The translations under genes were made by a program, and so were the position numbers. The notes beneath the pieces are model-generated. The model worked only from the letters and a program-made list of their open reading frames with translations. It was not told the origin of the DNA and made no database searches. Positions 1-64,000 of a stretch of DNA of 64,000 nt are shown piece by piece (position 1 is the first letter of the stretch; each line of letters begins with the position of its first letter). The DNA is taken from NCBI GenBank assembly GCA_019915015.1, contig JAHBBC010000004.1, positions 868,001 to 932,000 on the forward strand, given 5' to 3'. This DNA comes from Auriscalpium vulgare (taxonomy: Eukaryota > Basidiomycota > Agaricomycetes > Russulales > Auriscalpiaceae).

Positions 1-560
1 CAAGCTCCGGGACGGAGTTGCGAAGAACATCGACATCCGCGGCGTAAGTACCCGACTTGAGCTGAAACTGGGTCGTGGTCGTGGCCTGCAGCCACTGATG
101 AGCGTCCCATACGGTCGCGACAAATGCACGGATCCTTAACAAAGGGTGTGTGTGCGGTCTGAAGTGTATTTCTAAGTTGCCGAAGAAAAGAAAGCTTATA
201 GTGGCCAACGCGCCCTGGGTCATTAAAGGAGCCCAAGCCATAAGGCCGACTAGTAAGACTGGGAAAGCAAAATGTGGGCATGTGCGGGTCACGATCCGGA
301 AACAACGTATGCCCTCTTCGAACAGCGACGAACGGCCTACGGTCCAGACTCCACTGCAGCGAGCGGCCTTTCATGGCGCTGTGAACAGCGGACATCTGAG
401 AAGCACTCGTGTAGCCTACACTTTGTAAGTATAGCTCGTTGGGAGGGATTTCCAGTCCATCGCGCTCGTCCCCATCGTACGTCGATGCCAAAAAACAATG
501 CCTTGTTCCCAATAAAAAGGATATTGCTCGAGTAGAAACTCAATGATGACAGACACACGA
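1..560. other. no gene recognised
   Basis: I see no convincing exon or repeat here. The short open frames overlap each other in several frames and have no family signature. Confidence 0.4.
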
Positions 561-570
561 CACACAGAGA

Positions 571-1248
571 CTAGAAGGGGATGAAACTACGAATAGACTC
601 AAGAGTCGGTTTATCTTCACCACCCAGAAACACCACACACCCTGCATGGTCTACGCCATTGAGCGGAGGCGGGAGGACACGAACGATCCGCCCCGAGTAC
701 TGAGGGATAATAGCTACATGCCCGCGGCAATACCGCTGCGCTGTCCCAGGCGGCGTACTTCGGGCTGGGGTGAGCAAATATGTGATCTGTGTTACCCTAC
801 ACGCAGCGGCAAGCTGCCGGTCCGCCAGCGTGGCGTCAGCAAAAGCAGCATGCACATCGTCAGGAAGGCATTCGAAGGCGTAGTACTGTTTATTGGAAAT
901 GGCGTCGAATGGCTTCCGACCACCACGCAGCGCGGATGCACAACTATCGCATACATTGATCAGACCCCGAGCAAACGGCTCAGAGAGACCCCGAGCATGC
1001 AACAGCGCGCGGCGGTAAAGCGCAAAATCATACGAACGAGGTGTCAATTCTGCAGGAATGTCGTGGTCTGTGAGCAGAGAGAAATCTAGCGAATCAGATG
1101 CTTGCTCCGTCACCTCGTGAGGAAATTTGTTCTGGCCACAAGGCGCGCACACCACATACCGCCACCGAGAAAGGGTGAAATGATCCTGCCACTCGCGGAT
1201 TATTTCATACCACAACGCGTCGTCATACATGTATGGGAACTCGTCATC
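571..1248 (-). pseudogene. DUF6570-like (Helitron-associated) protein fragment
   Basis: An open segment of about 226 codons. Its layout matches the DUF6570 region that precedes Helitron-type helicases in mushrooms: a short Cys pair (CAPC), an LHARGL motif, a second Cys pair (VCDSCASAL), and a C-terminal stretch ending near VVFLGG. I start it at 1248 because an in-frame stop lies just upstream and a polypyrimidine/CCCAG acceptor sits at 1249; no in-frame ATG opens it. Possible upstream exons extend to about 1700 (a Cys/His-containing segment near 1430-1470) but I cannot fix their boundaries. The frame stops after SIRSFIPF, where a full Helitron protein would continue for roughly a thousand residues into Rep and helicase domains, so this is a truncated relic. 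The family call is from memory of the family pattern. Confidence 0.55.
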
Positions 1249-1719
1249 CTGGGCCAACGGCGGAGATTAGAAGCAGTCTGCGGCACGGGAAGCGAGGGTC
1301 TGGGCTCAGCACGCGGCTCAGGGAATGGGAAAGCGGAAGTCGGAGAAGGAGAACACGGGGCGAGGCGTGCACCGCGACCCGGAGGGCGACGTTCATTGAC
1401 CAGCTGGAAAAACACAAAATACCGCTCCTTGCACCGAGATGAACACCGATGACTCTCCAACATGGACCAGACGTCTGCTTTACCTTGTCGGCGGTCCGGA
1501 GCAAGACCATGGACACGGGCAAGGAGCCTAAAATGAGCCAAAGTGAAGTACAGAAAACCGCTAAGCAGCAAAGGCATAGCGGACGGCTTAATGACAACAT
1601 ACCGGTGCCGTTCACGCGGTACAGTGGAAGGCACGGCGGTGACAGAGGCGGCGACACACGAAAACATGTACCATTGATTAAGACCCGCAAGCGACAGCAT
1701 CTCCAAGTGTCCAAACGTC

Positions 1720-2564
1720 CGTGTCCGTAATCCTCGACCAAATCATGCCCAATGACCACAAGACGACCGACTGCAAGAACGGCATCAGCTTACGAAGAAA
1801 GAAGGCGACAGTGGAAACGCACCGGCGGGATCGTATACAGGATCCAAGAGGATCGCGCGACGGCCGCTGGATAGGCCGGTAACCCTCGCGAGTGGAGGAA
1901 CTATGGTGAGGATCCATCGAATGCGAAACAAAGGGCTCCTGTCGCTCACGCAACGTAGGCGAAGCCCGTGCCGGCCGCGGAAGTTCGGATGTCACAAAAT
2001 CCGCTGCAAAGCATATAAGTATCCACGCCGTTATGTGTAATCGACAAGACGTACATTGCGCAGCCGAAGCGGACCATGGGACACCCTGTGCAGAAACGGC
2101 GGGGACCGGCATGTCCTCCACCCGCACACGCGAGGAAGAAGCGAAGGCCGAGGAGTCCAGATCAGCAGCGGGGCTTGCGGCACGGCGAGGCAGTAAACAG
2201 GCATCGGGTAAACCACTGGAGGCGGCCGCGGCAGAGGAAGAGCAGGAAAAGACTGATCAAATGCATAAGAAGATAGTGACAAGGGCAAACACAACACTCA
2301 CCATTCGCAGCATTCGACGACCGCGCACGGCATACGGGCCTGGGGTCGTCAAGAGGAGAAACGGCACGCTTGAGGAAAGACATGGAAAGATCAGGGCACG
2401 GAAGAAAGAGAGGAAGATGGGAAAGCTAGGGACGAAGCACGACCGGAGTCAAAGGACGGCGGGTCCGAGGAGACAGGAGAGGTCGTGCGAAAAACGGGCC
2501 GCTACGGTCCGGGGAGAAAATTTCACGGTTAGGTCGATCTGGGGCGCCCGACAGGCCTTGGCCT
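1720..2564. other. no gene recognised
   Basis: A long plus-strand open frame of very basic, low-information composition crosses 2033-2641. It has no family signature, and I do not regard it as a gene. Confidence 0.35.
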
Positions 2565-4238
2565 CTAACGAGACCAGGGATTGCAACGAACGCCTAATAC
2601 TGATGAAGAGAACAGTTCGAACGTATCAACAGGGTACCTAGCAGTCAAAGCCGACCGACATATCATTTCCCCAACGCCTCTGTGAGGTCGTATGTACATG
2701 AGCTGCCCCTCAATCACCACCTTCTCTGTCTTCATCTTCCAGAGGTCGACGGCCTGGATCTCGGGCTTAGCCTTCGACGCGCGCTGCGGCTTGGGGTCGC
2801 GCTTGCGCTTGGGGTGTACGGGGCCGGGCCACGGAGCCAGCGTGGGGGCGCTCGCGGCGACTGGGGACTCCGAGGGCGCGGTGTTCGCTTTGTAGGCCTT
2901 CTTTGTCGCAGGACCAGTCGACGATCCTTCGCCGCGGTCGTCGTCGTCGTCCGCGCGCCTAGCACGGGTGTTTGCGGCGACTGGGGACTCTGATGGCGCC
3001 CTGTTCGCCTTGCGGGGCTTCTTGCTCGGAACCAGTCGACGATCCTTAAGCGGTGCGGGCGTCGTCGTCTGCAGCACGCCTCTTGAGCGTCTCGCGAGGC
3101 GTCTCCAAGCCTGCGCCTTCATCTCGTCCTTGAGCAACTGCCTGAGCACGCGTCCGGTGGTGTTCGTAGGAGAGGAAGGCGGGCCGTTGGACACGACAGA
3201 GAACCCGTGAGCGGAGAAGCCGTCCGACGCCGCATCGCTTGCAGCGGCGGAGAGTTCGCCGGCGGTAGGGCTGGCCCCGTCCGTCGCATCCTGGTCGTCG
3301 AGGACAGGCACGTCCGGAGGCAGGGGTCCGAAGGGGTCCTGGTCCGTCAAGTGCTTTCGCAGGCGGCACGCACCTTGTTCCACACCACAATGCGCACCAC
3401 CGGGCGCCTGTCTTCGTCGTTCGCATCCGGCAATTCAACTTGTGAGGCTTCAGGCCCCCCGTCTACGTCGCCTGCGTCGCCTGCGCCCCTGGAGCCTTCG
3501 CTGGAGCCATTGAAGGCGGCGCCGACGCCCCCTTCGCCGCCGTCGTCGGACGTGCGTGCGCTCTGCCCCGCCGGCGTCAGCCCACATACAAACACCGAGC
3601 AATCGTGAAGGGCACTCACTCCCTGGGAGGGCGTCTCGGGCACAAAGGATGAGCTTCCATCCCCGCCGACTGCGTCCTGCGAGAGCGCGCGCGCGAGCTC
3701 GCGGGCATAGCGTTCGTCGGCCGCGATCTGCACGGCTCGCAAGCTGCGCGTGAGGGGGGAGGCGACCTCGGAGTCGCGCACCTTCGTCTCGACAAATTGG
3801 GAGGCCGCAATGAGCGCGACTCGGGCGCCGCGCTGCATCCACATCTCCCTGTCGCCCTGACTTGCCTTCCGCCGGCACTTGCGCAGCAGCGCGACGAGCG
3901 CGTCCGTATACCGGGTCGCCGGACCAGTAGCGCACGCGCGCCTGCAGTACCTCCAGCTCGAACGGAAGCAGCGTGTCGAACACGTACGCGCGGGCGGTGG
4001 CCGCTCGACGGCAGAGAGCACGGTGAAGAGGTTGGTCGTCTCTGCGGTGGTCTGGTTGAACAGGCGCATCAGCGAAAGGCACGAGAGGCGGAGGGACCAC
4101 AGCTGAGGGGCGGGTCAGCAGGAGGAAGGCGGGGCAGTGGGTGGGACGAACGTTGAGGACGACCGGGAGGTCTTCGGGATCCGCTTCGACGATGCGATCG
4201 CGCGCCATGCGCGCGAGTGCACGCCAGCTGTTCGTCAT
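2565..4238 (-). pseudogene. TRAPPC12-like N-terminal part fused to an unknown repetitive tail
   Basis: Starts at an ATG at 4238 with MTNSWRALARMARDRIVEA. A canonical intron (GTTCGT...CTCAG) joins this to LWSLRLSCLSLMRLFNQTTA. The run SWRALA, RLFNQT, NLFTVL, LLPFELEVL, YWSGDP, DALVALLRKCR resembles the fungal homologue of TRAPPC12, a TPR-type trafficking-complex subunit. Two indels, near 3990 and 3910, shift the frame out and back around the LLPFELEVL block, so the frame is broken yet net-restored. Farther on, a 57-nt GTGAGT...GGCAG intron fits at about 3560-3615, and a second intron is likely near 3330-3365. The C-terminal 250 residues do not resemble TRAPPC12: they are basic and contain two copies of an APSESPVAA module. 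I read this as a TRAPPC12-like fragment joined to unrelated coding sequence. It could also be a live gene in which one indel is an assembly error. Confidence 0.5.
2858..3050 (-). repeat. two-copy direct repeat inside the reading frame
   Basis: Two copies of about 78 nt (about 2858-2935 and 2973-3050) are separated by a CGTCGT-rich spacer. Each encodes APSESPVAA plus a flanking basic stretch and the AC-CAGTCGACGATCCTT block. The copies differ at scattered positions. It is an in-frame minisatellite-type duplication of the coding sequence. Confidence 0.7.
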
Positions 4239-5343
4239 CTGCGAGGCATGAGCATTGTGCTAGATGGGAAGGGTAGGCATGCACGCACAACGAGAGTCTA
4301 GAAGTCCGAGCGCGTCCACTCCGATCCGGTGAGGTCGCGCTTGGGACGCTTTTCTGGGTTTGCTATGTACGAATTTCGTGAGCAGCGTCGTCAGAGGGTC
4401 TGTCTGTCGGCCGGCACACATGAGCGACGCTGCGACCGAGAAAAGTGACTGCGACGCACGTTGTTGGGTGAGCTACTCGGAGGACCGAATTTTATCTAAT
4501 TACCACGCACGGTGTCTTCCGGAAGGCGGTCCGGGTCGTGCAGCTCTGGGTTAACGGCAGGCCGCGTCGGTGTCGGTCCCGCGCTCGGGTAGTGCATTGG
4601 CACGGGAATGCTTGCCGAGCCCGCTTGCCGCGCCACCGCTGTCACGGGCAGCGCGCTGCCTATTAGTATCCGCGACTCCGACGGCAAGTAGCTCTCGCCG
4701 GCCGGCGCCTCAGATCAACCGGCAACTTCCCGCTGCTACTTTCCGACCGAGTGTAGTTTCTCGGGACGTGCGGTAAGAGCTGCGGTTGTATGCCGATCAG
4801 CGAATGCGGTATCGCGCTGGGCACACGAGAACGAGACCAGCGCTTTCAGAGCCCATGAGATGCGTAGCCCTCCGACGGATGCCACGAATGTCGACATGAA
4901 CAAACCCTGCTGGATGATAAACGATACGCGAGGTTACCGGGGCGCACCTAAATTATGAATTGTCACCCGCCGTCGAAATCTGGTGGGAATGCGGCCGTAG
5001 GCCGTAAGCACAAACCGAGTGCGTATCTACGCTTGGCGCGATAAAAAGGCAAGTGCCGCCGAATCGGTACTGTGAGATTGCCGGCCGACGGAGCCAGAGG
5101 GCTGAGCTGGCAGCACAAGTGTCAAAGGTTGCGAAAGCCGGCTTCTCTTCAGCATAGTGTACATGAGTGAGAGTGCGGGTGATGAGGTGGCGGAAGTGTT
5201 TGGTGTTTGGCGAAGTGGCTGGACCCGGAAGTCAGTGGCAGGGACAAATCCAGACTCACAATTGGCACAACAAATCATGGTAAATTCTGAAAGATGCACT
5301 GACCATACTCTACTTACAGTATACATAGACAACCTCCTCCAAG
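4239..5343. other. no gene recognised
   Basis: I could not support any exon or repeat here. Confidence 0.35.
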
Positions 5344-5904
5344 TCATGTATGGAATTGTTCAATATGCCTTTGAAGGGCATCATGCCTGGTGAATTTATC
5401 TGTGCAGGTGGAGCATGAGAAAGCCCGGGAGGAATGGGAAGCTGCTGTTTTTTGGTGCCTCTTCAGATCAAAACCCCTAGTGAAGGTTTTCTCGCATGTC
5501 TCACACTTCCACCTGCTTCCTTCCCCCCTCCCCATCCTGCCTCCGGAGCTCACCAGATGGCTCCCAGAAGGCTCGGGGATGTTGCCCCAAGACCCTCTGA
5601 GGTCAGAGGGGGTGCCGTTGAGGGCCCAGCCCTTGTCCTCAGTAGTTTTGTCGGTGATCTGCCGAGCCTTTGCGGCAGCGGTCCTTGTCCGCGGCCGGAG
5701 TTTCGATGGTGCCTTTTGCTCCGCTCGCTCTACCATGTCCCTCCCCTTCATCTGCTCCATGTTCTGGTTCGTACCCGGTATCTTCGTCAGCGCAGGAGAA
5801 AGATAATTCGCAGGAGGTTCGCGGGCAGCGTTGTCGTCGTGCAGCACAGCGAGCTCGCAGCTGGCGGACAGCGGCGGAGGGTGGCGCGGCGGCGTCTGCC
5901 TCAA
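5344..5904 (-). CDS. C2H2 zinc-finger protein, two C-terminal fingers (5' end unclear)
   Basis: The C-terminus holds two classical C2H2 fingers in tandem. The first reads CETCEKTFTRGFDLKRHQ..H and the second CSTCTDKFTRHDALQRHIEQFH, with a linker that is longer than the usual TGEKP. The frame ends three codons after the last His pair. Upstream is a basic, low-complexity stretch. The open frame begins at 5904 without an ATG; the first in-frame ATG is at 5760 (MEQMKGRDM), so either that is the start or an upstream exon is missing. A nuclear DNA-binding role is inferred from the fingers only. A truncated inverted copy of its central part lies at 57296-57592. Confidence 0.6.
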   Translation of the reverse strand: MRQTPPRHPPPLSASCELAVLHDDNAAREPPANYLSPALTKIPGTNQNMEQMKGRDMVERAEQKAPSKLRPRTRTAAAKARQITDKTTEDKGWALNGTPSDLRGSWGNIPEPSGSHLVSSGGRMGRGEGSRWKCETCEKTFTRGFDLKRHQKTAASHSSRAFSCSTCTDKFTRHDALQRHIEQFHT

Positions 5905-7660
5905 TTTGGCAGGACCGTATTCGGTTGCCTCCTACTCCTATGCGCGCGTATGAAAGAGACCTAGCGTACGTGCCACCTCTGAAGCCTATGTGCTCATCTG
6001 ATGGCTCTCTGTGTAGGCAATGATGCCGACCGGTACTGTTGTAGTTGGTAGCTAGACAGTTTATGGTGCACAGGCTGGGAGCGCAGACTCTTGTGTGATG
6101 TCTACAGTAAGTACTCGATTCGATACATCTCGGCTGCGTAGGACTCCCGGGAGAAGGTTTTATTGAAGAACTCGCAACCTCAGGGCGTGTCGATGAGGGC
6201 TGAGATGTAATGTTGAAAGAGACTAGTCAGGCGCTGATATCGGCGGAAGCCCAGGAGACGCCGCGACACGCTGTCATATTGAAGATACGCTCGACAAGCT
6301 CACTGCAGAAACCGCCTGAAAATCAGATGCCCAGTCTGCGCACCATCAGCTGCCACGCAGCCCAGCGCCCGCCGTAATGTCTGCCTACCAGACGACGTAT
6401 TCAGATCACAAGAAGAGGGTGGGAAGGGAAAGGGCACGTCACGACAATTCGAAAGCCGACGCATAGGCGGAGGCTGTGGAACCGCTAGCGCTTGCGCATA
6501 ACTGCCCTGAACACCGCGACAAGAGTAAACCCCTACGAGAGGTAATCAGATTCATACGCGTATGAGTACAGACGCGGGTGAGGTGAGCGGTGCTTACACG
6601 AGCCGGTGAAGAACCCGTAAGTTGACGGCAAAGGCGACGATGCTGCCCGCGACGGACTTCGCGCCAAAGAAGGCCCACGGACGCAGAATGAAATTGGGGG
6701 TAGGAAAGGCCGCCTTAGCCAGCATTCAGCACTAGATGCTTCTACTGGATCGTAGTTGTCGCCGTCGGGGAAGAGATGGGCATCAATAGTTGGAATGGCT
6801 CTGGATGGGATGGCGATGACCTGGTCCGAGCGGGCGAGTCAATGAGTGAGCGACAGATTTTGAAACGCATACTCCACGCACCCATGCTCCTCTCTAACGC
6901 GCTATGCAGTACAATTAGGTGCACCGAGTCGCAGCGGGGGCAGATAGGTGTCCTGATTGGACCGGAGGAGGAGCATCAGCGTTTAGTACATCAGGCCAAG
7001 CTTCAGGAACACAGACGACCACCGACACGCGGACCGAACAACCTGAGAAGAGAACCATTTCGTTTCCGTTACGGAAGAGTGTGCATAGGCGGGCAGAGGT
7101 TACTGTAAGATGAGCGCACAGAGCCTGAACGGCGGTGGCTGATTTCGGAGTCTACGTGGACCCCGGAACCCATCGCCTGGGGTACATCGGTGGCGTAGTC
7201 TCCGTAGCTTGACCTTATGGTATCAGAAGACAAGTCGTTCTGAATATAAGTCGGCGGCGTAGTGCCGCTGACAGTGACAGCGACAACGCTCGAGCTCGCC
7301 GAGGGCTACAGCCAGGGAGTCCTGGCTTCCGGTCTTCACAAGTGCTGAGTCGCTCCCGGAGATCCGCCATGGGCCAAGACAGAAAGATCATGATGCCGCC
7401 CCCGCATATCGGCCAGAGACTCGCTGACATTTGTACGTCCAAGCTTTGGCTACTGCGTCTACTCCTCGCGTTCTATCCTTTACCTACCGATTCATCGTCT
7501 TCTGCTCCAGTCAACGCCAACAAAGCCAGATCGCTTGCTCGCACCAGCACGAGCATGCACGGCACACTTCTACCCCCACTAAACGATGTATATCCCGATG
7601 TCAGAGACACCACTGGCAGCGCAGCTCGATCGCAATCGCCGCGCCGAGCGCCAAGCCCAG
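5905..7660. other. no gene recognised
   Basis: Only short overlapping frames without family signatures. No repeat recognised. Confidence 0.35.
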
Positions 7661-7665
7661 TTCCG

Positions 7666-8037
7666 TCACCCCCTCAAACTGCTACCCACGCGCAGCAGCG
7701 CACTGTGCATGAACGTCAGGCCGAGGCAGTACTCAGGCCGGTCCTCAAGCTCCTCCAGCGCGACCGTGTTGCCAGACCAGCGCCTCTCCCATCCAGGCTT
7801 GCCGAGGCATACGTCTGTGGCGAAGTCCGCGAGGGTGGAGATGGTGAGACGTGGCGGAGGTGTGGGGAGGAGGCGGTGGAGGCGGTCATAGAAGTAGGAG
7901 AGGAGGAGGGTCTTGCCCTTGGAGCTGCAGCCCTTGCTCGCCGTGCTCGCCAGAATGCCGAAAGTGATGCACTGTGTAGTACGCATGTAGTCACTGAGTG
8001 CATGGTGGGGAAAAAGTACGCACGGGAGACCGTTCAT
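7666..8037 (-). CDS. uncharacterised coding-like fragment
   Basis: About 120 codons from an ATG at 8037. The central part (about 7700-7920) has normal protein texture: YFYDRLHRLLPTPPPRL, ISTLADFATDVCLGKPGWER, ELEDRPEYCLGLTFMHSALL. The other five frames over this stretch are compositionally odd. I do not recognise the family. The N-terminal part looks less conserved and may be intronic, and no completing exons were found on either side, so it is probably a gene fragment. Confidence 0.35.
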   Translation of the reverse strand: MNGLPCVLFPHHALSDYMRTTQCITFGILASTASKGCSSKGKTLLLSYFYDRLHRLLPTPPPRLTISTLADFATDVCLGKPGWERRWSGNTVALEELEDRPEYCLGLTFMHSALLRVGSSLRG

Positions 8038-8200
8038 GTTGTATAACCTCCGCTGGCGCCCAACATTCGCAGCGCAGGCCGCTCGCGATCGGCCTGAGCC
8101 TCGCGCTCACCTTGGCGCATCTCTCCCTCGGTCATGTTGCCCCTCGTTGCCCGTGCCCCAACAACCTTTCACGCCCTTCCCTCGAGGTCCTTCGACGGCT

Positions 8201-8619
8201 TCAAGTTGCATGAGCCGGGTGAACCGTGGTAATTGAAGCTGCCGTTCGCCTGCTTGTAGGACTTTTGGTTGGGCAGGAGCAATTGGGCAGGAGCAAGGAG
8301 GAGGTAGGGTGCGAGAGCATTGTGGACGTGGAAGAGGACGCCTTCGAGGTCCCAGCCTGCGCGGGTTCCGCTTGGCCCGAGCGCTGCATCTCTCCTTTCG
8401 TCATGTTGCCCGTGCCCTCACCGCCGTTCACACCCTTGTCTGCGAACAGGCTCGCGACACTCTCGAGGTCCTCGACGGCTTCAAGTCGTACAAGCCGTGT
8501 GTCCTGTGGAACTTGGGGCCGTTCGCCAGCTTGTACGACTTTTCGCAGTTTGACTTCTGGCAGCGGAACGGCTTGGACAGGAGCAAGGAGGGCGCGGGGT
8601 GCGAGAGCGGTTTGGTCAC
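8201..8619 (-). pseudogene. SFP1-like C2H2 zinc-finger fragment, partly duplicated
   Basis: Codons around 8480-8570 read KPFRCQKSNCEKSYKLANG followed by KFHRTHG. This is the C-x4-C-x-K-x-YK-x2-NG-x-KxH-x3-H finger typical of fungal SFP1-like regulators. The adjoining segment (8201-8431) repeats part of the same sequence in diverged form, so the plus-strand text shows two similar stretches ending in AGGAGCAAGGAGG. The rest of a finger protein is absent, so this is a duplicated scrap. Confidence 0.5.
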
Positions 8620-8689
8620 CGGAGTGAAGCAGCCTTGCTAAAGACAGCTGGTGTGTCGTCTCTCATTGACCTGCTGGGACATTCCTGCT

Positions 8690-9420
8690 AAACATAAAGC
8701 AGAATTTTGGTCCAAATGTAGCAGGTGAGTGTATTACATGTTTTGTAGCATTTAGGAAAATATCGTCAGTGGGAGTTTCGTGTGGCCCATGCAATATGTG
8801 TCAGAGGATAGACGGACGTTGTGCACGTATACCGGTGAGTGTTTGTGCGACTCATGAGGATCTGATGAGTAGGATCTGTGAGTAGCTTGGCCTGCTAGTG
8901 GTTAGAAAGCAAATGCGGTCGTGATTCCTGACTTACATATTTAATCAGCAGGACCGAAATAAATGCAGAACAAACGTTTATTGCAAGGCATGCAATTGTA
9001 TATTGGGCGTTTTTCGACTACGGTGGAGAGCGCATGAGATGAGCTGGAATTACTGGGTGATCTAACCCACGCCGCCTGCGGCTTGCTCATGCGAAGAATG
9101 TGGCGACATAGGAGATCTGTGGGGTGAAAAATCAATTAGATTTTAGGTGAGTGTACCCGCTGGTTAATGCATAATGCGCTCACGGTCACTCTTTCAGCAG
9201 CGCTGCCTATACGAAGAATATACGGCGGCGCGGTGAAAATCAATCGGATTTTTCAGGTGCGTGTGCCCGTTTGGTTGATGCATAATGTGCTTACGGTCAC
9301 TCTTTCAGCCGCGCTGCGGCCTGCGGCTATCTCAAGTTGAAGATGATGCGGCAATATAGAACATATATGCGGTGAAAACCTGTGTATCAGAGGAAGGTAA
9401 CTTACAGAGGCGAGTGCGAT
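8690..9420 (+). repeat. tandem exon/intron-like units
   Basis: Two intron-like blocks, 9147-9197 and 9257-9308, both start GTGAGTG/GTGCGTG, share TGATGCATAATG-type centres and end ACTCTTTCAG. They separate similar exon-like blocks (CGAAGAATATACGGC, GTGAAAATCAAT). A partial third block lies at 9065-9146 and a diverged one after 9309. The unit is about 110 bp. I cannot thread an open frame through them (stops occur in several units), so coding potential is unproven. Confidence 0.45.
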
Positions 9421-9917
9421 GAAGCATATGAGATGATTGAATTTACAGCTCATCGTATGCATATTTAGGACGACGGCTTCTCGGACGACCGATGCGGGGT
9501 GCCTGACGGTAGCAGGTTAGTCGGATCCGGTCATAGTACGAGTCGAATGATCGGAGTGTTGGGTCGTCGAGCTCGTCAGCTTGTGACTTTACGGCTTTAC
9601 GGTGCAAACGGGTGCTTACCGTGAGCGATGCACCATGGGGAAAGTGAATTGACTTCTTGATAAGTCTCCAAGATACCCCGGTCATGAAGGAAGGCGTCGT
9701 GAACGACTAAGATACTAAGGTACGAGCAGGCAATTAACAGTGATGATGACTGAGCTGATGCAAACAAGTGTTAGCCTGATAGAAACTGATTAAGTATAGG
9801 TTGAAGAAGATCTGAAAGGCGTTCTTATGTGCGATGGAGGAAGAGGTAGACGAAAGTAGTAAGTGACCGTGCGCGGCACATGTGTTGTGCTACGTCGCTG
9901 TTTCAGCTTCCGCCCGA
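9421..9917. other. no gene recognised; upstream region of the homeodomain gene
   Basis: No family signature. It presumably contains the promoter of the gene starting at 9942, but no motif stands out. Confidence 0.35.
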
Positions 9918-9941
9918 ATGCGCTTTCTAACTCGTACGATC

Positions 9942-11657
9942 ATGTCAGATCGCACGCTTTACTTTACTTCCTACGCTGAATATCTCCCTCTGATCGAGCA
10001 AGGGGACGATGCTGGAGCCGCAGGTTCAATTCGAGACCTTCCAGGCTGGATAGGCCAAGGAGTTTCCCATCGCGGTGAGTACGGTGCTTAACATTAGAAG
10101 GATATGGACTGACCGACGGATTCCGTCATCACAGTCTATGGGGTGCATGGTCGTGTCCGTTTCCTTCCAGATACCAGCGACTGACGACCCTTTATGTCCT
10201 CAGGAAAAGGGGGAGATTGGAGGCCCCGCTTGGACTGGCGATCGTCCTCTTGCGGAGGGTAACGTGCTTCATCATAAATCCGACTTTGTGCTCGACTACG
10301 GTACGTGCATGCTGTGCTGTTCAGACCCACATACTGACCAGAGAAAACTTCTAATCATCTAGACGCGTCGTCGCAAACGGCGGCGTTGCGGTTGTTCGAC
10401 CGCGATGTTGGATTGTTCTTCCATGACGGTTATCCCCAGCTCTCTGAGCAGGAAGACGAGACGTTGCTCTCCTTAGCGAATAGCGCCGCAATTCCTTCCG
10501 CGGACGACATCGCTTTCCCTCTCACAACACACACACCGATCGAACATACCTTTCCTTTTGCGGGCTCATTTATCAAGTCGGCAAGCCATCACACAAGTTA
10601 TCATCCGAGCGTCCAGGATCTTTATCTTGCCGTCGATCCTCCGTTGGGCGATGTCGATGGCCATCTCTCGAACTCGAAGGCGTTCACGACTTCCGTCTCT
10701 TGTGTCCGAGCACAACACGATGAAGGGTCATTAGAATGTCCAGAACCCATGCCTCCGAATTTAGATGCAGGAGCTATCGGAACTCCGGGCCCGGGACGGC
10801 CGTCCACCGCTACACGTCTCGGTACCGCCCCCACAGCGTACTACTCCACCGACCTTGCTCTCGGCGATTTCCCGGGCGGAAGACCTGGATTGGGCGGGAT
10901 TCGCGGGCTCAGCGATTATTTATCCTCTCAACACCCTCATGGTGAACGCGCCCGTGAGCCGGCGCACCCCGCCGCCGCCGCACTTCAGCCACCCGCCGCA
11001 CACGCAGGCCTCGGCGGGCCCGCCTTCCAACCCGGAGATGCAGGAGAACTTGGCGCATCCGGATACGACTCTCCCTTTTCCTTCCACGCGCCGGCGCTCG
11101 CCGACCGACCCGCCGCATCCGTCCCTCGACCTTTCCCAGGAGACGATGATGCCGCACTGGAGCGCCTTGGCGCTGGGGGCGACGGCAGCGAGTCAGCCGC
11201 TCGATCTCGGCCGCTCTCCAGCAATGCCGCCGATGCAGATGCAGCAACTCGACCATTTTTACCAATTCCAGAGGCAGCGGGAGCAGGCGGCGCACCAGCA
11301 TCAAACGAAATCGACGGCACGGTCATCAATGACCTCACGAAATACGCGCGATCTCGGGACCCCATTGCCAACGAGGTCAAGAAGAAGCGCAAGCGTGCCA
11401 ATCAGTCTCAGCTAGAAGTGCTGATCAAAGCCTTCCAAAGTAACGCAATGCCGTCGACGGAGGAGCGTGTAGCTTTGGCGCAGGAATTAGACATGTCGGC
11501 GCGTAGTGTTCAGATCTGGTGCGGGCCCATCTTCCCATCTACCTTCATTGTAACTCACTGGAACCGTAGGTTTCAAAACCAACGCCAATCACAGAAGAAA
11601 GAGAGGGCGCTGGCCCGTCGCGTCACCAATCTCGCAGGCCGCATTGTTGGCGCTTAG
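9942..11657 (+). CDS. homeodomain transcription factor, five exons
   Basis: Inferred exons are 9942-10074, 10135-10154, 10204-10300, 10363-11518 and 11570-11657. They sum to 1494 nt, an open frame of 497 codons plus stop, with GT-AG introns of 49-62 nt. Another in-frame ATG lies at 9918. The 20-nt second exon is the least certain. The homeodomain is near the C-terminus: a basic KKKRKRANQSQLEVL arm, then MPSTEERVALAQELDMS, then SVQIWFQNQRQSQKK across the last intron. It has Trp48, Phe49, Gln50 and Asn51, but Gln replaces the usual Arg/Lys at position 52. No TALE three-residue insertion is seen, so it looks like a general fungal homeobox factor rather than a mating-type HD protein. Function is nuclear DNA binding; targets unknown. 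The middle of exon 4 may be out of frame (see findings). Confidence 0.75.
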
Positions 11658-12717
11658 CTCGCTAGCGGGTACCGAGGCCGCCCATCCCCAACTATGTCAG
11701 GTTCTTTGGGATCTCGGATACGGTCTACAAGACAGGATCCACGGGGATAGTCGTAGCTAGGGCATGCGCCCGGAGGCGCCCGGTAGGGTAGATGTTTTTG
11801 CTTGTATCTAGCCTCGTGACCATGCTGTGTTACATCATCTCGCGCTTACCCGGCAGTTCCAGGCAAGCCGAGCTGGCTCTACGCCTCTACGCATACTAAT
11901 GTGCGCCGGACTAGAGCCTGCCCTCGCTGCCTTGTCTATATGCACCCTCGATGTCAACTCGATGTCGTCGGACACCCGCGCCCTCGTTCTCGCCTCGCTC
12001 GCGGGCAAGCGCTGACCCGCTGTCGCTCGCTCACTCGCTCTACGGCGCAACTCACTCAAGAAGCGCTCACTGGGCTCCGTAATATAGAAGAGGAAGAGGG
12101 ATTGGTTGTCCTGAATTCATTCAGTTGGAAACCAGTCGCGGAGGGCAAGAGAAAAACGTCCTTTTAGGCTGGTTTGGTACGATTGGTGCTTCAAAACTGT
12201 GAGCGAAAAGGTCACTATAAATTTGTGTAACTTTGAAACGTTGCAATTGCACAGGCATCTCGGCGTGCAGGTGGATCTGGGACGTCTCAGGCGCCGTGTT
12301 CATGGGAGAATTAAGTTGGCAATGCCCGGCCAGACACCCCCCTGTCACCCACTGTTGCACCGTCCCACAGTGAGACTGAGTCCCTGTCCCACCGTCTCCC
12401 ACGATCCTACTTCCAGTCACAATGGCAGCGTCGGGGTGCCTATGCCGTAGGCACGTTGATGAAGCTGGGGAAGGGCATAATGAGATGACAATCGAGGTGT
12501 GATGAATAGGGCGTCAGAGGTGCGACGCGCGCGTTGCGCGGAGCAACGAGTGGCACGAGCAACGGCGGTGCGTGAGCCCGGCTCAACGCGCTTGCAGCCT
12601 GGGCGCCCGTGACGCGTGACGGCAGCGTCGCCGTTGAAAAGCTATGTATGGCGGACATATACATCAGATAGATACCGCGTACCGGCTGTCCGCCTCTCTC
12701 CCAGTCTCCTCGGAGGG
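11658..12717. other. no gene recognised
   Basis: Downstream of the homeodomain gene I found no exon and no repeat with support. Confidence 0.35.
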
Positions 12718-13968
12718 ACTTCAGTTCCGTAGGGGACCCTTCGGGCCCACTCGGTGTACTCCGCGGGGACCCTGCGGGTCCCGCACGCACCCCGCGGGCT
12801 CAGGCGCGCGCAGCCATTGCTGGAGCGGCTGGAGCTCGCGCGCGGCGCACGAGACGCGGCCGCAAGGTCCTCGCGGGAGCCGCCAGGACCGCGCGCGGCG
12901 AGGGCTCAGCGGCACCGTCGACGCCGCCGCCGTCTGTACACACAGGGGCCCTGCGCAACCGACAGGACCCCGCGCCGCTACGCGCCGCAGGAGTCAAGCG
13001 TCGGTGCGCCCGGTCTGTGCGGGGCGCGCCCTTCTCGTCGCTATCGCCGCGCACCCTCGCTGCGCCCTGTTCGCCGCTGCCGTGTGCCCTTGCTGCGAGC
13101 CCACGCGCGTTGCCGTCGGAAAGGACGGCGAGGACGACGCGTAGCAAAGAGGACGCGACGCGCATGGGCGCACCTACGGCAGCGGCGATGGTAGCGGGGT
13201 ACCCGACGCGTGCTGGGCATTTTAGACGGACAACGGTGCGTGTATATAGTTTACAGACGTGCTAATGCTAACATCGACAATTAATACTACGCGCGTCCCC
13301 CAAGGCCGCATCTGTGCCGCCCGCCCCACTGCCCGCCACCCCCGCGCCCAATACTTACACCCTCGCCATCCCTGTGTCCGGCACACGGAATCGCTCGCCA
13401 TCTCCCGTCCTCCGCTTCCCTACTACGCCTCATCCACCTCGTCCATGCGCGGCACGCGGAGCGACAGTCACCGAAGACAGGCCGGAAGATACCAACGCGG
13501 CCGGTGCGGCCGGCGTGGATATGGCGCGGCGAGGACGACGAGGTGGAGCGCGTAGGCATGGCGCGCCCCACAAGGACCTGGCGGTGAGCGCGCGGGCCCC
13601 GGCGGGCGCGCAGGGTCCTATCTGGCGCGCAGGGTCCTATCTGGCGCGCAGGGTCCCTGCGGGGATACAGACGGCGAGGGCGTTGACGGTGGAGGCCATG
13701 CCGCAGGACCCTCGCGGCGCAGGGTCCTGGCGGGCGCGCAGGATCCCTGCGGGTGCAAGACGGCGGCGGCGTCGATGGCGGGGGGGCATGCGGCTCAACC
13801 CTCGCAGCGCGGGGTCCTGGCGGCTCTGCGAGATCCTAGCGGCGTCCCCTGCACGGCGCGCGAGCTCCAGCCGCTCCAGCAATGGCTAGGCGCGCCTGAG
13901 CCCGCGGGGTGCGTGCGGGACCCGCAGGGTCCCCGCGAAGGGTCCCCGGGGGAACTGAAGTAGTACCT
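12718..13968. repeat. GC-rich element bounded by about 200-bp inverted repeats
   Basis: The sequence from about 12718 rightward (CTTCAGTTCC, GGGACCCTGCGGGTCCCGCA, GCCATTGCTGGAGCGGCTGG) recurs as its reverse complement ending at 13968. The match continues inward at lower identity for roughly 200 bp on each side (to about 12935 and from about 13770). The interior is extremely GC-rich and holds overlapping open frames in most frames, a composition artefact. It may be a TIR-bounded element of about 1.25 kb; no flanking duplication was identified. Confidence 0.65.
13604..13663 (+). repeat. short tandem repeat, three units
   Basis: Three near-identical units of 19 bp, each containing GGCGCGCAGGGTCC, follow each other inside the inverted-repeat element. 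The core CGCAGGGTCC recurs elsewhere in the element. Confidence 0.75.
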
Positions 13969-13984
13969 CCTTCTTGAGTCTTTA

Positions 13985-14115
13985 CCTGTGCACTTCTTGC
14001 AGGCACACTTCTCGTTATAATACCCTGATGGGCTATATTTCACGGTGATTTCCTCGTCCGGCTCAATGTTGCGAACCGTGGTCACCGTGCAGGCTGCAGC
14101 GGTCTGTGGAATGGG
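13985..14115 (-). pseudogene. SET-domain C-terminal fragment
   Basis: About 40 codons read TVRNIEPDEEITVKYSPSGY then KCACKKCTG. This is the end of a SET methyltransferase domain (I-x2-DEEIT-x-KY) followed by the C-x-C-x2-C post-SET motif. Nothing of the rest of a SET protein is recognisable on either side, and the left side runs directly into the inverted-repeat element. It is a scrap, possibly carried by that element. Confidence 0.55.
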
Positions 14116-14130
14116 AAAGATCTGGTGAAA

Positions 14131-15911
14131 TATGATGTTCCAGCAATGCGGGGGCTTTGAGGCCGCACGTTGCACTCAAGCCCTGAATCTGCCGGCAGAG
14201 GTCCGTCGGACCCTGTGGTGGATCTCGGTTGCTCTAAGGAGGAGCATCCATTTCGTGAACTATGAGCATTTCGCCCTAGCGGTATGGAGGAGCAAGCGAC
14301 GCTTTGTTGCCTTTTGTCTGGGGAATCAGCGCAATGTATGCTGACGCCCTGGTGCGCGCCCGTGGATCCTCCGTCTTGCGCGAGGCCCGCCTCGTGGAGG
14401 CTCGAAGAGGAGCGCGCTGGCGTGGGCGTTCTGGAGAGCAAGTGGGAAGCCTGAGACAGACGAATGTTATAACAGAACGACTATCTTCTGTGCCAAGGTC
14501 AGCCACGGAGACTAAGACGAATGGGTCCAATGGGAGCGACAGGACGCACATGGGAGATGGACATCTTCCCAGTCCCCAGACTCCTATGCATATTACGACC
14601 CCGCGTGCAAACTCTATTGGGATCAGAATGACACGCCCCAAGTGGTCGTAACAGAGAAGCCGGCTCGGCACGGGTCCCCGGGTCCGGCGTCCATGTTGTC
14701 CCGAACCTCTGCCGAACCAGTCGGGGCGCAGTACTAGTGACACCAACAGCTCTCGCCAATTTTCCTGTTCTTGACTCGCTTCTCAAATATGTCAGCGTGT
14801 CTCTCTTTCTCTCTCTTCCGTCTCTCATGTCCTTGCGCCAAACGACTGCGACAGCGGCGCCGATATTCTTCTCCCTCGGGAGCTCTCGACGGCCTGCGTC
14901 CATCTCGACGACTGCCAGGTCTCTTCAATCGCGACTTATTGTCTGAGGGGCTGCTCTGAGTGGATGGCTGGTAGTCTTGCGCTCGATCTCTCGCGAAGCC
15001 TTGGGAAGTCGTGTCTGGCAGTCGTCTGGCAGCGATCCGATGGGAATCCGACATTTATTGTATTCCAACGGGACGCAGCGGGTGGTGCGCTCGAAGACGT
15101 CCTTTGCTGACTGCGCGCTGCGAGACTGCCTGGGGAATTCCGACTTATCTAATCCTATTGTGTGGCGCGTGAGTACACATAGTCAGATAGCTCTTGGTAT
15201 GAAGCACTTACATGTCGTGCAGCCAGCAAAGCAGCTGCATATGCACTTGGGTGCGTCGCATTCGGCCATGACCATATCGCGCATATCGCTGTCGCGGACA
15301 TTGAAGGCGAGGCACGGGTCCTAGGCGCCGGCCCGCCGCGTTGCATGTGCACGCCTGCCTCGACACGCGCATTCCAGTCAGTAACTTTCCATTTTTCCAG
15401 GTTTTGAAACACTGTCAGCTGCCATGCATCACGCATCGTGCACGCTTCCAAGCGAGCCAGAGGCGAAAACGGGCACGAAAAGTCGTCGCGGATGGAGTGC
15501 ACGATCGGCGACTGATCTTCCGATCGTTCGGGCACAATCGTGTCCGACGTGCTGGGCAGTAAGTTCAAAGCAGCAAACCCAATGATGTGCGAGCGACACG
15601 GTGCAATATTATGGTCCGCAGCTCATAAACCTGAGACATCGATCAGTCTTGAAATACTGACAACAGGCGACTTACATACCTTTTCACGACCGCGCTCAAA
15701 GAAGACTGGCCGCTTGGTACGTCGTTCTATTCCATCAATATTCTCGGAGAGCTGGTGTAGCGGGCATCGTTAACCGTTTCTCCCGTGCAGCTGTCACAGA
15801 CGGTCGACAGGCGTCAAGTGAGTCACCACGAGCAAGCAGGCGACAGTGGGTTCGTTTTTATTTATTCGATCCTCGGGTACCTACCCATCTGGCAGGCGTC
15901 TATGAGCGCTC
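14131..15911. other. no complete gene; one cysteine-rich coding-like stretch
   Basis: A minus-strand stretch at about 15205-15330 encodes a Cys-rich segment (AECDAPKCICSCFAGCTTC) that could be a metal-binding exon, but I could not attach it to other exons. The remainder shows nothing I can support. Confidence 0.3.
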
Positions 15912-17088
15912 ACTTGCTGGGAGTGGGCCGATGCTTAGCACGGCAATACGATTCCACATTGAATACTCTCCACTAATGGACCAAACAAATGTGAACATGA
16001 GAGTCTGAGTTGAATCCAGTAAGTATGAGCAATGACCCACAGCACTTGACGACCTGCTACCTCCAGAATTGCGGGCGGAGGTGGGCAAGGAAAATATTGT
16101 TGGATATATCACGTGAGCAAGCTCAAGACCGTGTCGGCAACTTCCGGGTCCTATACAGTTCACACGAACCATATTTTGTATACATGTAGCTGGCTCTTAG
16201 CGTACACTGTTATCAGCCTATTCCCTCTCTCATCGTGCTTCGAGTGCATCGCACCCTCTTCTTGTAGATCATGTGGACCATATTTGTTGGGGAAATTGGG
16301 TCCAACCCAATTTCCCCAACAAATATGATGTCACTCCGGTCACTAAACTGTCGGTTAGTTACCGGAGTGATGTCATAAGTCACACTGTTGCTATGGTAAT
16401 AACAACATGTACCTACACACGAGGAAATGCACTTATGAGGCATATGGATAACAGCCCAGTTGGGGTGTTGTTTAATGTGTGGATGTTGTCTGCAGTGTAA
16501 GAGTGTCAGAGTGAGCAGAGTACAGATGTTGCTGAAGGTGCACTAGCACTATGTGAGTATTGTCAGAAGATGTGAATACATAGTGATGACGGGCGACGTG
16601 GGTGATACGCTAGGGGTGGCATGCACCGTGAGCAGGTTGGGGCTCGGTCGGGGGGGTGCAGTGGCAGGTATCACGCCATGCAGGGCGCGTGTAGCTGCAC
16701 CCGTTGATGCTGGCACTGGTGGACGGCATGCTAAACAATAATTGTTGCCAACACTTGAGCTCAAAAGCGATGACATCATTTCGGCTTTTAAATGCACTTT
16801 AATACCCGGAATGATGACATCGTCTTTTCCTACCGACTGTGCACTGTTCGATGTTCAATCCTGGCAACATAATCACTGTGCGCGTTGTATGGTCTGAGTA
16901 AGTTTCATAGGCAACAATACATGTGTAGTGTACAGTGTATCATCCCGTGAGGCCGGTGAGGGAGCTGAAAGCACGAGTGAACAAAGTGTGGGACTGAATT
17001 TCCAGAAAAGGCGACACAGACTGTCGTTGCATGGGTCAAAAAAATGCTGGATGTAGATGACATAAGCAACGATTCAAAGGAATCGTAA
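15912..17088 (+). repeat. Rep-A interspersed repeat, copy 1 (intact, 1177 bp)
   Basis: Shares both ends and nearly all of its sequence with the split copy at 22371-33858, and its ends with the shorter copy at 59068-59642. All three begin ACTTGCTGGGAGTGGGCCGA and end with a hairpin, ACGATTC-loop-GAATCGT, followed by AA. No long open frame, no TG...CA ends and no flanking duplication, so it looks like a non-autonomous element. The terminal hairpin recalls Helitron-type ends, but the CTRR terminus is missing. Confidence 0.75.
16279..16327. repeat. perfect 23-bp-arm palindrome in Rep-A copy 1
   Basis: Arms starting CATATTTGTTGGGGAAATT pair perfectly over 23 bp around a 3-nt CCA loop. A second, weaker inverted repeat (CACTCCGGT ... 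ACCGGAGTG) follows at about 16334-16370. Confidence 0.95.
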
Positions 17089-17108
17089 TATCAGCCACGT
17101 TCCAGACA

Positions 17109-18790
17109 TCAATGGCAAGCGATGGACATACCAGCAAAGCGCCCTGGGCCAGTCGACATGAGCACCGATGGAAGATGTCTTGTCTGAGGAAGCTCTGCCT
17201 GCCTAGCTACCCCGCCCATGCCCGCGACGGGTGCTGTGACGCCTCCGCCCGCCGTCGTGATGGGACGGCAACGAAGCATGGGAAGGCAGTACAATGCGTT
17301 GCCCGGCGCATACCCACCGTGCACTGCATGCAGAACAAGGACAGCTCGCCATTCCGGTGCGAATCCTGTTCACAATCGCATCCTATTCCTTGGTGATCTA
17401 GATCATACTACATGTTACACCTAGGAGACGGAAAGGGCCATCAGCATCAAGTCATCAAAATCGGATACAATGCGCGCAGGAACGAAGAAGTGACGGGGCG
17501 GCTGTGGGCCTTCGCTTCCAGCGCGCCAACCATGCCTCGACACATAAGGATATGAGATGACAGCAGGATCACTTACAATCTTACAGTCCCCTCCTCCTTC
17601 TCGGCCACTCCTCGAACGCTTTTCAAAACGCTCCCGCGGTGCCCGCGGATGCTCCGGGCGGCCCACCGGTCGCTCCTCCCTGCCCGTTTTTCCGCGCAGC
17701 ACCACTTGCCCGCCTTTGGACCCCCTCGTTGACGGGCATCTGCTTCAAGTTCCCTGGCACTGCCACATATTGCTGGCCATACGGGGCGTATTTGTTGACG
17801 AAGAGGTCGGCGGGCTGGGCCCGCGGGGCTTGGTCGTTGGCCTTCGTCACCTGTCGGTAGATGGGTTGGACGCCCTGGACCTATACAGAGAACACAATTC
17901 ATCGGTCAGTATCGAGCGCTTGCAATCGCTAACAGATATGAATCGCCCAGCTACGACGGTGGCAGAAGAGAAAGCGAGGCAACCTGCACATCAAACCGGT
18001 GCCGACCGTTGACGGCGCCCACTACGAAACCCCTCAACCTCTTCCGACGCTCAGGCGAGGTCCTTCGGTAGGCAGGAAAATCGAGACACACCCTTGACTA
18101 CCACGAAAAGAGAGGAAGAAGAAGAAGAAGAAGGCGAGAAATGGGACCACGAGCACATCGAACTCGTGGCAACCGTTGGTGGCGCACTGCACGCTCGACA
18201 ATGCGCTAAGTGCCCTCAATCACTCGAGCGAAGTGCTCGGTATGGCAGGGCAGGCCGATGGGTGTGGGAGGAAAGGAAGAAATCATGCAGGCGAGACGAC
18301 TTACGGGAGGGGCCGCGGGTGGGTTTCGACGCTGCCACTCTCGTTTGGCGGCTTCTCGGGCATGAGCTTTTTTCTGTACAGGGAGAATGATCGATGTGAG
18401 CGGTAGAGCACAAAAAGAGCGATGCATTTGGAAGAGATGGCGATGGATGAGAGGTCAATGGGACGCAAGGCGACCCTTATTGGCGAAGGCCGTTGGTCGC
18501 CATCCACTGCCTCTGCGGACACAAAAGACCTCGAAATCCGTCGGCAGGGTCACAGCCTCTGCCTGACGGTGCCGAATTTGTGGGGAGAAAGGGAAGAATG
18601 TCGAGGAAGGGAAGAATGTCGAGAGAGAAAGAGGGGACACACCTGTTCCTTTGCTTGGTCCTTGGCCTGCCGCATTTCAGACGGCGACAGCATGTCTTCT
18701 ATCGCGAAGATCGCAGATGCGGGTGCTAAGGCGTAATTGCTCATATTTTGGAGGATGTCGAGAAGGACGTCGACGACGCGAAGTGAGTCA
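17109..18790 (-). pseudogene. uncharacterised gene fragments on the minus strand
   Basis: Several minus-strand stretches have ordinary protein texture. One at about 18655-18780 reads LLDILQNMSNYALAPASAIF then DMLSPSEMRQAKDQAKEQ and ends at a GTGTGT donor. One at about 17640-17880 reads QPADLFVNKYAPYGQQYVAV then GNLKQMPVNEG. One at about 17215-17324 is Gly/Ala-rich. They may be exons of one gene reading right to left that is cut at its 3' side by Rep-A copy 1. I do not recognise the family and could not connect the pieces with in-frame introns. Included are a (GAA)n run near 18110-18132 and low-complexity sequence. Confidence 0.3.
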
Positions 18791-18799
18791 AGCTCAAGC

Positions 18800-21700
18800 G
18801 TGCTCGTAGCTGACCAAGTTTGGGGGCTTTGCACAAAACTCCGACGCCGTGTATGCTGCCCGCACAGCGGCGAGCAACAACAGGGCATGTGAGAGACATC
18901 CAAAAAATCACTGAAATATGCGCTATGTCCTCCTCGACCACACCGAGATCACTACAGAGTCCCGCTTGTGCAGAAATCACTGCAGGCGCACAGACACCAC
19001 TGGTGCCGCACAGGCAATAACTGCAAACACCGGGAAACTGTGAAAGTGACCCGAAAGCGTCCGAAAAAGGGTCCCAGGATAGTCGCAGCCGGTAGCGCAA
19101 GCCGTGGAAACCGATAGAACTCTCGGGACCGTCGGCCGCAATGACTCCCCTGGCGGCCGCGATGCCGACGAGAAAGCGCCCCGCAGTTGATGACCAGTGA
19201 TGGGTGACAAGAGAGCTCGAGAACCGGAGTAAAGCGGTGGGGAGACCGGGATGCGGTGGAAACCTGTGTTGGGATATAGCGCCGGACGATTGACGCCGAC
19301 AGTCAGCACAGCGACGGCGATGCATAGCAAGCGGCGACGTTGGAGCCCATGCAAGAATGAAGGCAATCCTAGAAAAAAACAAGGTGTCCACGAAGACGAT
19401 GAATGAGGCGAAAGGAGAACAAAGTCGCCAGGACTTACTAAGCTGCTGTCAAGGGGCTGGGGAGTACCAGAGAGTCAAGGTGGCGTCGTGAGTGCATCTG
19501 AGGATTTTGTGTGAGCTGCGGAACGCAAGAAACAGCCAGTGAGGGGGAGGGGGAGGGGTGCCGCCAGAAAGCCACACGCGGGATACCCTGCGGCACCTTC
19601 TTATAGCCACCCACATCGGCGTGACATCGCTCGCTTTCCTTTGATTGCTGTGCAGTTAGATTCCGTTCTCTCCGGCGCTTAGTGCCATGTGCCAGATCCC
19701 ATCGATCAGATTGGACCCCGCTGTTTCCACGTATGGCGACTCACCTTGCAGCAACCCATGCACCAAGCGGCCGCCGCAGCTGCCGCGTGGAACGACTCAC
19801 GGCGGGATCCTCTCTTGCGCCTTGCGTCGCTGCGTGGGCTGCGCTGAGCGTGCAAAGCACGTGTGGGAAGGGCGAATGGGGAATTCGGGGTCGAAAATTG
19901 GCGAGCCGCTTTATGTATACGCGCGTTCGGCGCGCGCCCGCGTGGGCGGCCGGGGCTCCACATCGGGAAGCGCCCCTGGTGCGATCAAACACCAATAAGG
20001 GAAGCGACGGTGCCGATGGGCGGTGGCTCAGCGTGTACATGGCTCAGCGTGTGAGTATCCGTGCGGTTGCGTTCAAGCTGAGCCGTCCCTTCATTTATCC
20101 GGCATTGAGGCTGATGAGAATGTCCAGTTGTATTGTTGGTCCTGCCACTACTGAACAGTTCAAAATAGATCATGAAGGTTGCAAGAAGGACCGTCCTTCA
20201 ACAACAGCGCATCCCTGCATGTCGAGCAGCACTCGAGCTGGCAGCTCCTCGCGCACTCTCTCGAGCGTTGACCACCGGCAATGCCATTCAGCGCGCCACA
20301 TTTGCCGCCCGCGCAGGTATCCACGTCCTGCGATTGCTGGCCGTGCGGATTCACGGCAACCGTGATTTTCCAGAGCGGGGTTGAGTAAGAGTCTATTCGA
20401 ATCAGTCGCCTGCCTGAGGCGTCAGTCGTTGGCAAGAAGAGATGTGCTGCAGGATTAATTCCTGTAGCATATACGTGGTACCAATTTCGATACGACATCA
20501 TCGAAAGAGTGGATGTTGACGACAGCCATTGAAGTATGCGAGCGAACGTATATAGCGATCTGATCACTACGTTGAGCATCGGAGGCAATGTGAAGACTAC
20601 GAACACACCTTCAGACACACCTTCAGACAGCACTCGACTGGGAGACGAGTCTAATCGTTCTCCTCTTGATCAAAGTACGCCGGACCTGTCCGGGCGGTAT
20701 GCGGACACGGAAACGTCACCCGGGCGATGACCTGTTCCCAGTCGTCTAACGTCACCAAATACACCTGAACATGGTTCCACTCATCAGCATCTGTACCTGT
20801 GGAATGGCAGGAGAACTGAAACTTGCCTGATTGAGCCCGCGTTCCGCCACCCACTCGATCCCGACTTCTTGGGGAATCGACCGCGCGGCGCAGGGCAGGA
20901 TAATTGACCAGGGCCGTGCGGGCGTCGGAGATGGCGTCGAGACGAAGCCCGGCAGCCCCGTCGCCAGGTCCGAAGAAGTGAGCCGCCCAGGGCGAGATGG
21001 GCGCCGTCGCCAACTCGAGGCCCGGCCCGTAGCGCGCAGTCGAGCGATGGAAGTTGCATCACAGATGGAGCTCCGAGGATATTTTCCAAATCCCAGGTAG
21101 CGCACTTGAGATGTGTCGAGGTGAAGAGCAGGCCACTGCATGGTCTTTATAAAACGAGACAACTGCCGCCACAACCTAGGATGGCATAGCAGAGGCTTCA
21201 GATCTCCAGATACGGAGACCTGGATTACGACAATCCGAATACACCGAATCCTCGTGGAGATGCGTGCCGGAGGCGTTGTGATCAGAAGACCTCGGGTAGA
21301 AGCCTCGTGACGGAGGGCGTTGTTGTTGCGGCGCCGCCTATTGTGATGAATGGATCGGCTGATGAAAACAAAACAACAAGAACTTGAGCGCGTCCAACTA
21401 GGGCTTGTTGCACTAGTCAGACAACCCGTACCTTGTGTTGTGATATCCCGAACGCTCTGCTTCGCTTTTGAGCATGAGCTATCGTATAGAATTGGATGTC
21501 AGCGATAGATTGAAATCAGAAGCATGCTAACAAGCTTACCGTCAGCGTCCGCTGCGGATCTTCAGCACAGAGTCAAGTGTACCGACGACGAGCTTTTTGT
21601 CACTTCTAGCGTCGGATTTGGGAGGATAGGTCGACGTTGATACTAGACGGGAAGGATAATTGCGGCGGTACCAAACGAACGTGCCAACTTACTAGTGCAG

Positions 21701-22370
21701 TACTAGTCTGCAGCCAACAGTGCAGGGCCCGCAGCGGAGGAGATCGAGCACGTTTGGCGGTTGGGGCGGCTTCGGGCGCTTCTTCGTCATATGCTTGGTG
21801 CTTGCAATGCGGTCGACAGCATGACGGGAGCGCACAAAAGACCGTCGATGTTGCGGCACTGCTACCAAACAAGAACTTCCGCGGCTCGCAGAGAGGATAC
21901 GTTTAGCACAAGGTAGGGCGCGGTCGCTGGCGACGACGTCCAGCGGTCGAGGCGCCTTCGTTCGCATCTGGGCGCGCTTGAGAGCGTGCCGTCCTCTGGG
22001 ACGATCGATCGCGGCGGGTCGCGACCGCGGCCGCATTGGGTGAAACCCAACTGTGGGGTTGTGTCGTGAGAACGAGAGCATTAGTTCCCACCGTACCGCG
22101 GCCGCCAGTCTCTGTACCCCTTGTTGCATTGGCAACAACGCCAATGCACTCGATCTGAGTAATGCTATCTATCGTGCTCATCTGCCACAGCCTGAGTCTC
22201 CTTGAGCGCTGCACTCCCAATACACTCTTAATACCTCCGGCCGCTCGACCGCGTGACACTGACACGTCTGTGGTTATCATTAATATATTGGGTTATCACG
22301 CGTTGACGCGTCGCTCAGCGCGTCGCGCTCTCCTTTAGTTTCTGTCGCCCCAGATGTTTTCCTTGTCTAC
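18800..22370. other. gene-poor stretch with one coding-like fragment
   Basis: A minus-strand open segment at about 20651-21015 reads ATAPISPWAAHFFGPGDG near its start and WNHVQVYLVTLDDWEQVIAR near its end, plausible protein of unknown family. Otherwise I see only short overlapping frames. No tRNA or repeat array found, apart from the small dispersed repeat at 21958-22060. Confidence 0.3.
21958..22060 (-). repeat. dispersed repeat Rep-D, copy 1
   Basis: Read on the minus strand, this matches about 34345-34440 on the plus strand. Shared blocks are GTGGGGTTT/GTTGGGTTT, then a GCGGTCGCGGA-type core and GTCCCAGAGGACGGCACG. Both would encode VGFT-x-CGRGR...VPEDGT, but neither sits in a recognisable gene. 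Confidence 0.6.
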
Positions 22371-22654
22371 ACTTGCTGGGAGTGGGCCGATGCTTAGCAC
22401 GGCAATACGATTCCACATTGAATACTCTCCACTAATGGACCAAACAAATGTGAACATGAGAGTCCGAGTTGAATCCAGTAAGTATGAGCAATGACCCACA
22501 GCGCTTGACGACCTGCTACCTCCAGAATTGCGGGCGGAGGTGGGCAAGGAAAATATTGTTGGATATATCACGTGAGCAAGCTCAAGACCGTGTCGGCAAC
22601 TTCCGGGTCCTATACAGTTCACACGAACCATATTTTGTATACATGTAGCTGGCT
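22371..22654 (+). repeat. Rep-A copy 2, left part
   Basis: Matches 15912-16195 of copy 1 almost base for base and stops exactly at the left terminal repeat of the DNA transposon starting at 22655. The remainder of this copy resumes at 32949. Confidence 0.95.
22646..22654. other. 9-bp target-site duplication, left (TAGCTGGCT)
   Basis: TAGCTGGCT occurs once in the uninterrupted Rep-A copy 1 (16187-16195) and twice in copy 2, flanking 22655-32948. Confidence 0.95.
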
Positions 22655-22746
22655 TAGTCTCGGAACCAGCCACATCGGAGTCAAAAAACAAGGCAAACGG
22701 GGACTCCTTAACGTCTGGGGACTTTGAACCGGCGGCACATGGATCG
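22655..22746 (+). repeat. left terminal inverted repeat
   Basis: Positions 1-17 match the right end perfectly. Positions 18-48 are diverged, 49-64 are perfect, and after one mismatch the last 27 (GACTTTGAACCGGCGG...) are perfect again. The conserved inner block may be a transposase-binding site. Confidence 0.95.
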
Positions 22747-22822
22747 AGTGACTATGTCACTGATAGTCACCGCCTAGTCACTGATGCTACAGAGATTAAG
22801 TTATGTGACCAAGCGCGTTTGC

Positions 22823-22826
22823 GCGT
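22823..22826. other. 4-bp target-site duplication of the gypsy element (GCGT)
   Basis: GCGT precedes the left LTR (22823-22826) and follows the right LTR (31740-31743). Confidence 0.85.
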
Positions 22827-24004
22827 TGATGACCTATCTCGGCGCACAGGCGGTCAGATGGCAAAACAAACCACAAAACCAACTCCTGCTGGCTCGAGCG
22901 GTGCTAGTAACAGGTTGGGGGCGCGTCCCAGGACCTACAGATGACTCGGGGAGAGGCGTGAACGCTGGGGGGAAGTCGCTAGGTGACTTGGAGGGCGATA
23001 GGACGATGGACAAGGTGATCTGGGATGGAAGTCGACACTGCTGGTGCGGAACAGGACGTTGCGATGTGTAGCGAGCTTGAGAATACCTTGCTGGAGGGCT
23101 GAGACGATGGGGGAACAAAGGCGAGGATGAGGGGACAAGGGGACAAGGTGATACGAAGGTCGCGATGTAACGCGATAACGCTGGACGAGGTGAAAACAAT
23201 GTGCTCTGCGAAGTTGAAGGCTTGTAAACGTGGGCTCTGCGAAGGTGAAGGCTATAATCTTGGGCGCTGCGAAGTTGAAGGTCGAGGTCAATGTTGAACG
23301 CGATAAAACGATGTTGCAAAGGTTTGAGACGTTGACTCTGGAGGGGAGAAGTTGTCTGATATTCCGTGACCTAGCTACCAACAGATATACACGGGAAACA
23401 TGTCTCTGTGGCTACTGTGAGTCATCTGGTAAGTATGGGGATAGTGAGACATTCTAGAAGGCGTATCCAATCAGAAACAAGCATCGCGACGTATCGGAAC
23501 AGCCGGGCTGTGCTATCTCCATGTGAAACTCCGAGATATGCGGATCGCGACGTATCGGAAACCATCAAACCGGAACATTGCTCTGAGACACTGCATCTAG
23601 ACCGGACCCTGGGACCTGTGGGTGACGTGTCGAGGGGCTGCGCAACGCTAGGACGCTCTGGGAACGAGGTGGGAGGCGAGTGCAACATGTGTAGAGCTGA
23701 GGGCAACAAGGGGATGTATGCGCGAGACATTGCGACGTGCGCACAGAATGCTAATGGCTGGCTCAGAACGTCTTGGTGACTTGGGGGGCGTGTACACATG
23801 ACTTGGGGACTTGTGCAATCGTCCTGCGTGGCCTGGATGGTAGAGAATCGATGGAGACGTCAAGGAGTATAGGCCTGTGTTGCTACAAGTGTGCTAGCGT
23901 CTTGGCTGGAACTGCGAGCGCGATGTGTTGCGATAGTCGATGTTGAGGCAATAGAACGTGCCAAAAATGCGAAAACAGAAGCCACCCGCGCTGGGGGTGT
24001 ATCA
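22827..24004 (-). repeat. 3' LTR of the gypsy element (1178 bp)
   Basis: Bounded by TGAT...ATCA and identical to 30562-31739 except for two substitutions that I can see (near 23167 and 23289). Contains three CTGCGAAG(G/T)TGAAGG direct repeats and two GATCGCGACGTATCGGAA-like repeats, plausible regulatory repeats. It is the 3' LTR because gag and pol read leftward. Confidence 0.97.
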
Positions 24005-24014
24005 CCTCCTCCTT
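24005..24014 (-). promoter_or_regulatory. polypurine tract
   Basis: AAGGAGGAGG on the minus strand directly abuts the 3' LTR, the position expected for plus-strand priming. It lies in a segment (24005-24041) duplicated from inside pol (25706-25742). Confidence 0.85.
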
Positions 24015-24251
24015 ACTGAAGATCTGACCGTCCTCGGTCAGCGCGTGCGTTGAATACGGGTCGGCAAAGGAGTGCTGGGGGCTGCGGTGGGTGGGAACGA
24101 AAGGATACAGAAATGGAAGAGTGAAGCATATAGCGAACTTGAATGTCCCTTCTTGGTCTCTGTAAATGGCATGGGCAAAAGGGAAAAAAAATTAAACAAA
24201 CACAAGGGAAACCATGCGTAGCATGCTGGAAAGAGAAACAACACAAAGGAG

Positions 24252-27200
24252 TCAGGAGCCATCTGGGGGACCATCCATGTCGTCTTCATCGGCTATTGGC
24301 ATGTCTTCTAAGCTGTCATCGTCTCCTAAGGACTGGGAAGCTTCTAGTTCGCGAAGTCGAGTAGTGTCAATATCAATGGCATCTAAGTCCACTTCAATTC
24401 GCTTTCGCGCAAAGAAGGGGATGACTCTGAAGGCGGCAATGGGTCGATCAGAGACGGAACCATCTAGTTCTGCAACAAGGTAGGCGCCTCCGCGGTTTCG
24501 CGATACAACCACAAGGGGGCCTAGATAGCGAGGGCGCATCTTGCGGTTTAGCGACTTCTCGATAGCGGTGTGGCGGATCAATACAAGGTCTCCACGCTTG
24601 AAATCAAAGTCGCGAATGGTCGCTGCGTGGTCACGCTCAAAGCGCTCTGCTGCTGCTAGACGATGTGCAAAAACCTTGGAACGCAGGTGTGAAATGTGCT
24701 CGTGTCGCTTCTGGAGGGCTATGGCGCGTCGTGCAATGAGGTCTGTGGTCGAAAGAATGGACGTGGGCGGCGGCAAGAGGTACGTTGCTTCGGATATGTC
24801 AAGGGGAATGAGCGGATGACAACCTGTGACTGCAAAGTAGGGCGAGCAACCCATGCGGCGTCTTGTAGTAAGGCGCTCGGACCAAAAGACTGTGTGCGCA
24901 GACATAGACCAGCGACTCTGTTCTCCATCGCAGGCCTTGAACAATGCTTGACGAACGTCAAAGTGTGCACGCTCAACGATGCCGTTGGCTCGCGAATTGT
25001 AACCACTGATGCGAATATGGCGAATGTTGTACTTCTTGGACAGATAGTCAAGTGCCTTGACAAATGGGCCTCCGTTGTCTGTGACGATTTCGCTTAATGA
25101 ACCCCAACGACAAAGGATATCTTCAAAGACCCAATCTGCAATGGCCTTGGCTGTCTCACGGCGTAGGAGTCGAAACTCGGGGTACTGGGTGAGTGAACAG
25201 CGTCCTTGAACAATATAGCGAAAGCCGTTAGAGACTGGCATATGCATTGTGTCAACGTAGATCTTCGCGAAGAGCGCAGCGGGTGTCGCAACAACCGGGG
25301 GGATGAGAACTTGACGCTTCTGACGCTGCTGACAGATGAGACAGCTGCGGACATACCACATGGCATCCGCTTCGGAAGCTGGCCACCAAAAACGTTCTTG
25401 AATAAGCGATCTTGTAGCAAAAACTCCGCGATGTCCAACACGATCATGACATTCTGCAAGAACTTGAAGTCGTTGAGCTGGTTGTATCACAAGCTTGTGT
25501 GCGCCATCAAGACTGCGTCGCCAAAGTCTTGTCTTGTCGATAAAGAAGCGCGTCGCATAGCGGACAAAGGTCGCGAACTCAGAATCTGACAAGTCTTCTG
25601 GGCGTTCTGGTTTCCTTAACCAATTGTGGACTGCTTGAATGCGAAGGTCGTGGGTTCTAGCTGAGTCGGAACGTGGCACATCGTCATAACAGAGCTTGGG
25701 CTCCTCCTCCTCCTTACTGAAGTCTTGACCGTCCTCGGTCAGGGCATAGGTCGCGAAGCAGGGAGGGTGGGTGGGCACAGCTAGGATGTGGGAACGAAAC
25801 GCAGAAGGCGAAGGGTAGACAATGTGAAGGAATCCATGCATGTTATCAAGCCAATCGTCATAACTGTCATCTTGTTCTGTCTCTGCTGGGGTATCTTCAC
25901 CTTCTTGTCTATGTCGCGAAAGCCCGTCTGGTCCATGGCGAACCCCTGGAACGTGGCGAAGCTTGAAATGGAAGATGAGGATGCCTAGAATCCATCGATT
26001 GATACTTGCACTAGGGACGAGATCCGGGTTCTTGAGCATTCCTTTGATAGCGCTAGCGTCTACTTCAACAACTAGGTTGCGAACGCCAAGTAGATAGATG
26101 CGGAGTGTGCGTAGTGCACGGAAAAGGCCGTAAATCTCAAGCTTAGGCTGGGAGAAGCGTCGTTCGCGGTCGTTGAGCGTGATAGAACCAAAGCGATTGA
26201 TATAGCGGAGCGTCTTCTTGGGGGTCGCGACGTCTTGCGCTAAGATATAGCCTATTGCAATGTACGAGGAGTCAACAGCTAAGACAACTGGGTCGGGTGA
26301 TTCATAGTTGATGGCACGGAGCGCTGGCGAGGCGAGCAAGGCTACTTTAAGGTCTTCTTGAGCGGCAATATGTTCTGGTCCGAACTCGAATGGGACACCT
26401 TTGCGAGTAAGCTGTGTCAAGACGTGGGCACGTTTCGCGAACGAGTCGATGAAAATGCGGCAGACTCCAATGGTACCAAGGAATGCACGAACGTCAGAGA
26501 CATCTTTGCAGGGGCCCCAGTTGCGGATAACTGAGACAGTGGACTCGTCAGGACGTCGACCTTCTGGGGTGCAACGATGGCCAAGAACGGTGAACTCGCG
26601 ACTGATAATGATAGACTTGGTGCCAGAGAATGTGCCACCACAATACTTCATGCGCTGCAAGATACGGTTGACATTCTGGAAGTGCTCCCAGACAAAACGG
26701 CGGATGTTGCGATTGTTCGCGATGTGCTCGGGCTTGCCATATTCGTCAAGATACTCGGATGCGGGACCTTTGAGTGGGACATCGTCGATGTAGGGGACTG
26801 TAATCGCTGGTATCTCAGGCTGGAGGATGTACGTGACGTCGTCATGGAAGATAGGAACTGAGTTCGTCCATCCCATGGGTAGGGTGACAAGGCGCTTGGC
26901 TCCAAAGGGCGTCTGGAACGTAGTGAGATCTCGCGAGTGTTCGTCAATGAGGCGTTCGTCATAGCCAACGTAGAGATCGAGTATTCCACCGCATGCGCGG
27001 CCTCCGAACTGTTCTGCAAGGTGCTCTGGCGTGGGTGTGACTCCGGAATGTGCGATAGTGACGGCGTTGAGGGGCTCAAGACTGTGAACAATGCGTAGCG
27101 ACTTGCCATCTTTCTTCGCGACGCAGAACCAACGCGAACGATACGATGAATTCGAGTCTTCATATGTGCCTGCATGAATCTTGCGACGAATGAGGTCTGT

Positions 27201-28070
27201 GACTTCTTTGTAAAGACCTGGTGGGATCGGAATATTGCGCTGTACCCAAGGTGTATGCGGAACGACAGGGATTTGGACTGGAGGAAAGAACTCGCGCTTG
27301 AAACTGCCTCGCTCTGAGTCATTCCAAGCGAAAGCGTCGTTGTGAACTGAAATGACGTGGTGCAATAGGTCTCGTTCGGCTGGCTGAAGGAAATTGTAGC
27401 ACTCTTGGCTATCAACAGTGTCTTTGCGTTCTTGCGTGTAGCGTCCGGTGGGTACAAAGGGCGGGGGATGCGTAGGGAGCATAGGGAGCGATGCAAGGGG
27501 ATCTCCCTGTATGTTGCGAACTATGCGGAACTGTTCTGGGACTGAGCCTAGCACAGGCTTGACTTTCTGGGCAACGGGCTTGTACTTGCGCTTCGCAAAC
27601 GTTTCGCGAACTGGGGGTATCTGATTCTCTGGCAAAGGCAGTGGACGAAGGTCTGAGGCAAAGGTAGAAAAGAGTGTGGATTGCGTTGAGGCGGGATTTG
27701 GAGCGAACGTTGAAGTCAAAACTGTAAAAGCTGCTGGAGCGGCGTGGTTGGGAAGCAAAGAACGAGCGTCGGAGGCGGTTAAATAAGCAAACTGGAGCGA
27801 GGATTCGTCTGAAGGGTCAAGAGGGGTATAAGCAAGTGCGCGAACACTCGCGCCGTCGCCTTCCAAGATGAGGGCGACTTCTTCACCATCTTCTAGATAA
27901 TCAAGCAGCGAAAGTTGTCTCCTGTGAGACTCGAAACCGATGATGCCCTCTAGGGAACGTAGGCACTGTGACAACAGCTGTCGAGTTGGGATTGCGAAGC
28001 GTAACAGTCTGGTCTTCGTTCTTGAAGTTGCGCACAACACTCTCTGTGATAACGTCGAAGGGGCGTCCAA
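24252..28070 (-). CDS. pol: gypsy Pol polyprotein: RT, RNase H, integrase
   Basis: About 1270 codons without an initiating ATG; the frame opens at 28070 with TTG and overlaps the end of gag by about 170 nt in the +1 frame, so it is probably made by +1 frameshifting. Domains in order: a linker; reverse transcriptase with VPYIDDVPLKG as the catalytic YIDD and FLGTIGVCRIFI in the thumb; RNase H beginning VLAVDSSYIAIGYILA with later conserved acidic residues; a zinc-binding HHCC region (H-RVGHRG...CLICQQR); and the integrase core with D in YVDTMHM, D in TDNGGPF and E in GIVERAH. A GPY/F-like KMRPRYLGPLVVV follows. The product should yield reverse transcriptase and integrase after proteolysis. No stop interrupts it, which fits the young LTRs. 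Close to the 3' end a Glu-rich stretch shares sequence with the polypurine tract region. Confidence 0.95.
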   Translation of the reverse strand: MDAPSTLSQRVLCATSRTKTRLLRFAIPTRQLLSQCLRSLEGIIGFESHRRQLSLLDYLEDGEEVALILEGDGASVRALAYTPLDPSDESSLQFAYLTASDARSLLPNHAAPAAFTVLTSTFAPNPASTQSTLFSTFASDLRPLPLPENQIPPVRETFAKRKYKPVAQKVKPVLGSVPEQFRIVRNIQGDPLASLPMLPTHPPPFVPTGRYTQERKDTVDSQECYNFLQPAERDLLHHVISVHNDAFAWNDSERGSFKREFFPPVQIPVVPHTPWVQRNIPIPPGLYKEVTDLIRRKIHAGTYEDSNSSYRSRWFCVAKKDGKSLRIVHSLEPLNAVTIAHSGVTPTPEHLAEQFGGRACGGILDLYVGYDERLIDEHSRDLTTFQTPFGAKRLVTLPMGWTNSVPIFHDDVTYILQPEIPAITVPYIDDVPLKGPASEYLDEYGKPEHIANNRNIRRFVWEHFQNVNRILQRMKYCGGTFSGTKSIIISREFTVLGHRCTPEGRRPDESTVSVIRNWGPCKDVSDVRAFLGTIGVCRIFIDSFAKRAHVLTQLTRKGVPFEFGPEHIAAQEDLKVALLASPALRAINYESPDPVVLAVDSSYIAIGYILAQDVATPKKTLRYINRFGSITLNDRERRFSQPKLEIYGLFRALRTLRIYLLGVRNLVVEVDASAIKGMLKNPDLVPSASINRWILGILIFHFKLRHVPGVRHGPDGLSRHRQEGEDTPAETEQDDSYDDWLDNMHGFLHIVYPSPSAFRSHILAVPTHPPCFATYALTEDGQDFSKEEEEPKLCYDDVPRSDSARTHDLRIQAVHNWLRKPERPEDLSDSEFATFVRYATRFFIDKTRLWRRSLDGAHKLVIQPAQRLQVLAECHDRVGHRGVFATRSLIQERFWWPASEADAMWYVRSCLICQQRQKRQVLIPPVVATPAALFAKIYVDTMHMPVSNGFRYIVQGRCSLTQYPEFRLLRRETAKAIADWVFEDILCRWGSLSEIVTDNGGPFVKALDYLSKKYNIRHIRISGYNSRANGIVERAHFDVRQALFKACDGEQSRWSMSAHTVFWSERLTTRRRMGCSPYFAVTGCHPLIPLDISEATYLLPPPTSILSTTDLIARRAIALQKRHEHISHLRSKVFAHRLAAAERFERDHAATIRDFDFKRGDLVLIRHTAIEKSLNRKMRPRYLGPLVVVSRNRGGAYLVAELDGSVSDRPIAAFRVIPFFARKRIEVDLDAIDIDTTRLRELEASQSLGDDDSLEDMPIADEDDMDGPPDGS

Positions 28071-30099
28071 GTAGAATGTCGTACGCGACGTTGCGAATGA
28101 CGTGGATCTGCAAGTAGATGGTAATATTCGCGATCTTGACGGGGACGTTGCGAGCTAATCCAAGCGAGCTGTCATAGTGTGTGTTGGCACTCTGAACACG
28201 AATGCGGATCGAAGGGTCGTATGCAAGGCCAAGATGGTGACAAATCTCTTCTGACATCGAGATAATCTGTGACCCGGGATCCAAAAGGCATTCAACTGTG
28301 TCTTTGTTATCAATGATAGCGTCGATGGAGCGGAGCGCATGTGATTCGCGGGCGACAGTCAAGACTTTAGGCTCTTCTTCAGGGGCTAAGTCCATCAGGT
28401 ACGTCTCATATGGATCATCAATGACTAGGACGCCGGGCGGAGGGTTATTGCGATCTGGCGCGATAACACGAGGGGCAGGGACATAGTTTGCAAACGTCTT
28501 GGCTTCAGCTTCGGCAATTGCCGCGGCGGGCGAGACTATGTCTTCTGGGACCTCTTCGACAGTGGGGAAACTGGAAATGACTTGCTCATTGACTGCACGA
28601 CGAGGTGTGACAACATCGCGATACTTCGCGCGGACCTCTGGCGAGAGTGAAAGGAGTTCCTCAGGTGTGAGCGTGATCGAGTTCGCTTTCATCGAGCGAG
28701 CAAACACTGTGTCTGCTATCTCTGTCTTGTGGACTGGAGCATTTGTCTTGTAAGCGGTGTCTCGCGCATTCAAAGGCCTGGGCGGGTCTGCAGGGACAAA
28801 GCGTGTCTGCTTGACTGGGGCGGAAGTAGCGTCACGAGCTTTGGCAAAGGGGTGCGAAGGTGTGCGAGGTGCTGATGACTGTGCTGGACTAGGAGCAGGA
28901 GCTTGCGCTGGAGCTGGAGCCTGAACTGGTGGGGCATCTTGAGTCGGCTTCACGTTCGCGGTTCGACGAGGGGGCACTTCTACGCCGTCGAAGACCAACT
29001 TGAACGAATCGCGAGCCTGTGGGCCTTTCAGTGCTGCTAGCTCAGCTTCAAGTGCGGCGATGCGATCTGTCGCGGAAAGCGTGAATGTCGAGAGCGGCTC
29101 AACTGCGAGCATCATCTGGGCTTGTGCGCGCTGGCCTGGGTTGCGTCGATGCCACTCCATCATGCGATCACGAAGGGTGTTGCCTGTAATAAAGCGGGGA
29201 ACAAATCCTCCACCAGGTAGTATGACTCTTCCTTCATGGTTTCGCTTGACGTAGCCAGTGCGGATGTCTTCTTCGACTGCAGGACAGTTCGCGATGTGAT
29301 GATCTGGAGCGCCATCATATAGGCAACGATTCTCTGAGCGAATGGTGTCAACTGGAGCAGGTGTGGGCGTGGACAAGGCTGCTGGGACTGCGCTATTGCC
29401 TTGAATTGCTTGGGTGAGCGAACGAACGAGGGTGACAAGGAGTTCTTCCGTCTTGATCGCTGGGGCTGGCGTTAACGATGAGCTGGGTGCTAAAGCGGCG
29501 TCGTTGCGAAAGGAAGAGGCTGCTGTGCCATGTAGAACATAGTTCGTTGCGTCCTTGACGTCAGAAACAAGATAGGGGTCTTCTGGCTCCTGGTCTGGCA
29601 ATTTGATCTGAAGGCGAGCATGGACACGCTGCCAAAGCTCAGCTGGGATGCCTCGAACGAATTCTCGTTGTTGCTGGAGGTCTGAGAGGCGCTTGTGCTT
29701 GATAAGATAGCTGGAGAGCGTCAAGAAGTCGCGATGGAATGTTGCGAACTCTTCCAGTGTCGAGATTCCGTTGGCGCGACGTTCCGCGACGAGGTGCTCA
29801 AGGTCTGCAACTGAATATGCTTTGTCTTCGCTAGCACCTGGGTAGAGCTTCGCGACAGCTTCCTTGAACTCTTTGTATGACTTGGAGGCGTCGGTGAACT
29901 CTGTCATGGCGTCGAAAAGATCGGCTACTTCGATAGGGACATAACTCTGTGCCCAAGTCTTCTTCTCTTCATCCTTGGTGATTGAGAAACGAAGGAATAG
30001 GATTTCAAGGTCTGCAAAGAACCTGCGGATTGAACGAGGCTGTTCTGGGGTAAATATAGGGGCGGTGCGATCACCACGAGCTGGCATAAGCGTAGTCAT
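27901..30099 (-). CDS. gag: gypsy Gag with aspartic protease domain
   Basis: Starts at the ATG at 30099 (MTTLMPARGDRTAPIF), giving 732 codons. The frame is open farther upstream through the primer-binding site into the LTR, but with no ATG. The N-terminal half is a capsid-like helical region (FFADLEILFLRF, YVPIEVADLF, EEFATFHRDFL, ELWQRVHARL). It is followed by a single degenerate knuckle (C-x6-HH-x3-C, from CLYDGAPDHHIANC), a proline/alanine-rich linker, and a retropepsin-type protease with DPGSQ in place of the usual DTG/DSG triad and a later ILLGRPF flap-side motif. Protease thus lies in the gag frame and pol in the +1 frame. Predicted role: particle assembly and polyprotein processing in the cytoplasm. 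Confidence 0.92.
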   Translation of the reverse strand: MTTLMPARGDRTAPIFTPEQPRSIRRFFADLEILFLRFSITKDEEKKTWAQSYVPIEVADLFDAMTEFTDASKSYKEFKEAVAKLYPGASEDKAYSVADLEHLVAERRANGISTLEEFATFHRDFLTLSSYLIKHKRLSDLQQQREFVRGIPAELWQRVHARLQIKLPDQEPEDPYLVSDVKDATNYVLHGTAASSFRNDAALAPSSSLTPAPAIKTEELLVTLVRSLTQAIQGNSAVPAALSTPTPAPVDTIRSENRCLYDGAPDHHIANCPAVEEDIRTGYVKRNHEGRVILPGGGFVPRFITGNTLRDRMMEWHRRNPGQRAQAQMMLAVEPLSTFTLSATDRIAALEAELAALKGPQARDSFKLVFDGVEVPPRRTANVKPTQDAPPVQAPAPAQAPAPSPAQSSAPRTPSHPFAKARDATSAPVKQTRFVPADPPRPLNARDTAYKTNAPVHKTEIADTVFARSMKANSITLTPEELLSLSPEVRAKYRDVVTPRRAVNEQVISSFPTVEEVPEDIVSPAAAIAEAEAKTFANYVPAPRVIAPDRNNPPPGVLVIDDPYETYLMDLAPEEEPKVLTVARESHALRSIDAIIDNKDTVECLLDPGSQIISMSEEICHHLGLAYDPSIRIRVQSANTHYDSSLGLARNVPVKIANITIYLQIHVIRNVAYDILLGRPFDVITESVVRNFKNEDQTVTLRNPNSTAVVTVPTFPRGHHRFRVSQETTFAA

Positions 30100-30540
30100 C
30101 GCGATAAAAGGTTGGGGATTGGTGATAGGGACTTGAACGGTGTGTGTGCGACGGTTCGCGATATAAACGGCGGGCGATGGAAGACGACTGGTGATGGCTG
30201 GAGGTGTGGGAATAGGCTGGGGCGATGGCGAAGGCGGAGTGCGCGATGTGACGGGATGTAACAAGGGGCGAGGCGACGATGGGAAGCTTCCTGGAAACGG
30301 TGGAGAGTCTTCTAATGGATCTAGGAGGTTGATATCACTGAGAAGGTCGGAAGGAAGGTTGTTGTGTGTCGCAAATGGACTAGGGACTGAGGAAAAGAGT
30401 TCTCCTGGACTGGGGGGCCAAACGACAAACGATTCGCGAAGTTCTGCGGCTAGGGAGGAGACTCGAGTAGGATAGCGATGTCGATGTGTAGGGGGTGTGG
30501 AAGATGAACGAGAGTGATCTGAAGCAATCCTGGTAGTGCC

Positions 30541-30557
30541 CCTCGCGGTGGGCTCCA
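30541..30557 (-). promoter_or_regulatory. primer-binding site
   Basis: On the minus strand TGGAGCCCACCGCGAGG begins four nucleotides after the 5' LTR. It starts TGG, complementary to a tRNA 3' CCA end. I cannot name the tRNA without its sequence. Confidence 0.75.
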
Positions 30558-30561
30558 CAAA

Positions 30562-31739
30562 TGATGACCTATCTCGGCGCACAGGCGGTCAGATGGCAAA
30601 ACAAACCACAAAACCAACTCCTGCTGGCTCGAGCGGTGCTAGTAACAGGTTGGGGGCGCGTCCCAGGACCTACAGATGACTCGGGGAGAGGCGTGAACGC
30701 TGGGGGGAAGTCGCTAGGTGACTTGGAGGGCGATAGGACGATGGACAAGGTGATCTGGGATGGAAGTCGACACTGCTGGTGCGGAACAGGACGTTGCGAT
30801 GTGTAGCGAGCTTGAGAATACCTTGCTGGAGGGCTGAGACGATGGGGGAACAAAGGCGAGGATGAGGGGACAAGGGGACAAGGTGATACGAAGGTCGCGA
30901 CGTAACGCGATAACGCTGGACGAGGTGAAAACAATGTGCTCTGCGAAGTTGAAGGCTTGTAAACGTGGGCTCTGCGAAGGTGAAGGCTATAATCTTGGGC
31001 GCTGCGAAGTTGAAGGTCGAGGTCGATGTTGAACGCGATAAAACGATGTTGCAAAGGTTTGAGACGTTGACTCTGGAGGGGAGAAGTTGTCTGATATTCC
31101 GTGACCTAGCTACCAACAGATATACACGGGAAACATGTCTCTGTGGCTACTGTGAGTCATCTGGTAAGTATGGGGATAGTGAGACATTCTAGAAGGCGTA
31201 TCCAATCAGAAACAAGCATCGCGACGTATCGGAACAGCCGGGCTGTGCTATCTCCATGTGAAACTCCGAGATATGCGGATCGCGACGTATCGGAAACCAT
31301 CAAACCGGAACATTGCTCTGAGACACTGCATCTAGACCGGACCCTGGGACCTGTGGGTGACGTGTCGAGGGGCTGCGCAACGCTAGGACGCTCTGGGAAC
31401 GAGGTGGGAGGCGAGTGCAACATGTGTAGAGCTGAGGGCAACAAGGGGATGTATGCGCGAGACATTGCGACGTGCGCACAGAATGCTAATGGCTGGCTCA
31501 GAACGTCTTGGTGACTTGGGGGGCGTGTACACATGACTTGGGGACTTGTGCAATCGTCCTGCGTGGCCTGGATGGTAGAGAATCGATGGAGACGTCAAGG
31601 AGTATAGGCCTGTGTTGCTACAAGTGTGCTAGCGTCTTGGCTGGAACTGCGAGCGCGATGTGTTGCGATAGTCGATGTTGAGGCAATAGAACGTGCCAAA
31701 AATGCGAAAACAGAAGCCACCCGCGCTGGGGGTGTATCA
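30562..31739 (-). repeat. 5' LTR of the gypsy element (1178 bp)
   Basis: Same length as the copy at 22827-24004. At both sites where the LTRs differ this copy has CpG and the other TpG or CpA. Confidence 0.97.
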
Positions 31740-31797
31740 GCGTCGTCACGTCAATATGCACGCATGCGTCTGCTGTTTGTTTACTGTAATCAACACC

Positions 31798-32676
31798 ATG
31801 GATGAAGCTCCCGACATATTCACTGAGGAGGATGAAGATTTATTTGAGCATCTGTATGGAGAACATTACGACAGCGACCAATTTTCCGACGACGAGCAGT
31901 CCGAGACTCCCCTCCCTCCGCCTCCACCTCCCGCACCTCCACCCCCGCCAATCCATCCTGTTGACCCTATACAGTTGAAGCGCACGAAGCAGCTGAGAGA
32001 TAACTTCAAGGGGAATATCACCGAGGTCGCCCGAGATATCCTCTGTTATATGGACCGCAAGGGCATGAACCTGCCCTTCCTCCTCGACGTAGTGAGCTGG
32101 GGTGACGCGGGCTGCGTAGAAGACAGCAAAACCCGATATGAAAGAACGGGCCTGATGGTCAGTCAAGAACTCCCAAGCATCATCGCACGCTGGTGCCGTC
32201 CTCCGCGCACCTCTGGAAGCCACGACGCACGGGCGGGTGCCGCTTCTGTCCCCATGCAAAATTTTGCAGTCGAGCATCTGGGCAATGTCATCAATCAGGA
32301 GCTAGCGTTCCATGTCACTCCCTGTACAACACCTGTTCGCAGCCCCATTTTCGCAAACCGTGCGGCTTGGTCGTCCTCCAGCGCCTTGAGTGGCGAGACG
32401 ATCACCGACGACGACCGTCATCTTGTTGGGGTATACGAAGTTTGGCATGACGAAGGGCATCGTCTTTCCGGCCCCTGTGCCCGCTATCACGGGTATATTA
32501 TGCTCTGTATATTTAGTACGCTGTGTTTCTTCCTTGCGCCGCACGCTCTGCGCAGGTTTTGCGTCGAGTGCAACAGGCCTCCGGCACCGGCCCGTGCTAC
32601 CGCTGGCCAGTCAGTTGCTCACGGGCAAACCGCGACCTTTTGGAATGGTTTCTTTTGGCGGGTACGTGTTTTTTGA
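31798..32676 (+). pseudogene. DUF6589-like protein, truncated N-terminal part
   Basis: Begins at an ATG at 31798 with an acidic start and a proline run (PPPPPPAPPPPP). Then comes a block that resembles the N-terminal region of DUF6589 proteins of mushrooms: VARDILCYMDRKGMNLPFLL, DVVSWGDAGC, RYERTGLMVSQELPSIIARW, and QNFAVEHLGNVINQEL. Similarity ends at about 32304, where the sequence becomes the antisense of a helicase fragment, so codons after that are accidental. Full DUF6589 proteins are several hundred residues longer. The gypsy insertion lies 55 bp upstream of the ATG, in what was the promoter or leader. The family call is from memory. It may be a captured fragment or the remains of the element's own gene. 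Confidence 0.6.
32303..32544 (-). pseudogene. RecQ-like helicase fragment (Walker A region)
   Basis: On the minus strand: PVIAGTGAGKTMPFVMP, a Walker A (GTGAGKT) in RecQ-like context, then KMTVVV. After a short frame shift it continues as VSPLKALEDDQAARFAKMGL, motif Ia of mushroom RecQ-like helicases, and ends abruptly against the DUF6589-like segment. Motif II (DEAH) and everything downstream is missing. It is a captured internal fragment without a start codon. Confidence 0.7.
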
Positions 32677-32856
32677 CCTACTCTACCCATCCCCAGCTTC
32701 TCAGCCCTTAGCCGTAGATGCCCCGACCTCTGTGAAAACCGCAGGCGGTACAGAGGTCGGGCTTAGTCTGCTCACGCGGCGGGTGCTTGCCGCTTATCTC
32801 CCCGTTATCTCTTGATTTTAATGGGCCCTCGCTCAGGCTCGCTGTCACGCTTGGGC

Positions 32857-32948
32857 CGATCCATGTGCCGCCGGTTCAAAGTCGCCAGACGTTAAGGAGT
32901 GTCTTTCCGTGTCTTTTTTCAGCTCCGCCACGGCTGGTTCCGAGACTA
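32857..32948 (-). repeat. right terminal inverted repeat
   Basis: Inverted partner of 22655-22746, 92 bp, ending CGAGACTA at 32948 directly before the duplicated TAGCTGGCT. Confidence 0.95.
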
Positions 32949-33858
32949 TAGCTGGCTCTTAGCGTACACTGTTATCAGCCTATTCCCTCTCTCATCGTGC
33001 TTCGAGTGCATCGCACCCTCTTCTTGTAGATCATGTGGACCATATTTGTTGGGGAAATTGGGTCCAACCCAATTTCCCCAACAAATATGACGTCACTCCG
33101 GTCACTAAACTGTCGGTTAGTTACCGGAGTGATGTCATAAGTCACACTGTTGCTATGGTAATAACAACATGTACCTACACACAAGGAAATGCACTTATGA
33201 GGCATATGGATAACAGCCCAGTTGGGGTGTTGTTTAATGTGTGGATGTTGTCTGCAGTGTAAGAGTGTCAGAGTGAGCAGAGTACAGATGTTGCTGAAGG
33301 TGCGCTAGCACTATGTGAGTATTGTCAGAAGATGTGAATACATAGTGATGACGGGCGACGTGGGTGACACGCTAGGGGTGGCATGCACCGTGAGCAGGTT
33401 GGGGCTCGGTCGGGGGGGTGCAGTGGCAGGTATCACGCCATGCAGGGTGCGTGTAGCTGCACCCGTCGATGCTGGCACTGGTGGACGGCACTGCTAGATG
33501 CCAAACAATAATTGTTGCCAACACTTGAGCTCAAAAGCGATGACGTCATTTCGGCTTTTAAATGCACTTTAATACCCGGAATGATGTCATCGTCTCTTCC
33601 TACCGACTGTGCACTGTTCGATGTTCAATCCTGGCAACATAATCACTGTGCGCGTTGTATGGTCTGAGTAAGTTTCATAGGCAACAATACATGTGTAGTG
33701 TACAGTGTATCATCCCGTGAGGCCGGTGAGGGAGCTGAAAGCACGAGTGAACAAAGCGTGGGACTGAATTTCCAAAAAAGGCGACACAGACTGTCGTTGC
33801 ATGGGTCAAAAAAATGCTGGATGTAGATGACATAAGCAACGATTCAAAGGAATCGTAA
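32949..33858 (+). repeat. Rep-A copy 2, right part
   Basis: Begins with the second TAGCTGGCT (32949-32957) and then follows copy 1 from CTTAGCG to the terminal hairpin and AA. It contains the same 49-bp palindrome at 33041-33089, and keeps a TGACGTCA where copy 1 has TGATGTCA. Confidence 0.95.
33041..33089. repeat. perfect 23-bp-arm palindrome in Rep-A copy 2
   Basis: Same arms and CCA loop as the palindrome in copy 1. Confidence 0.95.
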
Positions 33859-34649
33859 CCGGTAAGCGAGCTCATGAGGGCCTGAAGCCCTTGAGACTGA
33901 ACCCGCCCACGCCGCTTGTCCGTGCCGTGCCGCGAGGCGCGAGCCGGTCTCCGAATACCTGCCCGTTTAGGATGTCGATTGGCGCGGGCGCAGTAAGTAA
34001 TAGCGCTGCAGCGTCCGACCAGATGCGCTGACCTTCTTTGCGCGCAGAGAGCTTGATGCAGTCCACATCGCCTCGGACACGAACCAGCGTGCTCGGCCGC
34101 GGGAGGGGTGGCCACCTCTGGTGATGACAGCGGACGAGTGGCAGACGGCATGTCGGCAGTCGGGTCACGCGGTCACGCATCCGTCGACGGAGCAGTTTGC
34201 AAAGAGCGAGTGACACGAACATCGTTCAGGATAATGAGAATGTACGTGCATGATACATACAGCCTACAGAGGGTGTCTAAGGAGCGAGTAATACATTGAA
34301 TGAGTGACCGGGCATTGGGCAATGGACACCACCGACGCGCTGCCCCTACAGTGGGGTTTACCGCATGCGGTCGCGGACGCGTCCGGCCGCGATCGGTTGT
34401 CCCAGAGGACGGCACGTTCTGGCGCGCTTGGCGCTCGCGTCGCGGTCCGCACGGGCAGGAGTTAGCGCTAGTTAGCCCTGACTCAACATGGCCCTCGAAC
34501 TTAGCTCACCAGCAGAAGAAGCAGGTAGCGCTACGCGACCGCCTGCCGTCGCTTGCGCCACGAAGTACCACGATAATCTTGCATGACAATCAACATACAT
34601 TCTATCTAGCTGGTGTAACGGGCGCGATGCGCGACGATGACCTGCTGCT
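33859..34649. other. intergenic with one coding-like fragment and Rep-D copy 2
   Basis: A minus-strand open segment at about 33890-34090 encodes plausible protein (DCIKLSARKEGQRIWSDAAA then APIDILNGQVFGDRLAPRG) of a family I do not recognise. The piece at about 34345-34440 is Rep-D copy 2, inverted relative to 21958-22060. No complete gene. Confidence 0.4.
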
Positions 34650-37357
34650 CTAATACCCACGGAACAAATCTAAGATCTCCTCGCGAGGCCACTCCTTCAT
34701 GGCGTCGGCACTGCTGAGAGCTTCGTCCGCGACGCGGAGTTTGGCCGCTTGCAACTGCAAGGGGTTAGATCGCACGAGAGCCAGCTACTAAGAGATCACG
34801 TACATTAAGAATTGACTGTTCAATGGAACGGTCGACGACCAGCCTGTATATATTGACGTCTTCCGTTTGCCCTATCCGATGGACCCTGTCAAAGGCCTGC
34901 TCCTGAAGGTAGGTCAGATAGGAGAAAGGTACAGATAAACGGAATAGCAATACCTCTAGAGCGGGGTTCCACCATGGCTCCATAAGGATAACATTCGAAC
35001 ATGCAGTCAAATTTAGACCTATCGAGCGTCAGAGAGCAGGTGCGCACTAGGTTTACACACGTACCGAGACTTCCAATCTTGAAGGATATCAGGAGGCACG
35101 AAACGTGCGGTAGCACGCGGAATTTGCGAAGGCTTTCCTCGCGCTGCTTCTTACTCATTGGCCCATCGCCTGCGTACCGCTGTCAGCCCAAGAACATCTG
35201 AAGGTAAAATGATGCGCACATCGCACATATGTCATGCCCTCCGTCTTCAGCTGATGCTCTACCAAGTCGAGCATTGGAGCAAACTGGCTGAAGATGGTCA
35301 CCTTACGCGCACGGAGCATTGGGTTCCTGGGCCGCTGCTGAATAGTTCTCAGGATCTGCACTAGTCTCCGAAGCTTTGGTGAGCTGGCATCGACAGAATT
35401 CACGGGAATAGGCGACCCGTCCTCCCTATGACATTGCAATCAGGGTACCGCCAGACAAGCTGTGAGATGAGATCGTCCTCACAGAACTTCGTCTCCAAAC
35501 CCTCCGTGAATATCCGGGAATACAGGGGCGACGATGGAGAGGTGAGCGCAAGCTAGACTTGAACTAAGCGGCATAGCGTTGATATACATGAAGAGACGTG
35601 CCTTGACGCATGCGGACCAAAGATGTTACAACAGTGTTGGGTTTTTTTTTGGATTTTTTTTTCCCGGGAAAGTTCAAAGCGGTCTCGACGTGCTGCTTCA
35701 AGGCCTTCGCCACCTGGGAGTAATATTTGCGTTCCGCATCAGAAAAATAGCAAAACTCCAAGTGAACGCGGCGGTTGGGTAACGTCACCGCTGTCTTCGG
35801 GCGGCGCAGCATCAGAGTGCTCAGGACGGCCTGAAAAAATGTACAGGTGGGACAGCGGACATGGGAAGAAGGTCAAACAACGCACATGCAGCTTTCTCAG
35901 CGCCGTCCCGGACGGTTTGTGTCCCCGGCGGTCAGCGCGGTGCAGAATATGTGCCTTGAATTCGGATCGGCTGCTGAAAGGCGGGATACGCAAGAAGTGT
36001 ATGTAGGAGTAGAGGTCGCCGACGCCGTTTTGGCTGGAAGAAGATCGTGAGAGCGGGATGCAGACGCCGCAAATCGACTTACATAGGCGTGCCGGTCAGA
36101 CACCATCTATAAACGCTCTCCAAAGCGAAGCAAGCTTTAGCCTTGGCAATCCAATAATTTCTGATCTCGTGAGCCTCGTCTGACGATTTCCTTTCAGCCA
36201 CTGTCCTTTGAAAAAGAATCATAGCTCACCGAGGACCACCCTCCTCCACGTAAGCTGGTACAAAGCCACTCGCTTTGACGCCATCGACTTCTTGACGTTC
36301 ATGTGCTCCATACGTACAGTGTCATAGGTAGATATGACGATATCAAAATTTTTCAAAATGGCGCCAGTCTCTGAGCGTGGACGGTGGGTTAGAAGATAAT
36401 CCGCGGTCAACAGTGAAGTCGCGCACTTTCTCTCCCCTGACCGACATGCTGGTATACGCGGATGCCGCTGGTGAAGCGAGTGATCTCCGCATCCCATTGC
36501 GTAACTAGCTGAGTGTTGCTGCACACGACCCTAAGACATACTCAGTGTCTGGCTGCACGAGACTTATACGGCATCACATACAAGGTGGGGCCAGTCATGC
36601 CTTCGTTCGATCGTCTATCGTCGACGATCCTAGCTAAGACCTGTATGGTCTTCCCGAGTCTAGAAAGCTGTGAGTGTTGTTCAGGGTTAGCGGAAGAACA
36701 AACGAACCCCATGGCATCCGCAAGGATACCGCCAGAGCGTTCCACCTTCTCCTCCTGTCGGCGCATCCATTCGCGGCCGGTGACTTGGAGAGGAAGAAGT
36801 TGAATTCCGCTGTTGAAGCCAACGACGGTTGCTCCCTCCGGATCATTGGAGTCGATGTCGTTGATATTTGCTATGGATCCCCAGCCGTCCAAGAGATTTC
36901 TGAGCCCACGGCTTTGTCCGTTGAGCGAGGTGCCGGTGCTGATATTTGTAGTGGTCTCGTCCGAAAGCGAAGACGCTACGGAAGAAGCGCTCCCGAGCTC
37001 GGTATCAGGAGGTACAGATGAGGAGAAGGAGCCGCTGGAGTGGTCGGTCTCGGTTTCCTGTGAATAAACTGAACCGTCAGTCACCGTATCATTACCTGAA
37101 CTGTCGGTCAGCCAATCGCTCTGTCCACCCCCGCTGACACCCTCGCCGACTTCGGTCACACTGTCCTCAGTCTCCCAATCGCCGTCTCCACTGTCCTCAG
37201 TCTCCGAATCGCCGTCTCCACTGTCCTCAGTCTCCGAATCGCCGTCTCCATCCTCGTCGATGTCGGGTGCCGCGTCAAGCGTGCGACTGAAATTTGACGC
37301 TGGTGTCGAATCTGAAGGGAATACACCGACGACGGTGTCAGTGGGAGGTGAGTTCAT
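34650..37357 (-). CDS. SNF2-family DNA-dependent ATPase/helicase, 13 exons
   Basis: Inferred exons (minus strand): 37357-36708, 36659-36570, 36518-36427, 36370-36230, 36179-36083, 36033-35886, 35830-35602, 35552-35483, 35425-35227, 35179-35065, 35018-34954, 34902-34804, 34754-34650. They total exactly 2100 nt (699 residues) and all joins stay in frame. Introns are 46-57 nt; the one at 35553-35601 has a GC-AG boundary. Residues 1-190 are acidic and Ser-rich with a ten-residue repeat. Then the SNF2 core: ADAMGLGKT (motif I, about 214-222), IVISTYDTV (Ia/Ib), DEAH (about 325), LTGTPIQN (about 352), KVTIFSQFAPMLDLVEHQL, LILME-type NVILMEPWWNPALE, and DRVHRIGQ (about 637). No RING finger is inserted, unlike Rad5/Rad16. 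Two nine-adenine runs encode KKKSKKK. Expected role: ATP-driven chromatin remodelling or translocation in the nucleus. The gene looks intact. Confidence 0.88.
37164..37253 (-). repeat. 30-bp coding minisatellite, three units
   Basis: Three near-identical 30-bp units in SNF2 exon 1 encode a GDGDSETEDS-type decapeptide, one unit with Trp for Ser. Such in-frame repeats often vary in copy number between strains. Confidence 0.9.
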
Positions 37358-37739
37358 GGGGGCGAAGGTTTAGTGCGACTGGAAGACGGTGTTCGACTGC
37401 AAAGAAAAGAGTGGCATATGCCTGTATATTTAAAAGAGATCATGGACAAAGGAGTGAGATAAGGGCGGTGTAGTAGTGGTCGGCTGCAAAGAAAAGAGTG
37501 GCATTGTATATTAGATCATGGACAAAGGAGTGAGATAAGGGCGGCGACGCCGGCGTGTAGTACTGGCCTCATGGACGCGTGGCCGTGAAAAACTCCGAGT
37601 GGCTTACTAAATGGTCCGGCGCCCAGAGGGCTGGGGTTAGTATCTACTGACAGTACATGCTTGCCTCGTCACTGGCTCAGTAAAAGCCTGGTCACCAGTC
37701 TAGTTAGTATCAATATGCAAGGATAGCCTGCGCCAAACG
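37358..37739. promoter_or_regulatory. putative promoter region of the SNF2 gene with a direct repeat
   Basis: A block starting GTTCGACTGCAAAGAAAAGA and GTCGGCTGCAAAGAAAAGA is repeated (about 37390-37460 and 37478-37535), each followed by GTGGCAT and AGATCATGGACAAAGGAGTG. It looks like a tandem duplication of upstream sequence. No TATA box is assigned. Confidence 0.5.
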
Positions 37740-38430
37740 TCATGTAGCGGAGTAGATGATTTCCTCCGCGAGAACAAGTTCTAGCTTGTCGTCAGTCGCA
37801 AACACATCCCTGTACAGTCGCCCGCCTGCGATCGGAAACCTGCGAAACGGGTCGAGGGCGACGTTCGGGCTAAATGGACGGGCCGCGATGTAAACTTTTG
37901 GTTCGTCATCCTTTGATGGTCGATAGGCGACGGTGTTCTCGATTCAAGCCGTGTACCAAACGGCAGGTACGCCTTGGCCCAAAACGGCGTAGCTATTGCT
38001 GCAGCATGGTGAATTAGCGAATTGGCGAGGAATGAGTGGGAACGTACACACACGATGGCAAGCGTCGCCAGGCCGACGTGTTCTCCTCCGTGACAGCGAT
38101 GGACTGCCGTTGAAGGCCGCATGAACGGTATGACGAGTCGAGGTAGACGAACTCTTTGATTCATCCACGCGGAGAAATGCAGCCACGTCCTGGCGGTTCG
38201 GAAGCGTAGCAGAAAGGCCGACCAGGGGGACGTACGACATCTGCTCCATGCGCCGAATCGTATACGTAGGTATTTAGGCGCGAGTTAAAGCTGCCGGCGA
38301 TGTCCTGAACCAGTGCCTTCATAGGGGCGACGTATACGATCTTGAAGGCGAGAGGTCGAATTGCCCGGCGGCTTCGCCCCGATGCTTCAACACCTCGTTC
38401 AAGATGGTGAGCACGGCTACGGATGTCTGG
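37740..38430 (-). pseudogene. BRR2-like (Ski2-type) RNA helicase relic with unknown tail
   Basis: Minus-strand blocks in order: LTILNEVLKHRGEAAGQFDL; after a one-base frame shift FKIVYVAPMKALVQDIAGSF; a deletion; MEQMSYVPLVGLSATLPN (motif III SAT); and after another shift YLDSSYRSCGLQRQSIAVTE. These follow the N-terminal helicase cassette of BRR2, the U5 snRNP helicase. Walker A and the DEAD/DEIH box are missing and the spacing is far too short. The last part (37740-37930) is an open stretch, PKVYIAARPFSPNVALDPFR then FATDDKLELVLAEEIIYSAT and stop, that I cannot place in BRR2. It may be a fused fragment of another gene. The product cannot be functional as a helicase. Confidence 0.75.
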
Positions 38431-38439
38431 GAGACTAAT

Positions 38440-39607
38440 CAGACAAACTCGCAGGACTGAGATTCAGAAAACGCCACCCTGCGCCCATGCTGAAAGGGCC
38501 GTCAGAGCCTCGCCAGAAGCCCGCGAAGATCCGTCACCGCCTCGCCAGCCGCCACGGGCTTCTGCTTCGGCGGATCTCCACGTAGCCCCCTTCGCCCCCT
38601 GCTGAACGCCATGCTCTCCAGGTCCACGGTCCTCTTCGGCTGAACGACGGAGCCGGGTGCAAGGGCTGCGGCTTTGGGCGCCTGCGCGCTCGACGCCGGG
38701 GCATGCGCCCGGTCGGTCGCCAGCAGGAGCCACCCGAGACCCTTTCTCTCGCGTCGCGGCCTCAAGGCCTCAACGTTGATTGTCGCCTCGTCGAGTCGGT
38801 GACGCCGAACGGGCTCGCCTCCTGCTTGCGCTTGGGGAGCTGCCTCTCCGTGGGGCCCTGCTTCTCCGGCGGGGCGTTTCTCGATGCGGCGGCCGACCAG
38901 GGAGGTCGGCGCGCCGTCCGGCTCCTTATCGTTGCGATCTCGATGGCCGCGAGGACCAGCGAGGCCATGTTGGAGCAGTTGAACCCCGAGAGGTCGCCTC
39001 GATATGTCAGGTTCCAGGAGAGCGCGAGGCCGTGGCTGTGGCCGGCGCCTCCAACAGCGCGTCCTCGACGTCCGCTTTTGTCTCGTCATCGGCCTTCGTC
39101 GAACCATCGCGCCTTCATCGTCTCAAGCACGCGAGCTTCATGGCCTTCCAGGCCGACATTTTGTGCGAGCTGCAAGGGGCCGGATTTGGTTGACTATGCG
39201 AGTGGATGGTGATGGTGGAGATGCGTGGGCGCTAGCTGGTTCTTGACAAAGTTCGCGATGTGAACACTACAGGCGGCGAGTAAGTGACATTGCGTGGCTA
39301 CTACATCGTAGCTACACCACATCGAGAGACGCACCGCATTTGACTATGCAAGTAATCCCAGCGGCCAAAGTCCTTCTTCACACACTCCAGAAGGACAACT
39401 TAGACTCCGGTCACGGGCGCGCCTGGAGCATGCTCCCTCAGCGTCCGACCATCTTTCTTGGAACGCCACCGATTTTGATTTTGGAGGCGAACGGCACGTT
39501 GTCCGGCAGCTCTCGCGTAGTGGACCTGCAAGCGTCGTCAACAAATCGAAACAAGCCATGGCGCATGACTCACTTGTTGATATGTGTGCGTATTGAAATC
39601 AACGCCA
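38440..39607. other. no gene recognised
   Basis: Several long GC-rich frames overlap on both strands between 38460 and 39210. None shows a family signature, and I treat them as composition artefacts. Confidence 0.35.
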
Positions 39608-40732
39608 TGGCTTCACCGCATGGATCTTTATCGACGGCCAGACGCCCGCAATCGCCTGCCTTCCTGCGTTGCCATGGTGATGACGCATGAGACGAACTGG
39701 ACCAGGCGGTGCACACTGGGCTGCTCGTCGACGGACGCAGACAACGCAAACGGCGGAGCCGGGGAGCGCTGTCTCAGACTCTCAAAAGGCGAGATTGCGA
39801 CTGGAGCGCTGCGAGCGGGTATCACTAGCTGTGGGGGCATGATGGATGAGAGGCGCGCGCGCACGGCGAATGACAACACACCTGGCCAAAAAGCGATGGC
39901 GATGCGGCGAGGCACGCGGCCACGACTAGCGATGTCCACGTGTCGGCGTCATTTGAGGATAGACGATGATAGACGTGGGTTTCTTGGGACATCTTGCTGG
40001 CTGCGTCGTCCATGGGCGCGAAGTCCTGGGCGGGGGATGGGGAGGAGGAGCACGGCGGGGCAGACGACACGAACAAGGCTCCCACACCCACACAGCGCTC
40101 TCTGCTTGCTTCGCCCGGACAGGCCGGGTTGAGCATGTTCAAGGCTGCGGGGAGGAGTGCCAGTGCGGGCTGCGGTCGCAAGTCTGGATGGACATTGAGT
40201 GCTGACTCTGAGTTTGTGAGCACTCGAGCCCTAGACGCTTGATGGCGGCCAAACAGTGTCAAAGCGGGCCACGCGCGCTCGGCCCGTTGCGCCGCGCAGC
40301 CTGTGCTCCCGCTCTCCGCTCAACAGCCCAGCTCGTGCCGGCCAGACCCCAGCTCAGCACTCTCATGCGGGCCAGGTCTGGTCCTGGACACATTGCATCA
40401 GTCCTGTGCATTTCATTTTGGTTTCATTGGGGTACTACACATCTTGCTCGACCTACTACACCACCGCCCCCTCCCCGCGAACGTGCTCACATCCCTCGAA
40501 GGCGCCGTGCCCCCGCGTTCACGCACGAGACGCCAATGATGACCCACTGCATTGTGGGATACCTGCGGCGGAACGCGAGCCCGGAACGCCGCGGCGCGAA
40601 AGGACGCCGTCCGGTGGTCGGTAATGGCCCCCAAGATGGCATTTGCAATGGATGGGGTAGTCCGCGTTGGCACCGCTTTCAGCCATTAAACCCGCAGACC
40701 ATACTTCGTCAACGTGGGCTGCTCGTATTGGC
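39608..40732 (+). repeat. tandem duplication, unit 1 (mosaic identity)
   Basis: Matches 41372-42551. Positions 39788-40732 are almost identical to 41608-42551 (a few changes before 39960, none seen after). Positions 39608-39787 match only loosely, with many substitutions and gaps. The period is about 1.82 kb. Confidence 0.85.
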
Positions 40733-42410
40733 GCGCGGACGGCTGGCATGGCGGCGCGAGGCGACGCCGTGATGGCAGAAGTTGAGTGGTGGGACTCGAT
40801 CGCGTCAGTTGCTGGAAGTTGCAAGGAGCCGCGTCATCAGGTAGCACTTCGGGCATGAAAAGGAGCATCTCACCTGCGAGCTGGCTCCAAGAACGACATG
40901 GACAGAGCGCGGTTACATCGCTTGATAGGCAAGGCTGCAGTCCTGCGACTGCCTAGGCATGGCTATTCTTCCTTTCCCACCACGCCTTTCAACCGAAAGA
41001 CAAACCGGACGAACCACTCCGCCGTGCGCTGTTTGTATTTAAACGCGGACAGCACAACCAGCGGCGCAGGGGATGCCGCGCGGGCCTCACGGTCTGCAGC
41101 GACACGTGTGCGTGCGAGCTGAAATGAACGGGCCAGTTCATGGGCATATTCCTGCAGCCGCAAGATACAATGGGAGATAACACACCTGACACAACACAAG
41201 ACAGCGTCGACGGCCACGCCGGAGCATGGGCACGGTGCACGCGGCTACACCACACTTCGGGCGGGCGCCGTGAGGGCTACGGCAGCGAACAAAAGTAGCG
41301 CAGGCTGTCAGAATGGAACGCGATGAGCGGGAAAAATGACAGCACACCTTGTCGTCTGCGCAGCCTTCCTGGATGGCTTCACCACGTCGATCGCGGGTAG
41401 TAGCACCGACGGCCAGCCGATTGCGACATAGCCTGCCATCGCTTGCTTTCCTGTGTCACCCCTGTGATGACGCACAGGACGAGCCGGACCAAGTGCTCCA
41501 CATTGAGCTGCTCTTCGGCGGATGCAGACGACGCAAACGGCGGCGCCGGTGGACGCTGTCTTCCTGTGGTGGACCCGCGTACACGCCGTGATCGCCGCGA
41601 CTTCAATGGCGAGATTGCGACTGGAGCGCTGCGAGCGGGTATCACTAGCTGTGAGGGCATGATGGATGAGAGGCGCGCGCGCACGGCGAATGACAACACA
41701 CCTGGCCAAAAAGCGATGGCGATGCGGCGAGGCACGCGGCCACGACCAGCGATGTCCGCGTGTCGGCGTCATTTGAGATAGACGATGATAGACGTGGGTT
41801 TCTTGGGACATCTTGCTGGCTGCGTCGTCCATGGGCGCGAAGTCCTGGGCGGGGGATGGGGAGGAGGAGCACGGCGGGGCAGACGACACGAACAAGGCTC
41901 CCACACCCACACAGCGCTCTCTGCTTGCTTCGCCCGGACAGGCCGGGTTGAGCATGTTCAAGGCTGCGGGGAGGAGTGCCAGTGCGGGCTGCGGTCGCAA
42001 GTCTGGATGGACATTGAGTGCTGACTCTGAGTTTGTGAGCACTCGAGCCCTAGACGCTTGATGGCGGCCAAACAGTGTCAAAGCGGGCCACGCGCGCTCG
42101 GCCCGTTGCGCCGCGCAGCCTGTGCTCCCGCTCTCCGCTCAACAGCCCAGCTCGTGCCGGCCAGACCCCAGCTCAGCACTCTCATGCGGGCCAGGTCTGG
42201 TCCTGGACACATTGCATCAGTCCTGTGCATTTCATTTTGGTTTCATTGGGGTACTACACATCTTGCTCGACCTACTACACCACCGCCCCCTCCCCGCGAA
42301 CGTGCTCACATCCCTCGAAGGCGCCGTGCCCCCGCGTTCACGCACGAGACGCCAATGATGACCCACTGCATTGTGGGATACCTGCGGCGGAACGCGAGCC
42401 CGGAACGCCG
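40648..42410 (+). repeat. segment duplicated at 51456-53218
   Basis: This stretch spans the junction of the two tandem units and is copied, about 99.5% identical, exactly 10,808 bp downstream. Its open frames (for example a minus-strand frame at 41308-42081) are unsupported by any family signature. Confidence 0.92.
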
Positions 42411-42551
42411 CGGCGCGAAAGGACGCCGTCCGGTGGTCGGTAATGGCCCCCAAGATGGCATTTGCAATGGATGGGGTAGTCCGCGTTGGCACCGCTTTCA
42501 GCCATTAAACCCGCAGACCATACTTCGTCAACGTGGGCTGCTCGTATTGGC
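41608..42551 (+). repeat. tandem duplication, unit 2
   Basis: Second copy of 39788-40732. The match ends at 42551, after GCTCGTATTGGC. Confidence 0.9.
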
Positions 42552-43434
42552 CCTGCTTTCCACTTTTCCGCCGTCCCTCCCGTCCCGGCGCATCACAATA
42601 CCATCATCCTCGCCATCATCCCCATCGCACCGCGGCGCATCAGCCTTCCCGCCGCCGGGCTCCAAGATGGCACGCTCGGCCTCGGAGAAGCAAGCGCACG
42701 GACTACACCGCGCAGCTCGCACCACCGCTCATCCTCGAAAGCGCCCCACCCGGTGACCCGCATGCTCAGCGAGGAAAGCGAGGCGACGCGTCTCGGTGAC
42801 GGCTGTGCATACACGGTGACGCAACGGCAACTCAGGCGAGAACCTCGATCTCGGCGCCGACAACGACAACGAAGATGACGCCATCGCCGCCCTTCTCGAA
42901 GAACAAGACAACAGGTCGTCGGATGAGGATGGCGACGGCGACGGCAGCGATGATGAAGGTGGCTCGGACTGCAACAGCGAAGGCCGCGAGGTGTGCGGCT
43001 CGAACACCATGCCGATAGTGAGTATACAGCGACAGCGAGGGGACATCCTCGCCGGCTATGGATTCACTGCTTTGTAGTAGCTTGACGCGAGTGCGCTGGT
43101 AAGCGCGACGGTGGATGAGCCGCGCAAGCCACTCGCACCTGAGGTGCAAGTAGGACGCATTCGCGGATACGCGCGTGGAATCGGGGTTTGCGGGTGAAAG
43201 AGGATGATCAGGATCGACGGAGGGCTGAAGGGTTGCGCGACGACGTACTGTCTCCGTGCAATCTACGACGACGGAGCTTGAGGTGCCTGTGCGCGTGGGA
43301 GGAGGGTTGTCGACGCGGTAGGTAGCTTCAGATTCATGTTCGGACGGCGGGTTGCGGTCTTGGCGGTCTTGCGGAAGGCGGCGGCCCAGCGGTACGACGG
43401 AGAGCGGCGACGTGACAGGATGGGACGGGCGTGG
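42552..43434. other. no gene recognised
   Basis: A stretch of low-complexity acidic or basic codons (GACGGCGACGGCAGCGATGA region near 42930) without a recognisable gene. Confidence 0.35.
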
Positions 43435-44315
43435 CTATGCGAGGATGGACTTGGGAGTGCCTGAGGTAGCAAAGCGGTGACTGGGTTCATCAGCACAGAG
43501 CAGCGAGTTGCAGCGATCGCAATCGGGCGCGTACCAGAGGCAAAAGGCACGGTGGCGACACACACACACTTTTTGACCTGTTCTTTGGCGGACGGCCTTT
43601 GGGCTTTGGCTGGTTCGAAAAAGGAGGGCAGGGGATATTCGCGAGCTGCCGTCGGAGACGCTGCCGTTGTCGAGATATGGCGACGCGGAGCGCCCTGCCT
43701 TGAGCCCAACCTTGGAGTGTCCAGAAGTCAGTGGTTGCAAGTCAAAGTAGATTAGAAGTCTCGCACTTGGGTTTGGACGACGCCGTCCGTGTAGTGTAGC
43801 TGCCCTGCGAGTCCCAGTGCCGAGGTTCATGCAACCGCTCAGATGCGCGGCGTAGCGGTTCGACATGACCTGGATCATTACGGTACAGTTCGTTTCCCTA
43901 CAAAATCACGGCAACAGAAGCTGGAAAGTCTCACCTGGCGGTCACAGTTGACGCAGTCCAGCACCACGTTCCCGTCCTTCGAAGGGGCGCCTTTCTTGGC
44001 GTCTCCGGCGCGGGCGTCGCGGGGTGCGAGCTGCCCGCGCCGTTCTGCACCCCTGCGTATCCCACTGCGCTGGGCACATGCACTGCGGGAGCAACGAAGA
44101 TGAGCAACCCGCACCGCCACCGCGAGACGAGACGAGACGCACCTTGGCCGCACCTACGACGTGTATGTACAGCGCGATCAGGAACCCGTTCCGCGAGACA
44201 GAGCCGGCGCGCGCACGCACCTGGTGTGACATATGTCGCAGACAGTGCGGCTCCGTGCCTCCTCCTGGTGTGACTGCAGCGCGGCGTCCATAACGATGTC
44301 GTCCAGCAGGCTCCT
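43435..44315 (-). pseudogene. SGF11-like SAGA deubiquitinase-module subunit, broken
   Basis: On the minus strand: LLDDIVMDAALQSHQEEARS then TVCDICHT (N-terminal helix and a Cys pair, about 44230-44315); an intron-like gap; SKDGNVVLDCVNCDRQ, an intron (GTGAGAC...), then SNRYAAHLSGCMNLGTGTRR. The last two give the C-x2-C-x-H-x-C zinc finger of SGF11, which links the deubiquitinase module to nucleosomes. A one-base shift is needed near 43985 to join the pieces in their best frame, and the C-terminal SASPYLDNGSVSDGS part continues in a third arrangement. The left (5') edge is fused to the tail of the CBS-domain gene, so start codon and promoter are missing. Probably a pseudogene; a GT-AG route through the region that stays open also exists. 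Confidence 0.55.
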
Positions 44316-44482
44316 GGCCGGCATCAGCCCCGGCGACCTCCGCGGTCATGTTGTTAATCTGCAGGTCACTCAGTTGATGCTGCGCGGTGTGAATGCAGGA
44401 TACCCACCTGCTCGAGGGTAGCATTAGTCAATTCTAGAACGTCCACGATGGCGACAAGGCGACCGTCAGCCTCCAAGCGAAA

Positions 44483-45495
44483 TCAAGTAGTGGCCATCTG
44501 TAAACCATGAACAGACTGGGCTGGGCCAGACGACAAAGCGTCGTGAACGGTCGTCTTCGGGGCAGCCGTGTCAGGATGTGGGGTCATGACGCGCACCACG
44601 CTGCACCTGCTCGCGTCCAAGCCAGCGGCAATGACGCGCAGCACGACGTCCTTGCTGGTGAAAATGCCTGCGATTCTGGGCACATTGATTCCAATGCCGG
44701 TCGTGCCCTCCATCACGCACACCGCCGTCGTCCGACGCTCCGCCATAAGTCGCGCGACCTCCTGAACTGTCGCCTTGGGTCCAACGGTTGCGGGCTGGGT
44801 GCGCGAGTCCATGACGGTGATGAGGTCCGGGAGCGCGGTCTTCTCGCGCAGGGCGTCGATGTACGTGAGCATTGCGGCGGCCTGCGGGTTCGTGCCGAGG
44901 CTCGCGCCGAGCTCGCTCTGCACGCCGGCGAGCGCGCTGTACAGCTGCTCGGACGCGGAAGAGCTGCGTTCGACCTTGTCCAGCGCCTCGTGGAAGACCT
45001 TGGTGATGTCGAGCAGGCCGGCGACGTTTCCCTCCTCGTTGCAGACGGGCTGGGGCGCGCGGTTCGGTCAGTGTGACGTGGAGCGGGAGAGGCGGTCGCG
45101 TACCAAGTGTCTGAAGTGCCGCCGCACCATGAGCTGCAGCGCCTCCGTCGCGCTGGCACAGTCGCGGGTGACCATAAGGCTCTGCGTCATAACATGGCTG
45201 GAGGGGGTCGTGTGGGGGTCGAGGCCGTCGGCGGTGACCTGTGCAGATCGTCAGGCCGGCGAGTCTCAGACGGTGCGCGCGCACATACCCGGTATGCCAG
45301 ATCCTTCGCCGTGAACATGCCGCTCAGTCCCTCCTCTTCGTCGACAACGAGGACGCAGTCGGTGCGCTTGGCGGCACAGAGCTGGCTCGCTTCCGTGACG
45401 GTGATGGTCTCGGAGGCGGTGAGCGCGGGGCTAGGCTTGAGCGGCGGTATGTGCAGGACAGAGGGACCTTCAGGTGGGTTGGGAGCGTGGGACAT
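44483..45495 (-). CDS. CBS-domain protein, truncated within the fourth CBS motif
   Basis: Exons 45495-45289, 45238-45104 and 45049-44483 join in frame through 50-nt and 54-nt introns to give 302 codons. It starts MSHAPNPPEGPS. CBS motifs: TEASQLCAAKRTDCVLVVDE...MFTAKDLAYR, then ATEALQLMVRRHFRHL...VAGLLDITKVF, then VQEVARLMAERRTTAVCVME...GIFTSKDVVLRVIAAGLD, and the opening of the fourth (VMTPHPDTAAPKTTVHDAL). Mushroom homologues continue with the rest of CBS4 and a C-terminal PB1 domain. Here the frame runs into GPAQSVHGLQMATT and stops. Remnants of CBS4 (44408-44482) and of the next exon (44305-44358, NNMTAEVAGADAGQEP) persist downstream but are out of frame because of a small deletion. They then fuse to the SGF11-like fragment. 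It may still be expressed as a shortened adenosyl-ligand sensor, or be a pseudogene. Confidence 0.7.
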
Positions 45496-45569
45496 GTTGC
45501 TTGGTCGGGAATGAGTTGTGACGAGACGCTGGTGAGGGTGAGAGAGCACGCTCGCCAGGGGACGGGGGC

Positions 45570-46560
45570 ACTTAAACGCGGTGTGGCGTGGCTACGAGCG
45601 CCGACTGCTCCTCTGCACCTCCCACTCTTCGTCGCCTCTCGCTGTTCGCTTTCTGCGTGACCCCTTCGTCGAGCGCACCGACGCCCACTGTTCCATCCTC
45701 GCACTCACGCCCACCCGCGCGCCTTTCTCTCGCAGGCATGTGCGTCCTGGTATTCTGCTCCCCGTCGCCTGCGCACTAACGCGATTTCTCCAGTCTGCGG
45801 ACCTCCCCCCGTCGCAGGCGCTGACGCGCTCCAGCCTCTCCAGTTTCTGGCAGTAAAGGTGCGCCGTTGACTTGCATTGTCCGTCGCGTGCGCGATGATA
45901 CGAACGTCTCCGTTCGCTGCCTCATCACTCTTCGTGCGCCAACCTTCTGTCTCCCGCACGCTGACGCATACCTCTCATTCTTGTCCTTCTCTCGCAGTGC
46001 AGCAGGTGCGTCCGTTCCTTCTTCTGTATAGTCCACCGCGAAACTCCCCTTTGAAGCCTCCTACACTCTTCGCCATCCCTCCGCCACGCCCGCCGACGCC
46101 TACTGTTCTGAATCGCGTCCTCTTTCGCAGGCGCTGACGCAAAGCCCCAGCCTTTCCAGCTTCTCGCAGTGCAGGTATTGACTTGCAATATCCGTCACGC
46201 GCGCTGACACGAAGTTCCAGTTCACAGCCTCGTCTTTCGTGCGTCCTTCTTCGCCACCCTTCTGTCCCGCATGCTGACGCGCTCCTCCAGTCGTTCGGTC
46301 GCCCGTTACTTGCGCAGTGCAGGCGCGTCGTCGATTTCCAATCTGCACCGCCCGCGCGCTGATACGAACCTCTCCCGTTTGCAGCGCCATCTGTCCTCCT
46401 CCTTTATCAACACGCAGTGACCCGCACCGTTCCACGCGCGTGTTTTTTCGCCTTCGTAGGACCAGGTGCGTTCTCTTCTTCTACTGTCCGTCGCGCGAGC
46501 TGACCTCCCACCTGCAGCTTGTCCATCAACGCGCACGCTGGCCCGCGATACCTCCCTCGC
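45570..46560 (+). repeat. degenerate tandem repeat upstream of the small two-exon gene
   Basis: Imperfect units of roughly 140-160 bp recur at least three times. Each contains CTCCAG(C)CTTTCCAG, TGACTTGCA, CCGTC(G/A)CGCGCGCTGA-ACGAA, and TCTGTC(T)CCGCA(C/T)GCTGACGC. The stretch is pyrimidine-rich and precedes the ATG at 46580, so it may serve as promoter or leader. Confidence 0.6.
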
Positions 46561-46579
46561 AGCACAGAGAATTGCCAGA

Positions 46580-46930
46580 ATGTCGAGAACGGTGCGCAGC
46601 GCTATCGCTGAGTTCCTCGAGGTACGTCACTAGTTTGCTGCCCGGGCTGGCTGAATCGTATCCTTCCAGGACAAGGACGGGTACGACGACTTCGTGCGGC
46701 GCGCCTCCGAGGGTCGCGTCGGCGGGCACGTCTGGCCGCACAAGGGGAGCAAGATGGCGCACAAGGTGGAATGGGTCATCGGGTCGACCAGCACCGAGCA
46801 GCGCGTGCTCGTCCTCTACGTCCGTGGGCTCGACCAGATCAAGTTGTCCTTCGACACCGCCGCGCCGCCGACCCTCGATGCATTCGTTCAGCAATGGCGC
46901 GAGAAGTCACGCTCCAGGGCTCAGGTCTGA
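46580..46930 (+). CDS. small uncharacterised protein, 100 aa, two exons
   Basis: Exon 46580-46621 joins exon 46670-46930 through a 48-nt GTACGT...TTCCAG intron, giving 303 nt of open frame. The protein begins MSRTVRSAIAEFLE and continues DKDGYDDFVRRASEGRVGGH; later comes EWVIGSTSTEQRVLVLYVRG, and it ends in a basic REKSRSRAQV tail. No signal peptide or membrane segment is evident. I do not recognise the family. The clean splice join and normal composition amid pseudogenes suggest a live gene. Confidence 0.65.
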
Positions 46931-47335
46931 TCTAATTGAGGATGTAGTCCGGGCAATGTCAGCAAGCCGGCGAAAGGCGGCGGTCAGAATCGGTAGTGGT
47001 AAATGTGCATAGCATCTTCCTCTCGCGTCAGTGTACATACAGAGACAGAATTTGAAGTCATCTTTGGTCAGACACTGGTACTTCTCGTCCTTGTCGGCCA
47101 AGCTCTTATCCGGCATGCCGAGTGCGACGAGAGCCGGACGCGAGCGCCGGTACGTCGTCGTCTCTCGCGCAATGGCGTCGTCTTTGCGGTGCGCCATGGA
47201 CTTTGTTCGCGTCTAGACGTAGCGAAGTAGGCGGCGCCCATGGGCAGAGCAAAGTCGGCGAAATCCATGGGGTTGATTTTCTGACTGAGGTGGAAATTGC
47301 CATCTGTGGCGTAGTACAAAGGAACCTGCGCGACG
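46910..47335 (-). pseudogene. KDZ-like transposase fragment
   Basis: Minus-strand 47335-47215 reads YYATDGNFHLSQKINPMDFA followed by FALPMGAAYFA. This matches the D-G/A-N-F-x-L block and the GAAYFA strand of KDZ (Kyakuja-Dileera-Zisupton) transposases, where the first Asp is a catalytic candidate. It continues into an open stretch (46910-47197, with ETTTYRRSRPALVALGMPDK) that looks coding but that I cannot assign; both could come from one element. The C/H clusters and remaining acidic residues of a full transposase are missing. Confidence 0.5.
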
Positions 47336-47389
47336 CGTTATGAGCACGCCCACCAAGTCCTCGCGTCTTCCACTGAGGATCCATGTTTG

Positions 47390-48340
47390 TGCCGAGATTG
47401 CGTAGGCAAAGCACGGCGATGGAACGCGGTGACATGTTGCAAAGTACGAGGCAGGCGTCTTCCAAAATCGTGGACAGCAGACTGGATGAGGAAAATGATG
47501 ACGTTCATGAGGCGATTCGCTAGGGCTTGGATACGTCGTTCAATTTCCTAATGACGCCCGGAAAAGTCGACTTGCTGTCAGCCCGTCATTCGGCTGCGAT
47601 GCCAGGCAGACCTGCGACGACCAAGCTGCAGAGGTTACTTTGCCGGTCTTCCATTTGTAACGATCGTCCGAGGCTTTGGTTCTGATCAAGGTGATCAGAC
47701 AACATATTATACGAATACTATGCGGTTTAGACATACCTGCACACCGAGTATTTGCTCCATCCGGCTAAGACTCTGCATGACGGTGTTGGAGCCCACGGGG
47801 AGGACGTCCAATGTGGCCTGCTGAACCAACGACGTAATTGATTCGTACGGAGATTAGATTCAAGATGCGCGCTGGGCAGAAACAATCAGCAGACAGTCCT
47901 GCCACAGCACGTCGTAGACTCACGGTGATCTCAAGTGTCGACCTTTTGACCATGAAGTATGGCGACAGCGGACCTGTCTGAAGCTCATCGGGTTCAACAC
48001 AAGTCGTAGGCCATCTGTCAGGTTCATGAGCGCCCAGCAGCAGTTCGCGATCATACGCGGGGTGTCTGAAAGCCCATTGCCGAGCACGGAGACGAGCGGG
48101 TGCAGGTGCACTTCGGGCTTGATTGAGGTGATCAGGTTCTCGCATACGTGGCCGAGCGTCCGGCAATGTCTTTGACGTGCTCAAGCGTATCGTGCATCAT
48201 GTCGATGAGGATCGGGAGCGCTTGATTGACGAGCAGCTGCGGGTCCGGCCCGACGAGGATCGATCCAAAGGCCATCAAGCACGCCAGTCGGGCGACTTGA
48301 TGTTCGCCTCAACTACGGACATGCCTTCAAGCAGACCCTG
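47390..48340 (-). pseudogene. importin-beta (KAP95-like) relic
   Basis: Minus-strand blocks in native order: VVEANIKSPDWR; after a shift LMAFGSILVGPDPQLLVNQA and LPILIDMMHDTLEHVKDIAG; after another shift LHPLVSVLGNGLSDTPRMIA and NCCWALMNLTDGL; then DVLPVGSNTVMQSLSRMEQI, VIRKLND and LEDACLVLCNM. The order and HEAT-repeat texture match the central part of karyopherin beta-1, the nuclear import receptor. At least three frame shifts and in-frame stops (near 47590 and 47520) disable it, and both termini are missing. Confidence 0.8.
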
Positions 48341-51300
48341 GTGATCACACTTTCAGGGCGACACCCCAGACGTGGCGCCTATCGGGAGGGGGCTGCAAAT
48401 GCGCGCAGGGTGTCTAGCACGCGGCCTGGTGGAGGTCGTTGGCTTGTTGACGACGTCCAAGGAGGGGGGCGTTCCGGGGAAGCGTCCAGAGCCAATCCCG
48501 CAGTGTGGACGGCGTCCAGGAGGCGCTACACGGTGTCGACGGCGTCCAGAAGCCCGTCGAGGCAAATACCAGGCGGTGCTGCTCGATGTGATCTATAGGG
48601 GTGTCGACGGAAACCGAACCGGGTCACAGAATGATATGCGGCGTCCGCTCGATAACACGAGGCCAAGGCTCGCGCGCGCGTCGCCAGCGAGTTCATAGGT
48701 ATTTTCGTGTCCGTTCAGCCAGAGGTGGAGGGCGATTTGGGCCGCTCGAACCGGTCCACGCTTTGGACAATTTCCACAGTGACTCAGTCGATTAACGACG
48801 ACGTCAATGTAGATGTAGATGCGGTGTGCTGGAGAAGTCATCCAATGAAATGTGTCCAGAGCGTCGCGCCGCATGTCTGCGACTTTTTTTTCTTTTTTTT
48901 TTGGAATCCAGATTATTGCCTACTCGGGGCGCGCGGCCCCATGCGGGACGTGATACATATGAGCCCCCCGCCCCGCGCTCTCCCGGGATAAGGTGAAGCT
49001 GGTGCGAGGGCGCCGTAACTCGAGGGGCATGGATGTCCAACACCGGATGAACGAATCATCGAGGGATGTCTGCGACGTCCATCGATGACGCGGCATGTAC
49101 CTGGGCATCCAGGTCGTCCTGAGAGGCGGATGTGGCGTCGAGAATGATGCCGAGGCGTATTGACGGCGTCCTGCAGGGCAGGAACCAACCCACAGTGATG
49201 CTGAGGCATCTCGACTGCAGGGCAGGAACCAACCCACAACCATGTGCTACAAACTGCCGCGCCGCGCATAGCACGGCTTGTAGAAGACGGTGGGACCTAA
49301 ATGCGGTACGAATACGCGCTGGGAGGGTGCGCAGGGTGTCCAATAGTGCCGCTTGCCGTTGGAAGGCTGGAATGCGCGACGGAGAACATCCACGAGCTCA
49401 GTGGCTTGTCGACGACGTCCATTGAGGTGTGGCGTGCACGCGCGAATCGTCCGCCGTCCGCACGCTTCGGGCGGCGCAAACACATCCAGAAGGGCGTTGC
49501 ATGCTGTCAGAGGGCACCAGGACTACCGCTTGGATATGAACGGCGTTGTGGGGTGTACGCGGGAGACGAAGATGCTTGCAACAATGTTCAAGGTGATTCC
49601 GCAGAGATTAAGGCGCAAGGTTTGTGAAGAGCCGCTTCATGGGGATGAAAGATCACGGCGCCACTGTCTACCTGCGATTTCAGCGATCTCGCAAAACAGA
49701 TAAGACAACCACGATGCTTACCTGGCGCTTGGAACGAACGTTAAGGTCGCTGAGTTCGAAACGCGCGGTAGGCTCGACCTTAGGCTTTGTGCTCGAATGC
49801 TCGAAGGGCAACCACTACTAAAAGTACGGTCACCTCACAGGTCTTCGTAACAGTGAAGTATGACATACCTCAGCGGGAAGTTGAATATGACGTGCCAATC
49901 CACTGAAATCACGGGCGTTGACGGGACACGCTACTATCGGACGTGATTGGTGTATTGGTTGATGTCAGAGCTCTTGCGAGTGACGTCGGCCTTCAGACGC
50001 TCGATCTATTCTTTTAGCGGATCGTTGCGCGGACCAAGAGCTTCCGTCCTTCTGTGTCTGGCTCTGTTACGCGGCGGAGGGATGTAAAGACTTACAGATC
50101 CAAGAGTCGTCGCGATGTAGACATGCGCAACGTAGCCATCGAGGGAAGACCTCTCGAGGCTGGATCTGCAGAGACTACTCCCTCCTCTCGTTTCGACACA
50201 CGTCGATGCGTCGAGTACAAGATCGCGGAGGAGAGCTAATCCATGCGAGCGAAGTCAGGTTGACTGGAACATCAGGACTCGTTCCTCCTGTGCCTAGCTT
50301 TGTTACGCCGGCCTCGGTGTGCATGCCAGGTGGCTCGGCGGAACCCGATGACGGCGGGCTGGGGGTGGCGTACGGTGGGTAGGCGGCGAGAGAGGCAATG
50401 TGCCGGGGCAAGGAAGATATGGACGAGAGCGGTGAGTCGTCCATCTCGAGCTCCATGGGCGCGCGACCTCCCCGGGCACCGGATGTCGCCACAACCGGCG
50501 AAAATCGCGCTGGAGGCCACCCTTCTCCCGTCGTCGCCGCAGAGCGCCGCTGCGCTCTTTAGCTTCTTAACAATGAATGTCGTACGGCACCCTGCTTGGA
50601 AGGTTTCGGCTGTGGAGCGCGCGGGGAGGGATGGTGGATGTCGCGGATATCGTGGATGCGTTGTTGAAGCGCATGGGCGTCCGTCAGTCGTTCACAGCAT
50701 GGACTGGCGGACCGGTCATCCAGTGGGTCGATTTGAAGGGGCGAGCTCTCAACGAATTGGCTGAGGTGGAAGAGATAGAGTACCGGGAGAGTCTGCCGAT
50801 GCGCATCGCGCGGGGGCTTTCGTTGTTCCCTGTGCGGGAGGACGTTTATACCAAGTAAAATGCGATGTGATGATGCAGACGGAGTGCCGCACCACGCGCA
50901 GCACCATGATGGGCAGTCGTACGTTCTTCGGCAATGACAGTAGCATGAAAGTACTGCGCGAGATCCATCAGCCGCTCGCTAGGGCGATCGAGTGGCTTCG
51001 ACGTCAGACCACCCTCGGTGTTGAGAAAGAATTGCTGGTCATGTTTCCCGGTGGGGTCATGGTCCAGCAGACTGTACGAAATGTAGAGCCAATCGCGGAT
51101 TGCACTGTCGATGCGTGTGGGAACCGCTGGAATGACACACAGTCAGTCTGTGTGCGATAACAGGAAATCGAGGGACGAGCATGTGGGCGAACGATGCGAT
51201 GCAGACTCGGATGCTACCGAACGATGTGACACAACGAAAGTGCCCGAACGAAGCGATGCTGACTGTCCGAAACGACGCGACAACGACGCGACGACGACGA

Positions 51301-51455
51301 CGCAAATGTGCAGAACATATAAAGAAAAGGGACTCACTATGTGACGCAGTGGTTGCCCGGAAACCGTCGCGAATCGGAGGCAGTACGCGAGCAGCGCGCA
51401 CACCCGCAACCGCGCGTCCCCAACCGCAGCAACGAGCGGGTTCGGCACGGCGCCG
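48341..51455. other. no gene recognised; scattered repeats and low-complexity DNA
   Basis: Contains T-runs near 48882-48900, recurrent GTCGACGACGTCCA-like motifs (48430-48560, 49408-49425), a 24-bp direct repeat (next entry) and a CGACGACG-rich stretch near 51270-51305. Two open frames at 50577-50858 and 51597-52106 have no family signature. Confidence 0.35.
49171..49238 (+). repeat. 24-bp direct repeat, two copies
   Basis: CTGCAGGGCAGGAACCAACC plus CACA occurs at 49171-49194 and again at 49215-49238, 44 bp apart. Confidence 0.95.
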
Positions 51456-53218
51456 ATGGATGGGGTAGTCCGCGTTGGCACCGCTTTCAGCCATTAAACC
51501 CGCAGACCATACTTCGTCAACGTGGGCTGCTCGTATTGGCGCGCGAACGGCTGGCATGGCGGCGCGAGGCGACGCCGTGATGGCAGTAGTTGAGCGGTGG
51601 GACTCGATCGCGTCAGTTGCTGGAAGTTGCAAGGAGCCGCGTCATCAGGGAGCACTGCGGGCATGAAAAGGAGCATCTCACCTGCGAGCTGGCTCCAAGA
51701 ACGACATGGACAGAGCGCGGTTACATCGCTTGATAGGCAAGGCTGCAGTCCTGCGACTGCCTTGGCATGGCTATTCTTCCTTTCCCACCACGCCTTTCAA
51801 CCGAAAGACAAACCGGACGAACCACTCCGCCGTGCGCTGTTTGTATTTAAACGCGGACAGCACAACCAGCGGCGCAGGGGATGCCGCGCGGGCCTCACGG
51901 TCTGCAGCGACACGTGTGCGTGCGAGCTGAAACGAACGGGCCAGTTCATGGGCATATTCCTGCAGCCGCAAGATACAATGGGAGATAACACACCTGACAC
52001 AACACAAGACAGCGTCGACGGCCACGCCGGAGCATGGGCACGGTGCACGCGGCTACACCACACTTCGGGCGGGCGCCGTGAGGGCTACGGCAGCGAACAA
52101 AAGTAGCGCAGGCTGTCAGAATGGAACGCGATGAGCGGGAAAAATGACAGCACACCTTGTCGTCTGCGCAGCCTTCCTGGATGGCTTCACCACGTCGATC
52201 GCGGGTAGTAGCACCGACGGCCAGCCGATTGCGACATAGCCTGCCATCGCTTGCTTTCCTGTGTCACCCCTGTGATGACGCACAGGACGAGCCGGACCAA
52301 GTGCTCCACATTGAGCTGCTCTTCGGCGGATGCAGACGACGCAAACGGCGGCGCCGGTGGACGCTGTCTTCCTGTGGTGGACCCGCGTACACGCCGTGAT
52401 CGCCGCGACTTCAATGGCGAGATTGCGACTGGAGCGCTGCGAGCGGGTATCACTAGCTGTGAGGGCATGATGGATGAGAGGCGCGCGCGCACGGCGAATG
52501 ACAACACACCTGGCCAAAAAGCGATGGCGATGCGGCGAGGCACGCGGCCACGACCAGCGATGTCCGCGTGTCGGCGTCATTTGAGATAGACGATGATAGA
52601 CGTGGGTTTCTTGGGACATCTTGCTGGCTGCGTCGTCCATGGGCGCGAAGTCCTGGGCGGGGGATGGGGAGGAGGAGCACGGCGGGGCAGACGACACGAA
52701 CAAGGCTCCCACACCCACACAGCGCTCTCTGCTTGCTTCGCCCGGACAGGCCGGGTTGAGCATGTTCAAGGCTGCGGGGAGGAGTGCCAGTGCGGGCTGC
52801 GGTCGCAAGTCTGGATGGACATTGAGTGCTGACTCTGAGTTTGTGAGCACTCGAGCCCTAGACGCTTGATGGCGGCCAAACAGTGTCAAAGCGGGCCACG
52901 CGCGCTCGGCCCGTTGCGCCGCGCAGCCTGTGCTCCCGCTCTCCGCTCAACAGCCCAGCTCGTGCCGGCCAGACCCCAGCTCAGCACTCTCATGCGGGCC
53001 AGGTCTGGTCCTGGACACATTGCATCAGTCCTGTGCATTTCATTTTGGTTTCATTGGGGTACTACACATCTTGCTCGACCTACTACACCACCGCCCCCTC
53101 CCCGCGAACGTGCTCACATCCCTCGAAGGCGCCGTGCCCCCGCGTTCACGCACGAGACGCCAATGATGACCCACTGCATTGTGGGATACCTGCGGCGGAA
53201 CGCGAGCCCGGAACGCCG
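51456..53218 (+). repeat. recent copy of 40648-42410
   Basis: Runs at a constant offset of 10,808 bp, with fewer than about ten substitutions seen in 1763 bp and no indels. It starts ATGGATGGGGTAGTCCG and ends GAACGCCG. The five bases just before it are CGCCG and its own last five bases are also CGCCG, so the right CGCCG may belong to a 5-bp flanking duplication. No terminal inverted repeats. Confidence 0.92.
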
Positions 53219-54019
53219 TTGCGACACAGTTGCGATGAGATGCTGACCGCATGAAGCTGGCATCAAGTTTTGGCACGTCTGGTACGCATCTTGGTACATT
53301 TAGGAGAAACAACAAATTCGAGGGATACTGGTAAAGAAGAAGTGAAAGTAATCATGTATGCGCGGCAAAGACATGGCGGGAAGAAGTAGAAGAAAATATA
53401 CAGGTGGCTCAGGAAGTTTACCTGAGAATTTGATTCTATGTATGGCCACTGTCAACACCAGCCCCATCGAAGTTCTTCCCACTCCTCGTCCGCCTCCCGT
53501 TCAGCACCTTCACATCGTCGACGCGACGAGCCTCTTGTGCGAACGCGGCGGCAGCGTCCCAGACTCACTGCCCACGTCATAGCCGTTGTGGTCCCCGGGC
53601 GTATGGCCACTTGTGGGATGTGCGCGACGTGCTGGATGAGATGGACAGGCCACGTGTCATGGCTGGCGGGGATGGCATAGGCGGCGGGGGTGACCGAGCT
53701 GGGGCGCAGCTTGGTCCATGGGGCTGGGGGAGAACAGGGGCTGCTGGGAGTAAAGGTCGAGGAAAAGGTGCTCCTGGAAGTAATCAGGTTGGGGAGGGGC
53801 GATGGACGGCTAGCGTTCGAGCTCCCCGTCAGTGCGGGGAGGGGGGGTTATAATGGGCTGGGTATGGGGGGACAATGTTTCATGGCGAAGGAACTGGGAT
53901 GTGAAGTTGGAGAGGTGCAGCTCAGAGGGACGGGAATTAAGTGGGAATTCGGTCTGGATGAACCGGAGATTGGTAAAAGAAAGGCATGAGGGCTTTGCGG
54001 GCGCTATGCGGCTTTGACT
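53219..54019. other. no gene recognised
   Basis: Only short open frames with glycine-rich or basic composition; nothing supported. Confidence 0.35.
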
Positions 54020-55393
54020 TCACCAAGCAATCCTGCCGCTAAAGTCGCCGTCGACGATCATGCGTTCCAGATGCTCGGCGCCTCGAAGAAACGCCCAGGT
54101 GTTTGCCGTCGGCCAAGGGCCTCCAAGAATGCGTAGGGTGCGGACGCTGGGCAGAGGTAGCGATCGGAGGAAATAGTCGATGATGGAGGAGGGAGCTCTT
54201 TTGAAACATACGATGAACAGCTTGAATGCGGGATCGTCGGATGCACCTGACCAGGCGCTGACGGACAAGCCGGGGTACCTAGGGTAGGAGCAGGAGATTT
54301 CAACGGTTTCGAGAGGGTGGCCACCGTCACGCGAGAGGAACCTATGCAACGGTCCCAGAAAGTGCTCCGACTGTTCCTTCGCAAGCATGCATAACAAAGA
54401 AGCCGTGACGTGACGAGGCAAATTGAGGATGTCCAGAAATGCGAGGCATGACTCGATGTTACCCGCCAACTGGAGAGCACCCAGCCTTGGGAGGACGATG
54501 GGATCAGACGATGGGACTGTAGCAAGGGCGGCGGCGCTTGGTAGGTAGTTATCAAGGCTTAGGGACTCTAAGCGCATGAGCTCCCGAAAGACACAGAGGG
54601 CGTCTTTATCAAAGTAGTATGGGAAGTCATCGTTTCGGCTGATATCAAGGACCCTGAGCGTTTTGAGCGTTGACTGACTTAATGACTTCAGAGTGCGGAT
54701 ATGGGGGGCGCTTAGGAAATTGGGGAGATCGTTATTGGACATGTGCCACCGAAATGTTTGAAGACAGTCAAGCATAGGGATGATCGAGATGAACAGAGAT
54801 TGCGGAAAGTGGTAGTCCTCGTCGGCATCTGTCCACGAAGGGATGAAGGAGATCCCCTGGGCACGCGTCCACGAAGTGAGTAGCAGGAGACGGACCCATT
54901 CATCGAAGGCTTCTTTGTTGGTGCCCGGGTTGCAGTATTCGAATGACAGTGGGGCCGTCCCACTGCGGATACGAAGTTCGCGAAGCCAAGAGATGGAAGA
55001 CGGGAATGATATGCGCGCCCACAGCGGCCCGTGGTTCAGAGCGGCCGCTCTCCATGATTTGCAGACGCGTGTGGCATTGATCCAATCTGCAATGGATGCA
55101 GGAACACCGGATTTGCTGGACCCATCGCTCGGGGAGAGGTCACGAGCGAGCGAGAGTATGTGAAGCACGATGTCTGACGGCACCCCCGCGGCAATGCCCC
55201 GTTGACTACTAGAAGTTACAGTTAGATGCGGCTGCAAGAATACTAACTATACAACGCACCTTTCGACAGCGTCAGCCGTGACTCCAACGTCGCTAGTGCT
55301 TCCAGTGGCATCGGTGCTTGTTGGCGGCGACGATGACGTTGGAGAGCTCGGGTGGCAGACGAGGTCATAAAAGCGGTACCATGATTTGGACAT
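54020..55393 (-). CDS. F-box/leucine-rich-type protein, two exons
   Basis: Exon 1 from the ATG at 55393 to 55260 (MSKSWYRFYDLVCHPSSP...) and exon 2 from 55205 to 54020 give 1320 nt, 439 residues. The acceptor is a TAGTAG tandem, so 55208 is an alternative that adds one Ser. The F-box lies just after the splice site: GVPSDIVLHILSLARDL, then WINATRVCKSWRAAALNHGP and LWARI. The rest has irregular Leu-rich repeats (LPRLGALQLAGN, LETVEISCS, VRTLRILGG) as in the large mushroom F-box families. Expected role: substrate receptor of an SCF ubiquitin ligase; target unknown. No internal stop or shift. The first exon belongs to a tandem-duplicated segment. Confidence 0.8.
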
Positions 55394-55645
55394 GTAAAAA
55401 GCCACGCTCGCAGCAATGCACTGTTGACTACAAGACGTCGCAGTTAGATGGGACTGCAAGGATGCTGTGTAACACAGCGCACCTTTCTATAGCATCGATC
55501 GTGGCGCTGTTGCTGATGTGACCAGTGGCGTCGGGGCTTGTCGGCGGTGATGGTGGCATTGGAGAGCTCAGGTAGCGAGACGGATGGCGCGGATGGCAGT
55601 TGACGAGGTTATATAAAAGCGGTACCATGATTTGGACGTGTGAAA
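55196..55645 (-). repeat. tandem duplication of the F-box gene's first-exon region
   Basis: About 55196-55410 and 55430-55645 are diverged copies. Both contain TGCAGTCCCATCTAACTG-like, GAAAGGTGCG and GGTACCATGATTTGGACAT/GT blocks. The distal copy would encode a paralogous exon (MVPLLYNLVNCHPRHPS, IDAIERCAV) with the same GAAAG/GTGCG donor. Confidence 0.8.
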
Positions 55646-55647
55646 TG

Positions 55648-55770
55648 CCTTTCATTGTCGGCGAAGCCCGCCCAGAAACTTGGACATGTAGGAGGCCTTT
55701 CATTGTCGGCGAAGCCCGCCCAAAAAGTTGGACCGGGCCTTTCATTGTCGGCGAAGCCTGCACCCAGAGC
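55648..55770 (+). repeat. three-unit repeat, CCTTTCATTGTCGGCGAAGC core
   Basis: The 20-bp core occurs at about 55649, 55697 and 55737, followed by CCGCCCA/CTGCACC and spaced 40-48 bp apart. On the minus strand it encodes GRASPTMKG repeatedly. It adjoins the exon duplication. Confidence 0.9.
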
Positions 55771-55775
55771 TACTT

Positions 55776-57230
55776 ACTGCATGAGCGCCGAGTGCATCAA
55801 GCGCTGAGCTCCAGCGAGCTGTGCCGTTCTTCGGATTCGATATTGAGGCACCACGCATGGGCTGTGGCAGCCCCGAAGGGCTCGAGGGGTGCACGAGGCA
55901 ATCTTGGGGTTCAATTGCGGCGGGCGTTGTGCGGTCTGGCGTTGGCGTATGATAACGGTGGCAGTGCTGAGTGCGCGGCTGTCTGTCACGTGAGGGGAGG
56001 GGCCCGGGCCGTGCTACAATGCCATCATTTTGCTAAATCGTCGTTCGACCCTCGTCCAATGAGCTGCGTGAGACCCGGTTGCGTTGCTGCAGGGCGGTGG
56101 GAGTGAGATGCTGGTACGATGTTAGCAGGCTGAGGGTTGAGCGTTGATGGATGGGCGCTAGAGGGGGATGGTGTACGTACTGAACGACGCTGCAGCGCAC
56201 CGAGGATACAGTTGCAGTCAAGCACGACGGCCCTGATATTCTGGCCGATATGTTCGTGCGCTGTGACCATGCTGCGCTATTGGGTGACTGAGGGCTGGGA
56301 GAGATGAAGGCTGGGAGAGACGAGAAGGCGAGTGTTGCGTTCGAACAGGGGAGGAGTCGCAGCGCCGCGGCCATGGGCTCGGAGTGGGCGGTTGGGGCGA
56401 TGCTTCTTCATTGTGATTACTGTCGTATTGAAGACGATGGCCAGGGGAAGGGGTGTATCTTGGTGCATGCTTGCTGATGTCGGACTCAAAGTCGGAAATG
56501 GCCTCATTCAATTCATCGTGGCAAATGCACTGCGCCACTGGGACTCCGAGGAGATATTTGCTGAAATGTCGTCACGTGTTGCACAAACTTTATCTGGCTC
56601 TCTACTAGTACCACACACCTACGCCCTCCGGGCACAGCCTGGTCCGCCGCTTGGTGCGGACTGCTCGGGTGACATCAAGGTGTTTTTCTTATATTTTCGT
56701 GCAATATTGTACATAACGCTATGCAAACATCAAGCAAGGGAGGTTTTCTACGGGCCGGCCGAATACAGAGAACGCAGCAGGATCGCCGACAAAATTGTTT
56801 GGTTTAGGAAGGCGACGGTCCTGACATCATCACTATCGACCTCAATATCTGTCCTATGACCTGACAATTGACCATTAGACCCAACCACTACAGGTACGGA
56901 CGACGGCTGAACGCCTCCGCCCGACGCCTGTGGGACGGCTATAGACGCAGTCCGTGACCTGTGCGCAGGAGGGTGCAACCGATGGTCGTCTGCTACTACT
57001 CGCCATAGAGTGCAGATGACAGGAGAGTTGAGAGGAGAATATTGGCAGGGCCCGCCAACCGCCGTGTGATAACCTGTAACATGTAACAGCACAGATACGG
57101 ATGATTCAGCAGCAAATTCGGGGCGAGCAGGCGGTCCCAAAGTATGACGTGCCCTGATCGCTGACACACGAGCGTTTAAAATGAAATGAAATCTTCAACA
57201 ACTGTGCCGATACTGCCACCGTTGCTGCTG
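55776..57230. other. no gene recognised
   Basis: I see no supported exon or repeat here. Confidence 0.35.
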
Positions 57231-57235
57231 CCGCC

Positions 57236-57270
57236 GCCGATGCCGATGCCGATGCCGATGCCAATGCTGG
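57236..57270. repeat. GATGCC hexanucleotide microsatellite
   Basis: About five units of GATGCC, the last changed to AATGCT. Confidence 0.95.
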
Positions 57271-57295
57271 TAGCGCCGCAGCTCATACCAGTGCG

Positions 57296-57592
57296 CTGAC
57301 GAAGATAATCGGTACGACCCGGAATATGGAACAGATGAAGGGGAGAGACATGGTAAAGCGAGAAGGCACCGTCGAAACTCCGGCCGCGGACACGGACCGC
57401 TGCCGCAAAGGCTCGGCAAGACTGCACCAGCACAACTGAGGACAAGGGCCGGGCCCTCAACGGCACCCCCTCTGACCTCGGAGGGTCTTGGGGCAACATC
57501 CCCGAGCCTTCTGGGAGCCATCTGGTGAGCTCCGGAGGCAGGATGGGGAGGGGGGAAGGAAGCAGGTGGAAGTGTGAGACATGCGAGAAAAG
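57296..57592 (+). pseudogene. truncated inverted copy of the C2H2 gene at 5344-5904
   Basis: Read forward, it follows the minus strand of about 5777-5483: GCTGACGAAGATA, ATGGA(A/G)CAGATGAAGG, GAGGACAAGGGC, CAACATCCCCGAGCCTTCTG, ATGCGAGAAAA. Indels and a stop break the frame. The copy stops at TGCGAGAAAAGG, just inside the first zinc finger, so no finger is complete. Confidence 0.9.
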
Positions 57593-59067
57593 GTGGAGCT
57601 CGGTAAATCAGACATACCGATTAGGCAGGTCTTCCCAGGTGACTGTGGTCGACATACAGTACGGACTCACCGAGGAATCTTTAGCCTTCTCTCGTTGGTC
57701 GGCAGATGCATTATGTCAAACGCCTCGACAAATAATAGCTTCCACGACATGTTCTGTCTTGAAAGGCGACTTGTGACTTGGCCATCAGTACTTTCCTCGG
57801 AGCTCTGAGATGCCCTGACATCAGTGAGTCAGCGATGTCAGGGCAGCTCAGGGCTCTCCAGAGTCCGATGTCAGAGACCGGCTTTTGTCACACATGTCAC
57901 ACGGTCTTTGATCTCGACATCAATCCTCCGAGAACCTTTTACTACGCACTCACACTTGTCCTTCCCTCGACGTTGGCACCCTCACCACGTTTTCACATTC
58001 TCTCGACATGCCCAACAAGAGCACCAGCGCGCCAGGACGACCGCCACGTCACGACTCCCTGCTTCAAGCGCGCGGCCTGCGCGCCAGCGCGTCAACAAGT
58101 TCGACGTGCAGCACACCAGTCACCGCACCCAGCTGGGCGCGTTCGAGACGTAGACTGGACGGAGAACAGGGAGAGAAGAGCTGAGGAGTTGGACGATGGG
58201 AAAGGGCCTCGAAGTCGGTGAGCAGGCGGCGCGCACCCCACACTCCCGACACCTGCCGACCTCACCTTGCGCACCCGCGCAATCACAGCCATCTACCAAC
58301 CACCCCAGCCACTATCTGACACGCCCACCGCCCACCATGACACTGCGCCTGCCCTGCCGGACCCTGCGCCTGCCCTGTCGGACCCTGCGCGCATTCAGTC
58401 ACCGCCATCGCCGTACGCGCCCTTCTGGTTCGTACCCGTCCCTCCGTCCGCCGGCCGCGCTTCGACTCGCTCCACACGGCTTTGCAGGGCATCGCGCGCG
58501 CCTCTTTCCCGCCTGCGCACTTTGGCCCTGCCCACCACAACCGCGTCCGGCCACGACGCCCAGCACTCCGCGGTGCGTCGCTGCTTTCTCTTCTTGTCGC
58601 CATCCTCCGTCCTTGCGCGACCGTCGCCCTCTTCCCGTCGCCGCCCTGCGCCCGTACCACCACCCGTTTGCACGCACATATACCCTGCCCACCGCCCCGC
58701 GCGCGTTCGACGGTGCGCCGGCTGTCTCGACGCGATTGCGCGCCCGCCTCGTGCGACATGTGCTGTGGCGTACAGAGCTTCGTCGCAGCGCCCATCACCC
58801 TGCAGACACACCGTCAGCACGTACGTATGTGTATACTGTCCGCTACAATAGCCCTTGCTCACTGCCCGTGCCACTGGCTCGTACATCGGTGAGCACCGCT
58901 GTGTCTTGCCGAGCACGGCCCACCTGGTTGCGAGCACACATGCACTAATGTAGTACACAATATGTCTTTTCATTATGGTAGCCTATAGACACTACAATAT
59001 ATATGCTACATTTGTAGGCATTAGCAGCAGACGTGCTACGCCAATCCCGCTGCAGTGGCGAGCTGTA
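57593..59067. other. no gene recognised
   Basis: Proline/arginine-rich frames on both strands at 58196-58970 are GC-skew artefacts. A 21-bp direct repeat (CTGCGCCTGCCCTG-CGGACC) lies at about 58345-58388. Confidence 0.35.
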
Positions 59068-59642
59068 ACTTGCTGGGAGTGGGCCGACGGGTAGCGCGGC
59101 AGTACGATTCCGCTCTGAGGGGGTTTCTGGTTACATAATCAAATATATACATAAATAATAGTCTTGAGACAGTATGTACTAGACACCAAAACGCGACTGG
59201 GAGTGGCCCTGGTACCAACTTTAAGTCATGGTGGGCAATACTGTACACTGGAGGGCATTAAAATTTACATAAGTTGGGTGTGCAGCTGCACCTGAGGTGG
59301 TTGTTGTGAAATCAAGAGTGATGACATCATTTCGGGCTCTAATTGTAATTTAAAACCCCCGAGTGACATCATCGTATTTCTGCCTGTGTTGTCTGGTGCG
59401 TCTCAGTTGTCGCAACATCACTGTTCTGCAACTTCTGTATATGTTGCATGGCCTAGTAATCAGTGTATTTAGGCAATCATTTGTGTATATTGTGTGGAGC
59501 AAATTTAATGAGGAGGGGTAAAGTCGTGAGTTGACATAGCGTGGGAGCGAATTTCCAAAAAAGGCGACACAGATGATCGTTGCATGGGGTCGAAAAAACG
59601 CTGTATATGGATGACATAAGCAACGATTCGTAGGAATCGTAA
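59068..59642 (+). repeat. Rep-A copy 3, short form (575 bp)
   Basis: Has the same start (ACTTGCTGGGAGTGGGCCGA) and the same end (GCAACGATTC-GTAG-GAATCGT-AA) as copies 1 and 2 but lacks about 600 bp of interior including the 49-bp palindrome. The loop of the terminal hairpin differs (GTAG rather than AAAG) while both stem arms are kept. Confidence 0.85.
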
Positions 59643-59703
59643 CGGTTCTGTCACGCGTCAGCGTTCAGAGCTTTCCAGTGAGGTCAGAACAGGTCAGCAC
59701 ATG

Positions 59704-60590
59704 TCAGCCAAATAGGGAAGTCAGTGACGTATCGGACTTCAACAGCGTCAACAATTGTATGCTTCGCTTCGAAACCTTTTGGTCTTCATCTGCCGGGTAC
59801 TGACAGCTATCGTTTCGGCGCAAACATCGATCGCAGCTTGGCCGATTCCCACTGCACTGTGTGACCGGGTTGAGAAAAGAAAATACAGACGCGAATACAC
59901 TCACTTTAATTTTGCGAGCACTACACCAGATACAAGCCGACAGATGTAAACGTTGAAGGGTGGATATCCTTGAAGACATGGATGTACGGCTTTGAACATA
60001 CGTCAATAGCCCCTCGACGTCCACGTCGCGTATCTTCAACTCTCCATCTGGCTCCCCACTGGCCATTCGAGCCGGAGTAAGAGGCGGCTCCCACACAAGA
60101 AATACGTCTGTGCCAGTCTTGTCTTTAAGTCGATGCTGCAGAGGGTTGGATGGTCCGTCAAGTGGAACTTCGGATGAACCGGGGGCCTGAGCGTCGTTCG
60201 GACGGCTGTCATTGTTCCTCACAGGATAACTTGAAAACTCCTCAAGAAAGGAAAGATCGACATCGTCTAGATAAAACATTGTGAGATCGCTCAGTAACAC
60301 GATGTTCGGAGTTGCGGGGAAAACGGGTTTCAAATTCCGCGAAGGGGGATACGCTTTGATCCGCCGCACCTTGGTGATAGAGCATCTCATCGGCTGTATC
60401 GGAAGTGATGGGCGTTGACCACACGGTACGCACAGCTTGATCGTCTTGTGACGATCCTGGGCGCTCGACCCTCGAAGGAGTCCAGCGGCTCCAGCCTCCA
60501 TCGTCGGAATTTGCGACGTCGTACGCAGGATAATCGGACAGTATGGGAGGTGCAGCACTTGACACATCAAAGTTCAGACATCTTTCAACT
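59704..60590 (-). CDS. Zn2Cys6 (C6) transcription-factor-like protein B
   Basis: The last intron, 59857-59904, joins ACIWCSARKIK to CSGNRPSCDRCLRRNDSCQY, restoring a perfect C-x2-C-x6-C-x6-C-x2-C-x6-C binuclear cluster near the C-terminus. The frame ends LLKSDTSLTSLFG. Upstream coding sequence (60240 down to 59905) includes DVDLSFLEEFSSYPVRNN and FLVWEPPLTPARM. Before that a segment in another frame (60565 down to about 60300; SDYPAYDVANSDDGGWSRWT) needs a short intron near 60270-60330. The likely start ATGTCTGAAC (about 60581) is separated from that segment by an apparent 2-base deletion. Placement of the zinc cluster at the C-terminus is unusual for this class. Paralogue of the gene at 60650-61879. 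Confidence 0.55.
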
Positions 60591-60649
60591 AGTCAAGAAT
60601 CAAGCGAACAAACTTTGTGTTTTGAATTTGACCCAACGTATTATCCAGC

Positions 60650-61879
60650 TCAGCCTTTGAAGCGTCCACTGTCGAGACTTTCCGGATCTTCTCTAGTATG
60701 AAATCCAACCTTCTCTAGTATGAAATCCAATTTGACATCCTCTTCGTCATGCGATGTGCCGTAGTCGCATTCGATTTCTCTCACAAAACAAAGTTCGCAA
60801 TAGGGTCTCAGCCCGTTACACTGTATACGAAATGACAGACTGAGTAAGCCCACACGAAACGGGTGACAATCCAAGCACGCCCACCTTGACCTTGCGTTTA
60901 TGGCAATGTCTGCAAGCTACGGGAAGCCGACTGCTATACCATAAGCCTGCGGAACCCGCCAACGTCACATCACGACATTCAGCGACGAAGCGTCTATATT
61001 CTTGTTTGCGTTGCTGCCTGACCGTCTTCTTCTGAATCGGCTGAGTTGGCGGCGGACTTGGACCGTCCAATATTTATATCCCTAAATCGTTGATTGTGGA
61101 CTCGATGCGGGATAAGAGGAATCGATGCGGGGCAGATGCGGGCGGCCAATTTAAGGCTTTCGGCGCTGGATGCACAGGCGGCGTGAACGAAGAGGGTGAC
61201 GGCAGACTCGGAGATTGAGGCGACAGTGCGTTGACGACGCAGAAGAGGGATCCGGAGGCTCCGAAAGCAGCCGTAAAGGATCCTTGAACGTACATTCAAC
61301 TTGCGCCTGTGTCTTGGATTCCTCTGCCAGTGGTCCATCGAGAAATGTTGACCACGCAGAGGGCGATTCCTCCATCCACCACGCAGAGGGCGATTCTTCC
61401 ATCCTACAGTCTTCCTCCGGAGCAGGCACAGCTAAAAAATTGGTTCTCAATTAGCTTACGACCAGAAGCTTCATAGCATACTTTTGCCATCTTTCACAAC
61501 GCTGCATCCATCTAGCGAATCCTTCCAATCCCAATAGGTATTTTGACTGGGCGAAGAGGGATCCCAAGCCGAGAGTCGTTCACCGAGTGCGGAATAAAAA
61601 GCGGCGTCGTTGAGTGGCGATGGAAAAACTTCAGTGGTATCGACCAACCACGAACCTATAGCAAGAATAGCGCTTGATCAAGGTAAACCATGAGACCACA
61701 CTCGAATAAGAGTATTCACCAGGTTGAAAATTAAAGTAACCGCGTGCCGTCGACGGGGTATACATGGCATGATCGCCGTAGACTTGCTCAGGTTGAAGGT
61801 GCAGGTGGCCTTCAACGGCGTTGTGCAGGTGGCCTTCAACGACGTCGACGTAGTCCTGGTATCGGGTGTCTTCAGACAT
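60650..61879 (-). CDS. Zn2Cys6 (C6) transcription-factor-like protein A
   Basis: Starts at the ATG at 61879 (MSEDTRYQDYVDVVEGHLHN). Exons 61879-61720, 61655-61482 and a third from 61431 join in frame, with SWLVDTTEVFPSPLNDAAFY in exon 2. Exon 3 holds a tandem MEESPSAWW/MEESPSAWS repeat. The middle (about 61300-61060) is unresolved: two frames are open and I could not settle the splice sites. The end is clear: ACRHCHKRKVK joins across the intron 60821-60884 to CNGLRPYCELCFVREIECDY, a complete Zn2Cys6 cluster split at the same Lys/Cys position as its neighbour. A 22-bp duplication near 60690-60735 repeats GFHTRED-type codons. It should act as a nuclear regulator if expressed. Confidence 0.6.
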
Positions 61880-62024
61880 GGCGGTGTGAGACGGAACGGA
61901 AAGGCGACCAGCGGCCGTTCAACCACCGTGAATAAGCGCGGTGGGATTATTGGGGGAGTGCCACAGATCTTCAAGATTGGGGGAGTGCCTCAGATCGTCA
62001 ACACATTTCCTTGTTACAGTAAGA
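61880..62024. other. upstream region of the Zn2Cys6 gene, short direct repeat
   Basis: TTGGGGGAGTGCC(A/T)CAGATC is repeated in tandem near 61948-61998. Confidence 0.5.
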
Positions 62025-62515
62025 GAAGCCGGAGGACTCAGTCCTCGGCTCCCGCTTCGAAGCTCAAGCCTCGCCGCTGCTCGCACACTTTATCCGCAAC
62101 ACCGCTCGGGAGCTCCCTCACCCGACCAACGCCTCCCAGTCCGACTCTGGAACGCGACGCGCGGCGAGGGCGCGTAGGAACGCGATCCCGACGTCGTTCG
62201 GGGTCACCGAACGGCGCCTCGGCCGAGCGCGCAGGAAGAATACCTCGATCGCGAGTCGCTTGGGCGTTCATCGAGGGGCTCATGGTGCTTGAGGGCGGCG
62301 TGCTGGTGATGCAGGGACTGCGTCTCGCTCGCTGTGGAGGGTGAGCACCTCGCATGTGACTACGCGCACGTGTCGTCTGCCAGCTGACTTTGTGCCCTCA
62401 GAGCGACGACAAGGACGACGGAGGCCGGAACGGCGACGACGAGGAGCCCCAGGGACTCGCCTTTGACGAGCAGTTGCTCGACTTGGACCGGCGGGTTCGC
62501 GCCTCTGTAGCGTAA
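62025..62515 (+). pseudogene. uncharacterised coding-like fragment with one intron
   Basis: A plus-strand stretch reads SVLGSRFEAQASPLLAHFIR then NTARELPHPTN. After a GT-AG intron (62341-62401) a terminal exon reads EEPQGLAFDEQLLDLDRRVR and stops at 62515. The frames do not connect because a stop lies near 62290 in the phase needed, so one indel or an extra intron must be assumed. Family unknown. Confidence 0.35.
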
Positions 62516-63133
62516 CAGGCGCGCACTTGCATTATCTTGTACCTAGTAGCATGACTATACATTGTGATACCTATGTAAAGCCTCGTACATTAGAATACCT
62601 TTGGAAAAACGTGGGGTACATTAGAACAGCATTATAAAGGGTTATAATCTGCCGCGCGTATTACAGCCGCTGAAATCGGCTGTAACCGGCTGTGACATTT
62701 CGAGGTTTTGCGCGGCCTGCACTCTACCCCGTTCGTCGAGCCCCGCGCCGGCGTACATGCGTACATGTAGTACTGCTGTGGCGCACTGCCGCACTTGGCC
62801 CCTGGGTAGTCGTTTCCCCGGGCCGCTCCCTCCATGTGCTCTACACACTGACCGGCTCCGTCGACGACGACAACGACGACGAGCCCCTCGCCCGTAAGCA
62901 CCGTCTGCTCGTCATCGAAAAGTTTACTCACCAATTGTTATCAGGGAGCTCATTTCGCGCGGCAAAAACCAAGCAAACGGGCCGAGGACGCCCCTATCCT
63001 CCTTTCTCCTCCGCGAGTCTCTCGTCACGGTGCGGCTCCCCACCTCTGTGGGCCGTGAGCACCGTCAGCTAGTCATAGAGAACGTTTCTCACCAATTGTT
63101 CTCACAGAGGTCATTCTGCGCGGAGTTGCCTTG
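62516..63133. repeat. intergenic with a 66-bp direct repeat upstream of the F-box gene
   Basis: AGCACCGTC(T/A)GCT(C/A)GTCAT...CTCACCAATTGTT...GCGCGG occurs at about 62897-62962 and 63058-63123, roughly 160 bp apart and diverged. It may reflect duplication of promoter or terminal-exon sequence. Confidence 0.7.
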
Positions 63134-64000
63134 ATGCGTCTTGCTAGTGCCGTCCCGATTGCACGCCTGCCGCCTGAGATCATCAGCCTCATCTTCTCCA
63201 TCCTCTCCTCAGTCGACCGTCCGAACTCTAATCGATATCTGGACCACAGACGCAGGCGGGTCAGGTACAAGCTGGGCTGGGTGACCGTCACCCACGTCTG
63301 CCAGCGCTGGCGCTCCATCGCCCTACTCAATCCCTCTCTCTGGGCATCCGCCATCGAGGTCCCGTCCGTGCTCGGCGAGCGTTGGGCCGCGCTCTTCGTT
63401 ACCCGCGCCCACAACTTGCCGCTAACAGTTTGGGAAGATTTTCCCGTTGTCAACCATGGTGTGGCGGACCGCGATACCTCGTTCATCGGCGCCAATATCG
63501 GGACCATCATGCACCTGCGCACCTACCTCACTTCCGCACGCGTACTCTGCCAGCTCGCGCCGCTCCTTCACACCCTACATATCCAAGTTCATGACCGCCA
63601 ACCGCTCCCGGATGCCCTGCCAGTGCCATTGTTCTGCGGTGCTGCAAGCGTGCCGGAGTTGCGGCACCTGTCTGTGACCACGTTTCGACCGAAGCACTGG
63701 ACACCACTGCTGTGCGCGCAGCTCGTCTCGGTTGATATGAAATTTACCGATATCCTGGACAACGCAGAAGTTGCCTCCATCTTGGCCCCGATGGCGAGGA
63801 TGCCCACGCTGGAGCGGCTGTCACTGCGAGTGGCACTGGATGACCCTGACGGGGTGCCGCCAACCCTGCTGCCTGCACTGCGACACCTCACCCTGAGGGA
63901 CACTGTTGACGAAGTACTGCCATTCCTCGCCCGTCTCGAACTTCCTGCGGATGTCCGTCTTACTTGCTATGTCACAAACTGTGAGTACGGCTGGGCGGAT
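63134..64000 (+). CDS. F-box protein, 3' end beyond the window
   Basis: Starts at the ATG at 63134 and stays open for 289 codons to the window edge. The N-terminus is an F-box: IARLPPEIISLIFSILSSVD, then GWVTVTHVCQRWRSIALLNP and SLWASA. Leucine-rich, weakly repetitive sequence follows (LHTLHIQV, LRHLSVTTF, LERLSLRVAL, LRHLTLRDTV). The architecture is that of the large mushroom F-box family, substrate receptors of SCF ubiquitin ligases. No intron is needed in the visible part. It is not a close paralogue of the F-box gene at 54020-55393. Confidence 0.75.
   Translation, partial: MRLASAVPIARLPPEIISLIFSILSSVDRPNSNRYLDHRRRRVRYKLGWVTVTHVCQRWRSIALLNPSLWASAIEVPSVLGERWAALFVTRAHNLPLTVWEDFPVVNHGVADRDTSFIGANIGTIMHLRTYLTSARVLCQLAPLLHTLHIQVHDRQPLPDALPVPLFCGAASVPELRHLSVTTFRPKHWTPLLCAQLVSVDMKFTDILDNAEVASILAPMARMPTLERLSLRVALDDPDGVPPTLLPALRHLTLRDTVDEVLPFLARLELPADVRLTCYVTNCEYGWAD

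Follow-up and report, generated by a model that had tools for sequence, protein, structure and literature searches.

The locus considered here raises the question of what kind of element fills a 10.3-kb interval inside one copy of a repeat, Rep-A, of Auriscalpium vulgare, and how it came to be there. The window is the whole stretch of DNA that was analysed, 64,000 nucleotides of contig C4, and the genome searched comprises 51.6 Mb in 96 contigs.

Borders and structure of the insertion

The earlier note had described the interval as a DNA transposon with terminal inverted repeats (TIRs), exact borders and a 9-bp target site duplication (TSD), matched by an empty site in the same window, and this description holds. 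The target TAGCTGGCT stands on both sides of the insertion and is unbroken in Rep-A copy 1 (16187-16195), while the TIR arms are 92 nt long and 80% complementary without gaps, consisting of an identical outer 17 bp, a divergent middle and an almost identical inner part (Table 1). When three independent elements are compared, the two ends of each agree in the outer 17-18 bp, apart from one mismatch in the copy on contig C19, and in most of the inner part. The middles are of a left type and a right type, each recurring across these elements; thus, the divergent middle is a property of the family rather than decay of a single copy, and it may tell the transposase which end is which.

Aligned to an uninterrupted copy on contig C27, the window copy falls into two pieces, of 172 and 1,209 bp, with a 4-bp overlap. 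Between them lies a Ty3/gypsy-type LTR retrotransposon of 8,913 bp that the earlier note had missed, so the transposon itself is 1,377 bp long. The retrotransposon is flanked by GCGT as a 4-bp TSD, has LTRs of 1,178 bp each with two differences (22827-24004 and 30562-31739), carries integrase zinc-binding, RT-RNase H and aspartyl protease domains, and is present in one of nine copies, that of the window. A real element length of 10.3 kb is ruled out, 8.9 kb of it being the later retrotransposon.

Table 1 Features of the transposon, its host repeat and the family's other full insertions (window positions unless a contig is given)
Feature	Position	Strand	Basis or remark
Rep-A copy 1, empty, 1,177 bp; site TAGCTGGCT at 16187-16195	15912..17088	+	repeat comparison
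Rep-A copy 2, filled with transposon and retrotransposon; starts ACTTGCTGGGAGTGGGCC, ends GATTCAAAGGAATCGTAA	22371..33858	+	flanks differ from those of copy 1
Left 9-bp TSD TAGCTGGCT	22646..22654	.	sequence read
Left TIR	22655..22746	+	inverted-repeat comparison
Non-autonomous AcademH-type element (probable), part 1, 172 bp, ends in GCGT	22655..22826	+	alignment to uninterrupted C27 copy
Ty3/gypsy-type LTR retrotransposon, inserted later	22827..31739	-	self-comparison and alignment to C27 copy
Non-autonomous AcademH-type element (probable), part 2, 1,209 bp, begins with second GCGT	31740..32948	+	alignment to C27 copy
DUF6589 transposase gene remnant, residues 1-170, frame open	31789..32304	+	83% identity to Auriscalpium vulgare P0001
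RecQ-like helicase gene remnant, two short pieces, 75 and 85% identity to C6 copy	32307..32499	-	sequence comparison
Right TIR	32857..32948	-	inverted-repeat comparison
Right 9-bp TSD TAGCTGGCT	32949..32957	.	sequence read
Full insertion, TSD TAGAAGATC	C6:1702700-1719068		exact 9-bp duplication
Full insertion, TSD GGATATGTA	C19:175001-176720		exact 9-bp duplication

Independent insertions and related ends

The earlier note had suggested searching the genome with the TIR ends for full copies and for a transposase-carrying partner, and both have been found. The left-end search lists 24 matches, and full copies were collected at the Rep-A site, on C6 and on C19, all three family insertions having exact 9-bp TSDs at different targets. 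A search with the end pattern (≤2 mismatches) gives 43 matches versus 7 for the reversed control, and nine of the 43 read TAGACTCGTAACCAGCC, representing a sister family. Three of these nine loci were fetched, and all three have both ends and exact 9-bp TSDs, read by eye from the flanks as CCGGCACAG, GGTCCGTCC and CCATACGAC; one of the three elements is only 102 bp long. Across the six examples, the 9-bp TSDs have no common motif.

As to one-ended copies and TSDs of other lengths, which the earlier note had named as evidence against its reading, the full insertions all have 9 bp, whereas a single TIR end is kept at C20:702797-702853, and a 102-bp TIR-TIR element on C73 (L013:330-431) and C5 (L015:363-464) has no matching TSD. 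The C73 and C5 places share flanks and are one duplicated locus. Within 220 bp at the C20 end, two loose 13-base matches (≤3 mismatches) are not paired with it by a duplication and look like the ends of another small element. On the reverse strand of L071 (C20:701000-702950), near this one-ended TIR, a small element TAGGTTCGGA...TCCGAACCTA has GATTCAATG on both sides, the left one base off, and perhaps belongs to another family with a 9-bp TSD. The one-ended match at C26:477503 has no partner end within the 2 kb read.

An autonomous relative

The same-ended partner is the element on C6, which itself holds a nested LTR element of 9,801 bp (identical LTRs of 1,616 bp, 4-bp duplication) and measures 6,564 bp without it. 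Its plus-strand gene encodes a product that matches P0001 in two blocks, at 93-94% over residues 1-900, and Pfam DUF6589 with an E-value of 1.3e-98. The minus strand has DEAD and Helicase_C pieces (Pfam), one of which has RecQ-type helicases as its nearest PDB relatives. The nested LTR element separates the DUF6589 gene from the searched helicase pieces and lies 3' of both. The copies of 1,377 and 1,720 bp have arisen by deletion and keep both ends of the C6 element. Among the matches listed in a protein search of the genome, which like the other genome searches covers top-scoring candidates, C6 has the only near-full-length close relative of P0001, and the other close matches are N-terminal remnants in nine copies. 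The closest database relative of the C6 transposase among the matches listed is from Auriscalpium vulgare, with 97% identity over the searched region.

Classification of the family

The transposon very probably belongs to the AcademH group, as a non-autonomous form with an internal deletion, placed there by the TSD length and helicase described for AcademH. Kojima is said to have described AcademH in 2020 (Mob DNA 11:15) as a lineage of Academ DNA transposons. In the available passages of PMC10045372, TSDs of 9 or 10 bp are given for AcademH and of 3 or 4 bp for AcademX, tied to the encoded helicase and nuclease, and according to PMC10799480 AcademH has few copies in Basidiomycota, Ascomycota and Mucoromycota. 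PMC8290104 mentions Academ elements that are putatively non-autonomous in the mushroom Marasmius oreades, and PMC12210899, searched for Academ, holds only a background mention and references. The family resembles AcademH in its few copies, its Basidiomycota host, its encoded helicase (DEAD, Helicase_C and RecQ-like on C6) and its 9-bp TSD, found in 3/3 family insertions and 3/3 sister-family loci, with the C73/C5 element lacking a TSD; it differs in that the copy in the window lacks autonomy and lies within Rep-A. Since the 9-bp TSD and encoded helicase match published AcademH, the superfamily has already been described, and the element itself, being of a known fungal kind, offers little that is new. 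A new superfamily, resembling AcademH in TSD length and helicase only, would agree with the absence of DUF6589, including any link to the DDE fold, from the literature searched, but it is unlikely, as a 9-10 bp TSD with a helicase is the combination published for AcademH (PMC10045372, in part), which is also reported as low-copy in the host's own phylum (PMC10799480, in part). A literature search combining Auriscalpium vulgare with transposable elements returned a match on another subject only.

The earlier note had favoured a Mutator-like mechanism, in which a MULE transposase moves long-TIR elements. MULEs leave TSDs of 9-11 bp, and the 9-bp TSD and long TIRs found here are in keeping with such an origin. 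Yet the same-ended partner encodes DUF6589 and a RecQ-like helicase, and the MULE domain PF10551 is absent from the six scanned pieces of its two genes (Pfam). Four PF10551 matches are listed genome-wide, on C43, C45, C9 and C13:724567; they are weak, the best having an E-value of 3.9e-5, and lie on no copy found. As neither the two genes of the partner nor the copies found carry a MULE domain, a Mutator-like origin was rejected as highly improbable.

Kolobok elements target TTAA, and to our knowledge hAT elements such as Hermes have no helicase. The 9-bp TSD also sets the element apart from hAT, for which a part of PMC12730594 gives a TSD of usually 8 bp. KolobokH, described in the available text of PMC9587614 as fungal and with a RecQ helicase, is similar in both respects, but the family has 9-bp TSDs without a common motif.

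Movement is assumed to be cut-and-paste, although no excision footprint was noticed. An autonomous relative such as the C6 element would supply the DUF6589 DDE transposase and the RecQ-like helicase, which would recognise the TIRs of ~93 bp, and the ends would be joined to staggered target cuts 9 bp apart, giving the 9-bp TSD. After a single insertion into Rep-A at TAGCTGGCT, Rep-A would have spread with its passenger, and the Ty3/gypsy-type element would have entered the transposon in the window copy.

The DUF6589 protein

DUF6589, whose function is so far unnamed in Pfam, has at least 255 proteins at E ≤ 0.001 and 43 matching stretches in the genome, several of which are pieces of one gene. 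Using Foldseek alone, the best match of the DUF6589 protein is Hermes (E 0.023), with none below 0.001 and unrelated proteins from rank 7, and in structure comparison a middling Z may reflect a common fold arrangement. A putative DDE triad, D317, D489 and E733, was assigned from conservation and secondary structure, with several other acidic residues also invariant. The analysis ties DUF6589 to 9-bp TSDs and a helicase partner and, putatively, to a DDE transposase fold, a link that would allow many fungal hypothetical proteins to be relabelled as AcademH-type transposases.

Other DUF6589 copies were considered for borders and discarded. Those on C14 and C49, 99.9% identical over 9 kb and with helicase pieces nearby at 37-40% identity, end at a different, high-copy TIR family, and those on C20 and C8 are too diverged. 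The high-copy family has 78-bp TIRs, ATAGGGGAGCTCAGAG..., and is seen at L041:5677-9061 (C14), on C49 and in many other places, with some copies back to back.

Probable spread of the transposon with Rep-A

Eight uninterrupted copies, of 1,370-1,378 bp, are found on C27, C13 (three), C10, C2, C52 and C12, with 99.1-100% pairwise identity, gaps counted. Together with the window's, these nine copies occupy the same TAGCTGGCT target in Rep-A in the same orientation. Both Rep-A ends are kept in all nine, and the left flanks differ in 9/9, a comparison that, the window's copy aside, covers the left side only. The site is free of the insert in fifteen Rep-A copies, eight with 99-100% identity and seven with 84-86%; in all seven diverged ones, TAGCTGGCT is unbroken, with an unrelated 25-base difference elsewhere. 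Because eight further copies have differing left flanks and 15 Rep-A copies are empty, an assembly artefact in Rep-A copy 2, a caveat of the earlier note, is unlikely.

The nine copies most likely spread as passengers of Rep-A after one insertion, given the single target, the nine differing left flanks and the kept Rep-A ends. The identical target in 9/9 could also be expected of nine separate insertions at a preferred Rep-A site, but this is hardly credible: the orientation in Rep-A is constant, the eight uninterrupted inserts are nearly identical, two left-arm variants of Rep-A occur in 9/9 filled copies against 1/8 near-identical empty ones, and the family's other full insertions have unrelated targets. 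A right-arm variant at 16329 was dropped as a mark of filled copies, being present in 9/9 filled but also 7/8 empty ones. With the passenger reading, a DNA transposon is present nine times as cargo within a rolling-circle-like repeat.

Gene remnants inside the 1,377-bp element

An open frame at 31789-32676 of the window, of ~300 residues, joins residues 1-170 of the DUF6589 transposase to a new tail. Between the 1,377-bp and C6 copies, the kept N-terminus has a dN of 0.06 and a dS of 0.39 over ~86 codons from a downstream ATG, values that are uninformative on the period after the deletion. The KP protein is a repressor of the P element. By analogy, it could be speculated, though this is very unlikely, that the ~300-residue product represses the autonomous element in trans, in which case Rep-A would have carried a repressor to nine sites.

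Rep-A as a putative rolling-circle-like repeat

Rep-A has constant ends, flanks that differ at each locus read and no TIR, and loci with both sides read have no target duplication. A 7-bp hairpin lies two bases from the 3' border (z -5.56), and searching the genome for the 3' signature GATTCNNNGGAATCGTAA gives 243 matches versus 0 for the reversed control. The genome has 50 listed Helitron_like_N matches. Rep-A is read as a putative non-autonomous rolling-circle-like element, similar to Helitron/Helentron-type elements in lacking TIRs and TSDs, in its variable targets and in having a hairpin that stops 2 nt short of the 3' end. Helitrons have the 3' end motif CTRR, whereas Rep-A ends in TAA. 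For the terms searched, the matching part of PMC4067079, on Helitron, is its reference list only.

Several further repeats were observed. The window has long repeats with at least 99% identity at 39777-42551 and 51456-53218, and, at 59068-59642, a shorter relative that begins like Rep-A and has a hairpin-like end. Rolling-circle elements can form tandem arrays, and at C4:633338-654987 fourteen Rep-A-like 3' ends on one strand, spaced mostly ~1.4 kb apart, form such an array.
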